Part shown: piece by piece, positions 1 to 64,000 of the stretch
How the letters are laid out: every line of letters begins with the position of its first letter
Position numbering within the stretch: position 1 is the stretch's first letter
NCBI RefSeq assembly: GCF_004212215.1
Contig: NZ_QVFV01000002.1
Location: forward strand, 606,482 to 670,481
Reading direction: 5' to 3'
Origin: Leptolyngbya iicbica LK
Lineage (GTDB): Bacteria > Cyanobacteriota > Cyanobacteriia > Phormidesmidales > Phormidesmidaceae
Length of the DNA: 64,000 nt
Notes under the pieces: model-generated
The model's input: the letters and a program-made list of their open reading frames with translations, nothing else
What the model was told of the DNA's origin: nothing
Databases searched by the model: none
Program-made: the position numbers and the translations under genes

Positions 1-114
1 CACTGGAGTCTCGGTAACCAGACGACACCCGCGATGGCCATAGGGTATGGTGAACCCCCACTCTCAACTCCTGAACTCTTGACTCTGCCAGGGTTTCAAT
101 CAATTACCTCTTAA
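1..114 (+). pseudogene. Transposase C-terminal fragment, cut by the window edge
   Basis: The first frame reads HWSLGNQTTPAMAIGYGEPP and runs to a TAA at 112-114. It is almost identical at DNA level to the end of the transposase fragment at 1978-2337. The pattern HNW-RPHWSLG-TTPAMA is typical of the last part of a DDE transposase resembling the IS1-like proteins common in cyanobacteria. One base difference (CAA for TAA) removes the stop used by the second copy, so this copy reads six residues further. Whether the gene is intact depends on sequence left of the window. Confidence 0.6.
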
Positions 115-126
115 CATCCCAGTGCC
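1..126 (+). repeat. Direct repeat, copy 1 (IS right end)
   Basis: These 126 bases recur at 2239-2364 with only two visible differences (C/T at 97 and at 116). The repeat covers the transposase 3' end, the short tail after the stop codon and ends at ...CAGTGCCC, where both copies diverge into unrelated DNA. CAGTGCCC is therefore probably the right terminus of the IS. Confidence 0.85.
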
Positions 127-465
127 CTTTGCCTCGGATTGTTGGCTCCACAAGAGCGAGATCGCTCGTGCCTCGAAGCGCAAACGCAGGCACTTAAACG
201 CTCGAATCGAGTTTTACAAAACGGTGAAATTCCCGGCATGAGATTCCCAAAAGTTTTCTGCACCACCAGGTAACACGTACTTTATTGAAGGAGTAGTGAA
301 GATTTCACTGCACGGTTTCAATAATTCTATTTTTGAGTTTATGTTCATACAGAAATATACATTGATGTCAGTTATTTAAATTTACTTCGCACACATCGAA
401 GTGTCGCGCTAAAAATTAGAGCCAAAAGCTTTTCCCAGAAATCAATATAGTTGCCTATAAATAAA
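127..465. other. Non-coding stretch upstream of the glycosyltransferase
   Basis: No convincing gene is visible here. The composition becomes clearly AT-rich from about 290 onward, matching the gene that follows rather than the GC-richer neighbourhood. No clear promoter or terminator was recognised. Confidence 0.5.
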
Positions 466-1899
466 ATGAGGAAAAATCACTTGAAAATAAAGAAAACCTT
501 GGTAGGGACTTTGCTGCTCTTAGTTACTACGTTTTTATGGTATCGACTAGGAGAATCTCATTTAAATAGCTGGGATGAAGCCAGATATGCAATTCATGCT
601 ATTGAAGCTGCAAACCATGGCAACTGGCTATTTCCCCATTTGTTTGGCTCCCCTGACACTACAATGTATGACAAACCTCCGCTGGGGGTGTGGCTAATTG
701 CATCAAGCATTAAACTATTTGGTATAAACGAATTTGCCGTAAGGTTTTGGTCAGTTGTTGCTGCCACAGGAACTGTGATGGTAGTGTTCTTATTTGGCTC
801 ATCCATTAGCAGTGTAGCAACCGGTGCTCTTGGCTCATTAGTTCTTCTGACAACACATGGTTACTTAGGCTTTCATGCTACGAGATCAGGTGATTTTGAT
901 GTCATCTTCACGTTTTTTACAACCTTAGCAACGTGTTTCTTTTACTCAGGCTATAGCGATAGTAAAAAGAATCACTATTTCTTTTGGTACTTCATCTTAA
1001 TGGCATGTGCTTTTATGTTGAAGAGCATCTTGGTTGTACCTTTTATTCTGATGGCTTTCACCTTCTCCTTCTGTCAAAATAGCGCCCGAAAATGTTTTCT
1101 TAATAAATGGTCTGCTTGGGGACTTCTTGCCGGATTGGCATTAATAGGGATATGGTTTACTCTATGCCTGTTCTACGTTGATGGTTTTGCTCAAGGAGTA
1201 TTTTCGCGTTTTACAGGTAGAGTAACCGATTCAATCGACTCGCATGGAGGACCTTGGTACTTCTATTTTCCGGTTTTGTTAAGGCAATTTGGAAAGCCTT
1301 GGGCTTTTTTCCTTGCTTTTAGCATAATCTATTCTACTCGGAGATTGTGGAGACGGGAAGCGATTATGCTCTTCGTAACCCTATGGGTATTTGTTCCTCT
1401 TGTTCTTTTGTGTATAGCTCAGACAAAGCTTTCTTGGTATACGATACCCATTATGCCGGGAATTGCATTGTTTCTAGCTTTGAACATAACTAACGCATAC
1501 TATTACAATAGTAATCAATATCTTAAGGCTGCTATTCTCATAATTTTTTCTGCAGCTCTTATAAAGTCGGCATCTTCTGCGGGAGAACTTGTCATGAAAA
1601 CAAATGAGTTTGAGCAGATTCATGCAGTTCAAACTCTCGCACCGAAACTATCAAATGTATCGGATGTATATATAGATTTTTCTACTTTGCCTCGTCACTT
1701 GAGATACTCTTTGCCCTTCTATGTCTATGCACATACAAATGGGAGAGTATATCGTCTTGATGACGATAACCGGATGTTGATAACTGGAGAAGATGTTGTA
1801 CTAATCTTAGATGGAGAGACTACTATGCAACTGCCGATGAATAAAGAATTAGAGGAACTCGCCAACGTAGAGGGTGTGCAGTTACTGAAGCTAAAGTGA
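466..1899 (+). CDS. ArnT/PMT-type (GT39/GT83) membrane glycosyltransferase
   Basis: The protein is a multi-pass membrane protein of about 477 residues. An N-terminal hydrophobic helix is followed by a first periplasmic loop with WDEARYAIHA, the acidic DE motif typical of dolichyl-phosphate-mannose mannosyltransferase and ArnT relatives. YDKPPLGVWL next to it is another hallmark of this superfamily. Many hydrophobic helices follow, then a soluble C-terminal part. Such enzymes move a sugar from a lipid carrier to a protein or lipid on the outer face of the membrane; the substrate here is unknown. ATG at 466 is preferred, with an in-frame TTG at 451. No strong ribosome binding site is seen. The gene is markedly AT-richer than the genes to its right and is bracketed by IS ends, which suggests recent acquisition. 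Confidence 0.8.
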   Translation: MRKNHLKIKKTLVGTLLLLVTTFLWYRLGESHLNSWDEARYAIHAIEAANHGNWLFPHLFGSPDTTMYDKPPLGVWLIASSIKLFGINEFAVRFWSVVAATGTVMVVFLFGSSISSVATGALGSLVLLTTHGYLGFHATRSGDFDVIFTFFTTLATCFFYSGYSDSKKNHYFFWYFILMACAFMLKSILVVPFILMAFTFSFCQNSARKCFLNKWSAWGLLAGLALIGIWFTLCLFYVDGFAQGVFSRFTGRVTDSIDSHGGPWYFYFPVLLRQFGKPWAFFLAFSIIYSTRRLWRREAIMLFVTLWVFVPLVLLCIAQTKLSWYTIPIMPGIALFLALNITNAYYYNSNQYLKAAILIIFSAALIKSASSAGELVMKTNEFEQIHAVQTLAPKLSNVSDVYIDFSTLPRHLRYSLPFYVYAHTNGRVYRLDDDNRMLITGEDVVLILDGETTMQLPMNKELEELANVEGVQLLKLK

Positions 1900-1977
1900 A
1901 GGAAGCCTGCCAAGTTTGGCTAAAAGTGTAGGGGGCACTGGTTCTCTAAAGGGTGACAGCTAGAATGGACGGAAAGT

Positions 1978-2337
1978 TTGACGACAGGGGCTAGAAGTAG
2001 CGATAAAAATCAAAGGTTCCCAAGGACAACGCCGCGTCGTTTGGCTCAAAAGCGCCTCCCCTTCACCGCGGTCAGTCCCACTCATGACGTGCATGCCAAC
2101 CACAATGAGGCGCAAAACAGCGCCTTAAGACGCCGGGCCCGTGCTTATCGAAGACGCCAAATTCTCTATGCTAAACGCGGTGAGGGACTGCAGCGAGCAT
2201 TGAATGTCCAATGTCTGATCCATAACTGGCTGCGGCCGCACTGGAGTCTCGGTAACCAGACGACACCCGCGATGGCCATAGGGTATGGTGAACCCCCACT
2301 CTCAACTCCTGAACTCTTGACTCTGCCAGGGTTTTAA
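1978..2337 (+). pseudogene. Transposase remnant (DDE type, 3' part)
   Basis: The open frame of 119 codons carries only the C-terminal third of a DDE transposase: HANHNEAQNSALRRRARAYR, then YAKRGEGLQRAL and the HNWLRPHWSLG block. There is no N-terminal DNA-binding part and no complete catalytic triad. The first 30 or so codons, from a TTG, do not look like the family and may be frameshifted. The last third repeats positions 1-114. The remnant is probably inactive. Confidence 0.65.
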
Positions 2338-2364
2338 TCAATTACCTCTTAACACCCCAGTGCC
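2239..2364 (+). repeat. Direct repeat, copy 2 (IS right end)
   Basis: This is the second copy of the 126-base repeat at 1-126, in the same orientation. The two copies bracket the AT-rich glycosyltransferase gene. The right boundary, CAGTGCCC, runs straight into the coding frame of the next gene. Confidence 0.85.
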
Positions 2365-3028
2365 CAGTCGCTGGAGTCAACAACGCGAAGAGGCTGCCGC
2401 TCAGCGCCATGCCATCAATCTGCAATACCTAAATCCGCTGCGGCTCTGGCTCGAAGAAACCTATGTGCGGTTGCAACTGATTGAGACAGAATTGGCGCTG
2501 AGCGATCGCCCTTCGCCCCTCCTCAGCGTTCCAGCACCAGCCGCCATCTCCCAGCAAGATGCCATCTGGTTTAACCAGGCCGGTGCGTACTTAGCCTCAA
2601 CCTGTTACATCACGGCCTGCCTATTTTGGGCGCTTAAACAGGTGCGAGAGCATTTGCCCTATTTGCGGTTGTCGCGTGAAGGTGACACGGAGTTAATGAC
2701 CCTGATGTTTCAGGTCAGTCAGGCATTTTTACAAGATCTGGGCATCTTTTACGTGATTCAGCCCAGCCTCGGCAATGATGTGTATCTTGCCAGCCAACAA
2801 CGATTGATGACCTATCGCGAATTTTGTGAGCGACTTCAGCAACCAGAGGAACGAGTCTGGAGCGATCGCCTCATACAGTTCTACCTGGATATTGGACAAC
2901 GCCGAAGACCGCAGAATTTAGCCGCCGCGCTACAGGCCATTCGTACCCTCTCCGCCTTTTTAGATGAGCAAATTGGGGCTGGCGTTTCCATCCGCGATCG
3001 CCTCAACGCCGAGGGCATTACCTCCTGA
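2360..3028 (+). CDS. Hypothetical protein, probably 5'-truncated by the IS
   Basis: The frame opens with a GTG that lies inside the IS terminus (CAGTGCCC) and continues as coding sequence. The native start has therefore probably been lost and the GTG is only a fortuitous start. The 222-residue product is soluble and mostly helical, with an internal Trp/Phe-rich stretch (ITACLFWALKQVREHLPYLR). GCGATCGCC octamers occur in it and its codon use is like that of the chromosomal genes to the right. I do not recognise a family. An intact homologue with extra N-terminal residues would confirm the truncation. Confidence 0.6.
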   Translation: MPSRWSQQREEAAAQRHAINLQYLNPLRLWLEETYVRLQLIETELALSDRPSPLLSVPAPAAISQQDAIWFNQAGAYLASTCYITACLFWALKQVREHLPYLRLSREGDTELMTLMFQVSQAFLQDLGIFYVIQPSLGNDVYLASQQRLMTYREFCERLQQPEERVWSDRLIQFYLDIGQRRRPQNLAAALQAIRTLSAFLDEQIGAGVSIRDRLNAEGITS

Positions 3029-3136
3029 GCACTTGAGCCCGCCGTCGCCGACCCGACCAACAGAGCCACACCAGCAGTCCGTTCACACTGCGCGAGCAAA
3101 GACGCAGCACAAAGATGAGAATTTTCTATTGTCGTG

Positions 3137-3169
3137 ATTTACACTTCTTAAATAACTTTGTTAAGTTAT
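3137..3169 (+). promoter_or_regulatory. Candidate operator: shared ATTTACACTTCTTAA plus inverted repeat
   Basis: Two signals lie just upstream of the doxX-like gene. The 15-mer ATTTACACTTCTTAA at 3137-3151 recurs exactly at 4110-4124 upstream of the RND adaptor gene. Directly after it is the inverted repeat ATAACTT-TGTT-AAGTTAT (3152-3169), a size suited to a dimeric repressor. No regulator gene was found nearby. Confidence 0.45.
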
Positions 3170-3211
3170 AAATATACCGCCGGAGTTTTTTAATCCCACC
3201 TATTGAATCCT

Positions 3212-3751
3212 ATGCAACTCACATCCACTGCTGCCAAGCTTTTCAGGCCCAATATTTCTGCCAATACGCTTTCTCAGACAACCTTGGCGATTCTGAGAGT
3301 GACCTTAGGCGTGATGATGGTTCACAACGGCTTTGACAAGCTCGCTGATATCGAAAGCTTTGCTCGGGCCTATGTCGAATACCTGGGTCTGCCTTTTCCC
3401 ATCTTTTTGAGCTACGTCGCCGCATACACCGAAGTCATTGCGGCTCCGTTAGTTGCGATGGGCCTCTTTACTCGGTTTGCATCTTTGGGCCTGTTCGGCA
3501 CCATGTGCGTCGCCATGTATCACCACATTTCCGTTGCTGGTCTGAGCTTGCCTTATCTAGAACTCTCAGCCATTTACGCGGCTTCTTTCTTCTACTTTTT
3601 GGTCAACGGCGCAGGGCTTTACTCCTTTGATGCGCTCATTGCCAATCTGCTCGATAGCGCTTCGCTGACTTTAAAAGAGAAGCAAATCATGCGGCTCGAA
3701 AGCTCCTTTGAAGCAGCTGAAGCCGTCAAAGATGAGAACGTGGTTGCATAG
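3212..3751 (+). CDS. DoxX family membrane protein
   Basis: The product is about 179 residues with four hydrophobic helices. It carries the DoxX pattern near the N-terminus (ILRVTLGVMMVHNGFDKLAD) and a later EVIAAPLVAMGLFTRFASLG segment. DoxX proteins are small inner-membrane proteins linked to quinone redox and oxidative stress; the exact reaction here is unknown. ATG at 3212 is preferred over the in-frame TTG at 3203. A Rho-independent terminator follows at 3793. A promoter motif shared with the RND adaptor gene suggests co-regulation with the pump. Confidence 0.85.
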   Translation: MQLTSTAAKLFRPNISANTLSQTTLAILRVTLGVMMVHNGFDKLADIESFARAYVEYLGLPFPIFLSYVAAYTEVIAAPLVAMGLFTRFASLGLFGTMCVAMYHHISVAGLSLPYLELSAIYAASFFYFLVNGAGLYSFDALIANLLDSASLTLKEKQIMRLESSFEAAEAVKDENVVA

Positions 3752-3792
3752 TTAATACGCTACTGTGCCCACGCCATTGACAAAGTCTTTTC

Positions 3793-3822
3793 AGGAAGGA
3801 GTTTTGCGCTCCTTCCTTTTTT
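3793..3822 (+). terminator. Rho-independent terminator after the DoxX gene
   Basis: AGGAAGGAG (3793-3801) pairs with CTCCTTCCT (3809-3817) around a short loop and is followed by a run of T. It sits 42 bases after the DoxX stop codon. Confidence 0.85.
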
Positions 3823-4168
3823 ATTGCTTTATTGCTGGAGGCCATGGGCGCAGCCTGACAGTCAGGGGCCAACTCTCGTGTAAGCACAGGTCACCTACAG
3901 CAGCAGCATTCACTCAGCTAAAAACTCGACATACAGGGCGTTATCTGGCACCTTTTTTCCACTCCATCGTCAGTTTGTATGGAATTTGCCGTTGGTGAGG
4001 TGATGCTCGGCAGCTGAAACGCGAGCGATCGCTGATATGGCTGAGGAACCTGCTGCAACAATCGGCCAGCAGGGCTCACGATGATCAGGCAAATCTTAAG
4101 CCATAATGAATTTACACTTCTTAACGAGTGATTGGTTGTAAGGGCACTTTTGGGGTGCATTTTGGGCT
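3823..4168. other. Intergenic region with the second copy of the shared element
   Basis: No gene is supported here. The exact 15-mer ATTTACACTTCTTAA at 4110-4124 repeats the element upstream of the DoxX gene and sits 45 bases before the GTG start of the RND adaptor, so it is probably part of its promoter or operator. Confidence 0.5.
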
Positions 4169-5464
4169 GTGACATCATTGCAAGATTCTGAGTTGGTTGC
4201 GTCAGACAGTATGGAAACCTCGTTGCTGAAAGGGGTTGGCAAGTCGTCGAAGGGTTACGGCAAGGTATTGCTGGGGGTTGGCCTTGGCGTGGCGATCGCC
4301 CTCATCGGGTCACGTTTTCTGGCTAGCGATTCCGGTCCGGTTGAACCCTCCACCCCTGCCGAGGCGACCAGCTCGGTCAGCGCCCAGACGGTAACTGTCG
4401 CGCCGGTGCAGGTGGGACAAGTCGCCGAACAATTGACCGTCACAGGCACCGTTAATCCCGCCGATTTATTAGCCGTGACCCCGCAGCTCAGTGGCTTGCA
4501 GATTCAGCAGGTATTGGTAAATGAGGGCGATCGCGTTGCCGCAGGGCAACCCCTAGTGATCTTAGATGACACAAACCTGCGCACCGATATTCAGCGCGCC
4601 CAAGCCCAGCTAGAAGTCGCGCAAGCTCAACTGCAGCAACAACAGGCTAACCTGGCTCAGGCTCGAGCCCAATTTGCAGAAGCCGAAACCAACCGTCAGC
4701 GTTACCAATCTTTGGCCGCCCAGGGAGCCGTTAGTAGCGAAGAAGCTGACCGTCGCGCGACGCAGGCCGTCACCGCACGGGCAGCCGTCGGCGTTGCCCA
4801 AGCCAATGTCACCAGTGCTGAAGCCAATATTCGCAGTCAACAATCAGAAATCAGCCGCTTACAAACTGAACTGACTCGGACTACCGTCGTTGCGCCGTTA
4901 GCGGGCATCGTGGCTGAGCGTCCAGCCAGTGTTGGCGATGTCTCGTCTACTGCAACCGAAGTCGTCTCCCTGATTCAAGGCAACCAGTTAGAGCTGTTCG
5001 CCGAGGTGCCGCAGGCCCAATTGACTCAGGTGTCCGTGGGGGCTCCGGTCAGGGTGACTTCGAGCACAGATCCGAATATCCGCGTCGAAGGGACGGTGCA
5101 AGAAATTCAGCCTTTGGTCGATCCGCAAACGCGCACGGCTCAGGTGGTGATTCGCTTGCCGGAGAGCGAACGCCTCCGGTCTGGCATGTTCCTCACCGCT
5201 GCCATTCAGTCGGGGCAGCGATCGGGTCTGACAATCCCAGCGGAGGCGCTGTTGCCCCAACCAGATGGCTCCGTGCGCGTATATTTGCTGGGACCAGACC
5301 AAACCGCCGTAGCCCGCACTGTCGAAATTGGTGCGCGAGTTCCTGGCACTGGTGAAGAGGGCGATCGCGTGGAAATCCTTCAGGGGCTGGACTCTGGCGA
5401 ACAGGTGATCGTCGCTGGAGCCAGTTACGTGCAAGACGGCGATACCGTCACCGTCGCGGAATAG
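4169..5464 (+). CDS. RND efflux periplasmic adaptor (membrane fusion protein)
   Basis: The product is 431 residues. A membrane anchor (GVGLGVAIALIGSRFL) lies near residue 35. A first lipoyl-like half follows (LQIQQVLVNEGDRVAAGQPL), then a long Gln/Ala-rich coiled-coil hairpin of about 100 residues, the second lipoyl half (TRTTVVAPLAGIVAERPASV), and beta-barrel and membrane-proximal domains. This is the standard architecture of the adaptor that links an inner-membrane RND pump to a TolC-type channel. The permease gene follows after 171 bases. No TolC gene is adjacent, so the pump probably borrows a channel from elsewhere. The start is GTG at 4169; an in-frame ATG at 4211 is also possible. Confidence 0.9.
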   Translation: MTSLQDSELVASDSMETSLLKGVGKSSKGYGKVLLGVGLGVAIALIGSRFLASDSGPVEPSTPAEATSSVSAQTVTVAPVQVGQVAEQLTVTGTVNPADLLAVTPQLSGLQIQQVLVNEGDRVAAGQPLVILDDTNLRTDIQRAQAQLEVAQAQLQQQQANLAQARAQFAEAETNRQRYQSLAAQGAVSSEEADRRATQAVTARAAVGVAQANVTSAEANIRSQQSEISRLQTELTRTTVVAPLAGIVAERPASVGDVSSTATEVVSLIQGNQLELFAEVPQAQLTQVSVGAPVRVTSSTDPNIRVEGTVQEIQPLVDPQTRTAQVVIRLPESERLRSGMFLTAAIQSGQRSGLTIPAEALLPQPDGSVRVYLLGPDQTAVARTVEIGARVPGTGEEGDRVEILQGLDSGEQVIVAGASYVQDGDTVTVAE

Positions 5465-5491
5465 CGCGATCGAATTGTCCCAACAGATCTT

Positions 5492-5565
5492 GTGGGGGCG
5501 AGGCATTTTGGTTGTCACAATTTGGATTGATGGAAAACGCTCTCCACAAAATGCCTCGCCCCTAC
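5492..5565. repeat. Long hairpin between adaptor and permease
   Basis: Arms at 5492-5510 and 5547-5565 (GGGGCGAGGCATTTTG and its complement) pair over 19 bases with one mismatch, around a 36-base loop. From memory, GGGGCGAGGCATT-type inverted units are dispersed in many cyanobacterial genomes. A C/A-rich simple stretch (CCCAACCA units, about 5600-5625) follows. The hairpin could tune expression between the two pump genes. Confidence 0.6.
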
Positions 5566-5635
5566 GTCGCGTAAATTCGCCCCAATCACCCTGCTCCCCA
5601 ATCACCCAACCACCCAACCACCTATCCACTCCTCT

Positions 5636-8600
5636 ATGTCTTTCAACGTTTCCGGCTGGTCGATCCGACGTCCCATTCCCACTCTGGTGCTGTTCCTGGT
5701 GCTCACCCTGGCGGGCTTAGTTTCGTTCGGAAAACTCGGCGTTGACCTTAACCCCAATATCGACTTTCCAGCGGTCATCGTTACGGTGAACCAGACCGGG
5801 GCGGGTCCCGAAGAACTGGAAACCCAGGTCACCAAAAAAGTAGAAGATGCCGTCGCGGGGCTGGGCAACATTGACGAACTGCGATCAACCATTACCGACG
5901 GCAGTTCCCAAACCGTGATCAGCTTTGACCTGGGGGTGGATACCGATCGCGCCACCAATGACGTGCGGGACGCGATCGCCCGCATTCGTTCCGACCTACC
6001 CGCCGCCGCCCAAGACCCCATCGTGCGGCGACTGAACTTTGAAGGTGGCCCGATTTTGACGTATGCGGTGACCTCTGATCAGCGATCGGTGGAAGAACTG
6101 AGCGAACTGGTGGATCAGGAGATCAGCCGCAGCTTGCTCTCCGTATCCGGCGTCGCCCAAGTTGATCGCATCGGCGGCGTCGATCCAGAAATTCGGGTCG
6201 ATCTGAACCCCAAACAGTTGGACGCCCTGGGCATTACCGCCACCCAAGTCAACGATCAGATTCGTGCCCTCAATATCAACCTGCCCAGCGGTCGTGCCAC
6301 CTTGGGCCAGCAAGAGCAGGGCCTCCGCACGCTGGGCAGCGCCCCCACGGTCGAAGCCCTCGCCAATTATCAGATTCAACTGCCCAACGGCACCGCGGTG
6401 CCCCTCAATAGTTTGGGCACCGTTGAGCAAGGCTACGCCGAAACCCGTCAGGCCGCGTATTTAGATAATCAGGGAGTGGTCTCTTTCTCGGTGTTACGCA
6501 GTACTGGCAGCGTTCTGGTTGCCGTCGAGGAAGGGGTAACCGCGCAGATTGCGGAGTTAGAAGCCACTTTGCCCGAAGACATCGAGTTTCAGCTCATCTT
6601 TACCCGCGCCACGGAAATTCGGGATTCTTATCGCGCCTCCATTGATGCGTTGATCATTGGCTGCATTCTCGCGGTCGTAGTGGTGGGTGTCTTTTTACGC
6701 GACTGGCGCGCCACCCTCATTACGGCAGCTGCTCTGCCCCTATCCATCATTCCCACCTTTATCGTGCTCGACTGGCTGGGCTACACCCTCAACAGCATGT
6801 CATTGCTGGGCCTGACCCTTGCCGTAGGCAATTTAGTGGATGACGCGATCGTGGAAATCGAAAACGTCGAGCGTCACATCCGCATGGGTAAGCCGCCGTT
6901 CCAGGCGGCACTAGACTCCACTTCAGAAGTGGGCCTCGCCGTGGTCACAACGACCGCCACCATCGTCGCGGTGTTCATTCCCGTTGCTTTCATGGGCGGT
7001 ATTCCCGGCCAGTTCTTCAAGCCCTTTGGCGTTACAGTCGCCACAGCCACCATGTTCTCAACCCTGGTAGCCCGCTTGATGACGCCGATGATGGCTGCTT
7101 ACCTACTCAAGTCAAAACCGGCGACCGTCCAGCCTGCATCTAGCACCAACGGCAATGGCAATGGCAATGGCAATGGCAATGGCAATGGCAATGGCAATGG
7201 CAATGGGAACGGTCAACTGAATGGTTACGGCAAGCCTGATCGCCGCTTTCACCCTTATCAAACATTGCTCAGGGCAGGCTTACGCCACCGTCTGCTGACC
7301 ATCGTCCTCGCTGTGATGTTCTTTATTGGCAGCCTGATGCTGGTGCCCTACATTCCCACCAGCCTGTTTGAATCCGGCGACACTGGGCTGTCAACCATCA
7401 ATGTCGAACTGCCCCCCGGCTCCACCCTACGCAATACTCACCAAGTCACCGAACGCTTGACTACCGAACTGTTGCAGCATGAGGCCGTTGCCACGGTGCT
7501 GTCCTCAGAAGGGACTGAGGGCGTTAATACGGCGTCGATGTTCGTCAATCTCAAGCCGCAGAACGAACGCGCCGCTTCCCAGGCTGACTTTGAGCAAGAG
7601 GCCCGCCAACTTTTCCAAACGATTCCCGGAGCCCGGGTAAGCTTCCAGAGTCAGGGCGCAGGCGGTGAGAGCAAAGACCTGACCATCATTCTCAAGGGAG
7701 ATAACCCCAGCACGCTGCTGGAATCGTCCAACGCGCTCACCCGACAAATGCGAGAAATCCCCGGACTGGTGGAAGTGACCTCTAGCGCGAGCCTGGTGAA
7801 ACCGGAAATCCTGATTACTCCGGATCCCTTGCGAGCGGCAGACTTGGGCGTGTCGGTCCAGGCGATCGCCAACACTGCCTTTCTCGCCACCCTGGGCGAT
7901 ACCGAATCGAACCTGGCGGAATTTACATTGGGCGATCGGCAAATCCCCATTCGGGTACAGCTCGACCCCGCTGAGCGCGACCAACTCGATACCCTCCGCC
8001 AGCTCAAAGTGCCCGGCCAGAATGGCAACCTGGTGCCCCTCATCGCTGTCGCCGACATCGCCTTTGGTAGCGGCCCGGCCCAAATCGATCGCTTCGATCG
8101 CGCCCGTCAGGTCACTATTGGCGGCAACCTCCAGGGCATCACCCTCGGTCAGGGACTCGCCCTCGTTAACGACCTCCCGGCCCTCAATAACCTGCCCGCC
8201 GATGTGCAGCAACAGCCCGCCGGTGACGCCGAAATTATGGCGGAAATCTTCAGCCGTTTCCTCCTGGCCCTCGGCACCGCCGTCCTAATGATTTACGCGG
8301 TGCTGGTGCTGCTGTACAACAACTTCCTCTATCCCTTTGCGGTGATGGCGGCGCTGCCCCTATCCATCGGTGGCGCCCTCATGGGCTTGCTCATTGCCCA
8401 AAAACCTCTGGGCCTCTTTGCCCTCATCGGTATCGTGCTGCTCATGGGCCTCGTCACCAAAAACGCTATTCTGCTTGTGGACTACGCCCTCATCGCCAAA
8501 CAGCAAGGCAAGACCCGGAAGCAGTCCGTTATGGAAGCGGGCACCACGCGCCTGCGCCCCATCCTCATGACCTCCATTTCCACCATGGCCGGGATGGTGC

Positions 8601-8836
8601 CCATTGCGCTGGAGCTCGGAGCCGCCGGAGAAACCCGCAGCCCGATGGCGATCGCGGTCATTGGCGGCTTCACCACGTCTACGCTGCTGACGCTGGTGGT
8701 GGTGCCCGTGTTCTTCACCTATATTGACCAGTTCCAGGGGGCGATCGGGCGTCTCTTCCGCCGTCTCAAAGGCCCCGACGCCGCCGAACCCGTTTACAAA
8801 GCGTTAGAACCTGATAAAACTCCGATGGGAAAATAG
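5636..8836 (+). CDS. RND efflux permease (AcrB/HAE1-like)
   Basis: The 1066-residue protein has the expected length and internal duplication of RND pumps: two sets of six helices and two large periplasmic domains. TM4 carries GNLVDDAIVEIENVERH near residue 400, with the paired Asp of the proton relay. TM10 carries GLVTKNAILLVDYA with the matching Lys. The two Asp point to a drug/solvent-type (HAE1) pump, not a CusA-like metal pump. In the cytoplasmic linker between TM6 and TM7 an Asn-Gly dipeptide is repeated about a dozen times (residues about 505-526), encoded by a hexanucleotide microsatellite. The gene follows its adaptor in the same direction. The ATG at 5636 fits the normal RND N-terminus (FNVSGWSIRRPIPTLV). 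Confidence 0.92.
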   Translation: MSFNVSGWSIRRPIPTLVLFLVLTLAGLVSFGKLGVDLNPNIDFPAVIVTVNQTGAGPEELETQVTKKVEDAVAGLGNIDELRSTITDGSSQTVISFDLGVDTDRATNDVRDAIARIRSDLPAAAQDPIVRRLNFEGGPILTYAVTSDQRSVEELSELVDQEISRSLLSVSGVAQVDRIGGVDPEIRVDLNPKQLDALGITATQVNDQIRALNINLPSGRATLGQQEQGLRTLGSAPTVEALANYQIQLPNGTAVPLNSLGTVEQGYAETRQAAYLDNQGVVSFSVLRSTGSVLVAVEEGVTAQIAELEATLPEDIEFQLIFTRATEIRDSYRASIDALIIGCILAVVVVGVFLRDWRATLITAAALPLSIIPTFIVLDWLGYTLNSMSLLGLTLAVGNLVDDAIVEIENVERHIRMGKPPFQAALDSTSEVGLAVVTTTATIVAVFIPVAFMGGIPGQFFKPFGVTVATATMFSTLVARLMTPMMAAYLLKSKPATVQPASSTNGNGNGNGNGNGNGNGNGNGNGQLNGYGKPDRRFHPYQTLLRAGLRHRLLTIVLAVMFFIGSLMLVPYIPTSLFESGDTGLSTINVELPPGSTLRNTHQVTERLTTELLQHEAVATVLSSEGTEGVNTASMFVNLKPQNERAASQADFEQEARQLFQTIPGARVSFQSQGAGGESKDLTIILKGDNPSTLLESSNALTRQMREIPGLVEVTSSASLVKPEILITPDPLRAADLGVSVQAIANTAFLATLGDTESNLAEFTLGDRQIPIRVQLDPAERDQLDTLRQLKVPGQNGNLVPLIAVADIAFGSGPAQIDRFDRARQVTIGGNLQGITLGQGLALVNDLPALNNLPADVQQQPAGDAEIMAEIFSRFLLALGTAVLMIYAVLVLLYNNFLYPFAVMAALPLSIGGALMGLLIAQKPLGLFALIGIVLLMGLVTKNAILLVDYALIAKQQGKTRKQSVMEAGTTRLRPILMTSISTMAGMVPIALELGAAGETRSPMAIAVIGGFTTSTLLTLVVVPVFFTYIDQFQGAIGRLFRRLKGPDAAEPVYKALEPDKTPMGK
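7148..7212 (+). repeat. Hexanucleotide (GGCAAT)n microsatellite in coding sequence
   Basis: GGCAAT units are repeated head to tail with very little variation, encoding (Asn-Gly)n in the central linker of the RND permease. The unit length is a multiple of three, so changes in copy number would alter linker length without breaking the frame. Confidence 0.9.
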
Positions 8837-8839
8837 CCG

Positions 8840-8845
8840 TATAAT
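8840..8845 (+). promoter_or_regulatory. -10 box of the tRNA-Gly promoter
   Basis: TATAAT lies 12 bases upstream of the mature tRNA 5' end, immediately after the permease stop codon. No equally clear -35 box is seen. Confidence 0.5.
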
Positions 8846-8856
8846 ATAGGTTCACT

Positions 8857-8928
8857 GCGGGTGTAGTTCAGTGGTAGAACGTCAGCTTCCCAAGCTGAAT
8901 GTCGACGGTTCGAGTCCGTTCACCCGCT
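8857..8928 (+). tRNA. tRNA-Gly (anticodon CCC)
   Basis: The acceptor arms GCGGGTG (8857-8863) and CACCCGC (8921-8927) pair fully. The anticodon stem TCAGC/GCTGA encloses the loop TTCCCAA, giving anticodon CCC. The T-arm contains GGTTCGAGTCC. The length is 72 bases with T as discriminator, and the genomic sequence lacks the CCA tail. The 3' half is a likely integration target for the recombinase that begins 233 bases downstream. Confidence 0.95.
8902..8928 (+). other. Putative attachment site in the tRNA 3' half
   Basis: A tyrosine recombinase gene directly downstream of a tRNA 3' end usually means that the element integrated there and kept the tRNA intact. The expected second copy of the T-arm and acceptor sequence (GGTTCGAGTCC...CACCCGC) was not found elsewhere in the window, so the partner site should lie beyond 64 kb. 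This is inference from position only. Confidence 0.35.
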
Positions 8929-9160
8929 TTCAAGCATTACAGCCTCAAACGCCATCCAGGAAACAGCTTCAGCCATCAAGGTGTTGATTGATTTCCAGGA
9001 GAATGGTGGAGAGGTTAGGTCACTTTGGGCCAGTTTGGGTGTAAAAACTGGTACGAAATTGGTATAAAACACCGGGCACGAAAAGCGGATGGAGTGGGTC
9101 AGGGTTAACCGTGACTAACAGTGAGGATGCAGGCGATGTACTTTACCCACCTTCCGAATT

Positions 9161-10324
9161 ATGGCCAAAGGACAAGTCAAGATTGAAGCTTACGCCGAAC
9201 GCTTACGCTTGAGATGGAGCTATCGGAGCAAGCGCTATTGTTTGTCAGTCGGGTTGCCGGACAGCATCATTAATCGCAAAGTCGCGGCGCAAAAAGCCCA
9301 GCAGATTGAATTGGACATGCTCAGTGGTAACTTTGATCCCACTTTGCAGAAATACAAGCCTGAAGATCCACTTCCGATGGTTGCGACTGGGTCTCAGAAA
9401 ACTCAGACTTATACCGACGTTTTTAAGCAGCACTGGGATGAGTTTGTGGAAGATAAGGGGCAGCGGCTAGACAACCCCTTCACCATCGTGGGTATGTACA
9501 ACCCGATTCCCAAAAAGGTGCATAATTTCGGGCGCAAGATTATTGGCCGCCGTGAAGCCCAAGAGTTCGTCACTTTCATGCTGCAGAGTGCTTCTCCCGC
9601 CACCATTAAGAAACAGGTGATCATCCTGAATGATTTTGGCAACTGGGTGCAGCAGAATAAGCTGGTGGAGGCAGGCTGGGAAAATCCGTTTACCGGGTTG
9701 ACGGAGATGTGCCACCTGGTGCCACCGCTTAAAGTTCCTCCCTTCAGCGAAGCGGAAATTAAGCAGATCATCGATACCTTTCGCAACGATCGCTACTACA
9801 CTCATTACACCAACTATGTGCGGTTCTTATTTATGACGGGCTGTAGAACCAGTGAGGCCATCGGCCTCCAGTGGAAGCATATCCGTCGCGACTTTACCGG
9901 AATCACGTTTAACGAAACCCTGGTGCGTAAGGGCACCGGCACGGCTCGCTTGCGAAAGGCCACCAAAACGAATCGGGCTCGGTTTTTCCCGTGTAACGAT
10001 GACCTACAGAACCTGTTGTTAACCATTCGCCCTGAAGACTATAAGCCCGATACCCTGGTCTTTCCCAGCCCGAAGGGTAAACCGATTGATGCGACCAACT
10101 TCCTAAATCGGGCCTGGCAGAGCATTTTGAAGAAGTGCGGCATGACTCAAGAAAACGGGCTGTATCGCACCCAGTACAACACCCGGCACACGTTCATTAG
10201 CCACATGTTAGCGAAGGGGATGTCGGTGATTGAGGTGGCCAAGCTGACCGGCCATGACCCTAAAATTCTGTTGGAGCACTATGCTGGCCTCATTAGTCAG
10301 ATTGAGGTGCCCACGTTCTTTTAG
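9161..10324 (+). CDS. Tyrosine recombinase / integrase
   Basis: The 387-residue protein has an N-terminal arm-binding-like part, a SAM-like core-binding domain and a C-terminal catalytic domain. Visible active-site residues are Arg229 (TGCRTSEAIG), Lys269 in the beta-hairpin (ATKTNR), Arg342 (YNTRHTF, where the first His of the usual HxxR box is Tyr, as in many phage integrases), His365 (TGHDPKIL) and Tyr374 (LEHYAG). It would integrate and excise the element that starts at the tRNA-Gly. ATG at 9161 gives a sensible N-terminus. The excisionase-like and repressor genes lie 1.7-2 kb downstream. Confidence 0.92.
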   Translation: MAKGQVKIEAYAERLRLRWSYRSKRYCLSVGLPDSIINRKVAAQKAQQIELDMLSGNFDPTLQKYKPEDPLPMVATGSQKTQTYTDVFKQHWDEFVEDKGQRLDNPFTIVGMYNPIPKKVHNFGRKIIGRREAQEFVTFMLQSASPATIKKQVIILNDFGNWVQQNKLVEAGWENPFTGLTEMCHLVPPLKVPPFSEAEIKQIIDTFRNDRYYTHYTNYVRFLFMTGCRTSEAIGLQWKHIRRDFTGITFNETLVRKGTGTARLRKATKTNRARFFPCNDDLQNLLLTIRPEDYKPDTLVFPSPKGKPIDATNFLNRAWQSILKKCGMTQENGLYRTQYNTRHTFISHMLAKGMSVIEVAKLTGHDPKILLEHYAGLISQIEVPTFF

Positions 10325-10356
10325 GGGTTGGTGGTTGCCGAGGAGCGCTATCCGTC

Positions 10357-11034
10357 ATGACCTGGAACACCCATTTGGGCAAGCGCGTGCTGGAGGGGGC
10401 AGAGGCTAAGTTTTACCTGCACATTCTCCAGGCGGCGGTTGAGTGCAGCCAGGAAGCGGCTGAATTCGACGATGTAGAGGTTATCACTGGAGACCGCATC
10501 TTCGACAGCGCCAGTTTTGAGCAGCGGGTGGTGTTGTGGCATCGGTGCCTGGAGGCGTTACTCAAGCCCGAGGTGCCGGTGCCACCCCTTACCAATGTGC
10601 TCGAAGCGGCAGCCCATTACCCTTTCGTTTGGTTGACCCAACGGGTAGAGGATGAAATCGCCTTCGCTGACTGTATTGAGGAGGATAGCGATCCGTTTTA
10701 CTGGCGAAGACTGATGTGGGAAACCCTGAACGCCCTGGGAATGCTCAAGGTTTTAGAAGCCGAGTTTGACGATGAGGACGACATTCTACCCATTGAGGTG
10801 GAATGTGAAGACTCGCTGGAATGGGAAAGCTGTATTGATGAGTTAGCTGACCGCATCTTTTGGGACCGCGATTGGCAAGTGACCTATGCCCATCCTCAGT
10901 TGTTGGACGGCATTGAAGATGAGTTTGCGAACCAAACTGGGATTTCGGAAGCGTATATCCAGAATCGCCTGCCGCTAGTGACGGAGGCAGATGCTAAACA
11001 AGCACTTCAACAAATTTGTGACTGGAAGTGTTAG
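10357..11034 (+). CDS. Acidic hypothetical protein next to the integrase
   Basis: The product is 225 residues, soluble, strongly acidic and rich in Trp and Glu/Asp (for example EAEFDDEDDILPIEVECEDS). No family was recognised and no membrane segment or signal peptide is seen. It starts 32 bases after the integrase stop on the same strand, so it may be co-transcribed with it. The acidic surface could mimic DNA, but nothing in the sequence proves that. Confidence 0.65.
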   Translation: MTWNTHLGKRVLEGAEAKFYLHILQAAVECSQEAAEFDDVEVITGDRIFDSASFEQRVVLWHRCLEALLKPEVPVPPLTNVLEAAAHYPFVWLTQRVEDEIAFADCIEEDSDPFYWRRLMWETLNALGMLKVLEAEFDDEDDILPIEVECEDSLEWESCIDELADRIFWDRDWQVTYAHPQLLDGIEDEFANQTGISEAYIQNRLPLVTEADAKQALQQICDWKC

Positions 11035-11100
11035 CTACTGAGGCAAAGCCAAACTCCTCGGGTGATTTCTGTGGGCTGACTTCTTTCAGAAATGTTGGAT

Positions 11101-11736
11101 TTAGAGTTTCTGACCACTCCAAACAATCTTCCCCATCAGGCTTAATTCATTGGATTCATCAGGCAATCCAATTGCAAAAGTCTCATAGGCAGAATGATCA
11201 CTTAAAACTCTCAGGATCTTGCCTGCGACATATTGCAGACGTTTCACCAAAATACGATCGCCCAGCTTCACCAAATAAATACCGTGATTGACAGTGGCAA
11301 GATCGCGATCTCTCGTATCGATCAGAACCAAATCTCCCATATGTAAAGTCGGTTCCATACTGTCGTCTGGCATCTGAGTTAGGAGCAAGTTGTCAAACGA
11401 GTCGGGGAACTGTTTTTGAAGCCAATCAGTCTCAAAAGCTAGTGGATTTTTGTAGGTATACTTTTCGGCTAGCGATATCGTCGACTCTTTTATTGTCGCT
11501 GAACCAGCCGCCAGCCACTCCAGGTTGACATTGGCCGTGCGAGCTATAGCGAGTAGAGCGGGTCGGGTTGGTTCGCTTTGTCCATTCAGATACTGCCGTA
11601 GCACTGTGTCCGAGAACCCGCATTCGCGGGCAAACCCGCGAATACTTTGATCCCCAAGAGCTTGCTTTAATCGTACCGGAAACGTTTCAGCGCTTTCGAC
11701 ATCCGCCTGTTTCCCCTCAGAGGTTGGGTTAGTCAT
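11101..11736 (-). CDS. Phage-type repressor (XRE HTH plus S24 LexA-like peptidase)
   Basis: The 211-residue protein has an N-terminal XRE helix-turn-helix (residues about 20-75, with GFARECGFSDTVLRQYLNGQ) and a C-terminal S24 domain. The likely catalytic Ser126 is in DDSMEPTLHMGD and Lys165 is in ILVKRL. An Ala-Gly pair at 77-78 between the domains could be the self-cleavage point. It is therefore probably an SOS-sensitive repressor that keeps the element quiet until DNA damage. It is divergent from the Ner-like gene across a region with a perfect 16-base palindrome inside a promoter. Confidence 0.9.
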   Translation of the reverse strand: MTNPTSEGKQADVESAETFPVRLKQALGDQSIRGFARECGFSDTVLRQYLNGQSEPTRPALLAIARTANVNLEWLAAGSATIKESTISLAEKYTYKNPLAFETDWLQKQFPDSFDNLLLTQMPDDSMEPTLHMGDLVLIDTRDRDLATVNHGIYLVKLGDRILVKRLQYVAGKILRVLSDHSAYETFAIGLPDESNELSLMGKIVWSGQKL

Positions 11737-11776
11737 TTGTCACTCGTTCGTTGACCACAGTTGCAAATTATAGTTC

Positions 11777-11805
11777 TTGACATGCAATTTATAAATTGCT
11801 AGCCT
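11777..11805 (+). promoter_or_regulatory. Rightward promoter with a perfect palindromic operator
   Basis: TTGACA (11777-11782) serves as -35 box, followed by a 17-base spacer and TAGCCT (11800-11805) as a weak -10. The spacer is almost entirely the perfect palindrome GCAATTTATAAATTGC (11784-11799). A related half site, TTGCAAATTATA, lies just upstream (about 11761-11772). The location between the repressor gene and the ner-like gene makes this the probable operator of the genetic switch. Confidence 0.65.
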
Positions 11806-11834
11806 CATCGATATCGTGATGGAGCTTGAATTCT

Positions 11835-12161
11835 ATGCATGTAGAAGACATTAAAGCAGCTCTGCGGAAGCAGGGATGGACTCTAGCTAGCATCGCCGAA
11901 GAACTCAACATCGGTCCCTCGGCAGTGTCCCATGCTTTGACCCGACAGCGATCGCGCCGAATCGAGCAGGTTATTGCCAGCAAACTTGGCCTGTCTCCCC
12001 ATGAGATTTGGCCCCAGCGGTACAAACGAGGAAAGGTAAGCCATGCCCCAATTTGTCAGCAAACAGGAAGCCATTCAATATCTCAAGCTCAGCGACTCGA
12101 CTCTAAAACGTTATCGCTTGCAGGGACTGCTGGTCGAGGGCATTCACTGGGTTCGAGTTAA
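11835..12161 (+). CDS. Ner/Nlp-like HTH regulator
   Basis: The first 60 or so residues, beginning MHVEDIKAALRKQGWTLASI, match Ner-type winged HTH regulators of Mu-like phages, including the LGLSPHEIWPQRY end. ATG 11835 has a GGAG 10 bases upstream and is preferred over the TTG at 11826. Ner proteins are small repressors of early phage genes and would here counteract the S24 repressor. The remaining 43 codons overlap the next gene in another frame by 119 bases and look like non-family tail. The protein is longer than usual for Ner, so a lost stop codon or frameshift is possible. Confidence 0.7.
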   Translation: MHVEDIKAALRKQGWTLASIAEELNIGPSAVSHALTRQRSRRIEQVIASKLGLSPHEIWPQRYKRGKVSHAPICQQTGSHSISQAQRLDSKTLSLAGTAGRGHSLGSS

Positions 12162-12318
12162 TAGCCGCTGCATCCGCTACAACCTAGAGCTGATTCAAGA
12201 TTGGCTACACAATCGTCATGACCCCATTGCTCACCAAAGGGCTATTCACATCTACCAGTCCAGTTTGTTAAGCAACCAAAAGAAATCATCTCAGCGAGTC
12301 TCTTCAAAGCGAACTTAA
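12043..12318 (+). CDS. Excisionase-like HTH protein
   Basis: The 91-residue protein has a MerR/HTH_17-like DNA-binding fold: KQEAIQYLKLSDSTLKRYRL, then IHWVRVNSRCIRYNLELIQDW. This is the typical layout of Xis-type directionality factors. The start ATG is preceded by a good ribosome binding site (GAGGAAAGG at about 12028-12036). It overlaps the Ner-like gene. The basic tail (QKKSSQRVSSKR) fits DNA binding. The integrase neighbourhood supports a role in excision, though a transcriptional role is also possible. Confidence 0.65.
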   Translation: MPQFVSKQEAIQYLKLSDSTLKRYRLQGLLVEGIHWVRVNSRCIRYNLELIQDWLHNRHDPIAHQRAIHIYQSSLLSNQKKSSQRVSSKRT

Positions 12319-12655
12319 GGTTGTAAAACGGACAAAAACTTCTTGAGAATTCATCAATAGATTGAACCCTCTTCTGAAAAAGCTAGCTAAACCAGGAGAG
12401 TAAAAAAATACACCCTAAACATTAGATCGCCAGGGTGCATCGCTTTTGCTTTTTGTCTTTTTAGCTGGGTCAATCAACAATTTGAAGAGGTTTGCCAGAA
12501 CCGCTTCAGAGATCTCCCTGCTAGTAAAACTGGTGTTTTCAACTATAGCAAAGTTGCTGAGAATGTCTATAAAAAAGATGCAGCTTTGGTCATAGCTTTA
12601 CTAAGAATTAGCAGCTTGAGATTGATGACCCAGCTTCTGGAATCAGGAGCTGACA
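12319..12655. other. Intergenic region with a terminator-like hairpin
   Basis: GCACCCT/AGGGTG arms (about 12411-12438) form a hairpin. Read leftward it is followed by seven T, and read rightward by T-rich DNA, so it may terminate transcripts from both sides. Downstream, the frame VNQQFEEVCQNRFRDLP... is open for more than 60 codons but has no acceptable start codon, so it is not called as a gene. It may be a remnant. Confidence 0.4.
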
Positions 12656-15013
12656 ATGACACAGTATGTTTACTCGGGGCGATCTCGCCCTTGTCCGATT
12701 TGCGATCGCACCAAGGACCCAGACTGCCGCTGGAATGAGGAGGTGGTCTTCTGTCATAGCCATATCGACCAGGATGCGAATGTTGAGGGCTATGTCTATC
12801 GCAGGGCAACCGCTGATGGTCTGTGGGGGCAGTATTTCTGGGCATCAGCCCAGTCAGAGAAGCCTGCTCGTCCCCAGCAGCGGCAGGACTTCTTTTATCC
12901 GACGCGGCAGGGCCAGCCCCTAGTGAAGGTGACGCGGGTGGATCGCGGGAGTGGCACTAAGTTCTTTGTTCAGTACCACTGGGATGGGCAACGGTGGGTG
13001 AAGGGGCTGACGCCAGCAGTTCGAAAGCAGGTGCCAATTTATCGCTATGCGGAAGTGAGACGGGCAATTGCCGCAGGCCAATCCATTTGGATGGTGGAGG
13101 GAGAAGGCTGCGCGGATGCGTTGTGGAATATTGGTATTCCGGCAACGACAACGCTGGGTGGCTCTAAGAAGTATCGCAGTTATGGCGACTATGCCCATGA
13201 CTTGGAGGGAGCTTATCTGGTGTTGTGCCCGGATCGCGACCAGGTCGGCATGGCTCACATGGAAGAGATTGCCCAGGATTTTCCGGACGCTCAGTGGTGC
13301 TATCCCTACCCGGAGAGTCTGCGCTGGCAAAACCTGCCTAAGCATGGCGGGCTTGACATTGCGGATTGGATAGTGGAGGGCGCAACGGCTGAGCAGATTC
13401 GAGCGGCGGTTGGAGCAAAGCGGGAACTGACAACAGTTCAAGCGGTTCCCAAAACGCTAGATGTGGCTGGACTGCAAGACCAGATTCGTCATTACCTGGC
13501 AGCGGCTCCCTCTGAGTTGGAACTATCAGCCCGTGTTTTGCAGTGGCATCGGGAAACCCAGTTGACCGTCAAAGACCTCTGGAGTTTGGTTAAACCGTTG
13601 CAGGCGGACCTGGAGCAGCAAGAAGAGCGGGGCGATCGCATTGCTGAAATTCACACGCTGCTGAAGATTGGCGACTATCAACTGGTTTTGGGTGATTTTC
13701 TGCCTGCCGAATTGGCGCATTCTTTAGAACGCATTTCTAGCTGGATTGGGGCAACCCCAGCGGCGATGTTGGTGACGCTACTCCCCGTTGCCGCTTCGCT
13801 GTTGCCCATCGGTACGGAACTAGAAATTGATGCAGGCATGGGCTTTTACGCGCCGCCAATTCTGTTCACAGGGTTGGTAGCCCCCTCGGGCACGAAGAAG
13901 AGTCCGATTCAGCGACAGATTTTGGGGCCGCTGCTGCGCTTGCAGGCAGAAGCCGATCAGGACTATGACCATGAAATTGCTGCGTATGAGGTCGCGTTGC
14001 GAGAGTGGGATTTGACTAAGCCTGAAGATCGGGGTCCGCGTCCCCGAAAGCCGTCACCACGGGAGTATCACACCGCTGATGCCACGCGAGAGGCCCTGGC
14101 GCGGATTCAATCTCAGCAACCCGACCGGGGCATTCTGGTTACGCCGGATGAACTAGCGGCCCTGTTTAAGGGTCAGAACCAGTACCGGAATGGTCGGGGC
14201 CATGACAAGGAGTCGCTGCTGACCGCGTTTGATGGTTCTGGGCTGAAGGTGGACCGAGCGAGTGGGGTGCGCATCAGCCTGCCGCGCACCAGCCTCAGCA
14301 TTACGGGCACGATTCAACCGGACATCCTGCGCGAGATGATGGGAGATTTCTCCGATGCCAGTGGGCAATGGGCTCGGTTTCTGTGGTGTCTATTGCCACT
14401 GAAGCCTGCCCCCTTCCCTCGGCAGACTCAGCCAGATGACCTGTCGGAGCAGCTTTACGGAATCTATCAGCGATTGGCGGGATTTCCACCTCGTTGCTAC
14501 CGGCTGTCACCGGAAGCCAAAAGAGCGTTTGCGGATTGGTATGACCAGTTGGATCAGCTGCGCATCACTGAAACTCACCAGGGATTGCAGGCGGTGTATG
14601 CCAAGATGCAAGGCTATACCGGACGGCTGGCACTCATTTTGCACTGCCTGAATGCAGCGGTGGAGCGGCGGCAACCTGATGAAGCGGTGTCGGTGGAGTC
14701 GGTGCGATCGGCGATCAAACTGGTGCGGTGGTTTATGGGGCAGGTGAAGTTGCTGTACGCCGAAGGGGAAACCGCCTGGGGAGTATGGGAGCCGATTTAC
14801 ACGAAGCTGATTCAACTCTCGCGGGTCAGGGGTTGGTTAACCGCGCGGGATGTGCGAAATTTTGAGCGCAGTCTGCGGAAGGCCAGCTCTGATATCATCC
14901 GCTCCCATTTTCGTGAACTGGAAGCAATGGGCTATGGCGAGACCAGCGGTGAGGGGCAACGGCTGCGGTGGAGAACGACTGTAGAGGCTGTAGACAGTTC
15001 GCGGGAAGTGTAG
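12656..15013 (+). CDS. Replication protein with Toprim and DUF3987 domains
   Basis: The 785-residue protein begins with a Cys-rich zinc-binding knuckle (Cys13, Cys16, Cys24, Cys33, His36). A Toprim-like domain follows, with MVEGEGCADAL near residue 148 and the CPDRD acidic motif near 192. The C-terminal two thirds is a DUF3987-type ATPase with the P-loop APSGTKKS near residue 410. This is the architecture of primase/helicase-like proteins on plasmids, prophages and conjugative elements, and it probably primes or initiates replication of the element. An AGGAG lies 7 bases before the ATG. Its 3' end runs into a cluster of GTAGACA repeats. Confidence 0.8.
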   Translation: MTQYVYSGRSRPCPICDRTKDPDCRWNEEVVFCHSHIDQDANVEGYVYRRATADGLWGQYFWASAQSEKPARPQQRQDFFYPTRQGQPLVKVTRVDRGSGTKFFVQYHWDGQRWVKGLTPAVRKQVPIYRYAEVRRAIAAGQSIWMVEGEGCADALWNIGIPATTTLGGSKKYRSYGDYAHDLEGAYLVLCPDRDQVGMAHMEEIAQDFPDAQWCYPYPESLRWQNLPKHGGLDIADWIVEGATAEQIRAAVGAKRELTTVQAVPKTLDVAGLQDQIRHYLAAAPSELELSARVLQWHRETQLTVKDLWSLVKPLQADLEQQEERGDRIAEIHTLLKIGDYQLVLGDFLPAELAHSLERISSWIGATPAAMLVTLLPVAASLLPIGTELEIDAGMGFYAPPILFTGLVAPSGTKKSPIQRQILGPLLRLQAEADQDYDHEIAAYEVALREWDLTKPEDRGPRPRKPSPREYHTADATREALARIQSQQPDRGILVTPDELAALFKGQNQYRNGRGHDKESLLTAFDGSGLKVDRASGVRISLPRTSLSITGTIQPDILREMMGDFSDASGQWARFLWCLLPLKPAPFPRQTQPDDLSEQLYGIYQRLAGFPPRCYRLSPEAKRAFADWYDQLDQLRITETHQGLQAVYAKMQGYTGRLALILHCLNAAVERRQPDEAVSVESVRSAIKLVRWFMGQVKLLYAEGETAWGVWEPIYTKLIQLSRVRGWLTARDVRNFERSLRKASSDIIRSHFRELEAMGYGETSGEGQRLRWRTTVEAVDSSREV

Positions 15014-15211
15014 ACACCCCCGTCTACCGCTGAAATGATTGCTATCTATAGCTTTCAAGCAAACTGTAGACAAGTAGACAGGGTTTAGAAATCTGGCAAT
15101 TTGGGAAAGTGTCTACATGTCTACAGTTAGGACTGAAACGCTTGCTCAGAAAGGAATTGAGCCTGTAGACACCCCCGTCTACTGCAGTCTACAGTTGAGC
15201 AAACTGTCTAC
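14990..15211. repeat. Iteron-like cluster of GTAGACA/TGTCTAC motifs
   Basis: About eleven copies of GTAGAC(A) or its complement lie in 222 bases, at about 14990, 15010, 15022, 15066, 15074, 15110, 15118, 15165, 15177, 15187 and 15205. Two pairs form the identical palindromic block GTAGACACCCCCGTCTAC (15010-15027 and 15165-15182). The cluster starts inside the last codons of the replication protein gene and covers the non-coding stretch after it. Further degenerate copies occur at about 16208-16256, after a shared AGTTTGTGGAAAGTGTCTAC-like context. This is typical of an iteron origin or of a multi-site autoregulatory operator. Confidence 0.7.
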
Positions 15212-15367
15212 AGTTGGGTGAAGTGTATGAAGGGTGAGGCTGTGCAGCATATCCGGTTGGGGAAATAGCTGACCAGGTTGATCCGTATCCAAAAAACTGG
15301 TGGGAGACGATTCCGGCGTTAAAGGCGTTGTATCAGCACATCTACTTTGAGCTGTTTAGCAATGGTT
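15212..15367. other. Possible gene remnant after the iterons
   Basis: One frame from about 15243 reads IADQVDPYPKNWWETIPALK and then LYQHIYFELFSNGF, which looks protein-like. It has no good start and runs antisense into the next gene. I regard it as a possible remnant of a lost gene and do not call a function. Confidence 0.25.
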
Positions 15368-15601
15368 TTAAGAGAAGTCTTGTCGAACGATTTTGGTCAA
15401 AATCCGCATCACCTCACCGCCACGACCAGTCGGCAATGGATTTGACCACTCCTTCATCTCAGCAAATCGCAGTTTGTGGAGCGATTTCACAATACTCTCT
15501 ACGCCCTCAGGTGAACCTAGCACCATGATGCGCACCTTTTCGCGCCCATTTTCTTGAGGCAACTGAACCTGGGTGACGGCAGCATCCTTACGTCTTGTCA
15601 T
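15368..15601 (-). CDS. Small conserved cyanobacterial hypothetical protein
   Basis: The 77-residue product starts at MTRRKDAAV. It contains GSPEGVESIVKSLHKLRFAE and ends with PLPTGRGGEVMRILTK. From memory, similar short proteins with the pattern LH-LGFAE--WS--LPTPNPGEVMSIL-- are widespread in cyanobacteria, often near mobile DNA, with no known function. The longer upstream reading to 15703 lacks this character, so ATG 15601 is preferred. It lies divergent to a small HTH protein at 15739, a pairing that suggests joint regulation. Confidence 0.65.
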   Translation of the reverse strand: MTRRKDAAVTQVQLPQENGREKVRIMVLGSPEGVESIVKSLHKLRFAEMKEWSNPLPTGRGGEVMRILTKIVRQDFS

Positions 15602-15738
15602 CTTTCGAGCCCCCGCAAAAAATTGACGGTGATTTCTTGACCTCGTGTGCGCCAGCTGGCTTACAAGCAAGTGTAATCTAAATGTATGCCGAGTGGCACA
15701 CATTTACCCCGTTAAAAACCTCTGACACGATCAGAGGC

Positions 15739-15987
15739 ATGGGAAAAGCTGGGAAAGTCTTAAAACAGGTGCTGGAAGAGTACGGGATTAGCCAAAACGG
15801 TCTCGCGACCACTCTGGGCACGGAACGCGGTACCGTCTACCGATGGGTGCATGAGCTCCGCGACCCTTCAGCCGAAACGCTGGTTGAAATCACCAATGCT
15901 CTGCGCACACTTAACCCTGATGCCGCCCAGACCTTTGTGCAACGGTATCTCGGTGATGTCGCGCAAGGGAAAGACCCAAGTAAGTGA
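15739..15987 (+). CDS. Small XRE-type HTH regulator
   Basis: The 82-residue protein starts at MGKAGKVLKQVLEEYGISQN. It carries a complete XRE helix-turn-helix (ISQNGLATTLGTERGTVYRWV) followed by a short helical tail (TLNPDAAQTFVQRYLGDV). Related one-domain regulators starting MGKAGKALKQVL are common in cyanobacteria. ATG 15739 is chosen for that reason over the upstream in-frame ATG at 15682. It is divergent from the small conserved gene at 15368-15601. Confidence 0.8.
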   Translation: MGKAGKVLKQVLEEYGISQNGLATTLGTERGTVYRWVHELRDPSAETLVEITNALRTLNPDAAQTFVQRYLGDVAQGKDPSK

Positions 15988-16424
15988 CGAGCGCCTTGCC
16001 AAATTAACTTGGTTGCGATCACACCAAAACTTTATGGTGTTCGAGTAGCTGACAAGGTTTATGTAACTCACCTTCGTGCCAATCTTGATTTCCCTTTAAT
16101 AGTTTCTGCATCGGATGTAACGGGTGACGCGATCGCTTGGTCTGGAGCAGCGCAAGATAGGATGATTTCTGCTGAAAGTGTTAATGGCTGTGGTTTTTAG
16201 AGAAGCAGTAGACCAATAGACAGTTTTCATATCTGGAGAGTTTGTGGAAAGTGTCTACCCGTCCATCAATCTAGTAAGCACCACCTTGTAATGAGCTGCG
16301 ACAATTATGGGCTAGAAGGGATGGATTAGAATGACAGCAAACTGATGTCCCTTTATGTAATCAGGTGTTCAGTCTGGCTGAGGCTGGCTGAGGCTGACAC
16401 CACTACGGACTGGTCAAAAGTGCC
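15988..16424. other. Intergenic region with outlying iteron-like motifs
   Basis: No gene is supported. GTAGAC, TAGACAG and TGTCTAC motifs at about 16208-16256 repeat the context of the cluster at 14990-15211. A short tandem, GGCTGAGGCTGGCTGAGGCTGA, lies near 16376-16397. Confidence 0.45.
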
Positions 16425-17033
16425 ATGGTGATTCCGGCTATTACGCGAGACCTGACGTTTGAAGCGTTCATTGACGTTGAGGATGGCAATGAACTCAATG
16501 AATTTGAGCTAGTTGATGGGAGGCTGGTGCTCATGCCGGAGCCGGATGATTGGCATGAAGAGATTTTAGAGTTCCTCTCGTTTATGTTTGAACTGCAGTA
16601 TCGGCGCATGCGGCTGCGATACTCAGTGCGAAAGCGGAATGCGTTGATGATTGACAATACCAGGGGCCGACGCCCTGATGTGGCTGTGATTGATCGGCCT
16701 GAAACCCGTCGGGAGGATCGACAACCGGGGATTCGCAGCGTGCCTCGGATGATTGTGGAAATTGCTTCTGGCAACTGGAGTACTGACCTGGTAGAGAAGC
16801 AGGAGGAGTACGAGGCGCTACAGGTGCCGGAGTTCTGGATTGTGGACTACCGGGGGCAGATTCCAGCGAAGTATTGTCAGCGGGGGAAGGGGAAGAAGGT
16901 GATTGTGCTGACGCTGGCGGATGGGGTTTATCGGAAGGCGGAATATATGGCGGGGGAGACGGTGCCGTGTCTGACGTTTCCGGAGTTGGCGTTGATGGTG
17001 GAGCAGATTTTGGCGGCTGAGGAAGCCTCGTAA
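16425..17033 (+). CDS. Uma2 family (DUF820) endonuclease-like protein
   Basis: The 202-residue protein follows the Uma2 pattern. It has an N-terminal NEFELVDGRLVLMPEP block, RRPDVAVIDRPE in the middle, and PRMIVEIASGNWSTDLVEKQ followed by EEYEALQVPEFWIVDY. The Asp of PDV, the Glu of VEI and the Lys of the following helix form the PD-(D/E)xK-type nuclease core. Such genes are present in many copies in cyanobacteria and their targets are unknown. Location between the element's replication region and the defence operon suggests cargo. Confidence 0.85.
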   Translation: MVIPAITRDLTFEAFIDVEDGNELNEFELVDGRLVLMPEPDDWHEEILEFLSFMFELQYRRMRLRYSVRKRNALMIDNTRGRRPDVAVIDRPETRREDRQPGIRSVPRMIVEIASGNWSTDLVEKQEEYEALQVPEFWIVDYRGQIPAKYCQRGKGKKVIVLTLADGVYRKAEYMAGETVPCLTFPELALMVEQILAAEEAS

Positions 17034-17108
17034 AATTAATTGAGACGCCGAAGCATCACTAACAGAAGGCTCCCAGCCCTTGACTATGCCCAGATCGCGC
17101 CCGCATTC

Positions 17109-17366
17109 GGCAACTCACTCAACAGGGGCCAAGGAAACCCAAGTTTCTCAGGCTCCACGTCACCTACACGGTACAAAGCGGCTCTGAGGGATCTCAGGAC
17201 CTGATCGAAAAGCTGATTGGCCGGGGGAAAATGCTGTGGAAGTCGTTTATCAGAGAACTGCAAAACACGAAGAACCAACGCCTGCAAACAGTGACTACCA
17301 AAGCGTTCACTGATGGCTTTCTGCTGAGGGAACAGGTGCTCTCCAACAAGATGGGGCTGTCAGTTC
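17109..17366 (+). pseudogene. Fragment of the VirB4 ATPase gene
   Basis: About 250 bases closely match the region 25744-26000 of the intact virB4-like gene, in the same orientation, with scattered substitutions. Shared landmarks are ACGGTACAAAGCGGCTCTGA, the CTGATCGAAAAGCTGAT block and CAACAAGATGGGGCTGTC. The reading frame keeps the protein sequence VQSGSEGSQDLIEKLIGRG, but there is no start, and the match stops after LSNKMGLSVRA. It is a decayed partial copy of a second T4SS operon or a recombination scar. Confidence 0.85.
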
Positions 17367-17408
17367 GGGCTCTAGCTTGGCTTAATAAATTTGTTTAACA
17401 AAGCCGCT

Positions 17409-19310
17409 TTATCTTGAAATGGGGAAGAACCCGTATCTACCAAAGTCTTCACGTTTGGTGAAATGTATAACATTGCTTCTCGCTTCCAGGCCTTGAGGAG
17501 GAGGAGTGTTTTCCAGTATTACTACTTGGCTATCTTGGAGATTACGCGACAAGTAATCATAAAAGCGAGGCTTCACATCGGATTCTGCTAAGGCAATATC
17601 TTCTTCTGATAAGTCTGCATCCTCTGATTCATCGGGAGATTTATAAGCTAGTAAAGGAGAATCAAGAACGACAAATCCCGGATGTGGTAAGTTTCTTTGC
17701 TGACAAAATTCCATAAGGCCAATACTCATCGCCGCATGAGTAACTGCTCTAACTCCTTTTCCATTGCTAGAGCGAAGCTGCCCATTGATCACTAAGTCTT
17801 TTTCTGACGTATCAAAATGAGCTCTGTCGGCTTCTGGAAAGTTCCAACTTTGCAACAGATTTAAAACATGCTGAGCATAATCATCAAGAAACGTTGTCGA
17901 TAAATCAATCGGTGTCGTTTCTACAGGAGTTTGCCGGGGAGACTCTACAGGAATTTCTCTTAGAAGAGTCTGTTTCTTTTCTCTGTATAGATTCAAACGA
18001 TCTAGTTTTTCGAGTATTTGATTTTGCTCATTTATCTGAGGGACAAGGTTACTTAAGCTAAACTCAACGTTACCTATTGGTGCAGTTATCGTCTCTATCT
18101 CACCATTTAGTTCTTGTAAACTTGGACGAATTTGTTCTCGCTGTTGCTGCAAATCGAAGAGTTCAAGCGTGAGCTCGGATACAGTTTGTTCAAGTTCCGT
18201 TGATAACCTCTGTATCTTAGCAATTTCCGCTCTAGCAGCGTGTACAATCTGTTCTACATTGCCATCACATGATTCATTTTGGTGTTGTTCATTTGGAGGT
18301 GTGCCACACAAAGGACAAGGTGTTGGCTCTAAATGTACGAAGAAAGAGCCAGACTCTTCTATCGATGTGAGACGCTCTATGTCTACCTGATAGTTATTTT
18401 GAAGCAGTTCAAAACGTGACAATTGTGAGTCGATCTCATCAATTCGATTTGAAAGTCTCTGAATTTCATTCAATATTTGACGGCGTCTTGCTTGTCGCTC
18501 ATTAAGCTCTCCCCTTACTTGAGCAAGCATTGTCTCCTGTGTCTGAATGTGTTGATTGAGCTCCGCTATTCGTTGTTCGATCTCACTTCGATTTGCCTCT
18601 ACCCCCTCTAGAGAGAATTGCAAGCTGCTGATAAACTCATTCATTAATTCAATTTTTGCAAGATAGTTTTGCCTTGTATTATCTTGTTCAATGATTCTTT
18701 CTTCTTCAGCAACTTGCGCACTATCGTCAACTCCAGTCAGTAATAGTTTAAAGACCGAAAATTCGACAGTTTTTAACATGTGCTGCCCTGTCAATATCGG
18801 AGAGGATTCTTTGAGTATTTCGGTTTCCTTGACCAATACCAAGTTAGCGAGATCACGAAAGCTGAGACTTCTTGTATTTCGATTTCGATTTGTTTGAACC
18901 AACTTGTCAAGAAGGCCAATTAAAGATAAGAGATAGCCTGAGAGATTATCTGTACGCCCTGGTGAGTGCCTTGCCCCAAGAGTTGTTCCGACTTGTGCTG
19001 GTTGAGAATCTAGTATCGCTCCCTCAAACTTTCTAAACCCACCTCCATTGGTACTTCTTTCAAGAGTAAATAGCTCTTGATTTGGTGCGTCGAAAATTAA
19101 CCTTGCTCTGTCATAACCATTTCTCTGTGGTATGTCTCTCAGTGGCCTGCTAGATCCAAGAAGAAAATCTATAGCCTCTAAGGTGAAAGACTTTCCAACA
19201 TTGGACGGTCCCCAGATTACATTCAACCCTGAGGTAAATTCTAGTATTGCAGGACGTCTGTCAGGTCCAGTGAAGGATAAGCCTTTGATTAGAAGCGGTT
19301 GCCAGGTCAT
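17409..19310 (-). CDS. ABC-3C system ATPase (SMC/Rad50-like)
   Basis: The 633-residue protein has a split SMC-like ATPase. Walker A is GPSNVGKS at residues 34-41, followed by two coiled-coil arms (about 200-315 and 350-450) joined at a zinc-hook-like CPLC (332-335). The C-terminal half has a signature-like SSNGKGVRAVTHAAM (514-528) and Walker B FVVLDSP (546-552). This is the ATP-driven sensor subunit of ABC-three-component conflict systems, which are thought to detect foreign nucleoprotein and switch on the effector. It is the last gene of the operon and its ATG overlaps the stop of the middle component (ATGA). The operon is AT-richer than the flanking conjugation genes. Confidence 0.85.
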   Translation of the reverse strand: MTWQPLLIKGLSFTGPDRRPAILEFTSGLNVIWGPSNVGKSFTLEAIDFLLGSSRPLRDIPQRNGYDRARLIFDAPNQELFTLERSTNGGGFRKFEGAILDSQPAQVGTTLGARHSPGRTDNLSGYLLSLIGLLDKLVQTNRNRNTRSLSFRDLANLVLVKETEILKESSPILTGQHMLKTVEFSVFKLLLTGVDDSAQVAEEERIIEQDNTRQNYLAKIELMNEFISSLQFSLEGVEANRSEIEQRIAELNQHIQTQETMLAQVRGELNERQARRRQILNEIQRLSNRIDEIDSQLSRFELLQNNYQVDIERLTSIEESGSFFVHLEPTPCPLCGTPPNEQHQNESCDGNVEQIVHAARAEIAKIQRLSTELEQTVSELTLELFDLQQQREQIRPSLQELNGEIETITAPIGNVEFSLSNLVPQINEQNQILEKLDRLNLYREKKQTLLREIPVESPRQTPVETTPIDLSTTFLDDYAQHVLNLLQSWNFPEADRAHFDTSEKDLVINGQLRSSNGKGVRAVTHAAMSIGLMEFCQQRNLPHPGFVVLDSPLLAYKSPDESEDADLSEEDIALAESDVKPRFYDYLSRNLQDSQVVILENTPPPQGLEARSNVIHFTKREDFGRYGFFPISR

Positions 19311-19795
19311 GAGAACCTGCTTGTTGAGCCTGATAGTGGTTGAAATTGATTTGTCCAGCTCCTAAAGAGTTGCCGTTCTTGGGCATAGATCTGGTCTGGA
19401 GTAAAGCTACCAAACGTTGAAACGACCCATTTAGAACGATCTCGAAGATTGAGGATATATTGCGAACTGAGCATTTCAAGAAAAGCACTTGCACTATCTG
19501 TCGCAACGTATGCAAATCCTTCATTAGATGCAACACGACTAGCCAAATTACGGCTCATCATCAACAGGAGGCCCCGTTCTATTAATTTACGTCTCACGGT
19601 CAACTCTCCTGAACGCATTGGAAGAGGTGCATGGAGACTTTCCGGACCACCTTCTATATCACCGGAGTGAACTGTCAGATAATCAAAAAAGACAAGGTAC
19701 TCCAAATCCAGACACATAGGAAATGCTTCTACCAAAATTGTAAGAGCTCGCAACCCTGATTCCATAGGGCTATTGAATGGTGAAACCACCATCAC
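19307..19795 (-). CDS. ABC-3C system middle component
   Basis: The 162-residue protein carries the hallmark block FFDYLTVHSGDIEGGPESLH, then MRSGELTVRRKLIERGLLLM and a later EMLSSQYILNLRDRSKWVV. From memory this is the pattern of an ABC-three-component middle component (type 2), a small helical adaptor between the ATPase and the effector subunit. Both ends overlap the neighbouring genes by four bases (ATGA), which implies translational coupling and fixed stoichiometry. Confidence 0.85.
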   Translation of the reverse strand: MMVVSPFNSPMESGLRALTILVEAFPMCLDLEYLVFFDYLTVHSGDIEGGPESLHAPLPMRSGELTVRRKLIERGLLLMMSRNLASRVASNEGFAYVATDSASAFLEMLSSQYILNLRDRSKWVVSTFGSFTPDQIYAQERQLFRSWTNQFQPLSGSTSRFS

Positions 19796-20904
19796 ACCTC
19801 CTTGCCACTAGGTACCCATATAAGCTTATCGTCGTTAGCCAATTGATGACAGATCCCCTGCCTATCTTTGGTCTCGGTCACTGTAACTAGCGGATTACTT
19901 GTTAAAGCTATACGTGTTGATTCCCTTATAACTTCATTCATTCGCGTCAATCCGTCTGGATGCGTATCTTCGCAGATATCTATTACACCATCTAGAATCT
20001 CGCTTTGCAATCTATCGAAAGTACCTGGTGGAACAGTATCACGAGCAAAGACTCTTAGCGATTCAGCACTATAAAAACGTTCGCGTTGTCTCAACATGTG
20101 ATTGTTGAGCTCTGGTTTTAGAGAGGATGAAATATCTGAAGCACTATTTATATCTATACTAAGATGCTCGCTATAAGCATCAAATATTTGTCTGATGTAT
20201 CTGCTCTCTTTCTCAGTAGGAGTTTCTGGTGGCGTATCAGGGGCTGGGCGCAAGTCCAGTCCGCCGCCGAATCTTACTGAGTGAAACGGAGTTGTTGCAT
20301 GCTCCTTAATTAATTCCACTGCAGTTTTATAGGAGAAGATTGAAAAGTCAAAATCCTCAAACCAATCAAGTAAATCACCTTCCAGGGGAATATTTGCTGT
20401 TGTAGTTATTTTATTAAGGCAATAAGTTTCCCAATTATTTTTAATACTTTCCTTCAATTCTGCAGGATTATCCATGAGTTTTGAAAGAGTGGTTCCGACC
20501 CCTTTAGGAGCGACAAAGAAGTATCGTCTAGGAGGAGCATATTGATTTTTGAATGAGTAGTAAATTATTTTGCCAAATTCAACCCAAACCATACTTGGAG
20601 ATAAGGAAGTGGCATATCTTTTACATTGAAAGTTGTCCCATACCCCAGATAGTCCATCATCATCTACATAGCCAGCCACATCAATACCCATGTCACCCGA
20701 GCCGGAATGACGGCGAATACGCTTATAAGATCCGACTGTCCCAGCACTTGCCCACTCCTCTATAAAAGCTTCCCACTCTTCTGGTGATGAGTTCACTAGA
20801 CGCATCTCTTTAGGAATGGGGATTCCGTTCATAACATGATCTGCTGATGGGTTACCCAAGGGAGGCTGTGGTGAAATCGGCCTCATATCTTCGTCTGAGA
20901 TCAA
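19792..20904 (-). CDS. ABC-3C effector: restriction-endonuclease-like domain plus C-terminal coupling domain
   Basis: The 370-residue protein has an N-terminal nuclease-like fold. EEWEAFIEEW (about 43-52) is followed by GDMGIDVAGY with Asp75 and then DNFQCKRY with Gln93 and Lys95, the D...QxK core of Mrr/restriction endonuclease-like enzymes. The C-terminal half (about 230-370) is helical and should be the domain that couples effectors to the ABC-3C core. It is the first gene of the operon. The frame opens with TTG 20904 behind an AGAGG; ATG 20886 is the alternative start. The likely role is cleaving DNA of an invader (or the host) when the ATPase is triggered. Confidence 0.8.
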   Translation of the reverse strand: MISDEDMRPISPQPPLGNPSADHVMNGIPIPKEMRLVNSSPEEWEAFIEEWASAGTVGSYKRIRRHSGSGDMGIDVAGYVDDDGLSGVWDNFQCKRYATSLSPSMVWVEFGKIIYYSFKNQYAPPRRYFFVAPKGVGTTLSKLMDNPAELKESIKNNWETYCLNKITTTANIPLEGDLLDWFEDFDFSIFSYKTAVELIKEHATTPFHSVRFGGGLDLRPAPDTPPETPTEKESRYIRQIFDAYSEHLSIDINSASDISSSLKPELNNHMLRQRERFYSAESLRVFARDTVPPGTFDRLQSEILDGVIDICEDTHPDGLTRMNEVIRESTRIALTSNPLVTVTETKDRQGICHQLANDDKLIWVPSGKEV

Positions 20905-21092
20905 ATGCCTCTATCCTCATGTAATCGCGTGTTCAACCCGAATTTATCTTACGAAAAGGAATGTTGTCACTCCGAACATACAGAATTCAATTAATTTGAC
21001 ATGAATTTTGAGTGTAAGCGACATTATTACTGACACAAATCCAGAAGTTCGCTGTTTGGTAGGTGTAGCCACCAATAATCCGAATGAACTAA
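20905..21092. other. Region between the defence operon and the IS
   Basis: AT-rich non-coding DNA that must hold the leftward promoter of the ABC-3C operon. No clear promoter was assigned. It ends with the TAA target-site copy of the IS. Confidence 0.4.
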
Positions 21093-22384
21093 GGGAGTAG
21101 CGTTGAAATAAGTCCCCCAAAGTTAGGTTAGACTATCAGCGACGAGTGGTGCTGGTGCTGATGTTGACAGAGCAAATCAAAGCGACATTCAAAGACGCGG
21201 CTCGTAAACTGACGGGGCAGAAGAAACGCGAATTTACGGCCCAAGTCGCCTTGGATTATTTTGAGGGGTCAGCCCGCCAAACAGAACGTGCTCTGGGTTG
21301 GGATCGCGTCAGCATCCAGCGAGGGCTCGATAGCTTAAAGAGCGGGACTGACTATGAGGATAACTACCAAGCCCGAGGGCGCAAAAAAGTCGAGACCTTG
21401 CTCCCAAATCTAGCGCAAGATATCGATGAGTTGGTTCAGGGGGATGTCCAAGCCGACCCGAAATTCCAGACCCCGTTTGGCTACCTGAAAGTCACGGCCC
21501 AAGGCGTCCGTGACCAGTTAATCGCCGAGAAAGGCTACGTTGATGAGGAACTACCCTGTCGTCAAACGATAGGCGAGGTGTTGAATCGTCTGGGCTATCG
21601 TCTTCGTAAACCCTCAAGACCAAGCCGTTGAAGAAAATTCCGCAAACAGACGCCATTTTCGACCATGTGGCAACGGCTAATGCAGCGGCGGATGCGGCGG
21701 CGAACGTGTTGCGACTCTCCATTGATTCAAAAGCCAAAGTCAAGGTGGGGAATCTTTCACGCGGGGGCAAGGACCGGCGACAGCACGCGCCCAAAGCCGA
21801 TGACCACGACACCGAATGGCAGTCTGTCCTAGTGCCGTTTGGGATTCTCAACTTACAAACCGACGAGTTGACCCTTTATTTGGGAGAGTCCGCCGAAACC
21901 TCTGATTTCATCGTGGATTGCCTGAGCCAGTGGTGGCAAGACCACCGGGCCGACTATCGGCACATCACCACGCTCGCGATTAATCTAGATGGGGGGAGCG
22001 CGACTCGCTCGAATCGCACCCAGTTTATCAAGCGCTTGGTGAGCTTTGCTCGACAGAGCCAATTGAGCCTGGAGTTGATTTATTATCCGCCCTATCACAG
22101 TAAATACAATCCCATTGAGCGCTGTTGGGCAGCCCTTGAGCAGTTCTGGAATGGTGCGATTCTCGATTCCGTCGCAACGACCCTGAATTGGGCGAGCAAC
22201 ATGACTTGGAAAGGCCGTATACCAGTTGTCCACCATGTCACTGATTATTATGAAAAGGGCATTAAGGTGGATGCGAAGACACTGGCCTCCTTTCAAGTCG
22301 ATTGGCATCCTTCGGCAGAACTGCCCCAGTGGGCCATTACGATCAATCCTGCCTAGGCGGGTGGCTTATCTATCGGCAACTCCC
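21093..22384 (+). mobile_element. Insertion sequence, ISAzo13-like, with inverted repeats and TAA target duplication
   Basis: The left end GGGAGTAGCGTTGAAATAAG and the right end, read on the other strand as GGGAGTTGCCGATAGATAAG, form imperfect terminal inverted repeats. TAA at 21090-21092 and TAA at 22385-22387 flank the ends and fit a three-base target duplication. The IS encodes one transposase split by a frameshift. It sits just upstream of the ABC-3C operon. Confidence 0.75.
21146..22356 (+). pseudogene. ISAzo13-family transposase, frameshifted
   Basis: Two overlapping frames (21146-21631 and 21628-22356) together make a transposase of about 400 residues. The first half gives the HTH-like part (ALDYFEGSARQTERALGW) and CRQTIGEVLNRLGYRLRK. 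The second frame continues at KPLKKIPQTDAIFDHV and contains the DDE core, including INLDGGSATRSNRTQF and YYPPYHSKYNPIERCW. In this family the RLRKV--TKP-KKIPETDAIF region is continuous, so the break at about 21610-21628 looks like a one-base indel, although programmed frameshifting is not excluded. The frame opens with GTG 21146; ATG 21161 is also possible. Confidence 0.75.
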
Positions 22385-22554
22385 TAAACGATAAGCTTGA
22401 GCCTTTCGCTTAGTTCATTGGGTTGGCTTTATGTCAAACTGCGCCTCAATAGGCTAAACACCTCTCCCTGCTCTGGCGTAATCAAACTTCCTGTCTTTGG
22501 AACATACGAGCATAGCAGGCGCTAAATTCGCAAGGTATGTAGGTTTCACATTAG

Positions 22555-22998
22555 CTACCCCTTTAACCGCTTCTGCATCGTCTCCAACTTCCTTAAATCC
22601 GCCGCCCGCTTCCGCCGTTGATACCGCTCCTTCGCGATACCATTCACCACCTTCATCGCCTTCGGCTGCTCCGCCAGATACTGATACGCCGCTTCAAACC
22701 ACACCTCCTTGGTGATCTTCTCATCCATGCAGAGATGCCGCAGCGCTTTATCAATCTCCTCTTCCAACCGCGTGGTCGTACGCACCAACTGGGGCCGATC
22801 GCCCCCTTCACCCTGACCCATAGACATACTGACGTCAACACCTGCAGACTCATCAGAGTCACTGTATCTTGATGTCATGGCTGCCTCTGCATCCGGTTGA
22901 CGAGACTTCACACGGGACGTTTCCTCCAGCCCGTCAGAGCGTGGCGGCACTGTCGGGCGCTGCCGCTGCATCAATCTTTCCAGAGCATCTTCATTCAT
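22555..22998 (-). CDS. Small partner of ParA (probable partition accessory protein)
   Basis: The 147-residue protein is charged, with a disordered N-terminal half and a helical C-terminal half (TTTRLEEEIDKALRHLCMDE, then AAYQYLAEQPKAMKVV). It lies three bases after the ParA stop on the same strand. Cyanobacterial plasmid parA genes are often followed by such a short DNA-binding partner that replaces ParB. The assignment rests on position and general character, not on a recognised domain. Confidence 0.55.
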   Translation of the reverse strand: MNEDALERLMQRQRPTVPPRSDGLEETSRVKSRQPDAEAAMTSRYSDSDESAGVDVSMSMGQGEGGDRPQLVRTTTRLEEEIDKALRHLCMDEKITKEVWFEAAYQYLAEQPKAMKVVNGIAKERYQRRKRAADLRKLETMQKRLKG

Positions 22999-23001
22999 AG
23001 C

Positions 23002-23766
23002 CTACACCTGTCCCAAAATTTCAATCACCTGCTGCAGCGGCAATTCCAACTCCCCATATCCCAGCTCGGCCAATAACCGCCCCTGCCGAATCGCTTGCTT
23101 GTAGCGCTCACTCTCCAAAACTGACGGCAGCACCCGAATCTCTCCCGCGACCTGTTGCATCGCCGCGATCGCCTCTCGACTATCCGTCGCCTGCGATTGG
23201 CCAAACCACTTATCGCGAAACGGCAGCACTCCCAGCACCTGCCCCGTAAACGCCCGGATGCGCCGCATCTCCTCCAACAGCTCCAGGCTGCGCAGCAGCG
23301 AATTGACTCCCTTGGTCGAAGCCTCCGCCGGAATCAACACCCAGTCCGATGCCCCCACCACTGACAGACAAATCTGAGTGCGCTGGGGCGGTGAATCAAT
23401 TAGGCAAACATCAAACAGTTCCCCCACGGCCTCCAAGCTGTAGCGCAACGCCAAGGCTCCCATGCCGCTCGTGGCCAAGTATTCCTGGGCCTGATGCAGT
23501 CCCTCATCGGCAGGCAGCAGATATAGGTTTTCGTAAGCCAGGGGATAAATGCCCGCCGCCGTCTCCACCTGACGCTTCAACACTTCCAGCAACGTCGGGG
23601 CATCCGGCTGCACGTTATGGCCCAAATAAAACGTCAGATTCGCCTGCGGGTCGGCATCCACCATCAACACCCGCTGCCCCTGCTGGGCCAACAGTCGGCC
23701 CAACAAGAGCGAGATCGACGTTTTCCCTTGTCCTCCCGAGAGCGACAAACAACTCAAAGTCTTCAT
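23002..23766 (-). CDS. parA: ParA-type partition ATPase
   Basis: The 254-residue protein starts at MKTLSCLSLSGGQGKTS. The P-loop SGGQGKTS (residues 10-17) has Ser where classical ParA proteins have the signature Lys (KGGxGKT). The rest is typical: VLMVDADPQANLT, FDVCLIDSPPQ and the SDWVLIPAEASTKGVNSL switch region. It should segregate the element, or stabilise an excised circular form. ATG 23766 is preceded by GGGAG and is chosen over the longer reading to 23889, whose N-terminus does not fit the family. It is divergent from the T4SS operon. Confidence 0.88.
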   Translation of the reverse strand: MKTLSCLSLSGGQGKTSISLLLGRLLAQQGQRVLMVDADPQANLTFYLGHNVQPDAPTLLEVLKRQVETAAGIYPLAYENLYLLPADEGLHQAQEYLATSGMGALALRYSLEAVGELFDVCLIDSPPQRTQICLSVVGASDWVLIPAEASTKGVNSLLRSLELLEEMRRIRAFTGQVLGVLPFRDKWFGQSQATDSREAIAAMQQVAGEIRVLPSVLESERYKQAIRQGRLLAELGYGELELPLQQVIEILGQV

Positions 23767-24403
23767 GGGCGATCGCTCCCGATAACCGAACCCAGAACTT
23801 TCTGACAGGCTGGGCGTCTTCACCAAACAAGGGAATCTGTCACCATTAAAGTTATTCAAAATAGAAACGTCAAGACGTATTGACGTCAAAATGCATTAGA
23901 GTCTTTGATTGCTGTTGTGATGTGCTGTGATGACTGATTGCTGTTGGCTTTTGAGGACGTATTTAAGTTGAGGATTTAAGGGTAAAGAAGAACTTATCCA
24001 AAACTTTCAGTTGGGCATTTTTGAGATATTTATGTGATCGAAATCACGAATAAAAACCAGATTCTATGGCTCTGCTGGTTTGTACGTTAGAAGGCTTGAG
24101 CTATCAATTTATTCTGATTATTTTCTCGATAATGTATTGATGAATTAGGGGCTCTCCGTATTCTTTCTGAAATACTCAAGCACTTGATTGAAATCACGCA
24201 TCGTTACAGGTTTGGCCACAAAACTCAGGATTTTGGCTAGCCTTTTAGACATCGATGGATGCCCTTCAAAAAGAGAGGGCAGTTATTTCGATTTCTGGAA
24301 TTCGTTGCTATAGTGATCAAATCTTTCTAGAAGTTGAGTCACGTCTAGAGCTAATTTTGAACATGCAAGTCAAGCCAGTCTGACCTGATTTAAGGAGGCT
24401 GAA
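23767..24403. other. Divergent intergenic region between parA and the T4SS operon
   Basis: Close to parA the motif ACGTCAA recurs and TTGACGTCAA (23879-23888) is a perfect palindrome, a candidate parA operator or partition site. GATTGCTGTT is repeated at about 23897 and 23932. The rest is AT-rich and must contain the promoter of the long T4SS operon, which I could not place. Confidence 0.4.
24145..24252 (-). pseudogene. Possible response-regulator receiver remnant
   Basis: The minus strand reads MSKRLAKILSFVAKPVTMRD then FNQVLEYFRKN before a stop. AKPV--RDFNQVLE resembles the last strand and helix of a receiver domain, around the conserved Lys-Pro. The phosphorylation part is missing, so at best this is a short relic. 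Confidence 0.3.
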
Positions 24404-24985
24404 ATGATCCGTCAACATTCAAAAGTGCGTACAGAAGTTTTGGCTTCTCCATTCGATTTTGTAGCCCAAATTACTCATTCTTTTTGTCAACTGCCATGCT
24501 CGCTACTCACTGCGATCGCGGTGGGATGTATGAGCGCTAATTTTGTGCTCCACGGTCCAGCTTTGCTCTTGCTCGTGATGGCCGGTAGCGGTTTGGGCCT
24601 GATCTGGCGACAAGAAGTGATTAGCAAAGCGGGTGTCTCTACCAAGGCTTCCAGAGGCTGGCCCGCCCGCCGCCAAACTATTCTGGCCATCGGCCTAAGT
24701 TTGCTGTCACTCCTGACCGTGCTGGCCTTTCCCGCCCAGGCTCAATTCTTTGGCGGGGCCGAAACCTGGATGCAGACCAATTTTGGCGCTGCAACGGGGG
24801 AGGCGATTCCACTGGTCTTCAACGTTCTGCGCGGTCTCTTTTTGCTCTACGTCGGCATCTCGCTGGTACGAGTGATTAACGGGGCTCGCCAAGAGGAGGA
24901 TTGGCAAACGATCGCTCGCACCCCGCTCATTATCATCATTGCCGTCACCGCTGGCGACATCCTGACGACGCTCATCACCGGTTAA
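24404..24985 (+). CDS. VirB2/TrbC-like pilin precursor
   Basis: The 193-residue protein has two hydrophobic helices in its second half, preceded by a hydrophobic segment ending in AFPAQAQFFGG, which looks like a signal-peptidase site. Two helices after cleavage is the VirB2/TrbC pilin layout (VFNVLRGLFLLYVGISLVRV and a second ending GDILTTLITG). The N-terminal 90 residues before the signal are longer than usual. A strong AAGGAGG precedes ATG 24404. It is the first gene of the T4SS operon and is followed by VirB3- and VirB4-like genes, which supports the call. Confidence 0.7.
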   Translation: MIRQHSKVRTEVLASPFDFVAQITHSFCQLPCSLLTAIAVGCMSANFVLHGPALLLLVMAGSGLGLIWRQEVISKAGVSTKASRGWPARRQTILAIGLSLLSLLTVLAFPAQAQFFGGAETWMQTNFGAATGEAIPLVFNVLRGLFLLYVGISLVRVINGARQEEDWQTIARTPLIIIIAVTAGDILTTLITG

Positions 24986-25051
24986 AGGTCGTTGGTTCGT
25001 CAGATCGAGGGTGCAGCTACCACCAGTTCTTTCAGCCCCCTTGAGCGATTT

Positions 25052-25405
25052 ATGCCTTCTCACTTTCGTCCGGTCAACGCCATTCTGGGAGCCCAACCGC
25101 GTTTAGGCCCCATTCCCGCCGACCAAATCATTCCGTGGTTTTGCATCACTGGGGTGTCTTACCTGGTGGGTCGCGGGTTCAACCTCAGCTGGATGGCGAT
25201 TGGCTTCATCGCCGCTTGGGGCATGTCTACCTGGTGGATTCTCACCGGAGGACAAAGCTGGAAGTTCACGGCCAAATTCGTGCCGACTCCCACCTGGAGT
25301 CGCGGCTATGCCCGATATCTGAGATTTATCTACCATGAAACAGAAAATCGGCAAACACCGCCTCAAACTCGGCGGCCAATTCGTCAGCACCCTGACTCCT
25401 TTTGA
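25052..25405 (+). CDS. VirB3/TrbD-like inner membrane protein
   Basis: The product is about 117 residues, with RPVNAILGAQPRLGPIPADQ at the N-terminus and two hydrophobic helices (WFCITGVSYLVGRGFNLSW and IGFIAAWGMSTWWILTGG). Size, helix pair and place between VirB2 and VirB4 fit VirB3. ATG 25052 is preferred over the longer frame opening at 24992. Its last 71 bases overlap the VirB4 gene, so the C-terminal tail (QTPPQTRRPIRQHPDSF) is probably unstructured. Confidence 0.65.
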   Translation: MPSHFRPVNAILGAQPRLGPIPADQIIPWFCITGVSYLVGRGFNLSWMAIGFIAAWGMSTWWILTGGQSWKFTAKFVPTPTWSRGYARYLRFIYHETENRQTPPQTRRPIRQHPDSF

Positions 25406-28148
25406 AGATGCGCTCAATCTCGCCGCCATGCTGCGGGTTGAACTACGGGGGCGACGGGTCGGCGCTTACGTGCTCACCAAGGGGCAGAACCGAGAGCATC
25501 TGTGTTTTGTCTTTGGCTTCGACTGCAAAGGCATTCACAATACCCTGACCGATGAGCAGGTTGAGACCATTTTTAGTCAACTGGAATCGGGCTTGAAAGA
25601 CCTGCCTGGGGGTGAACGGTTGACCCTGCATCTCGGGTCGTTTTCTTCTGATTCTGATCGCCAGCAAGATCTTGCTCAGCTGACAGATCTGGCCCCCAGC
25701 AAGGCTCTGAAGTTTTTGCTCACCAGCGATCGCGCTCGGGTCCAACAGCTCACCCAACAGGGGCTACGAAAACCCAAGTTTCTGCGACTCTATGTCACCC
25801 ATACGGTACAAAGCGGCTCTGAAGGAGCCCAGGACCTGATCGAAAAGCTGATCGGTCGGGGGGAAACGCTCTGGAAGTCCTTTACGGGAGAACTGCAACA
25901 GGCTAAAAATCAACGCCTGCAAACAGTCATCACCAAAGCCTTTACCGATGGCTTTCTGCTGTGGGAGCAGGTCCTTTCCAACAAGATGGGGCTGTCTATC
26001 AAACCGCTGGGTGAAGTTGACCTGTGGACGTTGCTCTGGCACAGGTTTAATCAGAGTGAGCCGATTCCGATTCCCCAACTGATTGTGCTGGATGGCCACG
26101 GCCTGCACGAACAGGTCAACTCTGACATCCACAGCACCACTCTGCTCACCCGAGACAAGGTCCCCACTGCCGGGAAATCCTGGACGAAGGTCAATGGTCA
26201 ATATGTCGCTCCCCTCACCTTTTTAGAAAAACCAGGCGGTTGGGCCAATGAGTTCGCTCAACTGCGTTACCTCTGGGAAGTCCTTTCCAGAGAGACCGTT
26301 GCAGATACCGAGATCTTTTGCCAGCTGACGCGAGCGAACGAAACCCTTGTGAAGACGACCGTTCAGCGGATGCTGAAGCAGTCCAACCTGACAGCCACCC
26401 TGGCGGAAGAGGGCAATTCCGTGGATGTGGCGGCGGAGCTGAAAATGAAGCGCTCCATTGAGGCCCAGGAAGAACTCTTCGAAGGTGCCCTGCCCATTCA
26501 CACCGCCGTGGTTTTCCTGATTCATCGCCCGACTCTAGAGCAGTTGGATGAAGCTTGCCGGTATCTGCAAAGCTGCTTTCGCCGTCCCGCTTGGGTAGAG
26601 CGAGAGCAAGATTACGCCTGGAAGGTCTGGCTGCAGACGCTGCCCATTGTTTGGGACGCCTTGATGGCCAGTCCCTTTAACCGCAGGCAGCTCTATCTGA
26701 CGGGAGAAGTGCCGGGGCTGATGCCGTTGGTGCTCACCCAGCCCTGCGATGCCAGAGGCTTTGAGCTAATTGCCGAAGAAGGGGGCAGCCCGATTCACCT
26801 GGATTTGTTTACTCAGCACAAGAACCTGGGACTCTTTGCCACCACCCGTGCCGGGAAGTCCGTGCTGGTCTCCGGTATTCTGACCCAAGCCTTGGCCTAC
26901 CGCTTTCCCGTCGTTGCCCTGGACTTCCCGAAACCCGATGGTTCCTCTACCTTCACGGACTACACCCAGTTGGTCGGCGGAGCCTATTTTGACATCTCTC
27001 GTGAGTCCAACAACCTGTTTGAGCTGCCCGACTTGCGACACCTGCCGGGCGACGAGCAAAAAGAACGCCTGCAAGACTTCCAATCGTTTCTTGAATCGGC
27101 GCTGCTGACCATGATTGTCGGCTCGGGGGCGAGCGAGTCGGTGATGACTCAGACCATTCGCTCCATCCTGGTACTGGCGCTGAATGCTTTCTTTAGCGAT
27201 CGCTCGATTCAGCGGCGTTATTTGGAAGCGATGGAAGGTCGTTTGGGCTCTGCTGCTTGGGACAGAATCCCCACTCTGGCGGACTTCCTAGCCTTCTGCA
27301 CGCCGGAGCAGCTTGACCTACAGCAGGTCGGCGGCAACATTGAAGCCGCCCTGAATATGATTGAGCTGCGACTCCGGTTCTGGCTCTCCAGTCGGGTCGG
27401 GCGGGCCATTTCGGCCCCGTCAAGCTTCCCGACCGATGCCCAGCTGCTGGTCTTTGCGCTGCGTAACTTGGCGAATGAGGAAGATGCGGCGGTGCTAGCG
27501 CTTTCGGCTTATGCTGCTGCTCTGCGTCGCGCTTTGGAAGCACCCGCCTCGGTCTTCTTCATTGATGAAGCCCCCATCCTGTTTGAGTTTGACGAAATTG
27601 GCGCACTGATTGGCAGGCTTTGTGCCAACGGTGCTAAAGCCGGGATTCGGGTGATTATCTCGGCGCAAGATCCCGATACCGTCCATAAATCCCCCGCCAG
27701 CGCCAAGATCTTTCAGAATCTGACGACGCGCCTGATCGGTCGGGTGCAACCCACAGCCGTCGATAGCTTTGAGCGCATCCTCAAATATCCGACCGCCATC
27801 ATCAGTCGCAACGCCAGCGATAGCTTCTTTCCCAAGCGGGAAGGCATCTACAGCCAGTGGCTGCTCGACAACAACGGCATCTACACCTACTGCCGCTACT
27901 ATCCGGCCTTTGCCCAACTGGCGGCGGTCGCAAATAACCCCGATGAGCAAGCGACACGGGATCTGGTACTGCACCATGCCCCCGATGAATTTACCGGCCT
28001 GGCTGAATTTGCGCGGCTGCTTGTGCAGTCTATTCAATCCGGCGAACCGCTGTCCGTTATCACTGAGCGCTGGTTTGCCGAACGCAATCCCCATCCCGAA
28101 GTGCCGATCGCACCGTTTAACTCTCTTCACTCTGGAGGTTCCTTATGA
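25335..28148 (+). CDS. VirB4/TraC-type T4SS ATPase
   Basis: The 937-residue protein has an N-terminal VirB4-like domain and a C-terminal P-loop ATPase. Walker A is ATTRAGKSVLV near residue 505 and Walker B is VFFIDEAPILFEF near 742, followed by GIRVIISAQDPDTV. VirB4 powers pilus assembly and substrate transfer at the inner membrane. A decayed 250-base copy of its coding sequence lies at 17109-17366. The stop overlaps the next start (ATGA at 28145). Confidence 0.9.
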   Translation: MKQKIGKHRLKLGGQFVSTLTPFEDALNLAAMLRVELRGRRVGAYVLTKGQNREHLCFVFGFDCKGIHNTLTDEQVETIFSQLESGLKDLPGGERLTLHLGSFSSDSDRQQDLAQLTDLAPSKALKFLLTSDRARVQQLTQQGLRKPKFLRLYVTHTVQSGSEGAQDLIEKLIGRGETLWKSFTGELQQAKNQRLQTVITKAFTDGFLLWEQVLSNKMGLSIKPLGEVDLWTLLWHRFNQSEPIPIPQLIVLDGHGLHEQVNSDIHSTTLLTRDKVPTAGKSWTKVNGQYVAPLTFLEKPGGWANEFAQLRYLWEVLSRETVADTEIFCQLTRANETLVKTTVQRMLKQSNLTATLAEEGNSVDVAAELKMKRSIEAQEELFEGALPIHTAVVFLIHRPTLEQLDEACRYLQSCFRRPAWVEREQDYAWKVWLQTLPIVWDALMASPFNRRQLYLTGEVPGLMPLVLTQPCDARGFELIAEEGGSPIHLDLFTQHKNLGLFATTRAGKSVLVSGILTQALAYRFPVVALDFPKPDGSSTFTDYTQLVGGAYFDISRESNNLFELPDLRHLPGDEQKERLQDFQSFLESALLTMIVGSGASESVMTQTIRSILVLALNAFFSDRSIQRRYLEAMEGRLGSAAWDRIPTLADFLAFCTPEQLDLQQVGGNIEAALNMIELRLRFWLSSRVGRAISAPSSFPTDAQLLVFALRNLANEEDAAVLALSAYAAALRRALEAPASVFFIDEAPILFEFDEIGALIGRLCANGAKAGIRVIISAQDPDTVHKSPASAKIFQNLTTRLIGRVQPTAVDSFERILKYPTAIISRNASDSFFPKREGIYSQWLLDNNGIYTYCRYYPAFAQLAAVANNPDEQATRDLVLHHAPDEFTGLAEFARLLVQSIQSGEPLSVITERWFAERNPHPEVPIAPFNSLHSGGSL

Positions 28149-28867
28149 AACCTAGACTCCGCTTTGCTTTGACCCCGATTCTGGCGACGACACTGCTGAT
28201 TGCCCCTATCAAACCGGCAGCGGCATCCCAAGTTGATACGACGTTTAACGACATCTTTGGCATCTTTCGCCAAGCGTTCGAGGACGTCAGAACCTATGTG
28301 GAACAAACCATTACTGGTGTGATGGATTCTCTCCCCGGTGAGCTGGATGGGGTCATCCACAAGGCCGTTGGCGATCTGGGTCTGGTTGATCCGAATCTCG
28401 TCCGCTCTGAGATCGCCGAAGAGCTATCTGCCACTTTGACCGGGGACTTGTCCCAGTCCGATACCGTTCAAGCCGCCGCCGAAACCGCCAACGAGATTGA
28501 CCGCCAGCTCACCCGCGCTCAAGTGGATGCGGTGTTAAGTCAGTCAGGCCAAGCCGCGACCCGCGACAAAATCACCTGGATGGAAAACACTATCGGCCAG
28601 GTGCAACAGCACGCGGATTCAGCTCAGGTGGCGGTCTCCACCCAAGATGCGATCAAGGCGATGGCGCAACAAAATGCCCGGCAATCAGAAGTCTTGGGCG
28701 CAGTGCAGTCGGAACTGCTGCAGTCCCGGCAGGATACGCAGCTGACCAATCTCAACCTGGCCAACATTTCGCAAAACCTGGATCAGGAAGCCCGCGCTCG
28801 CCGCCTGCAGGAGTTGGGCAGTGCGCTGGATACGCTGCAAATCAGCAGCCAAGCCCGCTTGTTCTAG
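28145..28867 (+). CDS. VirB5/TrbJ-like exported T4SS protein
   Basis: The 240-residue protein has a clear signal peptide with a probable cleavage after PAAA-SQ. The mature part is almost entirely helical and Gln-rich (NARQSEVLGAVQSELLQSRQ, then NLNLANISQNLDQEARARR). This resembles the helical bundle of VirB5/TrbJ minor pilins, and the place between VirB4 and VirB6 is the usual one. No sequence motif proves it. Confidence 0.65.
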   Translation: MKPRLRFALTPILATTLLIAPIKPAAASQVDTTFNDIFGIFRQAFEDVRTYVEQTITGVMDSLPGELDGVIHKAVGDLGLVDPNLVRSEIAEELSATLTGDLSQSDTVQAAAETANEIDRQLTRAQVDAVLSQSGQAATRDKITWMENTIGQVQQHADSAQVAVSTQDAIKAMAQQNARQSEVLGAVQSELLQSRQDTQLTNLNLANISQNLDQEARARRLQELGSALDTLQISSQARLF

Positions 28868-28883
28868 AAGTCAGATCATAACC

Positions 28884-29984
28884 ATGCTTTTCCTCTGGTC
28901 CTCTCTCCCCATCGCTCAAGTTCCGCGTGATACCGCCGACATCATTGAAGGCGGGCAAATCGCGTCGGAGGCGGTGGCCGAAAGCTGGAATCAGCTGTGG
29001 GATAGCGTCTTGCAAGGCGGGCTGTACTTTGCACTGGCGCGAGTCGGTGTTCTCTTTGCCGTAGCAACTTTGCTATTTTTCCTGACCCAGTGGACTCGGC
29101 AGATGGTGGAAGGGGACAGTCAACGGGCCTATGCCGACTTTATCTGGCCGCTGTTGGTGATTATCTTGCTGTCTAACAATGGCGAGCGGCTGGCGGCGAT
29201 CACCTTGGATATCCGCAACTACATCAACCAGGTCAATCAAGACGTGTTGACCTACACCGCTGCCGATATCGAGCTGCAAGAGGCCTATCAAACCGCAGTT
29301 TTAGAAGGTTCGGTGGAGCAGACCATCATTCAGCGGCGCAATCAGTGCTACGAACTCCAGAATCCAGAGGAGCGAGCGAACTGCATTGAACTGGCGGCCA
29401 TTGAGGCACGGGAATTCATTGAGGACTACCGAGCCAGAACCGGCAATCCCAATGCCTTATCGCGCGCCTGGGAAGCAGCTCAAGCGGGAGACAACCCCCT
29501 GGACTCCGGTTTACGGTTCGGCGGAGCGCTGATGGGCTCTGGTTTTCAGACCGTGACGCGAGGCATTTTGATGGCGTTGCATATCGCGTTTCAGTGGCTG
29601 ATTGAAGCCTCCATGCTGCTCACGGCCACCCTTGGCCCGTTGGCGGTGGGTGGGTCATTGCTGCCGGTGGGAGCGAAACCGCTCTTTGCCTGGTTGACCG
29701 GCTTCTTTTCCCTCGCGGTGGCCAAGCTTAGCTTCAATATTCTCTCCGGGCTGGTCTCGCTAGCGGTGCTGAATGCGGGAGATGCCCATCCCCTGATTGC
29801 GCCCTTCTTTCTGGGGTTACTCGCTCCCATTCTTTCACTCGCTCTTGCCTCTGGTGGCGGCATGACGGTGTTTGGAGCCCTGACCAGTGCGGCGGGTGTG
29901 ATTGCCGGAACCGGGGCGATGGGCGGCATTGCTCGTACTCCCGGTTACTCCGCTCGCCGCCGCGCTTACCGGATGCGCCGCTGA
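28884..29984 (+). CDS. VirB6/TrbL-like polytopic T4SS protein
   Basis: The product is about 366 residues, starting at MLFLWSSLPIAQV. It has helices around residues 45-70, 80-100 and a C-terminal block of four or five helices (WLIEASMLLTATLGPLAVGG and onward), and ends in a basic Arg tail. A large loop with two Cys lies in the middle. VirB6/TrbL forms the inner-membrane channel part of the T4SS. ATG 28884 avoids overlap with the previous gene; the frame is open back to 28821. Confidence 0.75.
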   Translation: MLFLWSSLPIAQVPRDTADIIEGGQIASEAVAESWNQLWDSVLQGGLYFALARVGVLFAVATLLFFLTQWTRQMVEGDSQRAYADFIWPLLVIILLSNNGERLAAITLDIRNYINQVNQDVLTYTAADIELQEAYQTAVLEGSVEQTIIQRRNQCYELQNPEERANCIELAAIEAREFIEDYRARTGNPNALSRAWEAAQAGDNPLDSGLRFGGALMGSGFQTVTRGILMALHIAFQWLIEASMLLTATLGPLAVGGSLLPVGAKPLFAWLTGFFSLAVAKLSFNILSGLVSLAVLNAGDAHPLIAPFFLGLLAPILSLALASGGGMTVFGALTSAAGVIAGTGAMGGIARTPGYSARRRAYRMRR

Positions 29985-30007
29985 ACTCACTCAACAGGAA
30001 ACCGCTC

Positions 30008-30745
30008 ATGGTGCAGTTAATCGAGAAACGCAACACGAACTATTTGCCCCTGTTTGTTTTGGGCAGTGTGGGACTCCAACTGGTGATTCTGGTGTTTTTG
30101 GTTGTCCAAGTCGGTGCCCTCAGCCGTCTGAGTCGCCAAGCCGCTCCCACTTTGGTGCAAATGCAGGATGGTCAGGCCATCCGGGTCGGGACGATGGCGG
30201 CTCAAGACCGCACTCCAGAAACCATCCGGCGTTTTGTCAACGACACCTTGGTGTTGATGTTCAACTGGAGCGGCAGCCTCCCGGCGGCGACTGCCGAAGA
30301 TGCTCAACAACCTCAGCCCGATCCAGGACTCCCGGTAGAAATGGAGCGTGGTAAAGGGCAGGTGACCACCGCCAGTTGGCAAGCCAGCTTTGCCTTTTCC
30401 GAAGACTTCCGTCAGGACTTTCTCAAACGAGTTGCCGAGTTGACGCCACCAGGGGTTTTCAGCGGTACGACCCAGGTGGTGATGGTGGTCAACCATGTCT
30501 CTGAACCTGTCGTAGTCGGTGAGGGGCGCTGGCAAGTGGATGTCGTGGCTCACCTCTATATCTTTGATGAAACCAATGCTCTGGGAGAGGCGATTCCCTT
30601 TAACCGCGAGGTGTTTGTAGAAGCCGTCACGGCCCCAGCGGTTCCCGAGGGCGAGACGCCGTTGGAGCAGGCCATCTACGGCATTCGTCAGGCGGGGCTG
30701 CAAATCTATGCCATCCGTGAACTTAATCGCGAGGACTTGCCATGA
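30008..30745 (+). CDS. VirB8/TrbF-like T4SS assembly protein
   Basis: The 245-residue protein has a short cytoplasmic N-terminus, one membrane helix (LPLFVLGSVGLQLVILVFLV) and a periplasmic domain of mixed alpha/beta character. This is the bitopic layout of VirB8. The place directly before VirB10 and VirB9 supports it. The stop codon overlaps the start of the next gene. Confidence 0.65.
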   Translation: MVQLIEKRNTNYLPLFVLGSVGLQLVILVFLVVQVGALSRLSRQAAPTLVQMQDGQAIRVGTMAAQDRTPETIRRFVNDTLVLMFNWSGSLPAATAEDAQQPQPDPGLPVEMERGKGQVTTASWQASFAFSEDFRQDFLKRVAELTPPGVFSGTTQVVMVVNHVSEPVVVGEGRWQVDVVAHLYIFDETNALGEAIPFNREVFVEAVTAPAVPEGETPLEQAIYGIRQAGLQIYAIRELNREDLP

Positions 30746-32268
30746 GTACCCCTGATAATTTGTGGGATGAACAGGAAATGGCGGATCTGGTGGGCTTGCA
30801 GCTCCCGGACCAAGCAGCGGCGGCTTCGGAAACGGAGTCGGCTCCGCTAGCTACTAACAATGGTCACGTCTCTGACCCTGGACCGCTGTTAGACCCGGAA
30901 GACCTGGATGAGTCCGCTGCCGTCGGCGCTACTCAAAAATCGGGGCGATCACTTGCTGCTAATCCTTTCACGAAACTGGGTGTGGTGGCCGCAGGAACGG
31001 GCTTAGTGATTGGCGTGCTCGCGGTATTCACCAGCGGCGTCATGAATCAGGGCGATTCTCCACCCGTAGAGGAGACACAAGCCGATTTTGCTGAACCGAT
31101 GGTGGCAGCAGAGGAATCAGCGGCAGACGATCGCGGACAACTGCTGACCGATTTAGCGATGGGGCAACAACAAGCGGAATTGGAAGCTTTGGCGCAAGAA
31201 GAACCTATCGCTCGACCAGAACCAGAACCTGAGGCGCTTCAGGAAACGCCACAATTTTCATCACCGCCGCGACCCGCTGCGCGATCTCCCCAACCGGTTG
31301 TTCAGCGTTCAGCCCCACCCCCTCGTTCAACCCCTATCCCTCGGGCCAGCGCTGCCCAGCCAACGCCAGCGGTAACGCCTCCCGAGCCAGAAGGGGAGCC
31401 GATGGAGCAGTGGATGGCCTTGTCTCAGGTTGGCAGCTATCGCCAGGGGACAGCCTCATCCCTTCAGGCTCCTGACCAACTCCCCACCCATAATTCAGTC
31501 GATGGCTCCCCAGCTATTCAGTCAGCCGAGCCACAACAGATTCCTATTGGACTCACTCCCGCTACTGCCGCTTTGCCCTGGCCAGCGATCAACCATGCCG
31601 AAGAAGCCGCCATTCTGCAGGAGCAACCGCTTCCCTCATCATCAGTAGTGCTCATCACGGGCACTCAAGCCACCGCTGTTTTGGAAACGCCCTTGATTTG
31701 GGCAGCGGCGACAGAAACAGAAACGCCTCAGTTCGTAGTGAAACTGACAGAGCCGTTGTTGACCCCTGAGGAAGCAATTGGTCTACCAGCAGAAACGGCA
31801 TTGGTTGTGCGGGTGGACTCGGTCGATGAGAGTGGTTTGGCTCAACTAGCTGTCGTTTCGTTCATTCAGGACGATCGCGAGGTGGCACTCCCCACTGGTG
31901 CAATTCAACTGCGAGGGTTGGAGGGGACGCCCCTGATTGCGCAAAAGTACGGCGACCCTGGCAGCGACATCGCTCGGATGGATCTGAATATGGCGGCAAT
32001 GTCCGGAGTATCTCGGGTTGCTGAGCTGATCAATCGGCCCCAATCTTCCTCAGTGATTAGCAATGCTGGGGGCAGCACCATCACCCAAGAAGCCGGAGAC
32101 CCCAACATTCTGGCTGGCCTGCTCGAAGGGGCCTTTGGCCAATTGAGCGAACAGATGGCAGAGCGGAATCAAGCGGCCCTGGAGGAAATTCTCAATCGGC
32201 CCACCATCTGGTATCTCCCGCCCGGACTGGAAGTCGAAGTGTACATCAATCAAACGGTGACACTATGA
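30742..32268 (+). CDS. VirB10/TrbI-like core complex protein
   Basis: The 508-residue protein has an acidic cytoplasmic N-terminus, one membrane helix near residues 80-100 (LGVVAAGTGLVIGVLAVFTS), and a long Pro/Gln-rich periplasmic spacer (about 150-250). A C-terminal beta-rich domain contains NAGGSTITQEAGDPN, a helical antenna-like stretch and a final GLEVEVYINQTVTL. This is the VirB10 architecture that spans both membranes. It overlaps both neighbouring genes by four bases. Confidence 0.75.
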   Translation: MSTPDNLWDEQEMADLVGLQLPDQAAAASETESAPLATNNGHVSDPGPLLDPEDLDESAAVGATQKSGRSLAANPFTKLGVVAAGTGLVIGVLAVFTSGVMNQGDSPPVEETQADFAEPMVAAEESAADDRGQLLTDLAMGQQQAELEALAQEEPIARPEPEPEALQETPQFSSPPRPAARSPQPVVQRSAPPPRSTPIPRASAAQPTPAVTPPEPEGEPMEQWMALSQVGSYRQGTASSLQAPDQLPTHNSVDGSPAIQSAEPQQIPIGLTPATAALPWPAINHAEEAAILQEQPLPSSSVVLITGTQATAVLETPLIWAAATETETPQFVVKLTEPLLTPEEAIGLPAETALVVRVDSVDESGLAQLAVVSFIQDDREVALPTGAIQLRGLEGTPLIAQKYGDPGSDIARMDLNMAAMSGVSRVAELINRPQSSSVISNAGGSTITQEAGDPNILAGLLEGAFGQLSEQMAERNQAALEEILNRPTIWYLPPGLEVEVYINQTVTL

Positions 32269-32990
32269 ACAGACGATGCCTTCCCTGGCTATTTATCGGG
32301 ACGATTGCTGTCAGCGGCTTGCCCATCCTATCCGCTCAGGCGCAGTCTGTGGTGACGATTTCGGCAGACCGGGCTCAAGGGCTCATCGGTGTGACGCCGG
32401 TCGTCCATCTCTGGTCAGGCTATGGCACGAACCTCAGCTTCCTGCCCACGAATGAACACATTGTGCAGGTGTGGATCGATGATCCCGCTCGGGTGGCCCT
32501 GGACTTTGACGAGCCGCTGTGTTCTGCCGTTGCTGAATCAGATTGTGTCTCGGGCAATCCCTCAGTCATTCACCTACGGCGAATTCAGGGCTTGGACTTC
32601 GAGCACTTGCCTAGCGCTAGCGGCACCTTGCTCACCGTCATTACTGAGACGACAAATGGCGACCGCCACCTCTACAAATTTCGCATCGAATTTGGCGATG
32701 GCGAGCCAAGCTACCACACCGTTGCCGTCCAGGCGTCGTCGCCCATTCATTCGCTGTTGGGTCCTGGCGACGTACGGCGAGGCTTAGCAATTGCGGCATC
32801 GAGAGACCTGATTCATCCCGAACAGGATTTGTGGCAGCGTCTACAAACCTTTTTAGATCTCACTCAGGAAGGTCTAGAGATTCCAGTGGCAGCAGAGCAG
32901 GCCGGAGTTTCCCTAGACCTGATTACTCAACTCGCAGAGTGGGGAGCCCGGGCTCGCGATGATCCGCCGCTGACTTCAACTGACCGTTAG
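32265..32990 (+). CDS. VirB9/TrbG-like exported protein
   Basis: The 241-residue protein has a signal peptide ending in LSAQAQ. The N-terminal beta-rich part (SGYGTNLSFLPTNEHIVQVW) resembles the VirB9/TrbG/TraK fold that contacts VirB10 in the outer-membrane ring. The C-terminal third is helical and differs from classical VirB9. The two Cys (CSAVAESDC) could form a disulfide. The call depends partly on its place after VirB10. Confidence 0.6.
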   Translation: MNRRCLPWLFIGTIAVSGLPILSAQAQSVVTISADRAQGLIGVTPVVHLWSGYGTNLSFLPTNEHIVQVWIDDPARVALDFDEPLCSAVAESDCVSGNPSVIHLRRIQGLDFEHLPSASGTLLTVITETTNGDRHLYKFRIEFGDGEPSYHTVAVQASSPIHSLLGPGDVRRGLAIAASRDLIHPEQDLWQRLQTFLDLTQEGLEIPVAAEQAGVSLDLITQLAEWGARARDDPPLTSTDR

Positions 32991-33011
32991 TCCTTCATTC
33001 AAGTTAAGGCC

Positions 33012-34721
33012 ATGAACTCTTCTATTTTCAGGCGCAGACGCCTCGGGTGGTCTGTGATGGGATTGCTTGTCTTTATTTTCGCGATCGCCCTGCATCTTTG
33101 GCCCCTTGCGCCCGCTCAATCCAGCACTCAGCCGGGCTCACCCGTCCCGGTTATTCAGGATCAGATGCTGGGCATCAAGCCTAACTGGGCGCAAATCACC
33201 TTGCGATCGCTCCCCGCCATTTTGGCATCGGGTTCGTTTGAAGCCCCGACTGACCTGATTCGCGAGTTGGGCTACGATCCCTCTCGCCTCTGGCAGGCCG
33301 GACAGACTGCCGATGAATACATGCTGCTGGGTGATTTCCAGGACAGCTTTCAACTACAGCGGTTTTCGCTGGCTGACATTGGGGCTGTCGTCGGTCTGGA
33401 TGGGGAGGCGCTCAGGCTAGCCGATTTGGCGTTGGTCAGTTGGCAGACGATTGCGGATTTGGTGCAGGCCATTCCGGATCTCGCCGATTTACCCGTCCCA
33501 GCCGTGCAGCCGATCGCCGATCTCCTCCAGGACCAACTTGACGTCCCGACGACGATTGCCGATGTGGTTCAAAACGAAGTCTGGGCAGAACTGAGTCTGG
33601 GAGAACTCAACCTGGAGCAGTATGACTTGAGCACTATTCCAGGACTAATCGACGCTCCCCTAGAAACCTTTCAAGATTGGCAGCAATCGGTCATCGACCA
33701 GATTCCTGGACTAGCCGATGTCCCCTTCGCCAATTTTCCCAATCCCATCGTCGAGCAGGGCGTGGTGGTGGGGATGGTGGATGTGGTGTTTGGTCCGGCG
33801 GAGGGAGATCGGACGAACACCATTAGCGGCAGCTACGTGGAAGGATTCAACGTGCCCTGTCAGACTGATTGCGCCCATTTGGAAATGAGTCAACCGGAAC
33901 TGGTGAAAGGTACCCAGTGGATTTCCGGCAAGTATCAGCAAGTCCAAGGGGGACGAGGCACTTTAGCTTCGGCTAACGGTGGTTTAGAGCCCACGGGCCG
34001 TCATCCCTTTGGCAATGCCTTCAAGGTTGCCGTGCTAGAAACTGATGAGGCTTCCGGCACCGCTGAAGCGGGACTCTACTTTCGCATGTGTGTCCGCAAT
34101 GCCTTTGTGGACTTGGGCTGTACGCCTTACTTTATCGGGCCGATTCCCTGGCTGCCTATTCAAGAAGAAGGTATGGTTTTTCTGGGTCAAATTAAGGAAG
34201 GGCTTTCAACCACCGATTCTGCTGAAGTCGCTGCTGCGAAGGGAATTGATCCACAGACCGGCGAGCCTAGCCCCACTCCAACACCGGTTGCTAAAACTTC
34301 AAGCTCTCCTGGCATTGCCACCGGTGGCTTCATCAATCCGGCACCGGGATATCCCATCACCAGCAGTTTTGGCTATCGCACCCATCCGATTCATGGCGAT
34401 CGCCGTCTTCATACCGGGACTGATTTGGGCACGCCCAATGGCACGATCATCCGCGCTGCCGATGGGGGACAAGTTACTTTCGCTGGTGTCAGCGGTTCTC
34501 TAACTAGCGGCTACGGCAGGCTCGTTATCGTGGATCACGGCAATGGGTGGGAAAGCTACTACGCCCATCTGCAAGGCTTTTTTGTCCGCCAAGGCGACAT
34601 CATTGCCCAGGGCGATCCGGTGGGGCGGGCTAACAGCAGCGGCAGCTCGACAGGACCGCATCTCCACTTTGAAATCCGCCAGAACGGCCAGCCCCAGAAC
34701 CCCATGAACTATCTCAGCTAG
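33012..34721 (+). CDS. T4SS-associated M23 (LytM-type) peptidase
   Basis: The 569-residue protein has an N-terminal membrane helix (residues about 13-32), a long central region with repeated ADL/ADLP-type helices, and a C-terminal M23 domain from about residue 445. Zinc ligands are visible: His467 and Asp471 in HTGTDLG, His519 in YYAHLQ, and His550/His552 in HLHFE. It would cut peptidoglycan to let the conjugation apparatus through, replacing the VirB1 transglycosylase of other systems. Confidence 0.85.
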   Translation: MNSSIFRRRRLGWSVMGLLVFIFAIALHLWPLAPAQSSTQPGSPVPVIQDQMLGIKPNWAQITLRSLPAILASGSFEAPTDLIRELGYDPSRLWQAGQTADEYMLLGDFQDSFQLQRFSLADIGAVVGLDGEALRLADLALVSWQTIADLVQAIPDLADLPVPAVQPIADLLQDQLDVPTTIADVVQNEVWAELSLGELNLEQYDLSTIPGLIDAPLETFQDWQQSVIDQIPGLADVPFANFPNPIVEQGVVVGMVDVVFGPAEGDRTNTISGSYVEGFNVPCQTDCAHLEMSQPELVKGTQWISGKYQQVQGGRGTLASANGGLEPTGRHPFGNAFKVAVLETDEASGTAEAGLYFRMCVRNAFVDLGCTPYFIGPIPWLPIQEEGMVFLGQIKEGLSTTDSAEVAAAKGIDPQTGEPSPTPTPVAKTSSSPGIATGGFINPAPGYPITSSFGYRTHPIHGDRRLHTGTDLGTPNGTIIRAADGGQVTFAGVSGSLTSGYGRLVIVDHGNGWESYYAHLQGFFVRQGDIIAQGDPVGRANSSGSSTGPHLHFEIRQNGQPQNPMNYLS

Positions 34722-34732
34722 GAGGCATCACT

Positions 34733-35263
34733 ATGAAACGGCAGCGCAAGATTGCCATTGTTCTATCCAGTGTGTTCGTTCTGCTGGTGGGCCTGATTTC
34801 CCTGGTGGGGTTTAACCTCGCCCAAGCCTCAGACGAGATTCCGGCAACCGTGCAGACCTGCCTGCCTCCTGCAACTCAGACCGTGAAAGTATGGGGTCGG
34901 GTGGAAACGGACACCGAGAGTTACACCCTGATTGGCACCACTTGGACAGAAGGTGATGAGGACGTCTATCAGGAAGTCCTGATTTACCTAAATGCTGAAG
35001 ACACCTGCCGATCGCTCTTGCCAGAAGACGATCCGGTGCTCAGTCACTACATTCCGCTCCAGCTGGCACGGGAATTAGCCCTACAGCGCTATACCCGCGT
35101 CCTTCAGGAGCAGGGCGGTCGGGAGGCTTATCAACAGCAGCTAACAGACTATCTCACCAGCGCTCCGGAAGGCACCCGCAGCAAATTTCCGCCCGAACAC
35201 ATCTGGGCATTGGAGCAGTTGGGCATTGAGCTACCAACCGATAGCTATGAGGTGCTGCCATGA
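34733..35263 (+). CDS. Exported hypothetical protein of the T4SS operon
   Basis: The 176-residue protein has a signal peptide or anchor (IAIVLSSVFVLLVGLISLVG), a small domain with two Cys, and a helical C-terminal half. No family was recognised. It lies between the M23 peptidase and VirD4 genes and overlaps VirD4 by four bases, so it is probably a periplasmic accessory of this transfer system. Confidence 0.65.
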   Translation: MKRQRKIAIVLSSVFVLLVGLISLVGFNLAQASDEIPATVQTCLPPATQTVKVWGRVETDTESYTLIGTTWTEGDEDVYQEVLIYLNAEDTCRSLLPEDDPVLSHYIPLQLARELALQRYTRVLQEQGGREAYQQQLTDYLTSAPEGTRSKFPPEHIWALEQLGIELPTDSYEVLP

Positions 35264-36990
35264 AGGCTTTTACTGAACAGCCTGCAACCTTGGCGCAAAC
35301 GAATCCAGCTGCTAGCGAGTCTATTTCCCAACTGGCTTCCTCACTTCAGTCCCGCAATGGCCTGATTTTGCTGGGCTGCTGCTTGCTGGTGGGGGTCTTG
35401 ACGCTGTTAGGAGATCGCAAAAATGGCAAGTTAGCCACCAGTCGTTTCGGCAGCGCCAAAGAAAAAGGAGCCGCTCGTCAGCGAGCTGTGAAACAACTGG
35501 CGGCGCGGAAACACAATGCGGTTTCCCTCTACATCGGCAAACCTCAACGCCCGAAAGATGCCCGGTCAATTTACCTGCCGGATTTACAACGAGGTGTTGC
35601 TGTTTGTGGGGGACCGGGTTCAGGTAAAACCTTCAGCGTCATCGATCCGTTAATTCGCTCTGCGCTGGAGCAAGGATTGCCGGTCGCTCTCTACGACTTC
35701 AAATATCCGACTCAGAGTGCTCGCCATGCGGCCTATGCGGCTAAGTTGGGCTACCAGGTGCATGTTCTGGCTCCCGGTTTTCCGGAATCCGGAGTGTGTA
35801 ATCCCATCGATTTTCTCCGCAGCGAGTCCGATGCGGAGATGGCGCGGCAGATCGCCACGGTGCTGAACAAGAACTTTCGGCTGATGACCCAAAGCAGCGA
35901 GGACGGCTTCTTTGCCGCTGCGGGCGATCAGCTCACCGAAGCCCTGCTCATGCTGGCGAAGTCAACTGAATATCCCGACATCATGACCGCTCAAGCAGTG
36001 CTGGGGTTGACGAATCTGGGAAATCGCATCGCCGCTGCCAAGGACATGAACAGTTGGATTCGCGTGTCGTTTAACCAGCTGATTGGCGTGAAAGATGCGG
36101 AGAAAACCGCCAGTGGCATCGTCGGCAGTGCCAGCGAAACCTTCACTCGGTTCATGAAAGAAGGCGTCTTGGGCAGCTTCTGTGGTCGCACGTCCATTCC
36201 CCTGGAGTTAAGCGGTAAGCAGCTGCTGATCTTCGGGATGGATCGGGAGCGGCGGGACGTAGTCGGTCCCTTAGTGGCAACCGTCCTGCACATGATCGTC
36301 ACCCGCAATGTCGCCCAGCGACGGCAAGACCCGCTAATTGTCGCGATCGACGAACTGCCGACGCTGTACCTGCCAACCCTCGTGCAGTGGCTGAACGAGA
36401 ACCGTGAGGATGGGCTGTCCGTCATCCTGGGCTTTCAAAACCTCGTGCAGCTGGAGAAAACCTACGGGCGCGAATTAGCACGGGCCATCCTCGGGGCCTG
36501 TGCCACCAAGGCCATCTTCAATCCCCAGGAGTATGAAGCGGCTCGCATGTTCTCCGACTTTCTAGGGGACGAAGAGATCCGCTACAAGCAGAAATCTCGC
36601 AATCGCGGTGGCGGCAAATCCAGCACCACGATTTCTGAGCAGGAACGCACCCGCAAGTTGTTTGAACCGAGCCAGTTTCTGCGGCTGCCCCAAGGAAAGT
36701 GCGTCCTGATCAATCCGGGCTTTGTGTCTAGAGGGGAAGCCGCTATCCCGATTCGACAGACCATCAAGATTCCGAAGGCGGATCTGCAGGCGACAGCGGC
36801 CAGTGAAGCGCTCTGGACCAAGATTCAAACTCGCCTCCTGCAGCGCAGTCCGCAACGAGTCCCCACCACAGAAGACCTGGAGCGACGGCGGCAGCTAGTG
36901 GAATCGATGCTGCCGGAGCCCCCCGCCCCCGTTAATTCCGCCTATCCTGACCCCGCTGATCTGATCGACAAGTACGGCAGTTTGCTTTAG
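35260..36990 (+). CDS. VirD4/TraG coupling protein
   Basis: The 576-residue protein has one N-terminal membrane helix (NGLILLGCCLLVGVLTLLG) and a TraG/VirD4-type ATPase. Walker A is GGPGSGKTF near residue 117, followed by ALYDFKYPTQSARHAAYAA. Walker B is LIVAIDELPTLYLP near 360, then SVILGFQNLVQLEKTYG. It recruits the DNA substrate and feeds it to the T4SS. Its presence argues for conjugation rather than protein secretion, although no relaxase was recognised in the window. Confidence 0.9.
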   Translation: MKAFTEQPATLAQTNPAASESISQLASSLQSRNGLILLGCCLLVGVLTLLGDRKNGKLATSRFGSAKEKGAARQRAVKQLAARKHNAVSLYIGKPQRPKDARSIYLPDLQRGVAVCGGPGSGKTFSVIDPLIRSALEQGLPVALYDFKYPTQSARHAAYAAKLGYQVHVLAPGFPESGVCNPIDFLRSESDAEMARQIATVLNKNFRLMTQSSEDGFFAAAGDQLTEALLMLAKSTEYPDIMTAQAVLGLTNLGNRIAAAKDMNSWIRVSFNQLIGVKDAEKTASGIVGSASETFTRFMKEGVLGSFCGRTSIPLELSGKQLLIFGMDRERRDVVGPLVATVLHMIVTRNVAQRRQDPLIVAIDELPTLYLPTLVQWLNENREDGLSVILGFQNLVQLEKTYGRELARAILGACATKAIFNPQEYEAARMFSDFLGDEEIRYKQKSRNRGGGKSSTTISEQERTRKLFEPSQFLRLPQGKCVLINPGFVSRGEAAIPIRQTIKIPKADLQATAASEALWTKIQTRLLQRSPQRVPTTEDLERRRQLVESMLPEPPAPVNSAYPDPADLIDKYGSLL

Positions 36991-37000
36991 GAGGTGCTTT

Positions 37001-37402
37001 ATGACATCCCATCTTCAAATCCTCGAACAATTTCTAGCTCAAACTCTGAGCGCAAAGCTTTCCGCTGAAACGCTGGCGGCGTTAATGGAGCATCCCGAGA
37101 TCGCCGCTGAGTTGCTACCCGTGTTTGATCAGCTGCCTTTCGCGGATGATTACGTGCCCCGCGCGATCGCCGTGCTCTTTGATGATGTCACCGTTTTGGA
37201 GTGGCAGGACGGTCAGACGACCTATCAATGTCCTCACGTTGCCGCCGACTATCAGCCGGAACTGGTGGAGTGGCTGATCGATGGTGAAACCGCCTATTTC
37301 TCCGTGCAGGGGCGGGAAGTAATTAACCGTCTTCCAGCTGTCCCGCAACTCAATCTCGAAACCCTAAAAGCAATGGAGGAAAGCTCATGCAAGCCGTTGT
37401 AA
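37001..37402 (+). CDS. Hypothetical protein of the transfer operon
   Basis: The 133-residue soluble protein has a helical N-terminus (LQILEQFLAQTLSAKLSAET) and a C-terminal beta-rich half ending PQLNLETLKAMEES. No family was recognised. A strong GGAGG lies just before the ATG. It overlaps the next gene by 16 bases, which suggests coupled translation. Confidence 0.65.
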   Translation: MTSHLQILEQFLAQTLSAKLSAETLAALMEHPEIAAELLPVFDQLPFADDYVPRAIAVLFDDVTVLEWQDGQTTYQCPHVAADYQPELVEWLIDGETAYFSVQGREVINRLPAVPQLNLETLKAMEESSCKPL

Positions 37403-38910
37403 ATCCGGGCGAAGCTAAACAAATTGAGCAAGACTATGCTCATACGACCCTCGCCTCCAGCGAAATCGCTGCTGTGACTGCTCAATCTACAGCAGAGGTA
37501 GTTCAGTCGTTTATCCAGATGCTGCGCGATCGCCTCCAGGCTGCCCGAAAACAGGAAAAAGCAGAAGCCCAAACGGATGAACTATGGGACGGATTAGACG
37601 AGTTGCCACAAGACACTCCGGAACCCATTGAAATCAAAATGGGGCGCGAAATTGTCTACCGGGAAGGTTATGCCGATAAAGACCCGATTGATAAGCTCAG
37701 TCTCAATAAGTTGCAGCTGTTGCAAGCTGCTATTGATACTTCTCAGCAAGCGGATACACAACCGACTACAGAGACGAAAGGGACGATCAATATTAAAACT
37801 GGAGACGAGTTGGTTTACCGTCTGAGCAAGGGGGCTGTAGAAGTAAATCACCTGCATCCTGACAGTGCTAACCAACAGGAAGATCCAGCTCCAGAAGTCA
37901 ATCAAAGTCCGGTCGAAATAGCGGACGTTTCTCGGACGCCGTCACCCCAAGCCCCTGAATCATCTGAAACCAAAGGAGTTGAGACGCTTTCATCTCGAAT
38001 AGAATCAGCTGTGCCCCCGTCTGTAACGACACTAGAACCGACTATCCCAGCTCAACCACTAAAGCTGCACTCTCCTAACGTCGTTTCCATCCTGGATGTC
38101 TTAGATCGCCAAAACCAACAGGTTGTCGAAACTGCTACCCGGCAATGGATGCAGCAAACGACTCGGGTCATGCGGCGATCGTCCCAGCAGCTGACCGATA
38201 AGGTTGTGGCGATCGCCGCCAATATTCGCAGTCGTCAGGTCGCCTCCACAGCAGTAGATTTGCTTCAGAAATATGGTGTCTCTGCCAGGGCTGCCAGAGG
38301 AATCTATCAGGCGGAGAAATATACCCTCAGCGCCAAAGGTCGCATGGTCACCCTCACTGATCGCGAAGGTACGGAACTGATGATGTTCCGCAAGACCCGC
38401 TGGGGGCTGGATATCCTCAAGAACGACATGGCCGCTTCCCAGGAAGCCGATTTCTTGACAGCGCGACAGCAGATTCAAATCCAAGGACTAGACGGGATTT
38501 CTTCGGAACCGCCGCTGCGATCGCGGCAGTTGGGCAATCTTGCTCCGGCAGGCGATCGGGGACTGACTCGTGATTTGACCGCCCTCGCCCTGGCCAAAAC
38601 CGCTCGCAAACTGTTGGATGTCACCGGCAGTCGGCCCAACGTCCAGGGCAAGCGCATCTTTCAGGGCGGCAGCCAGTACCGCATTGAAGAAACCCCCAAT
38701 AGCCTCAAGCTGCAGGCGGCTGAGCGGGGCAACATCCTCAGCATCGACAACGGCAAAATCAAGTCGGAGTTGACGCCTCAGGACGTTACCTACTTCCGGT
38801 TCATCGACCGAGAACTCAGCCAGGACTTGAAGCTGCACGCTCCCGCGACGGTGACCCCGCTCCATCGTCAGCAACGCCGTCCACCTCTGGAACTCGCAGT
38901 GGGTGAGTAG
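37387..38910 (+). CDS. Large hypothetical protein of the transfer operon
   Basis: The 507-residue soluble protein begins with a helical region. The short pattern IEIKMGREIVYREGY / INIKTGDELVYRLSK appears twice (about 78-92 and 137-151), and an acidic, Pro/Ser-rich spacer follows (about 155-225). The C-terminal half (about 230-500) is a structured domain with MQQTTRVMRRSSQQLTDKVV, GRMVTLTDREGTELMMFRKT and RIFQGGSQYRIEETPNSLKL. I do not recognise it. Its place between VirD4 and the polyvalent protein is where relaxosome genes often lie, but no HUH or other relaxase motif is visible. Confidence 0.6.
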   Translation: MQAVVNPGEAKQIEQDYAHTTLASSEIAAVTAQSTAEVVQSFIQMLRDRLQAARKQEKAEAQTDELWDGLDELPQDTPEPIEIKMGREIVYREGYADKDPIDKLSLNKLQLLQAAIDTSQQADTQPTTETKGTINIKTGDELVYRLSKGAVEVNHLHPDSANQQEDPAPEVNQSPVEIADVSRTPSPQAPESSETKGVETLSSRIESAVPPSVTTLEPTIPAQPLKLHSPNVVSILDVLDRQNQQVVETATRQWMQQTTRVMRRSSQQLTDKVVAIAANIRSRQVASTAVDLLQKYGVSARAARGIYQAEKYTLSAKGRMVTLTDREGTELMMFRKTRWGLDILKNDMAASQEADFLTARQQIQIQGLDGISSEPPLRSRQLGNLAPAGDRGLTRDLTALALAKTARKLLDVTGSRPNVQGKRIFQGGSQYRIEETPNSLKLQAAERGNILSIDNGKIKSELTPQDVTYFRFIDRELSQDLKLHAPATVTPLHRQQRRPPLELAVGE

Positions 38911-38913
38911 GCA

Positions 38914-41900
38914 ATGGAGATGGCACATCAGCCGGAACTGGTGGAATTCTTTGCCCGTCACTTCGGGACTGGGGGGAGCTTTGCCACGATCACCCAGGCT
39001 CGCAAACACGCGGCTGAGGTGTTGGGTGAGCCGGTGCTTCCGGGTACGGCGCTCGCTAAGCAGGTGGATGAAGCTGTTGAAGCGGGGGTGGTGAGAACTG
39101 CTCAGGCGATTCTCCAAACTACAGCGACCATTTACGACATTTATGATCGGCTGGTAGATTTGCACGATCGCCAACCGGCCCTTAATGTCCGTTCCTCCAC
39201 CAGTGTCTTACAGCAGGCGTACAGCACCCCCATCCCTATTGCGTTTCTGGCCTCATCCTTAGCGGGGATTACTTCAGATACTACTGTCTACGAACCCACC
39301 GCTGGTCATGGCGCATTACTACTGGGAACGAACCCTGCAAAGGTTACCGTCAATGAACTCAATCCAGAGCGGGCCGCTGACCTGCGGGCTCAGGGTTATA
39401 CCGTCACTCAGTTCGACGCCACTGAGTATCAACCCGACCAGCGCCATGATGTCGTCATCGCCAATCCTCCCTTTGGGGCCGTGCGAGATGAACAGGGGCA
39501 ACGCCAACGCTTTGCTCTACCCGGCAATCGACGAGGGACGACACAAATTGATCAGGCGATCGCCTTCCAGGCGCTCAAGGCAATGAAAGCAGATGGCCGC
39601 GCGGTGCTCATCATGGGCGGCAAGCTAGGGGAAGAGGAGGGCCTGCGCTCTGACCGGTACAACACCCTGGAAAGTCGAGGATTCTTCTATCCGCTCTATC
39701 AGCAGTACCGCGTCATCCAGCACTTTTCCATCTCGGGTGAGCTGTATCGCAAACAAGGTGCTGGCTTTCCCATTGATGTCATGGTGATTGCCGGACGAGG
39801 GCGCTCCGAACGCCCCTTACCGGCAGCCGTTGTCCCACCGATTTACACGTCCTTTGCTGAACTCAAGAAACTGATTCCCCATGAGAGATTACGCCACCCA
39901 TCCCCCCACCGACCAGGACTACGAGAGCTACAGCCTGATTTGGAAACCCCAGACAACGGGCGACCAGGGCTTATTCCTGGTGCGGGTGCCTCCCGAGCTG
40001 ACGCTCCTAACCGAAGCGCTCTACGAGCACCTGATGAGTCTGCGGGTGCGGTGGATGATTCGCACCTGGATGGACGAAGCCGGGGAGACCCAGCCAGAGA
40101 CCGCTCACCGCCTCGCCCAAGCCCTACAAATTCTCTATTCTCAGCAGATGCCGCCGTTGCTGTATCTCCCCAGCACTCAGGAACTGCGCCCTCTGTCGGA
40201 ATGGGCCGAGGACTGGAGCGAAACCCTCGTTCATCACAACGAAACTCTGAGAACCCGCTTCGACCGGCAGAACGGTTGGAGCTTCCCGATCAGCGTACAA
40301 CTCCCCAGCGATCCCCCGATCCAGCAGGCGTGGCAAACGGAACACAACGAGGAGATGACCTTGGAAACCTGGCTGAGTTATCTGACCGCCGAGATGAGTT
40401 GAGGCAATTGCCTGTGGCCACTCCAGAACCCGCTCCCAAAATCGAAACTCAAGTCCACAACATGCCCTATGTGCCTCGCAGTCAGGGCACGTCACCGAAG
40501 ACGCTGATTCCGGCTAACATGGCCGCTGCGGCTCAGGTTGCCCTCCAGCGGGTAGAGCAAACGCATGGGAACATCGATGAATTTGTCAGTCAGCGGTTGG
40601 GTTATGACTCCAAAGCAGCGATGTGGCAGGTGCTCTACGCCGAGCAGATCGATTCTTTGGCGCTAGCCTTTGATCAGCGCGATCGCGGCAAGATTTTCCT
40701 CAACGGTGACCAGACGGGTAATGGCAAGGGACGATTTGGAGCCGCCAATCTAATTGATGCCCGGCGGCAGGGGTACATCCCCATCTTTGTCACCCGCCAG
40801 CCCGACCTGTACAACGCCATGATGAATGACCTGGCGGACATCGGTAAACCAGGATTCACTCCGTTTCTAACCAACAACAACCTGACCTTACGCCTAGATG
40901 ACGGTCGCGTACTCAAGACGGGGAGCAGTGCTGAGCAGGAAACCGAAATGCGCCGTCTGGTGCAGCAGGGGGATCTGGGGCAGGGCTATGGGGCCATCTT
41001 CACCACTTACAGCCAACTGCAAACCATCAAGAATAAGGAACCCCTGCGCCGCCAGTTCTTTCGTGCTTTAGCTCCCAGAGCCATCTTTGTCTTCGATGAA
41101 TCCCATGAAGCCGGAGGCAGTACCGGACAATCCCAGTCCTGGAAAACCAGCGGCCCGCCTAATCGGTCGGAGTTCGTGCGGGAGCTAATCGACCACTGTG
41201 CCGGAGCGGTGTTTATGAGCGCGACTGCGACCAAGGATCCGGCAGTGATGGACCTCTATGCCCGTCGCAGTGATGCCATGCAGGCGGTTTCCAGCCTGGG
41301 CAGCTTGGCGCGGAGTCTTCAGGCCGGGGGCATTCCCCTGCAACAAATGATGGCCACCAAGTTTGTCGCCTCGGGTCAACTGCTGCGCCGGGAGCGGTCT
41401 TTTGAAAACATCTCCTTCGTGGCTCAGGTGGTGCCGGTGGATCGGGAGGTGGCGGATGGCATTGCCGCCATCATGCGGTCAGTGGATGCCTTTGACCGGG
41501 CCAAAGTGGCTGCATTAACCGATCTGCGAAAGGACTTAAAGCAGCAAGCCAAGCAGTTGGGCTTGGACAATGCCGTGGGACAGGTGGGCGTGCATTCCAC
41601 CAACTTCACCTCCCTGATGCACAACGCCATCGACCAGGGATTGCTCTGTCAGAAAGCTGAAGCCAGCGTACAGTCGGCAATTCAAGCCTTACAAAACGGA
41701 GAAAAGCCTCTGATTGCAGTAGCGTCCACGATGGATGCCTTCATTGACTGGTACGCCAAAGACAATGGTTTAGAACCGGGGGATGAACTCGACATCTCCT
41801 TCGGTGATGTTTTGGGGCGCTATCTGGAGCGATCGCGCGATGTCGTGCTGAAAGACTTTGAGGGGCTGCAGAATCGCCGCCGCCTGACTGATGAGGAGCT

Positions 41901-44900
41901 AGGAGCCGATGGGGTGGCGGCTTACGATGCCGCCCGAGAGCTGATTGCCGACACCGATCTGTCCAACGTACCCCTCAGTTCCATTGACTACATCAAATGG
42001 CGACTGCACCAGGAAGGCTACACCGTCGATGAAGTCACGGGCCGCAAAAACATCGTGGAATACGGTACTGATCGCCAAATGACCTATGGTCGCCGCTCCA
42101 GCCAGGAAACGAAGCCCCAGGGCAAGATCGAGGTCGTCAATCGCTTCAACCATGGGCAATTGGATGTGGTGATTCTGAACCGTTCTGGTTCTACCGGCAT
42201 CAGCCTCCATGCCTCCGAGAAGTTCGCCGACCAGCGTCCCCGTCACATGATTGTGGCCCAGGCCGAGCGAGACATTAACCAGGTGATGCAGATGTTGGGG
42301 CGGGCCAACCGCTTTGGTCAAGTGGTGGAACCGCGCTTCACGCTGCTGATGTCTGACCTGCCTGCGGAGAAGCGGCTGGGGGCACTGCTGGCCAAAAAGA
42401 TGGCTTCCCTCAACGCTAATACCACCGCGTCTCGCGATTCGGATCTGTCTGTCACCAACGTGGTGGACTTCATGAACATCTATGGGGAAGCGGTAGTACA
42501 GGAGATTTTGGAAGACGACCCAGAACTGCAAGCGCGACTGGCCTTTCCCGCCGAAAATCTTCAGGGCAGTTCCGATATCGAATTGATTAGCCGGGTAACC
42601 GGGCGGATTCCTCTGCTGCCCATCGAAGAGCAGGAGGCCCTCTACAGCCTAATTGAGTCCGAGACTCAAGACCTGATTGCCCAGAAACAGGCGATGGGGG
42701 AAAACGTCCTGTCAGCGGAACAGTTGGATCTCGATGCCCGGACGATCGCTCGCATGGAGGTGATTCCCGACGACAGTGGTATCCGCAATGAATTCACCGG
42801 GCCAGTGTACCTGGAAGTGGTGGACGCCAAGATTCCAGTGAAGCCCCTCACCCAGTTGCAGGTGATGAATACGGTACGAGAGGTGCTGGGGATGGCAGCC
42901 ATTAAAACGGTCACTGACCACGACTTTGATCAGGTGCAGGCTCTGGCAGAACAGCGGGCAGCAGCCACCTTGCAGGATCTTCAGCAGCAGTTGCAGACCT
43001 ATCGTCACCGCACGATGCTGACGAAGAAAACGCCAGAAGCCCGAGGCAAGTTGAGCGATCGCCTCGCGAGTCAACTCGACCAGATTACCGACATCCTGAC
43101 CAGGTTTCCTCCCGGCACTCCAGTGCAACTCGTCTCGGAGCAGAGTCACATCGTCTATGGCGTGGTGGCTAATGTCTGGCAAAGGGGGCGGCAGGGCAGT
43201 CCGGCTGCCCCGACCAACTGGCGACTTCAGGTGCTCACCGACAACCATTCCCGTCAGATTACCTTTCCCCTCTCCAAGGTCAACACGAATAAGGACAACT
43301 CGGTAAGTCTCCTGCCTCAAGCGACGAACTGGGACGGGATGGACATCTACACCGCCTTTGACCACAAGCAAGCCCAGCAGCGGCGGGAAGCACAGATCTT
43401 CACCGGCAATCTGCTGCGAGCCTTCGAGAAATATCCTCGGGGTCAGTTCCTCAACTACACCGACCACCAGAGGTGTATTCGCCAAGGGCTGATGATGCCT
43501 GCGGGCTTTGATATTGAAGAATCTTTGCGGGCTGAACCGGTCGCCTTTCGCGAACCGTATCAGGTGAAGGCGTTTCTGACAGAAGTTACCGGGAACAAGG
43601 GGGTGGTGAAGACCCTGGATGAGTTTCTGGTGATCAAAACTCAGGCGGCAGCGCGGCTCGGAGGCAGTCAGGCCCACGGCTTCGTGTTACAGACGCCCAA
43701 GGCCACTAGCGTGGGTGGGCAGTATTTTCTGGATCAGGACATTCTGGCGGCGGTGGGTTCAGATTTCTACTCGGTGTCAGACCGGATGGAAGCAGTGGTG
43801 CCCGCCGATCGCATCGACCAAGTGCTAGCAGTGGTGATGCAGGAAAAGAAGCTCACTCTAGCGGCCTTCGATTTCAAGGATCAGGCGCGGACCTACCTGG
43901 GCGAAGCCTTGCCGACTTTGGAATTGGTGGAGTCCAATACCTTTGCGGAACGGGGTGACTATGTGCCCTATGTACCGGAACCGACCCCGCAAACCCGCGA
44001 GCAGTTGGAAAATCTGTTTGTGGAGCCAGCCGAGGCACAGCCTGTCGAGTCTGGAGATCAGAGCGAGTCTGACCGGAACATGAGCTCGGCTCAAGACATA
44101 GAAGTAGAGACCACATCAAGCGCTCCGGCTCCCTCACAGCCCCACCTTGAGCATCCCATTCCACAACCGGATCTCTCTCGGAATACTCCGCGCATTGCCC
44201 TCCTGAAGGAACAGACTGGTGGCGCTGAGAAGCAGGTGGCCAAATTTCTGCACGCTGCTGGATTAGCTGAAGCCGTCTTGCAGGGCGAAGACTTTCACTT
44301 GCACATCGAGAATGAGCCCTACATTCCCCTGGTGGTGGAGCGTCACGGCGACCAACTCTACTTCACCCACTACCTGACCCAGAACGGTGACATGTTCATC
44401 GACACCGAAATGGTGTTGGGTATTGCCAAAGGAGGATACCTAACTCTACAAGAAACCGCTGTGCAGTCTTTTGGCGGAGAGTTTCGTAGTTGCGATCGCG
44501 GTTTTGCTCTCCTCTTTGCCCGCAACATCAACCATCAGGACTTTGCAGAAGCTGCCAGAGTGCAGGTAGAGCAACCTCAGGAAGAAGAGCAGCTTGCAGC
44601 AGCGGAGGGGCAACTGTCGGATAAGCGAGTTGAGGACAACCAGCAGGCGTTCCATGCCGATGTCCAGCAATATTTGGCAGTCAAAAATCAGCATCCTGAG
44701 ACACTTGTGCTGGTGCAAACGAGCGATCGCCGTTTTTACGAAACTTTCTTTGACGATGCTCAGCAGGTAGCCCAAACCCTTGACCTGATTCTCACCAGCC
44801 AGACATCCACAGAACCCGATGCTGAGCAGATTCCAGCAGCCGGTTTCCCGGTGCCAAGTCTGGCGAGGTATCTGGAGCCGCTGAAGCAAGTGAGTGGGGT

Positions 44901-46383
44901 GGCGATCGCGGACATCGATGGAACGATCTCAGTTCATGCCCAGCAAGCAGATCAACCCATCATTGAGAACATACCAGATCCGCCCCTGCAACCAGAATCT
45001 GCCCAGACGACGGCTAAGAGAGAAACCGAAGGGCCTGAGTTTCAAGTACAGAGTCTTTTCGACGCCGATCAGTTCAGTTCTTCCCCTCAAAATGGGCATT
45101 GCGACCATTTGGAAAATGATCCGACTTGGCAGGATTCAACCCAAAACTCGATTCCGACAACACCGACACTAAAAACGGCGAAAGTGCCATCTCAGCAGCC
45201 GTTGCCGCAACCCTCTCTCCAAGATGTTGCCGATGAGGTGCGCGGCATTGACTTGGAAATCGTCACAGCCAATCTGGGACTGGAACTCGATCGCTACGAC
45301 AAACATAAGTGGCGCGATGGTGACCACATCATCAGCATCAGTGGCCCCTTATTCATGGACTGGTTAGCGGATCAGGGCGGGCGAGGCGCGATCGACCTGG
45401 TGATGCATGTTCAAGACGTTGAGTTCAAAGCTGCTGTAAAGTGGCTGTCGGGACAAGACTTTTCACATTGTCCAGCCCAGGTCAGCACTTACCAGCACTC
45501 TGGAGAGCGAGAGCCGCGTTCGCTCGCAATGCCAGCCGCTAATGAGCATAGGTGGAATGCTGTCCGAGAATATCTGGTAGAGACTCGCCAGCTCCCAGCA
45601 ATCTTAGTGGATCGGCTGCATGAGCGGGAATTGGTCTATGCCGATGACCATCAAAATGCTGTCTTTGTCCGGCATGGCCTGAAAGGAAATACCTGGACAA
45701 GAGGGGAAGTGACCGGGGCTAGTCTACGGGGCACCTGGGGTGAAGGCAATCGTTATCACGGACTGGCTCCGGGGTCGATCAGGGATCAGGGATGGTTCTG
45801 GCTTGGCACAGGCCACGGCCCCGTTCAGCGAGTATTTCTAACAGAGTCACCCATCGATGCGATGTCCTTGGCTGTACTGGATAAAGGAAGACAGGCTCAG
45901 CCAGGAGTGACAATTTATCTGTCTACAGACGGTTCTGGTGGAGTGCCGATTGAAGCATTGAAACCTGTCATTCAGGAGGGTGGACGAGTGTTCGCAGCTT
46001 TTGATGCTGATCAAGCAGGAACGCTAATGGCTTGGCGCGTTGCAGAGCAGGTGCCTGGGGTAGAACGGTTAATGCCCAAGCATGGCAAAGACTGGAATGA
46101 ACGGTTGATGCATTCTGAGAAATTTGAAAACGTACCTCACTATGCCCATAATGCTGAGATGAATCAGCTCTGGCAGTGGCACCTGACGGCGAAACAATTG
46201 GATAGGCCAGATGCTTACCTGAGCCGCATTACAGAGGTTGCTAAAGATGTCGTAAAGGGAGGAAATCTATCAGCCAAAGCCTCAGTCGCTATGGCTAGAG
46301 ACTTAGCTTGCTTTACACGAATGGTTAAAAAAGAGAAGGTTACACCACGGACTCTTCAAGCAGCAACAGAGGTAGAGAGGTAA
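38914..46383 (+). CDS. Polyvalent protein: methyltransferase, Strawberry-notch helicase, MutS-I-like and DUF3991/Toprim domains
   Basis: The 2489-residue protein is a mosaic. Residues about 90-320 form a SAM-dependent methyltransferase with VYEPTAGHGALL (125-136) and NPPF (184-187), the adenine-N6 signature. Residues 323-496 are low-complexity and Arg/Pro/Ser-rich, over an embedded gene in another frame. Residues about 500-1150 are a Strawberry-notch-type SF2 helicase with GDQTGNGKGR near 595, DESHEAGG near 728 and QMLGRANRFGQ near 1126. Residues about 1913-1997 resemble MutS domain I, with RRFYETFFDDA. Residues about 2100-2190 carry a DUF3991-like block (WRDGDHIISI, GGRGAIDLVMHV), then a Toprim-like part with FLTESPIDAM near 2308 and FDADQAG near 2363. 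Such proteins enter the recipient with conjugative DNA and are thought to protect it, as DarB does for phage P1. It ends the transfer operon. Confidence 0.85.
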   Translation: MEMAHQPELVEFFARHFGTGGSFATITQARKHAAEVLGEPVLPGTALAKQVDEAVEAGVVRTAQAILQTTATIYDIYDRLVDLHDRQPALNVRSSTSVLQQAYSTPIPIAFLASSLAGITSDTTVYEPTAGHGALLLGTNPAKVTVNELNPERAADLRAQGYTVTQFDATEYQPDQRHDVVIANPPFGAVRDEQGQRQRFALPGNRRGTTQIDQAIAFQALKAMKADGRAVLIMGGKLGEEEGLRSDRYNTLESRGFFYPLYQQYRVIQHFSISGELYRKQGAGFPIDVMVIAGRGRSERPLPAAVVPPIYTSFAELKKLIPHERLRHPSPHRPGLRELQPDLETPDNGRPGLIPGAGASRADAPNRSALRAPDESAGAVDDSHLDGRSRGDPARDRSPPRPSPTNSLFSADAAVAVSPQHSGTAPSVGMGRGLERNPRSSQRNSENPLRPAERLELPDQRTTPQRSPDPAGVANGTQRGDDLGNLAELSDRRDELRQLPVATPEPAPKIETQVHNMPYVPRSQGTSPKTLIPANMAAAAQVALQRVEQTHGNIDEFVSQRLGYDSKAAMWQVLYAEQIDSLALAFDQRDRGKIFLNGDQTGNGKGRFGAANLIDARRQGYIPIFVTRQPDLYNAMMNDLADIGKPGFTPFLTNNNLTLRLDDGRVLKTGSSAEQETEMRRLVQQGDLGQGYGAIFTTYSQLQTIKNKEPLRRQFFRALAPRAIFVFDESHEAGGSTGQSQSWKTSGPPNRSEFVRELIDHCAGAVFMSATATKDPAVMDLYARRSDAMQAVSSLGSLARSLQAGGIPLQQMMATKFVASGQLLRRERSFENISFVAQVVPVDREVADGIAAIMRSVDAFDRAKVAALTDLRKDLKQQAKQLGLDNAVGQVGVHSTNFTSLMHNAIDQGLLCQKAEASVQSAIQALQNGEKPLIAVASTMDAFIDWYAKDNGLEPGDELDISFGDVLGRYLERSRDVVLKDFEGLQNRRRLTDEELGADGVAAYDAARELIADTDLSNVPLSSIDYIKWRLHQEGYTVDEVTGRKNIVEYGTDRQMTYGRRSSQETKPQGKIEVVNRFNHGQLDVVILNRSGSTGISLHASEKFADQRPRHMIVAQAERDINQVMQMLGRANRFGQVVEPRFTLLMSDLPAEKRLGALLAKKMASLNANTTASRDSDLSVTNVVDFMNIYGEAVVQEILEDDPELQARLAFPAENLQGSSDIELISRVTGRIPLLPIEEQEALYSLIESETQDLIAQKQAMGENVLSAEQLDLDARTIARMEVIPDDSGIRNEFTGPVYLEVVDAKIPVKPLTQLQVMNTVREVLGMAAIKTVTDHDFDQVQALAEQRAAATLQDLQQQLQTYRHRTMLTKKTPEARGKLSDRLASQLDQITDILTRFPPGTPVQLVSEQSHIVYGVVANVWQRGRQGSPAAPTNWRLQVLTDNHSRQITFPLSKVNTNKDNSVSLLPQATNWDGMDIYTAFDHKQAQQRREAQIFTGNLLRAFEKYPRGQFLNYTDHQRCIRQGLMMPAGFDIEESLRAEPVAFREPYQVKAFLTEVTGNKGVVKTLDEFLVIKTQAAARLGGSQAHGFVLQTPKATSVGGQYFLDQDILAAVGSDFYSVSDRMEAVVPADRIDQVLAVVMQEKKLTLAAFDFKDQARTYLGEALPTLELVESNTFAERGDYVPYVPEPTPQTREQLENLFVEPAEAQPVESGDQSESDRNMSSAQDIEVETTSSAPAPSQPHLEHPIPQPDLSRNTPRIALLKEQTGGAEKQVAKFLHAAGLAEAVLQGEDFHLHIENEPYIPLVVERHGDQLYFTHYLTQNGDMFIDTEMVLGIAKGGYLTLQETAVQSFGGEFRSCDRGFALLFARNINHQDFAEAARVQVEQPQEEEQLAAAEGQLSDKRVEDNQQAFHADVQQYLAVKNQHPETLVLVQTSDRRFYETFFDDAQQVAQTLDLILTSQTSTEPDAEQIPAAGFPVPSLARYLEPLKQVSGVAIADIDGTISVHAQQADQPIIENIPDPPLQPESAQTTAKRETEGPEFQVQSLFDADQFSSSPQNGHCDHLENDPTWQDSTQNSIPTTPTLKTAKVPSQQPLPQPSLQDVADEVRGIDLEIVTANLGLELDRYDKHKWRDGDHIISISGPLFMDWLADQGGRGAIDLVMHVQDVEFKAAVKWLSGQDFSHCPAQVSTYQHSGEREPRSLAMPAANEHRWNAVREYLVETRQLPAILVDRLHERELVYADDHQNAVFVRHGLKGNTWTRGEVTGASLRGTWGEGNRYHGLAPGSIRDQGWFWLGTGHGPVQRVFLTESPIDAMSLAVLDKGRQAQPGVTIYLSTDGSGGVPIEALKPVIQEGGRVFAAFDADQAGTLMAWRVAEQVPGVERLMPKHGKDWNERLMHSEKFENVPHYAHNAEMNQLWQWHLTAKQLDRPDAYLSRITEVAKDVVKGGNLSAKASVAMARDLACFTRMVKKEKVTPRTLQAATEVER
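39881..40402 (+). CDS. Overlapping gene inside the polyvalent gene (173 aa, unknown)
   Basis: Read in the second frame relative to the host gene, this frame starts ATG after ATTCCCC and gives a normal-looking soluble protein rich in Trp, Leu and Glu (FLVRVPPELTLLTEALYEHL, MIRTWMDEAGETQ, PLSEWAEDWSETLVHHN). Codon choice, with mostly C or G in third position, resembles real genes of the window. The host frame over the same bases gives an Arg/Pro/Gly/Ser-rich linker with unusual CGA and GGA codons and no family features. It begins where the methyltransferase domain ends and stops just before the helicase domain. It may be an originally separate gene now bridged by a fused frame. No function is recognised. 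Confidence 0.6.
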   Translation: MRDYATHPPTDQDYESYSLIWKPQTTGDQGLFLVRVPPELTLLTEALYEHLMSLRVRWMIRTWMDEAGETQPETAHRLAQALQILYSQQMPPLLYLPSTQELRPLSEWAEDWSETLVHHNETLRTRFDRQNGWSFPISVQLPSDPPIQQAWQTEHNEEMTLETWLSYLTAEMS

Positions 46384-46674
46384 GAAATATTGATTAAATT
46401 TGTATCATTTCTTGGGCAATGTGGTGATTCCAATTAGTGTAGTGATTCCAATTAAGAATGAGAAAGAAAGTAGCCGTAGATATTAATATCTCATTGCTTT
46501 TCTTCTCAAGCTTATCTCGAATGAGCATATCACTACCTATAGAAGTTCATGAGCTTTGATAATTTAAGTCATACAGTGTAAGTAGGTGGACAGAATTAAT
46601 GAGCATCCCGGTGACGGTGTCGTAAGGCTTTCAGAAGCTCAGAGCTACGTTTAATTACGTTCATGTACTTAGTA
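46384..46674. other. Intergenic region between the transfer operon and the metal island
   Basis: AT-rich, with no gene. An 18-base tandem duplication containing GTGATTCCAATTA occurs at 46424-46436 and 46442-46454. The region marks a composition and function change between conjugation genes and metal resistance genes. Confidence 0.5.
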
Positions 46675-48390
46675 TTACGGAATATCACTTATGGCACGCT
46701 CTAACTCGACTAATGAGCGATTGTAACCAACTCTCGCTTGTACTAAATTGACTTCGGCATCGGTGAGCTCCGATTGAGCGTTTAAGATATCTAGTTGAGT
46801 GCCGACCCCAGCGTCAAACCGTAAGGTTGCTAAATCCAATGCTTCTTGAGCCTGCTCAACGGCAATGGTGGCAGTATCGATATTGGTCAAGTTAGAGGTC
46901 AGTGTGTAGTAGGCACTTTCAACTTCGAGTCTGATAGTGTTGCGGGTTTCCTCAAAGTTTTGCTCTGCAATTGCGATATCCAGTTCACGCTGACGGGATC
47001 TAGCTTGAGCAGCGCCACCTTCAAAGAGAGTCCAAGATGCCCGAATACCTATCTGATAATCATCTGAGAAGCGACCATCCTGAGTTAGGGTATCACTGAC
47101 TTGATAATTTGCAAACAGGTCAACTTGCGGACCCAACGCAGCAAGTTCGACCCGTCGAAGTTGCTCGTTGATATCTCGCTGAATCAGCTGTTGCTCTAGC
47201 TCCACTCGATTTTGATAAGCAGCGATGATGCTTTCTTCTAAGGTGAGAGGCCAACTTCCAGAAAGTTGGACAGGCAATGTTGTGATGCTGAGAAACGGAG
47301 GGACATTGAGGCGACGCGCCAGACTTCGTTCGGCAACTTGACGCGCTCGTTCAGAGTTGACCAAATCCTGACGAGCATTTGCTACCTGTACCTCTGCGCG
47401 TAAAACATCAAAACGAGTTCCGACTCCGACGTCTTCGCGTAAGCGAGTGTCTCTGAGGTTCCGTTCTGCCTCTTCTAGAAAAGCCTGGCTGATGCGGATG
47501 GTTTCAATCGCAGCTTGGAGGTCATAATACTCATTGGCAGTATTAAGTCTCAGCTCTTCTTGACGGCGCTCTACCTCTAACTCATTAAGTCGAACTTGTT
47601 CCTCGGCAGCACTAACAGAGGCCGCACGTCTCCCAGAGGAGTATAGGTTGTAGGCTACATCCAGCTGAGCAGAAAGTGCTACACCCAATTCTTCAGAGGT
47701 ATTGCTTTGAAAAGTAACCCCTCCATCAGGCGTAGGAACTAGAGAAGAACTACTCTGAGTTGTGTTTTGTCCCTGTAAGGTACCGTTTACAGCAAAGGTA
47801 GGTAAGTAATCTGCCTGAGCTTCTCTGAGGGCTGCTTGACTTTGCTCTAGTTCTAATAGAGCAACTTGTAGATCAGGATTATTACGGTAGGCAAGCTCAA
47901 TGGCTTCCTCAAGACTCAGGGGCTGTACTCCAATAATTTCAACTTCTTCAGGTCGAGTTTGAATAAGTAGTGGGTTTGGCTCGGGTTCAAGATGCTGAAG
48001 CGAATCAGACGCTCCATTTTCCTGTTCTAAAGGTGGCCTAGTGACGGGATTAGAGGGTGAAATCTGTTGAGAATCATCATCGCGATCGCCATTAGTATCA
48101 GATCTGGGTAAAGGGCTAAAAGGTACAGCGTCTAAAGGCTCTGTAGATTCTGCAGGAATCGCCTGACTCATGGATGTGGACATAGCAGCAAATGTTTCTT
48201 CAGGAGAAAGACTATTTGCTTTTTTCAACTTTTCCGCAGACTCAGGCACTAAAGAAGTCTGGACAAATTGATGGGAATTAGAAGTTGCCTCGGCGGAAAT
48301 GCTCCATCCTATAATTATTGAAAATGGCAAAGCTATCGCCATGTCCCACTTAAGGCGAACTAGCCATTGAGAATGCATATCTTGCTGCAT
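46675..48390 (-). CDS. TolC-type outer membrane efflux protein
   Basis: The protein is about 571 residues. A signal peptide (MAIALPFSIIIGWSISAEA) is followed by a Pro/Ser-rich, acidic spacer of about 110 residues. Two OEP repeats come next, each with long helices and barrel strands (EEAIELAYRNNPDLQVALLE at the first, LEESIIAAYQNRVELEQQLI at the second). TolC channels connect RND pumps to the outside, and this one is probably the exit for the metal RND pump at 58764-64000. ATG 48390 is preferred because it places the signal peptide at the N-terminus; the frame is open to GTG 48522. It is the last gene of a leftward operon with 48580-49302. Confidence 0.88.
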   Translation of the reverse strand: MQQDMHSQWLVRLKWDMAIALPFSIIIGWSISAEATSNSHQFVQTSLVPESAEKLKKANSLSPEETFAAMSTSMSQAIPAESTEPLDAVPFSPLPRSDTNGDRDDDSQQISPSNPVTRPPLEQENGASDSLQHLEPEPNPLLIQTRPEEVEIIGVQPLSLEEAIELAYRNNPDLQVALLELEQSQAALREAQADYLPTFAVNGTLQGQNTTQSSSSLVPTPDGGVTFQSNTSEELGVALSAQLDVAYNLYSSGRRAASVSAAEEQVRLNELEVERRQEELRLNTANEYYDLQAAIETIRISQAFLEEAERNLRDTRLREDVGVGTRFDVLRAEVQVANARQDLVNSERARQVAERSLARRLNVPPFLSITTLPVQLSGSWPLTLEESIIAAYQNRVELEQQLIQRDINEQLRRVELAALGPQVDLFANYQVSDTLTQDGRFSDDYQIGIRASWTLFEGGAAQARSRQRELDIAIAEQNFEETRNTIRLEVESAYYTLTSNLTNIDTATIAVEQAQEALDLATLRFDAGVGTQLDILNAQSELTDAEVNLVQARVGYNRSLVELERAISDIP

Positions 48391-48579
48391 AGGAAATTCC
48401 AAAAGATACACGATGGAGACTACAGCCGAAGAGGAAACTTTAAAGAGGCGAAAATTTCCACCCAAAAAAATCCCTGGGCTTATTTGCAAAGCTAGGAGAG
48501 TAAAATTTTCAGAACTCGTCACTTTCTCTTTCCAGGATTTGAATTGTCTTCTCGTACCTAGGAGAAGAAACTGGAAGAT

Positions 48580-48870
48580 TTAAGGAGTCTTCTTACGCTT
48601 GCGCACGGGTGATTGTAACCACATCAGAAAACCACTAATGACCAATGTCAAGAGTCCTAGTGCGTTGAGAATAGGGTAAATAAAGTCCAAATTGAGTTGC
48701 CCAAATTTGCCCCGATGCAGCTCTAAAAGCCAGAGAAAGTCGTTGGCGCGATCGCTCGCAACTGCAAATTGAAACAGGACTCCTGTAGTCAGGGTCAGTA
48801 GCAGTGGCAATACCATCACGGGCACTAACGCAGTATGTAACTGACGTAAACGAGCACGATTAATGTTCAT
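48580..48870 (-). CDS. Small PepSY-associated-type membrane protein
   Basis: The 96-residue protein has two membrane helices (LVPVMVLPLLLTLTTGVLFQ and PILNALGLLTLVISGFLMW) separated by ELHRGKFGQL. His in RQLHTALVPVMV and in LLELHRG fits PepSY-associated TM proteins, which often accompany metal or haem handling genes. It lies 15 bases after the preceding gene in the same leftward operon. Confidence 0.6.
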   Translation of the reverse strand: MNINRARLRQLHTALVPVMVLPLLLTLTTGVLFQFAVASDRANDFLWLLELHRGKFGQLNLDFIYPILNALGLLTLVISGFLMWLQSPVRKRKKTP

Positions 48871-48885
48871 TACTAAGTCAATAGT

Positions 48886-49302
48886 TTACGAAGACTGTAG
48901 CTGTTTCTTTAGATACTGCAGCAGGAATGGCCCAACAACAATTAGAGCGAATAGTGATTCCCCTAAACCAATTCCAATGGCACCCACGTTAGCTTGAAGT
49001 AATGAAGAAGACGGCTCTTCCGAGGTGACAGGCACTTCTTCAACAGAAGATGCATCGGTATCGGTGCTCATCGGCATATCCGCTGATGGCATAACCGTTC
49101 CATCGGAATGGGTCATACTATCGGTTTGCTCAGAGGAGCTTTCAGCTGAATCACCTGCAGACGAAGGTTCCGCTGGCTCTGAGCTTTGAGAGTCGTGATG
49201 ACCAACGTGGCCTATTGCATTCTCAATCCACAGCAGGTGAGTCGCGATCGCAGTCCCTCCCCCTACCAAAAACTTGCGATGCTGCTTCGTCGAATGAGCC
49301 AT
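48886..49302 (-). CDS. Hypothetical exported Met/Ser-rich protein of the metal operon
   Basis: The 138-residue protein has an N-terminal His-containing segment (WIENAIGHVGHHDSQSS), an acidic Ser/Met/Asp-rich middle (MPSADMPMSTDTDASSVEEV) and a C-terminal membrane helix (ESLFALIVVGPFLLQYLKKQ). Met, His and Asp clusters fit loose copper or silver binding in the periplasm. No family was recognised. It is the first gene of the leftward operon, with a direct-repeat box 117 bases upstream. Confidence 0.6.
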   Translation of the reverse strand: MAHSTKQHRKFLVGGGTAIATHLLWIENAIGHVGHHDSQSSEPAEPSSAGDSAESSSEQTDSMTHSDGTVMPSADMPMSTDTDASSVEEVPVTSEEPSSSLLQANVGAIGIGLGESLFALIVVGPFLLQYLKKQLQSS

Positions 49303-49418
49303 ACCGCTTAATCTCCTAAATCTCTACAAAAGGAAGCTTCACAAACAGACTATAAATCATTGCGAAGCGTTGCGAAATGCTGATTATTTCGCTGTCAATG
49401 ACAGTTTGTTATCTGAAG

Positions 49419-49435
49419 ATGAAATCAGGGTGAAA
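49419..49435 (-). promoter_or_regulatory. Direct-repeat box 1, facing the leftward TolC operon
   Basis: On the minus strand the site reads TTTCAC-CCTGA-TTTCAT, two half sites 11 bases apart. That spacing fits an OmpR/PhoB-family regulator such as CopR. It lies 117 bases before the ATG at 49302. Confidence 0.6.
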
Positions 49436-49700
49436 TGACAATTTGGTTTTGCTCACTTAGGCTTTATTGCCTGAAATAGCTCAAATGGCTTTTATCAGAC
49501 TTGTGCCAACGCAAGCGCCTTGCGATATTTTTGCACCAAAGATTTGGCTAGTGTAAACGATCTGTCTGCATGACGTGCTGGCAATGCTACTGGGCATGGC
49601 CTAAATGAATGCTCTGGAAATGTCTCTAAGGAACGCAGAAAATAGAGCCTGTGACGAATCCAGCCATTCAGAGAAAAATCGAGCGTCCCAGGTTTTCTTG

Positions 49701-49733
49701 TTTCACTCTCATTTCACTATTCCAGAATATAGT
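49701..49733 (+). promoter_or_regulatory. Direct-repeat box 2 and -10 box of the copA promoter
   Basis: TTTCAC-TCTCA-TTTCAC (49701-49717) is followed after 10 bases by TATAGT (49728-49733). This is the usual geometry of a promoter activated by an OmpR-family regulator bound over the -35 region. The copA start codon is 73 bases downstream. Confidence 0.65.
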
Positions 49734-49806
49734 CCTTAGTTGATGCTGGAGGCATAGGCCCGAAGCGCTAAAACCTTTACTTGATGAGTCACAAGGCGAT
49801 ACACAC

Positions 49807-51651
49807 ATGGCTTTTCTGAATCGACGTAGTTTTCTGCGCTTTACGGCAGGCGCAGGCTTGGGTTTTGGGTTGAGTGCTCTTTTGCCAGCATACGCAAGAC
49901 AGGGCTTATCTTTAAGCAAAGCTAGCCAGGGTATCGATTACCCCGGTGTAATCGACTACCCCGATGTAATCGACTACCCCGATGTAATCGACCTCCAAGT
50001 TCAGGAAACAGCCATTCAACTGGGTGGACGGAGCGCAAAAGCTTTGACAACGAATGGCTCTATACCTGGTCCTTTAATTCGCCTGCGAGAAGGCCAAAAC
50101 ATTTCCATTAATGTCACTAACCAGCTCAATGAAGATACTTCCATTCACTGGCACGGCATTATCCTGCCGCCTGAGATGGATGGTGTTCCCGGAGTTAGTT
50201 TTGCTGGCATCAAATCAGGGCAGACGTTTACATATCGGTTTCCGGTAACCCAGAGTGGCACCTACTGGTATCACAGCCACAGCGGATTACAGGAGCAACA
50301 AGGACACTTTGGGCCGATTGTTATCGATCCAGCCGAACCAGAACCCTTCGAATATGACCAAGATTACGTGGTGATGCTTTCCGACTGGACGTTTGAAGAT
50401 CCCCATAGCGTTCTGGCTAATCTGAAGCGCATGTCGCCTTATTACAACTATCAAAGGCGGACAGTAGCCAACCTGGCTGAGGATGGCGAATGGAGAAGGA
50501 TGCGCATGGACCCAACAGACATTGCGGATGTCACTGGAGCAACGTATACCTACTTGATGAATGGAATCGAGCCAGATGCCAACTGGACAGCTCTATTTCA
50601 GCCAGGAGATAAGGTTCGGCTGCGATTTGTCAATGCTTCTGCGATGACCTATTTTGATGTGCGTATTCCCGGTCTCAAAATGACTGTTGTTCAAGCAGAC
50701 GGGCAAAACATACAACCCGTAGCTGTTGATGAATTCAGAATTGCCGTGGCCGAAACCTACGACGTTATTGTAGAGCCCCAAGACGAGCAGGCTTATACAA
50801 TCTTTGCCGAAACGATGGATCGTAGCGGTTACGCACGCGGCACCCTAGCTATAAGTACAGGGTTAGAAGCCCCTCTGCCAGAACGGCGCGAACGGCCACT
50901 GCGTACGATGGCCGACATGGGAATGGATCATGGTTCAATGGATGCCGATTTGCCGACCATGGATCCCAATATGTCTTGCATGAGTAGCGATGCCCCCATG
51001 ACAGATGACATGAGTGGGATGAGTAGCGATGCCCCCATGACAGATGACATGAGTGGCACGAGTAGCGATGCTCCCATGACAGATGACATGTCTTGTCCGG
51101 GCAGCAGTTCTATGGTGCCCCATGGTCCCGATAGCCATGGTGCGGGAAATTCTGGCGTTCCTATGATGGTAGGAAGTCGTATGCATGAACCAGGGACAGG
51201 TCTAGAAAATACTGGAACTCGTGTTTTGGTTTACACCGACTTGCGCAGCATCAACCCAGGATACGACCAGCGATCGCCAGAGCGAGAACTAGAGTTGCAC
51301 CTTACCGGCAACATGGAGCGATACATGTGGTCTTTTGACGGTAAAAAATATTCTGAAGAGAAAGAACTTACCTTCTACAACGGCGAACGCCTACGGCTAG
51401 TATTTGTGAATGACACCATGATGGAACACCCCATTCACCTACATGGAATGTGGATGGAAGTAGATAATGGTGCAGGGGAATACAAACCTCGCAAGCATAC
51501 TATTAACGTTAAACCAGCCGAAAGACTTCCCGTAGAAATTAATGTCGATGCCCCCGGTAGATGGGCTTTTCACTGCCATCTGCTTTATCACATGGAAGTT
51601 GGCATGTTCCGCACCGTAGCGGTTATTGACCCTTTATCGGAGGTGCGTTAG
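49807..51651 (+). CDS. copA: Multicopper oxidase, CopA-type
   Basis: The 614-residue protein has a Tat signal (NRRSFLRFTAGAGLGFGLSA) and the four copper-binding blocks of multicopper oxidases: HWHGI, WYHSHSG, HPIHLHGMWM and HCHLLYHMEVGM. A Met-rich insert (three MSSDAPMTDDMSG-like units, about residues 392-430) is typical of CopA/PcoA proteins that bind and oxidise Cu(I) in the periplasm. A second repeat, IDYPDV (about 43-60), lies after the signal. copB follows directly. The upstream direct-repeat box and -10 box suggest copper-responsive activation. Confidence 0.92.
   Translation: MAFLNRRSFLRFTAGAGLGFGLSALLPAYARQGLSLSKASQGIDYPGVIDYPDVIDYPDVIDLQVQETAIQLGGRSAKALTTNGSIPGPLIRLREGQNISINVTNQLNEDTSIHWHGIILPPEMDGVPGVSFAGIKSGQTFTYRFPVTQSGTYWYHSHSGLQEQQGHFGPIVIDPAEPEPFEYDQDYVVMLSDWTFEDPHSVLANLKRMSPYYNYQRRTVANLAEDGEWRRMRMDPTDIADVTGATYTYLMNGIEPDANWTALFQPGDKVRLRFVNASAMTYFDVRIPGLKMTVVQADGQNIQPVAVDEFRIAVAETYDVIVEPQDEQAYTIFAETMDRSGYARGTLAISTGLEAPLPERRERPLRTMADMGMDHGSMDADLPTMDPNMSCMSSDAPMTDDMSGMSSDAPMTDDMSGTSSDAPMTDDMSCPGSSSMVPHGPDSHGAGNSGVPMMVGSRMHEPGTGLENTGTRVLVYTDLRSINPGYDQRSPERELELHLTGNMERYMWSFDGKKYSEEKELTFYNGERLRLVFVNDTMMEHPIHLHGMWMEVDNGAGEYKPRKHTINVKPAERLPVEINVDAPGRWAFHCHLLYHMEVGMFRTVAVIDPLSEVR
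49933..49992 (+). repeat. 18-base tandem repeat in copA (IDYPDV units)
   Basis: Three to four units of ATCGACTACCCCGATGTA follow the Tat signal region and encode IDYPDV repeats. They keep the frame and are probably a flexible, acidic spacer. Confidence 0.85.
50980..51096 (+). repeat. 39-base tandem repeat in copA (Met-rich units)
   Basis: Three nearly identical units encode MSSDAPMTDDMSG. Met-rich repeats of this kind bind Cu(I) in CopA-type proteins, and copy number can vary without a frameshift. Confidence 0.85.
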
Positions 51652-53007
51652 ATGCGGAACATATTTCAACGGAAATTATTTTTGGTTCTGGCTACATCAA
51701 TTGGACTTGCAGGTATCGTAGACTTATCGCTTCAAATCGTAAAAGGCAAAAGTGCCAGAGCTGCCATGCCCCACGACATGAGCGGCGATGCACCCATAAG
51801 TCACGACACAGGCGGCATGAGTAGCGATGCCTCAGTGAATCACGACATGGGTGGCATGAATGGCGACAGTGCGATGCCCGACAACATGGGCAAACCTGCT
51901 GTTTCAGAGAAACCGGACACGAGTGCGGCAGCTGCCATGCCTCACGATATGAGCCGTACAACCGCTATGACCGGCCACGATTCAATGAACCACGATATGA
52001 GTGGTATCTCGCCCATGGGCCATGATATGGACAACATGGATGAGGATGTTCCAATGGGACACGATATGTCTTATCCGGCTACTGCCTCAACGGAACCTAA
52101 TGGCTTCCCTAAAGAGCCTCAATCAGAAGATGTCGGTGCAACAATAACGACCTTTGCTGAGCAGCCCGAAATGCTCAGTACCAATCAGTTTTCTACAGTA
52201 CCCGCCGTTGAGCAATCTCAACCAGTATTGGAAGGAAGCACAAATGAAGCTTCAGATGTTCAAGTATTAGAAGCTGATAGTGCTTCACAGCAACTTCTAC
52301 CCTTGGGACAATCTGATGTTCCAGAAGTCAACAGAGACGAATGGCCTGAGCCTGTAGAAGATAGTCAAATTTTCTCATACTTTTTAATCGATCAGCTGGA
52401 ATACCGACTAAACGAGGAGGAAGATACGTTTAACTGGAATGGTATTGGTTGGATTGGGGGTGACTATCAAAGACTCTGGATCAAAACAGAGGGAGATGTC
52501 GGCTTGAATAGTGACGACAGCGAGGCAGAGCTACAGCTTCTATATGGCAGGCTAATTGCTCCTTTTTGGGATTTTCAAGCAGGGATTCGATACGACCAGG
52601 TGTATAGTTCTGAAGGTGGGCCTGGACGTGCATTTGGAGTGGTTGGGGTTCAAGGATTAGCGCCTAATCTTTTTGAAATAGAGGGTGCTTTATTCGTTAG
52701 TCAAGAAGGAGACGTTTCGGCCAGGTTTGCTGCTGAGTATCCGTTACTTTTGACCCAGCGACTCATCCTGCAACCCGAGTTTGAAACCAACATCGCTATC
52801 CAGCAGGTAGAAGAGTTTGGCGTTGGTTCAGGTCTTAATGATATTGAATTAAGTTTACGCTTGCGTTACGAAGTCAATCGCAGATTTGCGCCCTATGTAG
52901 GAATTAATTGGACGCAAAAGTTTGGTGAAACAGCAAATCTTGCTAGAGAAGATGGCGAAGAAGTGAGCAACTTCGCTGTCGTGGGGGGGGTTAGATTTCT
53001 CTTTTGA
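51652..53007 (+). CDS. copB: CopB-type outer membrane copper resistance protein
   Basis: The 451-residue protein has an N-terminal signal segment and a long Met/His/Asp-rich region with many HDMSG, HDMGG and GHDM units (about 40-145). A variable acidic spacer follows. The C-terminal CopB beta-barrel starts at about residue 240, with FLIDQLEYRLNEEEDTFNWN and GWIGGDYQRLWIKTEGD. CopB is an outer-membrane copper-binding protein that works with CopA. It begins at the base after the copA stop codon, so the two are one operon. Confidence 0.9.
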   Translation: MRNIFQRKLFLVLATSIGLAGIVDLSLQIVKGKSARAAMPHDMSGDAPISHDTGGMSSDASVNHDMGGMNGDSAMPDNMGKPAVSEKPDTSAAAAMPHDMSRTTAMTGHDSMNHDMSGISPMGHDMDNMDEDVPMGHDMSYPATASTEPNGFPKEPQSEDVGATITTFAEQPEMLSTNQFSTVPAVEQSQPVLEGSTNEASDVQVLEADSASQQLLPLGQSDVPEVNRDEWPEPVEDSQIFSYFLIDQLEYRLNEEEDTFNWNGIGWIGGDYQRLWIKTEGDVGLNSDDSEAELQLLYGRLIAPFWDFQAGIRYDQVYSSEGGPGRAFGVVGVQGLAPNLFEIEGALFVSQEGDVSARFAAEYPLLLTQRLILQPEFETNIAIQQVEEFGVGSGLNDIELSLRLRYEVNRRFAPYVGINWTQKFGETANLAREDGEEVSNFAVVGGVRFLF

Positions 53008-53048
53008 GAAGCTCTTTTAAGGGATTCAGCAAGCACTCTTGAGCTCCA

Positions 53049-53071
53049 GGAGTTTCTTGGATGGAAACTCC
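53049..53071 (+). terminator. Hairpin after copB
   Basis: GGAGTTTC (53049-53056) pairs with GAAACTCC (53064-53071). No T run follows, so it may be a weak terminator or an mRNA-stabilising end. Confidence 0.4.
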
Positions 53072-53123
53072 ATCCGGCTGGTTACGTCATGCTGACTACC
53101 CATTTCTAAGCCCATTCTCCTTG

Positions 53124-53224
53124 AGGGCACCTCAGTTAATTGTCTTATTGAGAATTTTGGCAACCCGAAATCACTGAAGTCTCGTTGTTATTCCCAATAA
53201 GGTTTGTATTTTCCGAGGTGCCCT
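53124..53224. repeat. MITE-like element with inverted ends
   Basis: AGGGCACCTC (53124-53133) and GAGGTGCCCT (53215-53224) are exact inverted repeats about 100 bases apart, with further partial match inward (TTATTG on both arms). The inside is AT-rich and non-coding. Small size and inverted ends suggest a non-autonomous IS derivative. Confidence 0.45.
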
Positions 53225-53303
53225 TAATCGTAGTTATGTGATGAGTCAGTCAGCGCTTCACACTTTCCCCTGGAAACGTTTGTTGCTGTTGGCTGTAGGT
53301 TCT

Positions 53304-53579
53304 CTACCCTCGACCAACACCGGCTGCCACCAGGAATTCTCGGGAAACGGGCTGCTGTGTTTGGCAGCATCCGGCCAAGGTACCGTTAACCACAACTGCA
53401 GGTACCCGGTGGATGCTGTATTGGGTTAACTTTGCCTCGCCTTCCTCGGTGATGTAGTCGGCCCGCAAATCCCAAACCTGAATGTCACAATTTTCGCAGG
53501 CCAAATCCCTCACCAGTTTGACTGTCTCGTCACAAAGGGGACAGCCTGCGGTAAATACTTCAACTGAACGCTTTGTCAT
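53304..53579 (-). CDS. Thioredoxin/glutaredoxin-like protein
   Basis: The 91-residue protein starts MTKRSVEVFTAGCPLCDETV, with the redox-type motif Cys13-Pro-Leu-Cys16. It continues with a typical beta-alpha-beta fold and the cis-Pro block HRVPAVVVNG. A further Cys pair follows near the end (LAGCCQTQQ). It may reduce thiols of metal-handling proteins or shuttle a metal ion. ATG 53579 is chosen because the family begins here; a MerR-type promoter lies just upstream. Confidence 0.8.
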   Translation of the reverse strand: MTKRSVEVFTAGCPLCDETVKLVRDLACENCDIQVWDLRADYITEEGEAKLTQYSIHRVPAVVVNGTLAGCCQTQQPVSREFLVAAGVGRG

Positions 53580-53609
53580 TGAAATTACCTCTTTAAGATC
53601 ATGGCACCA

Positions 53610-53641
53610 GTCTAGGACTCTACAGCTAGCTGCAATGTCAA
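53610..53641 (-). promoter_or_regulatory. MerR-type promoter of the thioredoxin-like gene
   Basis: On the minus strand, TTGACA is separated by 19-20 bases from CCTAGA/CTAGAC. The long spacer contains the palindrome CAGCTAGCTG and the AGAGTCCTAGACT-type end seen in operators of the MerR family. Overlong spacers of this kind are the hallmark of MerR-activated promoters. Confidence 0.65.
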
Positions 53642-53717
53642 GTTTCAATGCGCTGATTGCCAAAGACGAAGGATTGACCTTCTAGGTAACTAGAGCGTTT
53701 AACTTGTATCTGGAGGT

Positions 53718-54050
53718 ATGTATGAAGATTACCCCATGGATCGTTTTCAAGATTTGTCAAATCAACAACCTGTCCAAGACCAACGTGGATGGCTATCTTT
53801 TGGAATTGGGATTCTCCTTGCGATCACAACTGGTATCCTCCTTCATTGGGTACCGCCTCAACCAAGATTGGATGTGTATGCTTTTGCCTTTGCAGCAATT
53901 GGAGCCGTATATGTGGGCTCAGCGTTAGCTGAGAAACGAGGGCGAAGCATTTTTCTAGAAGCGGCGATCGCGATCGCCTGCATTGCCCTATCTCTCTTTG
54001 CTCTCTGGGTGTCTCCTCTGGTGCTGATGGTACAGCAGAAGTCGGAATGA
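53718..54050 (+). CDS. Small membrane protein in the metal island
   Basis: The 110-residue protein has three hydrophobic helices (FGIGILLAITTGILLHWV, VYAFAFAAIGAVYVGSALA and AAIAIACIALSLFALWVSPL). No family was recognised. The ATG at 53718 has a GGAGG very close to it; ATG 53739 is an alternative. Its role is unknown. Confidence 0.6.
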   Translation: MYEDYPMDRFQDLSNQQPVQDQRGWLSFGIGILLAITTGILLHWVPPQPRLDVYAFAFAAIGAVYVGSALAEKRGRSIFLEAAIAIACIALSLFALWVSPLVLMVQQKSE

Positions 54051-54294
54051 AGAAGTCGGAAGTTAGAGTTACAAAGCTTATCTGATGCTGATTTCAGGTA
54101 TTGGGGGTGACCTGATCAAACTGCGGCTTGCTATAGGCTACCTTCTGCATAGCGTGTGGGACTACTTTCATCATCCCGTGCAAGTCAGTGCGCAGATTAC
54201 CCAGCGCTGACTTGCACCCTTGTGCGTGGGGCTTGACTGAGCGATCGAGATCGTCATCACCCTCCAATACAGTTTGGAATAAGTCGACCAATGA

Positions 54295-54900
54295 CTACCG
54301 CACCGGATTTTCCGGTCCCCGTCCCCGATATTCATCAATAAAGGTGGCAGCAGCTCGCGGATCAAATTCCAGCATGACCAGCTTTTTCGTCCAGGCAGTG
54401 AGGACGATTTCTGCGCCCAATCCTGCTTGGGGCACCACAACGATCCCTTCCCAAGGGTCAGAGAACTGGTCTGCCCAGCTCTCTAAAGCTTTCATCGTTT
54501 CTGCCTCGGGCTGGTCGTAATAGATAACGATGTTGCCATGCTCCAGCGAATGGACGAGTTGTTCTGGACGCTGCACGTCAGTATAAATCCCTGGCATGAC
54601 CGGATTTGGATCATGGGGGCCAGAGGTCGGAAAGTCGCTATCGTAATCTACGGCTTCGCCGGGATTAACATGCTGCCGTCCTTGATCGGGAAAGGTTTGC
54701 ACCGCAGCGAGGGCAGCGGTGCCTGCTTCTGTATTCGGTTCAAAGGCCACCCGCTCGGGTCGATTACGCAATGCCAAGAATGCGATAATGGCGACCATCA
54801 GTGCGGTGACGCCAATCGGACCAAAGATAATCGGCCAGACGTTGAAGTGCCGGGTTGTGCGGCGTCGAGATTTACGGCGAGAATTTGTGTGTTCAACCAT
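54295..54900 (-). CDS. DUF3105 family protein
   Basis: The 201-residue protein has an N-terminal basic stretch, one membrane helix (IGVTALMVAIIAFLALRNRP) and the DUF3105 block. Visible motifs are DFPTSGPHDPNPVMPGIY, PEQLVHSLEHGNIVIYYDQP and the C-terminal FIDEYRGRGPENP. The conserved His residues could bind metal. The function of the family is unknown. It lies in a leftward group with Lgt and DUF411 genes. Confidence 0.85.
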   Translation of the reverse strand: MVEHTNSRRKSRRRTTRHFNVWPIIFGPIGVTALMVAIIAFLALRNRPERVAFEPNTEAGTAALAAVQTFPDQGRQHVNPGEAVDYDSDFPTSGPHDPNPVMPGIYTDVQRPEQLVHSLEHGNIVIYYDQPEAETMKALESWADQFSDPWEGIVVVPQAGLGAEIVLTAWTKKLVMLEFDPRAAATFIDEYRGRGPENPVR

Positions 54901-54949
54901 AGATTGGACGAGAGTGACAGTTTCAAAGAGTTGTCAAAATTGACGCAGG

Positions 54950-55792
54950 TCAAACGTTTGACCCCTGAGTTGTACTAGGGCGATGGCTAAGGTAGAGACC
55001 AATGACGGCACTGATGACTGAGATCGCAGACAAGATGTGTACCACGTTGAACAGTGTGCCAGGAAAGAACCACGAATCCGTCCGCAGAAACTCAATAAAA
55101 AAGCGACCGAGTGGATACCAGATTAGATATAGCAGGGCAATATCCCCCTCCTTTAAATCTTTCTGAAACCGTCGCGAAATCCAAAACAGGATGGCAAATC
55201 CGAGAAAATTCCAGAGCGATTCATATAGGAAAAGGGGATGAAACCGTGCACTTTCAGGATAGGTACTTAAATCGTTATAGGGCGGGATCCGATGTTGTGG
55301 ATCAATACGTAAGCCCCAGGGTAGCGTCGTCGGTGGCCCATAGAGTTCCTGGTTGATGAAGTTCCCCCAGCGCCCAATCGCCTGAGCTAGGGGCAATCCT
55401 AGAGCGATCGCGTCTAGGTAAGGCAGCGGGTTTAGCTTCCGGATGCGGGTGAACAGCCAGAGCGCAATGCTACCGGCAATGAAGCCGCCAAAAATATGAA
55501 TACCACCGCCCCAGATTTTGAGAATTTCACCTGGGTTCTGCAAGTAGTAACCAAGGCCAGACTCACCCCGTGGCGACTGAATAAACACATAGTAAAGTCG
55601 CGCTCCTAAAAAGCCTGGAATTAGAATCCAGAAGAGCATGTCCCAAAGATTTTCAGAATCCTCTCCTTTACGGGCAACCTCGCGACTAGCTACCAAGGCT
55701 GCCGCCAAGATAGCCGTTAGCATCAGCACCCCATACCACCGCAGGGCAAGGGGGCCGATGTGAAAGATGATGGGATCTACAGGGGGGTACAT
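54950..55792 (-). CDS. lgt: Prolipoprotein diacylglyceryl transferase
   Basis: The 280-residue polytopic protein carries the Lgt signature AIGRWGNFINQELYG, with GGIHIFGGFIAG before it and YPLGRFFIEFLRTDSWF after it. It transfers diacylglycerol to the lipobox Cys of lipoproteins. Copies of lgt on metal-resistance elements are known and may serve the island's own lipoproteins, here the DUF411 protein next to it and the YtkA protein at 60590. A housekeeping copy would be expected elsewhere in the chromosome. Confidence 0.93.
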   Translation of the reverse strand: MYPPVDPIIFHIGPLALRWYGVLMLTAILAAALVASREVARKGEDSENLWDMLFWILIPGFLGARLYYVFIQSPRGESGLGYYLQNPGEILKIWGGGIHIFGGFIAGSIALWLFTRIRKLNPLPYLDAIALGLPLAQAIGRWGNFINQELYGPPTTLPWGLRIDPQHRIPPYNDLSTYPESARFHPLFLYESLWNFLGFAILFWISRRFQKDLKEGDIALLYLIWYPLGRFFIEFLRTDSWFFPGTLFNVVHILSAISVISAVIGLYLSHRPSTTQGSNV

Positions 55793-55806
55793 AGGGTCTC
55801 GTCAGT

Positions 55807-56319
55807 CTAAGAGTGCTCTGAAAAAGCCTCAGTCTCACCGGACTCGGTGAAGGAAAATACCGTGTAAGGTTCAACGTAATCACCGGATTCCATACCAGGA
55901 GAGCCGATGGGCATACCCGGAACGGCGATACCTGCAACGTCCGGTTTTTCAGTTAGCAGCCGCTGTACATCTTCTGCGGGAATGTGACCTTCAACGACAT
56001 AGCCATCCACAATCGTGGTGTGACAAGAGGCCAGATTGGCAGGGACGCCGTACTGCTCTTTGATCGCCGTCATCTCTTCCGTCACGTTGTCTTTGACGGT
56101 AAAGCCAGCGGCTTCCATGTGCTCAATCCACTGGCCGCAACAGCCACAGGTCGGGCTGCGAAATACCGCGAGTTCCTGGTTAAATGCGACCTGCTCAGCT
56201 TTAGTCGGCTGAGTAGAAGATGCACTGTTGTTTGTGACCAGGCTACACCCTGCAAAGGCTAGGCTGCCCGCCATCAAGCCGACGACTAGAAAACGGGTTG
56301 CTGCTAATTGACTGCTCAT
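55807..56319 (-). CDS. DUF411 metal-binding lipoprotein
   Basis: The product is about 170 residues, with a lipoprotein signal ending LAFAGC. It then has the DUF411 pattern FRSPTCGCCGQWIEHMEAAG, YGVPANLASCHTTIVDGYVV, EGHIPAEDVQRLL and AVPGMPIGSPGME. The CxCC motif and the later Cys-His can bind copper or a similar metal. ATG 56319 gives a normal lipoprotein signal; the frame is open to 56379. It lies 14 bases before lgt in the same direction, so it is co-transcribed with the enzyme that would lipidate it. Confidence 0.88.
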   Translation of the reverse strand: MSSQLAATRFLVVGLMAGSLAFAGCSLVTNNSASSTQPTKAEQVAFNQELAVFRSPTCGCCGQWIEHMEAAGFTVKDNVTEEMTAIKEQYGVPANLASCHTTIVDGYVVEGHIPAEDVQRLLTEKPDVAGIAVPGMPIGSPGMESGDYVEPYTVFSFTESGETEAFSEHS

Positions 56320-56415
56320 AAATAAATACTTTTTCCAACTCGTTCGGTATAACAGCTTAGCGCTTGGGCAAGGATACAACTTCTGCCAGCACCCTGATAA
56401 GGACTCATAATTGAC

Positions 56416-57324
56416 TCAGAAAAAATTGTCTTTCCCTGCGCCACCGGCTGGAGATAGCGTCAACGAATTGGCCATTCGGTCAATCCCGTTCATCAGCAGA
56501 ACCACACTGAGTAGCAGCAGTGCTGAAAACACATCTCCACCCCAACTCTCGTGAAGCCACTCAAACCAGTCAGTGCGTCCGGTGCCGTGAAAGAACGTCA
56601 GCAGGGTGTTGCGAACGATGTTGCCCACCACGCTGATGAGCGCTGCTCCCGCTAGTAGCGCAAGGGTTTTCGGTCGAGAACGTAGGTTGCCCGTCCAATG
56701 GAGCATCATCAGAGCGACATATAAGCAGGTCATCAGCATCTTCAGCCCCGCGCAGTAGGGAGCCACCTCGACAATGCGTTCGTTGACTAAGATGTAGATT
56801 TGATCGACGCTGACATCCATGCCAATTTGCGTCAACAGAAAGGCCGCGATCGCGGCATTCATGCGCTGTATTGGCATCAGGTAGGGTGCAATGAGGTAAG
56901 GCAACTCGGTCGGTGTTGCCAGCAAAACAAACAACAAAGGCCATCTCATCAGCCGCAAACCGCTCAATCCCTTCAGGATTAGAACGACTGCTCCCAGCAT
57001 GAGGGGAAAAGACAGATTAATGAGATTTTGCACTGGACTGAGATAGAACGTAACCGCTAATGCCAATAGCGATATCCCCAAAAAGCTTCCGCTGCTGGGC
57101 AAATTGTGCCGATGCTGCCTGGATAGCCAAGCTATCCAGGCAGCGTAGGGGAATCCGATGAGCGCGTAGGAAAAATACTCATGCTCAATGCTGATTGATT
57201 TACTCAGCCAACCATCAATCCAGTACCAGATAAGAGGCGCATAGAGCATCCCCAACAGCAGAGCGATCGCCGCCTCTGTTGAGTGACGCTTGACCGGATC
57301 AAAAACCTTTAGACTCGCTTGCAT
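56416..57324 (-). CDS. Exosortase (cyanoexosortase B-like)
   Basis: The 302-residue protein has eight or so membrane helices and the exosortase active-site set: Cys in EVAPYCAGLKMLMTCLYVAL, Arg in GNIVRNTLLTFFHGTG and the following His. Exosortases process PEP-CTERM-type sorting signals and help export of matrix proteins. Its presence in a metal-resistance island is unusual. A direct-repeat box lies 45 bases upstream. No PEP-CTERM protein was seen in the window. Confidence 0.82.
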   Translation of the reverse strand: MQASLKVFDPVKRHSTEAAIALLLGMLYAPLIWYWIDGWLSKSISIEHEYFSYALIGFPYAAWIAWLSRQHRHNLPSSGSFLGISLLALAVTFYLSPVQNLINLSFPLMLGAVVLILKGLSGLRLMRWPLLFVLLATPTELPYLIAPYLMPIQRMNAAIAAFLLTQIGMDVSVDQIYILVNERIVEVAPYCAGLKMLMTCLYVALMMLHWTGNLRSRPKTLALLAGAALISVVGNIVRNTLLTFFHGTGRTDWFEWLHESWGGDVFSALLLLSVVLLMNGIDRMANSLTLSPAGGAGKDNFF

Positions 57325-57368
57325 AAGAGTGGCAAAACTACTTCAACCAAGCACCGTGACAGACAATT

Positions 57369-57385
57369 ATGAAATGGGAGTGAAA
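57369..57385 (-). promoter_or_regulatory. Direct-repeat box 3, between the exosortase and merR genes
   Basis: On the minus strand the site reads TTTCAC-TCCCA-TTTCAT, with the 11-base period of the other boxes. It lies 45 bases before the exosortase start. No matching -10 box is obvious at the expected distance. Confidence 0.55.
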
Positions 57386-57418
57386 GAGATCGCTATTCCT
57401 ATTTGTTGTTGTTCCCTC

Positions 57419-57450
57419 TTGACTCTAAAGCTGACTGTAAGGTTTAGGTT
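57419..57450 (+). promoter_or_regulatory. MerR-type promoter of the merR gene
   Basis: TTGACT (57419-57424) is followed, after a 19-20 base spacer, by TTAGGT/TAGGTT. The spacer holds CTAAAGC and GGTTTAG, imperfect inverted arms like those in operators of zinc- and copper-sensing MerR proteins. The merR-like gene starts 32 bases further, so it is probably autoregulated. Confidence 0.6.
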
Positions 57451-57481
57451 TAAGTAAAAGAAGTATGACCTGGAGAATCCA

Positions 57482-57904
57482 GTGGCTATCATCACCGGAT
57501 TGAAAATTGGGGAAGTCGCGAAGCAAACCGGCGTTGCCGTGGGTGCGTTGCGGTATTACGAAAGCTTGGGCCTCATCCAATCAGAACGGGGTGAGAACAG
57601 CTACCGCTACTATGCGCCAGAAACTGTACAGCAGGTACAGTTCATCAAGAAGGCTCAAGCCCTCGGCTTTTCTCTAGAAGATATTGGGGAAGTGCTGACT
57701 GTGCATCGCCAAGGCGATGTGCCCTGCGAGTTTGTGCAGTCGTTGTTGCAAGACAAGATTCAGCAGCTTGAAGCCCAGATTCAAGAAATGGTGGCGTTCA
57801 AGTCTTCATTGGAGCAGTATCGCGACACTTGGGCCGCTGATCATTCCCATCCACAACCAGGCGATATTTGTCCCCTCATCGAATCAGTCGAAGGCACGAT
57901 ATAG
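57482..57904 (+). CDS. MerR-family metal-responsive regulator
   Basis: The 140-residue protein has a MerR helix-turn-helix (GEVAKQTGVAVGALRYYESL), a dimerisation helix and a metal-binding tail. Cys residues are seen in GDVPCEFVQ and DICPLIES. The middle Cys of mercury-type MerR is absent at the usual place. His residues in DHSHPQPGD could be further ligands. The pattern is nearer to zinc, copper or lead sensors than to mercury MerR, but the metal is not certain. GTG 57482 has TGGAG upstream. Confidence 0.85.
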   Translation: MAIITGLKIGEVAKQTGVAVGALRYYESLGLIQSERGENSYRYYAPETVQQVQFIKKAQALGFSLEDIGEVLTVHRQGDVPCEFVQSLLQDKIQQLEAQIQEMVAFKSSLEQYRDTWAADHSHPQPGDICPLIESVEGTI

Positions 57905-57912
57905 CCGCTTCA

Positions 57913-57944
57913 TTTCATCGCTGTTTCACATTTTTGAGTAGATT
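57913..57944 (+). promoter_or_regulatory. Direct-repeat box 4 and -10 box
   Basis: TTTCAT-CGCTG-TTTCAC (57913-57929) is followed after 9 bases by TAGATT (57939-57944). It precedes the TIGR03943-type gene by about 30 bases. Confidence 0.6.
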
Positions 57945-57972
57945 GCAGCTTTGATTGAATCGGATTGACTGC

Positions 57973-58669
57973 GTGAATTTGGCTATCCTCAAGCGCTATC
58001 GTTTTCCCTTCAAGCCTGCCTATTGGGACATTCTGGCGCTGTCTGCCTGGGGCATTTTGTTTCTCTACTATCGCCTGACGAATCAGCTGAGGCTGCTGAT
58101 TCATCCTCGTTACTATTGGGCAGTCGTGTTGGCGGGGATGGTTCTGCTGGGGCTGGCGATCGCTAAAACCTTTGTGACGGTGACGAATACAGCCCCGACT
58201 TCTAGAGGCCAACACATTAAGACCTTACCCGGCAACCTGAGTAGCAACATGCAGGAGGGTTACACGGTAGTAGGATTGCCAACCCGACCGCAGGTTCAGC
58301 GCTTTACTAGTGGTGCTCGTCCCGAAGACCGAACGCTGAGCGACTGGGCCATGACACTAGCAGTTTACCCAGAGCCCGATTCATATGCCGGGAAGACCGT
58401 CATGTCTCCGGATTTGTGGTGCATCCGCCAGAGCTTCCCGACAACATTTTTATGGTTACTCGCTTCGTTATCCGTCACTGTCCGCTAGATGCGACCCCTG
58501 TCGGGTTCCCGTGATATTGGAGCAGCGTCGTAGCGCATACCCCCAGGACAGTTGGCTCGCCATTCAAGGTCAGATGGAAACGCTGGAAGTGGATGGTGCT
58601 CGGCGAGTTGCGATCGCGCCGACTAGCCTTGCCTCGATTCCAGAACCCAAAGATCCCTACCAATATTGA
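57973..58669 (+). pseudogene. TIGR03943-type membrane protein, two frameshifts
   Basis: Three reading frames in series reconstruct one protein of about 230 residues. The first frame gives two membrane helices (ILALSAWGILFLYYRLTNQL and YYWAVVLAGMVLLGLAIAK) and EPDSYAGKTV. The second gives GFVVHPPELPDNIFMVTRFV and IRHCPLDATPVGFP. The third gives VILEQRRSAYPQDSWLAIQG and ends DPYQY. This follows the order of TIGR03943/YcgQ-like proteins. One-base losses near 58402 and 58510 break it. They are either real mutations or base-calling errors in short homopolymers. The frame opens with GTG 57973. Confidence 0.8.
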
Positions 58670-58697
58670 TAAACCATGCACATGAAGCTAGGAGAGA

Positions 58698-58730
58698 TTT
58701 CATCCTGGTTTCACAATTGGCTGATAGTTT
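58698..58730 (+). promoter_or_regulatory. Direct-repeat box 5 and -10 box of the RND operon
   Basis: TTTCAT-CCTGG-TTTCAC (58698-58714) is followed after 10 bases by TAGTTT (58725-58730). The RND adaptor gene starts 33 bases further. Confidence 0.6.
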
Positions 58731-58763
58731 TGCAGAGTCAATCCTTTAAATTCTGTACTCCGA

Positions 58764-60533
58764 ATGTCTTTGGAACCGCCATCATCTCAGACAGATAGTC
58801 ACGATTCCAGCATCGCCGCTTCAGAAACTAGTTCTGAAGCATTGTCTTTCGAGGACTCATCGCTGCTGGAGCCGACAGTAGAAGCAACCTCACGATCTGC
58901 CCATCGTAAGTATGGTCGGGCGTTGCTAGGGCTGGGTATTTTTGCGGCCCTCAGCGGCGGCATTCTGCTGACCACTCAATTGATTAAACCGTCTGATTCT
59001 ATGGCGGGAATGGAAGGCCATGACATGTCGGGCATGTCCCATGACGACATGATGCAGGTCGATGGGGCATTTAATCCGGTACCCGTCACGGTCGAGGTGG
59101 TTCAGGCTGGGACTTTTGAAGCCGGAGTGTCTTATACGGGCTCGATCATGCCCTACCAGGAAGCGGTGGTGTATCCGCGAGTAGCGGGGCAGTTGACGAA
59201 CTATTCGGTGTATCCGGGCGATCGCGTTGAAGCCGGTCAAGTGTTGGCAGACTTAATCGCGGACGAGCGCTCCACGGAACTTGCGGAAGCCCGCGCCGAG
59301 GCCGATGCGATGAATACGTCCTTGCAGGTAAGCCAAGTCGAAATTGACGAGCAGGTGCAAGAGATTGCTCGACTGCAAGCAGAACTAGATTATCTAAATC
59401 TTCAGAAAGACCGCTTTGCGAAGCTCACGGCTGAAGGTGCCACTTCTCAGCAGGAGTATGATGCGGTAGCCACAGAAGCCGCTGCCAAAGAGGCTGCTCT
59501 AGAGCAAGCCAACGCTAAGCTAACTCGCCTGGGTGCCCAAGTTACACGGGAGCAGGCCAGGGTTGGGCAGGCTGAGGCAAAAGTTAATACTGCGGCTGTG
59601 ATGCAGGGCTACACCACATTGCAGTCACCGATTAGCGGCATCGTACAGACTCGCATGGTTGACCCAGGCGTGGTGGTACAGCCAGGAATGGGAGTGCTGA
59701 AAATTGGCGACTACTCACGGGTGCGGCTCCAGGCCAATGTCGCGCAAAAGGATGCGGGCTATATCCGAGTGGGCACGCCCATTCGCGCCCAGGTGCCCGG
59801 AGCCACAGACGCACCGCTGACAGGCAGCGTCACTAGCATCTTTCCTCAGACCAACAACGATACCCGCACTGTTGTAGTTGAAGCAGTGATTGATAATCCC
59901 CAAGGGCGCTTGCTGTCGGGTCAGTATTTAGAGATGACCCTACTGACTAATAGCCAGACCAATGCGCTGTCGGTGCCGCAGTCTGCCGTGGTGGATTACA
60001 ACGGCGAGCCATCAGTTTGGGTGATGGCGGGTACGGCTGCTGAACGGCGGACGGTAGAGACGGGGATGGTGAATGGCGATCGAGTTACTATCACCAGCGG
60101 TCTCAACCCTGGCGATCAAGTCATTACTTCCGGGCACAGCCGATTGGTTCCTGGTGTACAGGTAGCCGTGGTGGACGAAGCGGGTATGCCTATGCCCATG
60201 CTGGGCGATAGCAGTCAAGGGAGTGTCGAGGTGGCAATCGTCGAACCTGATCCAACCCAGGGATTTAAGCCGGGAGCGGCGGAACTCATGCTAGAAGTGC
60301 GCGACCCCGATACTCAGGAACCGCTGCCGGTTCAGGATGTCGTGGTGGATGCCACGATGCCCATGCCCAACATGGCCCCGATGACCACCATGGTGCAGCT
60401 TGAACCGGCTGACCAACCAGGGCAGTTCCAGGTCAAGACTCACTTCGGCATGGCCGGGGAGTGGCAGCTCAAAGTCGAGGTTAATGACCCTGACTACCAA
60501 GGCCAATCCCTTATTGCCGTGCCGGTTGAGTAG
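58764..60533 (+). CDS. RND adaptor with Met/His-rich loop and fused C-terminal YtkA-like domain
   Basis: The 589-residue protein has a membrane anchor (GRALLGLGIFAALSGGILLT), then a metal-binding-like stretch (MAGMEGHDMSGMSHDDMM). A normal adaptor core follows: lipoyl halves near 120-150 and 280-310 around a coiled coil, with LQSPISGIVQTRMVDPG, and then barrel domains. From about residue 490 a second module begins (VEVAIVEPDPTQGFKPGAAE, MPMPNMAPMTTMVQLEPADQ) that matches the free YtkA-like protein encoded next. The Met-rich parts point to Cu/Ag. It is the first gene of the RND operon behind direct-repeat box 5. Confidence 0.88.
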   Translation: MSLEPPSSQTDSHDSSIAASETSSEALSFEDSSLLEPTVEATSRSAHRKYGRALLGLGIFAALSGGILLTTQLIKPSDSMAGMEGHDMSGMSHDDMMQVDGAFNPVPVTVEVVQAGTFEAGVSYTGSIMPYQEAVVYPRVAGQLTNYSVYPGDRVEAGQVLADLIADERSTELAEARAEADAMNTSLQVSQVEIDEQVQEIARLQAELDYLNLQKDRFAKLTAEGATSQQEYDAVATEAAAKEAALEQANAKLTRLGAQVTREQARVGQAEAKVNTAAVMQGYTTLQSPISGIVQTRMVDPGVVVQPGMGVLKIGDYSRVRLQANVAQKDAGYIRVGTPIRAQVPGATDAPLTGSVTSIFPQTNNDTRTVVVEAVIDNPQGRLLSGQYLEMTLLTNSQTNALSVPQSAVVDYNGEPSVWVMAGTAAERRTVETGMVNGDRVTITSGLNPGDQVITSGHSRLVPGVQVAVVDEAGMPMPMLGDSSQGSVEVAIVEPDPTQGFKPGAAELMLEVRDPDTQEPLPVQDVVVDATMPMPNMAPMTTMVQLEPADQPGQFQVKTHFGMAGEWQLKVEVNDPDYQGQSLIAVPVE

Positions 60534-60589
60534 CGTTTTGTAACGCTTCTATTTCCATTATTTCATTTCATCAACATAGTGAGGATTTC

Positions 60590-61039
60590 ATGAAAAAGGT
60601 TCTATTTCTTTTGGTGCCGATGATTTTTTTGACGGCAGCTTGCGGTGGCGGTAACCAAGCAGACAGTGAACCCGAAGCGGATACGGCTGCCGCTCCGACA
60701 ACAGAAACAACCGATACTCCGACCTCAGAGGGAGTAGACATCGCCCTGGTGTCTCCTGAAGATGCTTCGCTACCGATGGGAGATGCTGAGCTATTGTTGC
60801 AAGTGGCTGATCCGGCTACGGGCGAGCCTGTAGCGTTAGAAAACCTAGAGGTTGATCTCTCTATGGGTATGGACGGCATGGAGCCGATGACCACGATGAC
60901 GATGGTAGAACCGGGTGAACAACCTGGAGAGTACAAAGTCATGACCAACCTTGGTATGGCTGGGATGTGGACGATGGAGGTAACATCAGCAGATCCCGCG
61001 ATGCCCGGAGAAGCGACCTTCGAGCTGGACGTGCAATAG
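60590..61039 (+). CDS. YtkA-like lipoprotein
   Basis: The 149-residue protein has a lipoprotein signal with lipobox LTAAC. A Thr/Ala-rich linker follows, then a YtkA/FixH-like beta-sandwich (DIALVSPEDASLPMGDAELL, MGMDGMEPMTTMTMV, GMAGMWTMEVTSADP). Met residues are placed as in the C-terminal module of the RND adaptor upstream, so the two domains are probably paralogous and may pass copper to the pump. GTGAGGA precedes the ATG. Confidence 0.85.
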   Translation: MKKVLFLLVPMIFLTAACGGGNQADSEPEADTAAAPTTETTDTPTSEGVDIALVSPEDASLPMGDAELLLQVADPATGEPVALENLEVDLSMGMDGMEPMTTMTMVEPGEQPGEYKVMTNLGMAGMWTMEVTSADPAMPGEATFELDVQ

Positions 61040-61050
61040 CCGACTTTAAG

Positions 61051-61074
61051 AGAGGCATCTTTAACGATGCCTCT
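61051..61074 (+). repeat. Perfect hairpin inside the RND operon
   Basis: AGAGGCATC (61051-61059) and GATGCCTCT (61066-61074) pair over nine bases around a six-base loop, between the YtkA and permease genes. No T run follows, so it is more likely an mRNA processing or stability element, or a partial attenuator, than a full terminator. Confidence 0.6.
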
Positions 61075-61121
61075 GCCAACTTACCTCCCAACCCCACTTT
61101 TCCACGCTGAGATTATTGCTG

Positions 61122-64000
61122 ATGAAAAGCTTCCTGACCAGTTGGTCGATCAAACATCCGGTCATCGTCGCGGCTCTGTACATCGCCGTGCTGGTGCTGT
61201 CGCTGTTGACACTGTTTTTGCTACCAGTACGGATGATGCCCTATGTGGAAAGTCCGCTGGTGTCGATTGTGACGATGGCCCCAGGGTCGTCGCCGACGGA
61301 AGTGGAAACCTACATCAGCAAGCCGATTGAGCAGCGCATGACGGTGCTCGATGGGGTGCGATTCATTCGTTCTAGCTCCCAGCAAGACATGTCTTTGGTG
61401 ACGATTCAGTTTGCTTGGGGCGACGACATCAATAAGGCGGTGCAGTCGGTTCAGAGTGTGATGACGGCAGCCGAGGGCGATATTGAGCTAGATGGTTTTA
61501 ACTCCCGTTCCTACTGGGTGTTGCCCATTGATCCACTGAACCGTCCGGTACTGACCCTGGCCCTACAGGGGGACGGTTGGGACCCAGTGCAGCTACGGGA
61601 GTTTGCCGATAATACTTTGGTGGATCGGCTGACCCAGGTGCCCAACGTACAGGCAGTGTCGATCTTTGGCGGCTATCGGCGGCAGCTTCAGGTCGTGGTA
61701 GATCGACAACAGCTAGCAGCCTATGGCCTGTCGATTCTCCAAGTGCGCGATGCCATTGACGCCAACAACGTCAGCCAGGGCGCGGGGGTACTGACCCAGG
61801 GAGATTCCGAAATTCTGGTGCGAGCCGATAAGCGGGCACTGAGCGCTGCCGATGTGATGGACTACCCCATCCTGGAGCAGGACGGACAGGTAGTCTATGT
61901 CCGCGATGTGGCAACGGTGAAAGACACCTTTGAGGAGCGACGCAGCGGCTATCGCTACAACGGTGAGGCGGCCCTGGCAGTGAACGTGATTCAGAAGCCG
62001 GACTCCAGTTCGCCGCAGGTGATTGAGCAGGTGCGGGCCGAGTTAGAAAAGATTCAGGCCGAAAATCCCGGACTCAGCTTTGAGGAAGCCTACGACAACT
62101 CCTATTTGGTCAACATCATTCTCGACAGCACCTTCCAGGAGTTGCTAATCAGCGTGCTCCTGGCAGGCATTGTAATTCTGATTTTCTTAGAAGATTTTCG
62201 GGCGACGGCGATCATTATGATCTCCATTCCTACTTCCCTGGCCCTCTCCACCCTGCCCTTTATTCCCATCGAGATGTCGCTCAACTCCTCGACGCTGATT
62301 GGGATGATGATGGCGATCGGGAAGCTAGTCGATGACTCGATTATTGTGATTGACTCCATAGACCAGAAGCTACGAGCAGGCTTCCGTCCGATGCAGGCCG
62401 CCATCAAAGGCACCGGGGAAGTGTTTCTCGCTAGTGCAGCGGCCAGTTGCGTCATGATTGCGGCGCTATTGCCGACAATTCTCGCGGGAGGACTAACAGG
62501 GCTGATGTTTGTGGGCATCGTCTGGCCCATGGTGTTCGCCTTCATCGCTTCGCTGATTGTGTCGGTGACGCTGATTCCGCTGATTGCCGCTTTCGTTCTG
62601 AAGCCACCCCAAGAGCGACGACAGCAACAAACCTGGCTGCAATGGTTGACCACGCCGGTACGGGTGGGTTTTCAGAAGCTGGAGCAGGGGTATGGGTGGC
62701 TGCTCGATCGCTGCATGAATAATCGCGAAATTACGCTGGCGATCGCCGGTTCTGCCATCGTCCTGGCGATTGCCATCTATCCCTTTGTGCCCCAGGAAAT
62801 GATGCCCCTGGGCGACTCTGGTCAGTTCATGGCGTCTCTGGAGATGGAGGCCGGAACCTCCTTCGCGAAAACTGACGAGAGCGTTTACCAGCTAGAACAA
62901 CTCCTCCTTGCCCAACCCGATATTGCCAAAGTGTCCGCCCAAACTGGCTTTGAGTTGACCCGCAACAGTACCTATTTCAGCGGCTACAGCATGGGTAGCG
63001 TCAACTCGGCGTCGCTGGTTGTCACCCTAGAAGATGAGCGCGATCGCGACATCTGGGAAATTATGGACAGCGTGGAAGCCGAGGCCCGTCGCACCATTCC
63101 TGGTTTGCGCCGCATTGCCCTGAAGGAAATGGGCGTGGATGTCATGGCCACCTCCGCTGCGCCGATTCAGCTCGCAGTTTACGGCGAAGACTTGGAGGTG
63201 TTGCACCGTCTGGCGGCAGGGGTGCTGCGCATTGCCGAAGACACCCCTGGTCTGGTGATGGCTCAAACCAGCTCGGCGCTGACTCAACCGGAATATCAGC
63301 TCACGGTCGATCGCCGTCGGGCTGAAGAACTGGGATTAAACGTGCGGATGGTGGCCCAGCAGGCCCGCTACGCCCTGAATGGGGGCTTCACTCAGCGCTA
63401 TTACAACCGGCCTAACCTGCGACAGAACTCGATTCTGGTGCGCTATGAAGAAGAACAGCGGGGCACCGTAGACAACTTAGCCGGAACTTATATCACCACA
63501 TCTGACGGGCAGCAGGTCCCGCTAAACACCGTTGCTACCTTAGAACGTCAAAGCGGCCCTACTCTAATTGAGCATGTGGGCGGTAAGCGGGTGGTGTACG
63601 TCAACGGCTACTACCGCAAGGGCGGACCCGCGTCGATGGACCTCTCGATGGCGATCGCCATGCGAGCAGGACAAGAACTCAATTTTCCTCCTGGCTATGG
63701 AGTGGACTCCATGGGCGACATGACCGACATGATGATCGAGTTCGATCGCCTGCTCAAAGGTCTGCTGGTGTCGCTGATTCTGATTTATCTGATTCTGGTG
63801 ATTCAGTTCGGCTCCTTTATTCAGCCGCTGGTGATGATGATCTCGGTGCCGCTGCAATTAGTCGGCGTCTTCGGCGGATTGATTTTGGCCCAACAGACCC
63901 TGTCGAGCGTATCGATTCTAGGCATTGTGATTCTGTCAGGTCTATCCCTCTCGGCAGCGATTCTGCTGCTGGAGCTGATCTTGGCGAAACGAGCTGAAGG
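61122..64000 (+). CDS. RND efflux permease, 3' end beyond the window
   Basis: The frame from ATG 61122 (KSFLTSWSIKHPVIVAALYI) stays open to the last base, about 959 codons, so the C-terminal part of an RND pump is missing. Features include SPLVSIVTMAPGSSPTEVET and a TM4 block LIGMMMAIGKLVDDSIIVID with paired Asp. The second half has the ILIYLILVIQFGSFIQPLVM helix. The location after a Met-rich adaptor and YtkA protein suggests metal export, but the Asp pair is of HAE1 type rather than the CusA (VDAAIVMIEN) type, so the substrate is uncertain. Confidence 0.9.
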   Translation, partial: MKSFLTSWSIKHPVIVAALYIAVLVLSLLTLFLLPVRMMPYVESPLVSIVTMAPGSSPTEVETYISKPIEQRMTVLDGVRFIRSSSQQDMSLVTIQFAWGDDINKAVQSVQSVMTAAEGDIELDGFNSRSYWVLPIDPLNRPVLTLALQGDGWDPVQLREFADNTLVDRLTQVPNVQAVSIFGGYRRQLQVVVDRQQLAAYGLSILQVRDAIDANNVSQGAGVLTQGDSEILVRADKRALSAADVMDYPILEQDGQVVYVRDVATVKDTFEERRSGYRYNGEAALAVNVIQKPDSSSPQVIEQVRAELEKIQAENPGLSFEEAYDNSYLVNIILDSTFQELLISVLLAGIVILIFLEDFRATAIIMISIPTSLALSTLPFIPIEMSLNSSTLIGMMMAIGKLVDDSIIVIDSIDQKLRAGFRPMQAAIKGTGEVFLASAAASCVMIAALLPTILAGGLTGLMFVGIVWPMVFAFIASLIVSVTLIPLIAAFVLKPPQERRQQQTWLQWLTTPVRVGFQKLEQGYGWLLDRCMNNREITLAIAGSAIVLAIAIYPFVPQEMMPLGDSGQFMASLEMEAGTSFAKTDESVYQLEQLLLAQPDIAKVSAQTGFELTRNSTYFSGYSMGSVNSASLVVTLEDERDRDIWEIMDSVEAEARRTIPGLRRIALKEMGVDVMATSAAPIQLAVYGEDLEVLHRLAAGVLRIAEDTPGLVMAQTSSALTQPEYQLTVDRRRAEELGLNVRMVAQQARYALNGGFTQRYYNRPNLRQNSILVRYEEEQRGTVDNLAGTYITTSDGQQVPLNTVATLERQSGPTLIEHVGGKRVVYVNGYYRKGGPASMDLSMAIAMRAGQELNFPPGYGVDSMGDMTDMMIEFDRLLKGLLVSLILIYLILVIQFGSFIQPLVMMISVPLQLVGVFGGLILAQQTLSSVSILGIVILSGLSLSAAILLLELILAKRAE

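Follow-up and report, generated by a model that had tools for sequence, protein, structure and literature searches.

A glycosyltransferase gene bracketed by two IS1-family copies in Leptolyngbya iicbica LK: a probable composite transposon within an interrupted gene

In the stretch of 64,000 nucleotides of the Leptolyngbya iicbica LK genome that was analysed (the window), an AT-rich glycosyltransferase gene lies between two directly repeated copies of one IS1-family insertion sequence, and the whole block splits another gene in two. We consider it highly probable that this block is an IS1-family composite (compound) transposon which entered the host gene as one unit. Three observations make entry as one unit the most likely origin: an exact 8-bp duplication is found at the outer ends only, relatives of the same insertion sequence in the genome G056 also make 8-bp duplications, and the frame of the host gene is restored when the flanks are joined. 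The features are listed in Table 1, where coordinates refer to the window or to L003, the region that reaches leftward beyond it.

Table 1. Coordinates of the bracketing insertion sequences, the cargo, the duplicated target and the interrupted gene.
Feature	Location	Strand	Remark
Host gene, 5' part	L003 13105-13213		
Target duplication, left copy CAGTCGCT	L003 13206-13213		Directly before IS copy 1
IS1-family copy 1 (left IS), right-hand part	window 1..126	+	Repeat search and left extension
IS4-family element, truncated right end	window 127..270	+	Last 37 transposase codons at 128-238, then terminal repeat
Glycosyltransferase, PMT_2 / ArnT-like GT-C family	window 466..1899	+	477 codons from ATG 466
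IS1-family copy 2 (right IS)	window 1934..2364	+	431 bp; both ends kept, GGCACTGG...CCAGTGCC
Target duplication, right copy CAGTCGCT	window 2365..2372	.	8/8 match
Host gene, 3' part	window 2373..3028	+	Frame restored when flanks joined

The two IS1-family copies

The first-pass annotation of the window had described 126-base direct repeats with a common end, and this was borne out. The repeats at 1-126 and 2239-2364 (1-127 and 2239-2365 in the repeat search) are 98% identical, occur in two copies and both terminate in CAGTGCCC; the repeated DNA additionally takes in 1934-1967 and 1968-2062. When the sequence was extended to the left, as the annotation had proposed, the 126-bp repeats were revealed to be the right ends, and the best-matching parts, of two longer IS1-family insertion sequences, and copy 1 was found to be a near-complete element. 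Some 790 assembled bases separate the start of copy 1 from the window, and the copy extends over L003 13214-14126. The part outside the window comprises 784 bases (L003 13214-13997, corresponding to G000:C2:605695-606478) and a 3-N assembly gap at L003 13998-14000, just beyond the window edge. From the counterpart in copy 2 we estimated that about 176 bases are missing at this gap; with these added, copy 1 would measure about 1086 bp and be nearly complete. Copy 2 is internally deleted: it shares its left end, its right-hand part and its right end with copy 1 but lacks 655 bp relative to it, with the junction at 1967/1968. The two copies differ at 6 positions in the 255 bases compared, and the left end of copy 1 reads GGCACTTG. 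When the 126-bp end was searched against the 16 contigs (5.7 Mb) of the own genome, it matched twice, both times at this locus, and no further copy of this insertion sequence was found there.

Members of the IS1 family generate target duplications of 8-9 bp, and terminal inverted repeats and an 8-bp duplication are present here, as the family requires. The first protein of copy 1, whose frame is broken, scored 52.2 bits against the IS1 family model NF033558 (E 7.1e-14, cut-off 100), and a relative of this insertion sequence in G056, likewise partial, scored 63.5 bits. A C7 run, an A8 run and a 22-bp insert each mark a break in the frame of copy 1. The C7 run is also present in the G005 copy, both being one base off an uninterrupted frame, and among nine closely similar copies in G056 the homopolymer in the transposase frame is C8 in seven and C7 in two. 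This C7/C8 variation possibly marks a site of slippage or programmed frameshifting. The insert lies within the transposase frame at L003 13799-13820 and begins with CGCGTAGCGTGCCGCAG, which we take to be one of the small dispersed repeats of cyanobacteria. Of the copies aligned, one from G005 and one from G056, neither has it, but a near-identical insert occupies the equivalent position in a partial copy from another genus (G446, L091), so that this lineage of insertion sequences apparently carried the insert before it spread.

Two other IS1-family loci, considered as a possible source of transposase in trans, exist in the own genome. The GGCACTG/CAGTGCC pair was found around neither of them, nor did a search for perfect 12-base inverted repeats at a spacing of 600-1300 bases detect any at the two loci. 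Because the frame of copy 1 is broken, copy 2 lacks 655 bp and no other copy of the insertion sequence was found in the genome, the IS-gene-IS block now looks immobile.

Target duplication, interrupted gene and origin of the block

The annotation had also suggested a search for target duplications, and one was found around the whole structure: the exact 8-bp duplication CAGTCGCT stands directly left of copy 1 and directly right of copy 2, and neither copy has a duplication of its own. When we compared the flanks over 8 bp, the outer pair matched at 8/8 positions, compared with 4/8 for copy 1 alone, 3/8 for copy 2 alone and 2/8 for the inner flanks; pairs of random positions in the window matched over 8 bp in 3 of 200000 cases. 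We then turned to G056, which belongs to the same class, and read end to end the related copies there that gave full-length first-part matches. These nine copies are 1066-1070 bp long, all carry GGCACTGG/CCAGTGCC ends, and an 8-bp duplication surrounds six of them and none surrounds the other three. Based on the six, we conclude that the outer duplication has the right length for this insertion sequence.

Joining the flanks at the duplication yields a single open frame of 254 amino acids. Homologues of this host gene are open across the insertion site in G012 (70% identity), G003 (63%) and G049 (62%), and five more distant homologues (34-50%; L020-L023 and L028) are also single frames, of 250-283 codons. 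The empty target site is thus recognisable from the restored frame and from the uninterrupted homologous genes. Homologues at E <= 0.001 were detected in 12 of 59 genomes, own genome included, and G004 and G002 hold host-gene fragments with stops. When seven proteins were tested in the surroundings of the G012, G003 and G049 homologues, only the host gene matched and the six flanking genes had no match, so that none of these regions represents the same locus in its empty state. The homologues therefore show the intact form of the gene, at other places in the genome, and not the same locus empty. The comparison with relatives that the annotation had called for thus favours an interrupted gene, though the uninterrupted homologues lie elsewhere in their genomes, and the case it had named as contrary, the glycosyltransferase in the same place in relatives lacking the IS copies, was not seen. 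The protein encoded by the 3' part of the host gene has no match in Pfam or NCBIfam.

The block has two properties expected of a composite transposon. First, two copies of one insertion sequence bracket cargo that is not part of it. Second, a duplication of the length typical for that insertion sequence is present at the outer ends only. The sequence of events would then be as follows. Two directly repeated IS copies would have come to bracket the glycosyltransferase gene beside an IS4-family element, and a transposase would then have used the outermost end of each IS copy to move the 3.3-kb IS-cargo-IS block into the host gene, where 8 bp of the target became duplicated. We infer that the unit was moved by a single transposition and that the donor was another genome. 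Since copy 2 kept both of its ends in spite of the internal deletion, it could have served as a transposon end whether the deletion occurred before or after landing. The first-pass annotation had offered two routes, a composite-transposon-like capture or IS recombination that placed a surface-glycan gene at this locus; the general proposal is supported, and of the two routes transposition as a unit is favoured.

Here, we need to consider how else such a structure could arise. In an assembly in two steps, a single IS1-family element would have inserted first, making the 8-bp duplication, and a circle carrying the insertion sequence and the glycosyltransferase would then have recombined with it or inserted at it. 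This origin predicts the same outer-only duplication, and tracts as similar as these (6 differences in 255 bp) could recombine; however, it needs both a resident insertion sequence and a second molecule, no other copy of the insertion sequence was found in the genome, and transposition as a unit needs only one event. We therefore regard the two-step origin as unlikely. Still less credence can be given to an assembly artefact, in which a misjoin in the repeat mimics a bracketed gene. The gap within copy 1 lies where the copies would collapse, and it has to be kept in mind as a caveat on the composite reading, but the flanks are two halves of one gene that meet at an exact 8-bp duplication, unlike a chance misjoin, and the window itself contains no N, the sequence running unbroken from the 126-bp end of copy 1 through the glycosyltransferase to the right IS; an artefact is accordingly very improbable. 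Least probable of all is that two independent IS insertions flanked a gene already resident between the host-gene halves: the direct orientation and the differing inner flanks would agree with it, but each copy should then have its own 8-bp duplication (though three of the nine G056 copies show none) and neither does, only the outer pair of flanks matches, and relatives have an unbroken form of the gene that the glycosyltransferase divides here.

The cargo and its surroundings

Between the composite's two IS copies, the glycosyltransferase may alternatively start at in-frame TTG codons at 451 and 481. It matched PF13231 with 51.3 bits (cut-off 26.1; 484-1896 searched) and PF02366 with 28.6 bits (cut-off 22.7). 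From its family, the product is predicted to be a multi-spanning membrane enzyme that would take a sugar from a lipid-phosphate carrier and transfer it to an acceptor at the cell envelope. Assignment as ArnT, the lipid A aminoarabinose transferase, was rejected, as the match to the ArnT model NF009784 was partial (query residues 10-362) and its 108.8 bits are far under the cut-off of 567. The structure predicted by AlphaFold from a four-row alignment had a mean pLDDT of 46.6, too poor for use, and when the sequence was compared with those of solved structures, none matched at E <= 0.001. Promoters and terminators in window 1-2500 were at chance level (3 and 2 found, compared with 4.1 and 2.2 in shuffled sequences).

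The statement of the annotation that a gene of different base composition lies between the repeats was confirmed. The gene has a GC content of 40.0%, whereas the window has 52.7%; its GC3 of 0.37 compares with 0.58-0.70 for five neighbouring genes, and among 360 blocks of gene size from the window and its left flank, 3 have an equally low or lower GC content. This foreign-gene reading carries the caveat that other AT-rich stretches exist in the region. One lies just left of the composite, at L003 9601-11616, with blocks of 39-40% GC; it contains an ORF that by eye is ParA-like and a small partner ORF, and is perhaps another acquired piece. Two more, at window 17401-19416 and 19601-21016, have blocks of about 41-42% GC in a region of 53%. 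Elsewhere in the window, an ORF at 9161-10324 reads by eye like a tyrosine recombinase/integrase, and a LexA/CI-like repressor ORF lies on the opposite strand at 11101-11736; these two ORFs may mark a mobile island. The HIP1 word GCGATCGC, whose density is presumably a cyanobacterial marker, occurs 48 times in the 64 kb. Its absence from the cargo was discarded as a foreign mark, since 0 occurrences compared with about 1.4 expected is not significant.

PMT-type homologues of the glycosyltransferase are common, being found at E <= 0.001 in 53 of 59 relatives (own genome included), so an isolated sequence alone is no proof of transfer. Apart from the gene itself, the best-scoring match among the relatives is 29% identical, while short stretches of about 80-100 residues are up to 40% identical. 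At the level of the phylum, matches passing 1e-25 were found in 10 of 386 genomes including the own one, and the long matches in the other nine are weak, at 29-34% identity; in the order, the own genome and one other at 31% are the 2 of 63 that pass 1e-26. A pattern scan of the genome contigs gave six loci of 25-35% identity. No close copy of the gene was found in any of these three genome sets (relatives, phylum and order), which overlap and include the own genome. Among 78 plasmid records (10 of the 78 listed), no homologue had at least 60% identity or covered 80% at one place. The cargo DNA matched 21 plasmid records, and all of the five matches listed were 40 bases long. One phage record matched, with 36.5% identity over 22% of the glycosyltransferase query, and the viral contigs gave no match. 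None of these searches pointed to a donor. The IS-gene-IS unit occupies one site only in the own genome, and this, together with the lack of a close copy of the cargo gene in the three genome sets, weakens a claim of activity and leaves the structural claim as it is.

The cargo also contains the right end of an IS4-family element, cut off by IS copy 1. Positions 164-268 match three places in G012 at 77% identity and one place in G003 at 78%; we added 127-163 to the remnant since the frame runs on. The intact transposase of a G012 copy scored 112.8 bits against the IS4 model NF033591 (E 1.8e-32, cut-off 152) and also matched PF01609, while the 37 codons of the remnant had no family match of their own. 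Duplications of 9-10 bp, read by eye, accompany the three G012 copies, and the G012 transposase detected one further fragment in the own genome, at C2:929752-929940. When the 353 bases upstream of the glycosyltransferase were searched, matches were found in 23 of 192 genomes (own included); these are short and fall in the IS4-family terminal part, except the longest, of about 100 bases, in G012 and G003. Since an IS4-family right end abuts copy 1, the glycosyltransferase adjoined that element before the IS1-family copy reached the element's end.

Comparison with known composite transposons

Composite transposons are most familiar as carriers of resistance genes, and Tn9 is an IS1-flanked example with such a cargo. 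Like Tn9, the block described here has two directly repeated IS1-family copies around a passenger gene. Unlike in Tn9, the cargo is a membrane glycosyltransferase with an IS4-family remnant and includes no resistance gene, and the insertion sequence is a distant and longer IS1-family type (about 1.07-1.09 kb), one copy of which is internally deleted.

A close parallel is Tn6330 (ISApl1-mcr-1-ISApl1), which is described as a direct-repeat composite with outer target duplications and fixed inner junctions, and which decays by deletion inside the downstream IS with the IS end retained (PMC5821093). The present block shares all of these features, including the decay of the downstream copy with its end kept. 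ISApl1 belongs to the IS30 family, makes 2-bp duplications and has 20 different insertion sites reported (PMC5821093), whereas the element here is of the IS1 family, made an 8-bp duplication and is known from one site. In Tn5, IS50L is defective (PMC10969869). One of two IS copies being defective is thus a likeness to Tn5, and the difference is that here copy 1 is frame-broken and copy 2 lacks 655 bp, so that neither seems to supply transposase now.

Our literature search found no cyanobacterial composite transposon that carries a glycosyltransferase between insertion sequences. To the first-pass annotation the analysis adds an exact 8-bp duplication at the outer ends, an interrupted host gene, the identity of the insertion sequence, the internally deleted copy 2 and the IS4-family layer in the cargo. 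The kind of event is already known: it is ordinary gene movement, unusually legible as its landing footprint is still exact. The locus offers a clean natural example, with a probable envelope gene as cargo, that still shows the footprint, two IS copies that look disabled and an older IS layer within the cargo. It is doubtful, though conceivable on the present analysis, that an environmental IS1-family composite transposon would serve as a ready-made cassette for changing the coat, passing glycosyltransferase genes for envelope glycans singly from strain to strain much as resistance genes are known to be moved by such elements. For the organism itself, the locus indicates that a foreign-looking glycosyltransferase may be installed in one step, at the cost of a broken resident gene.
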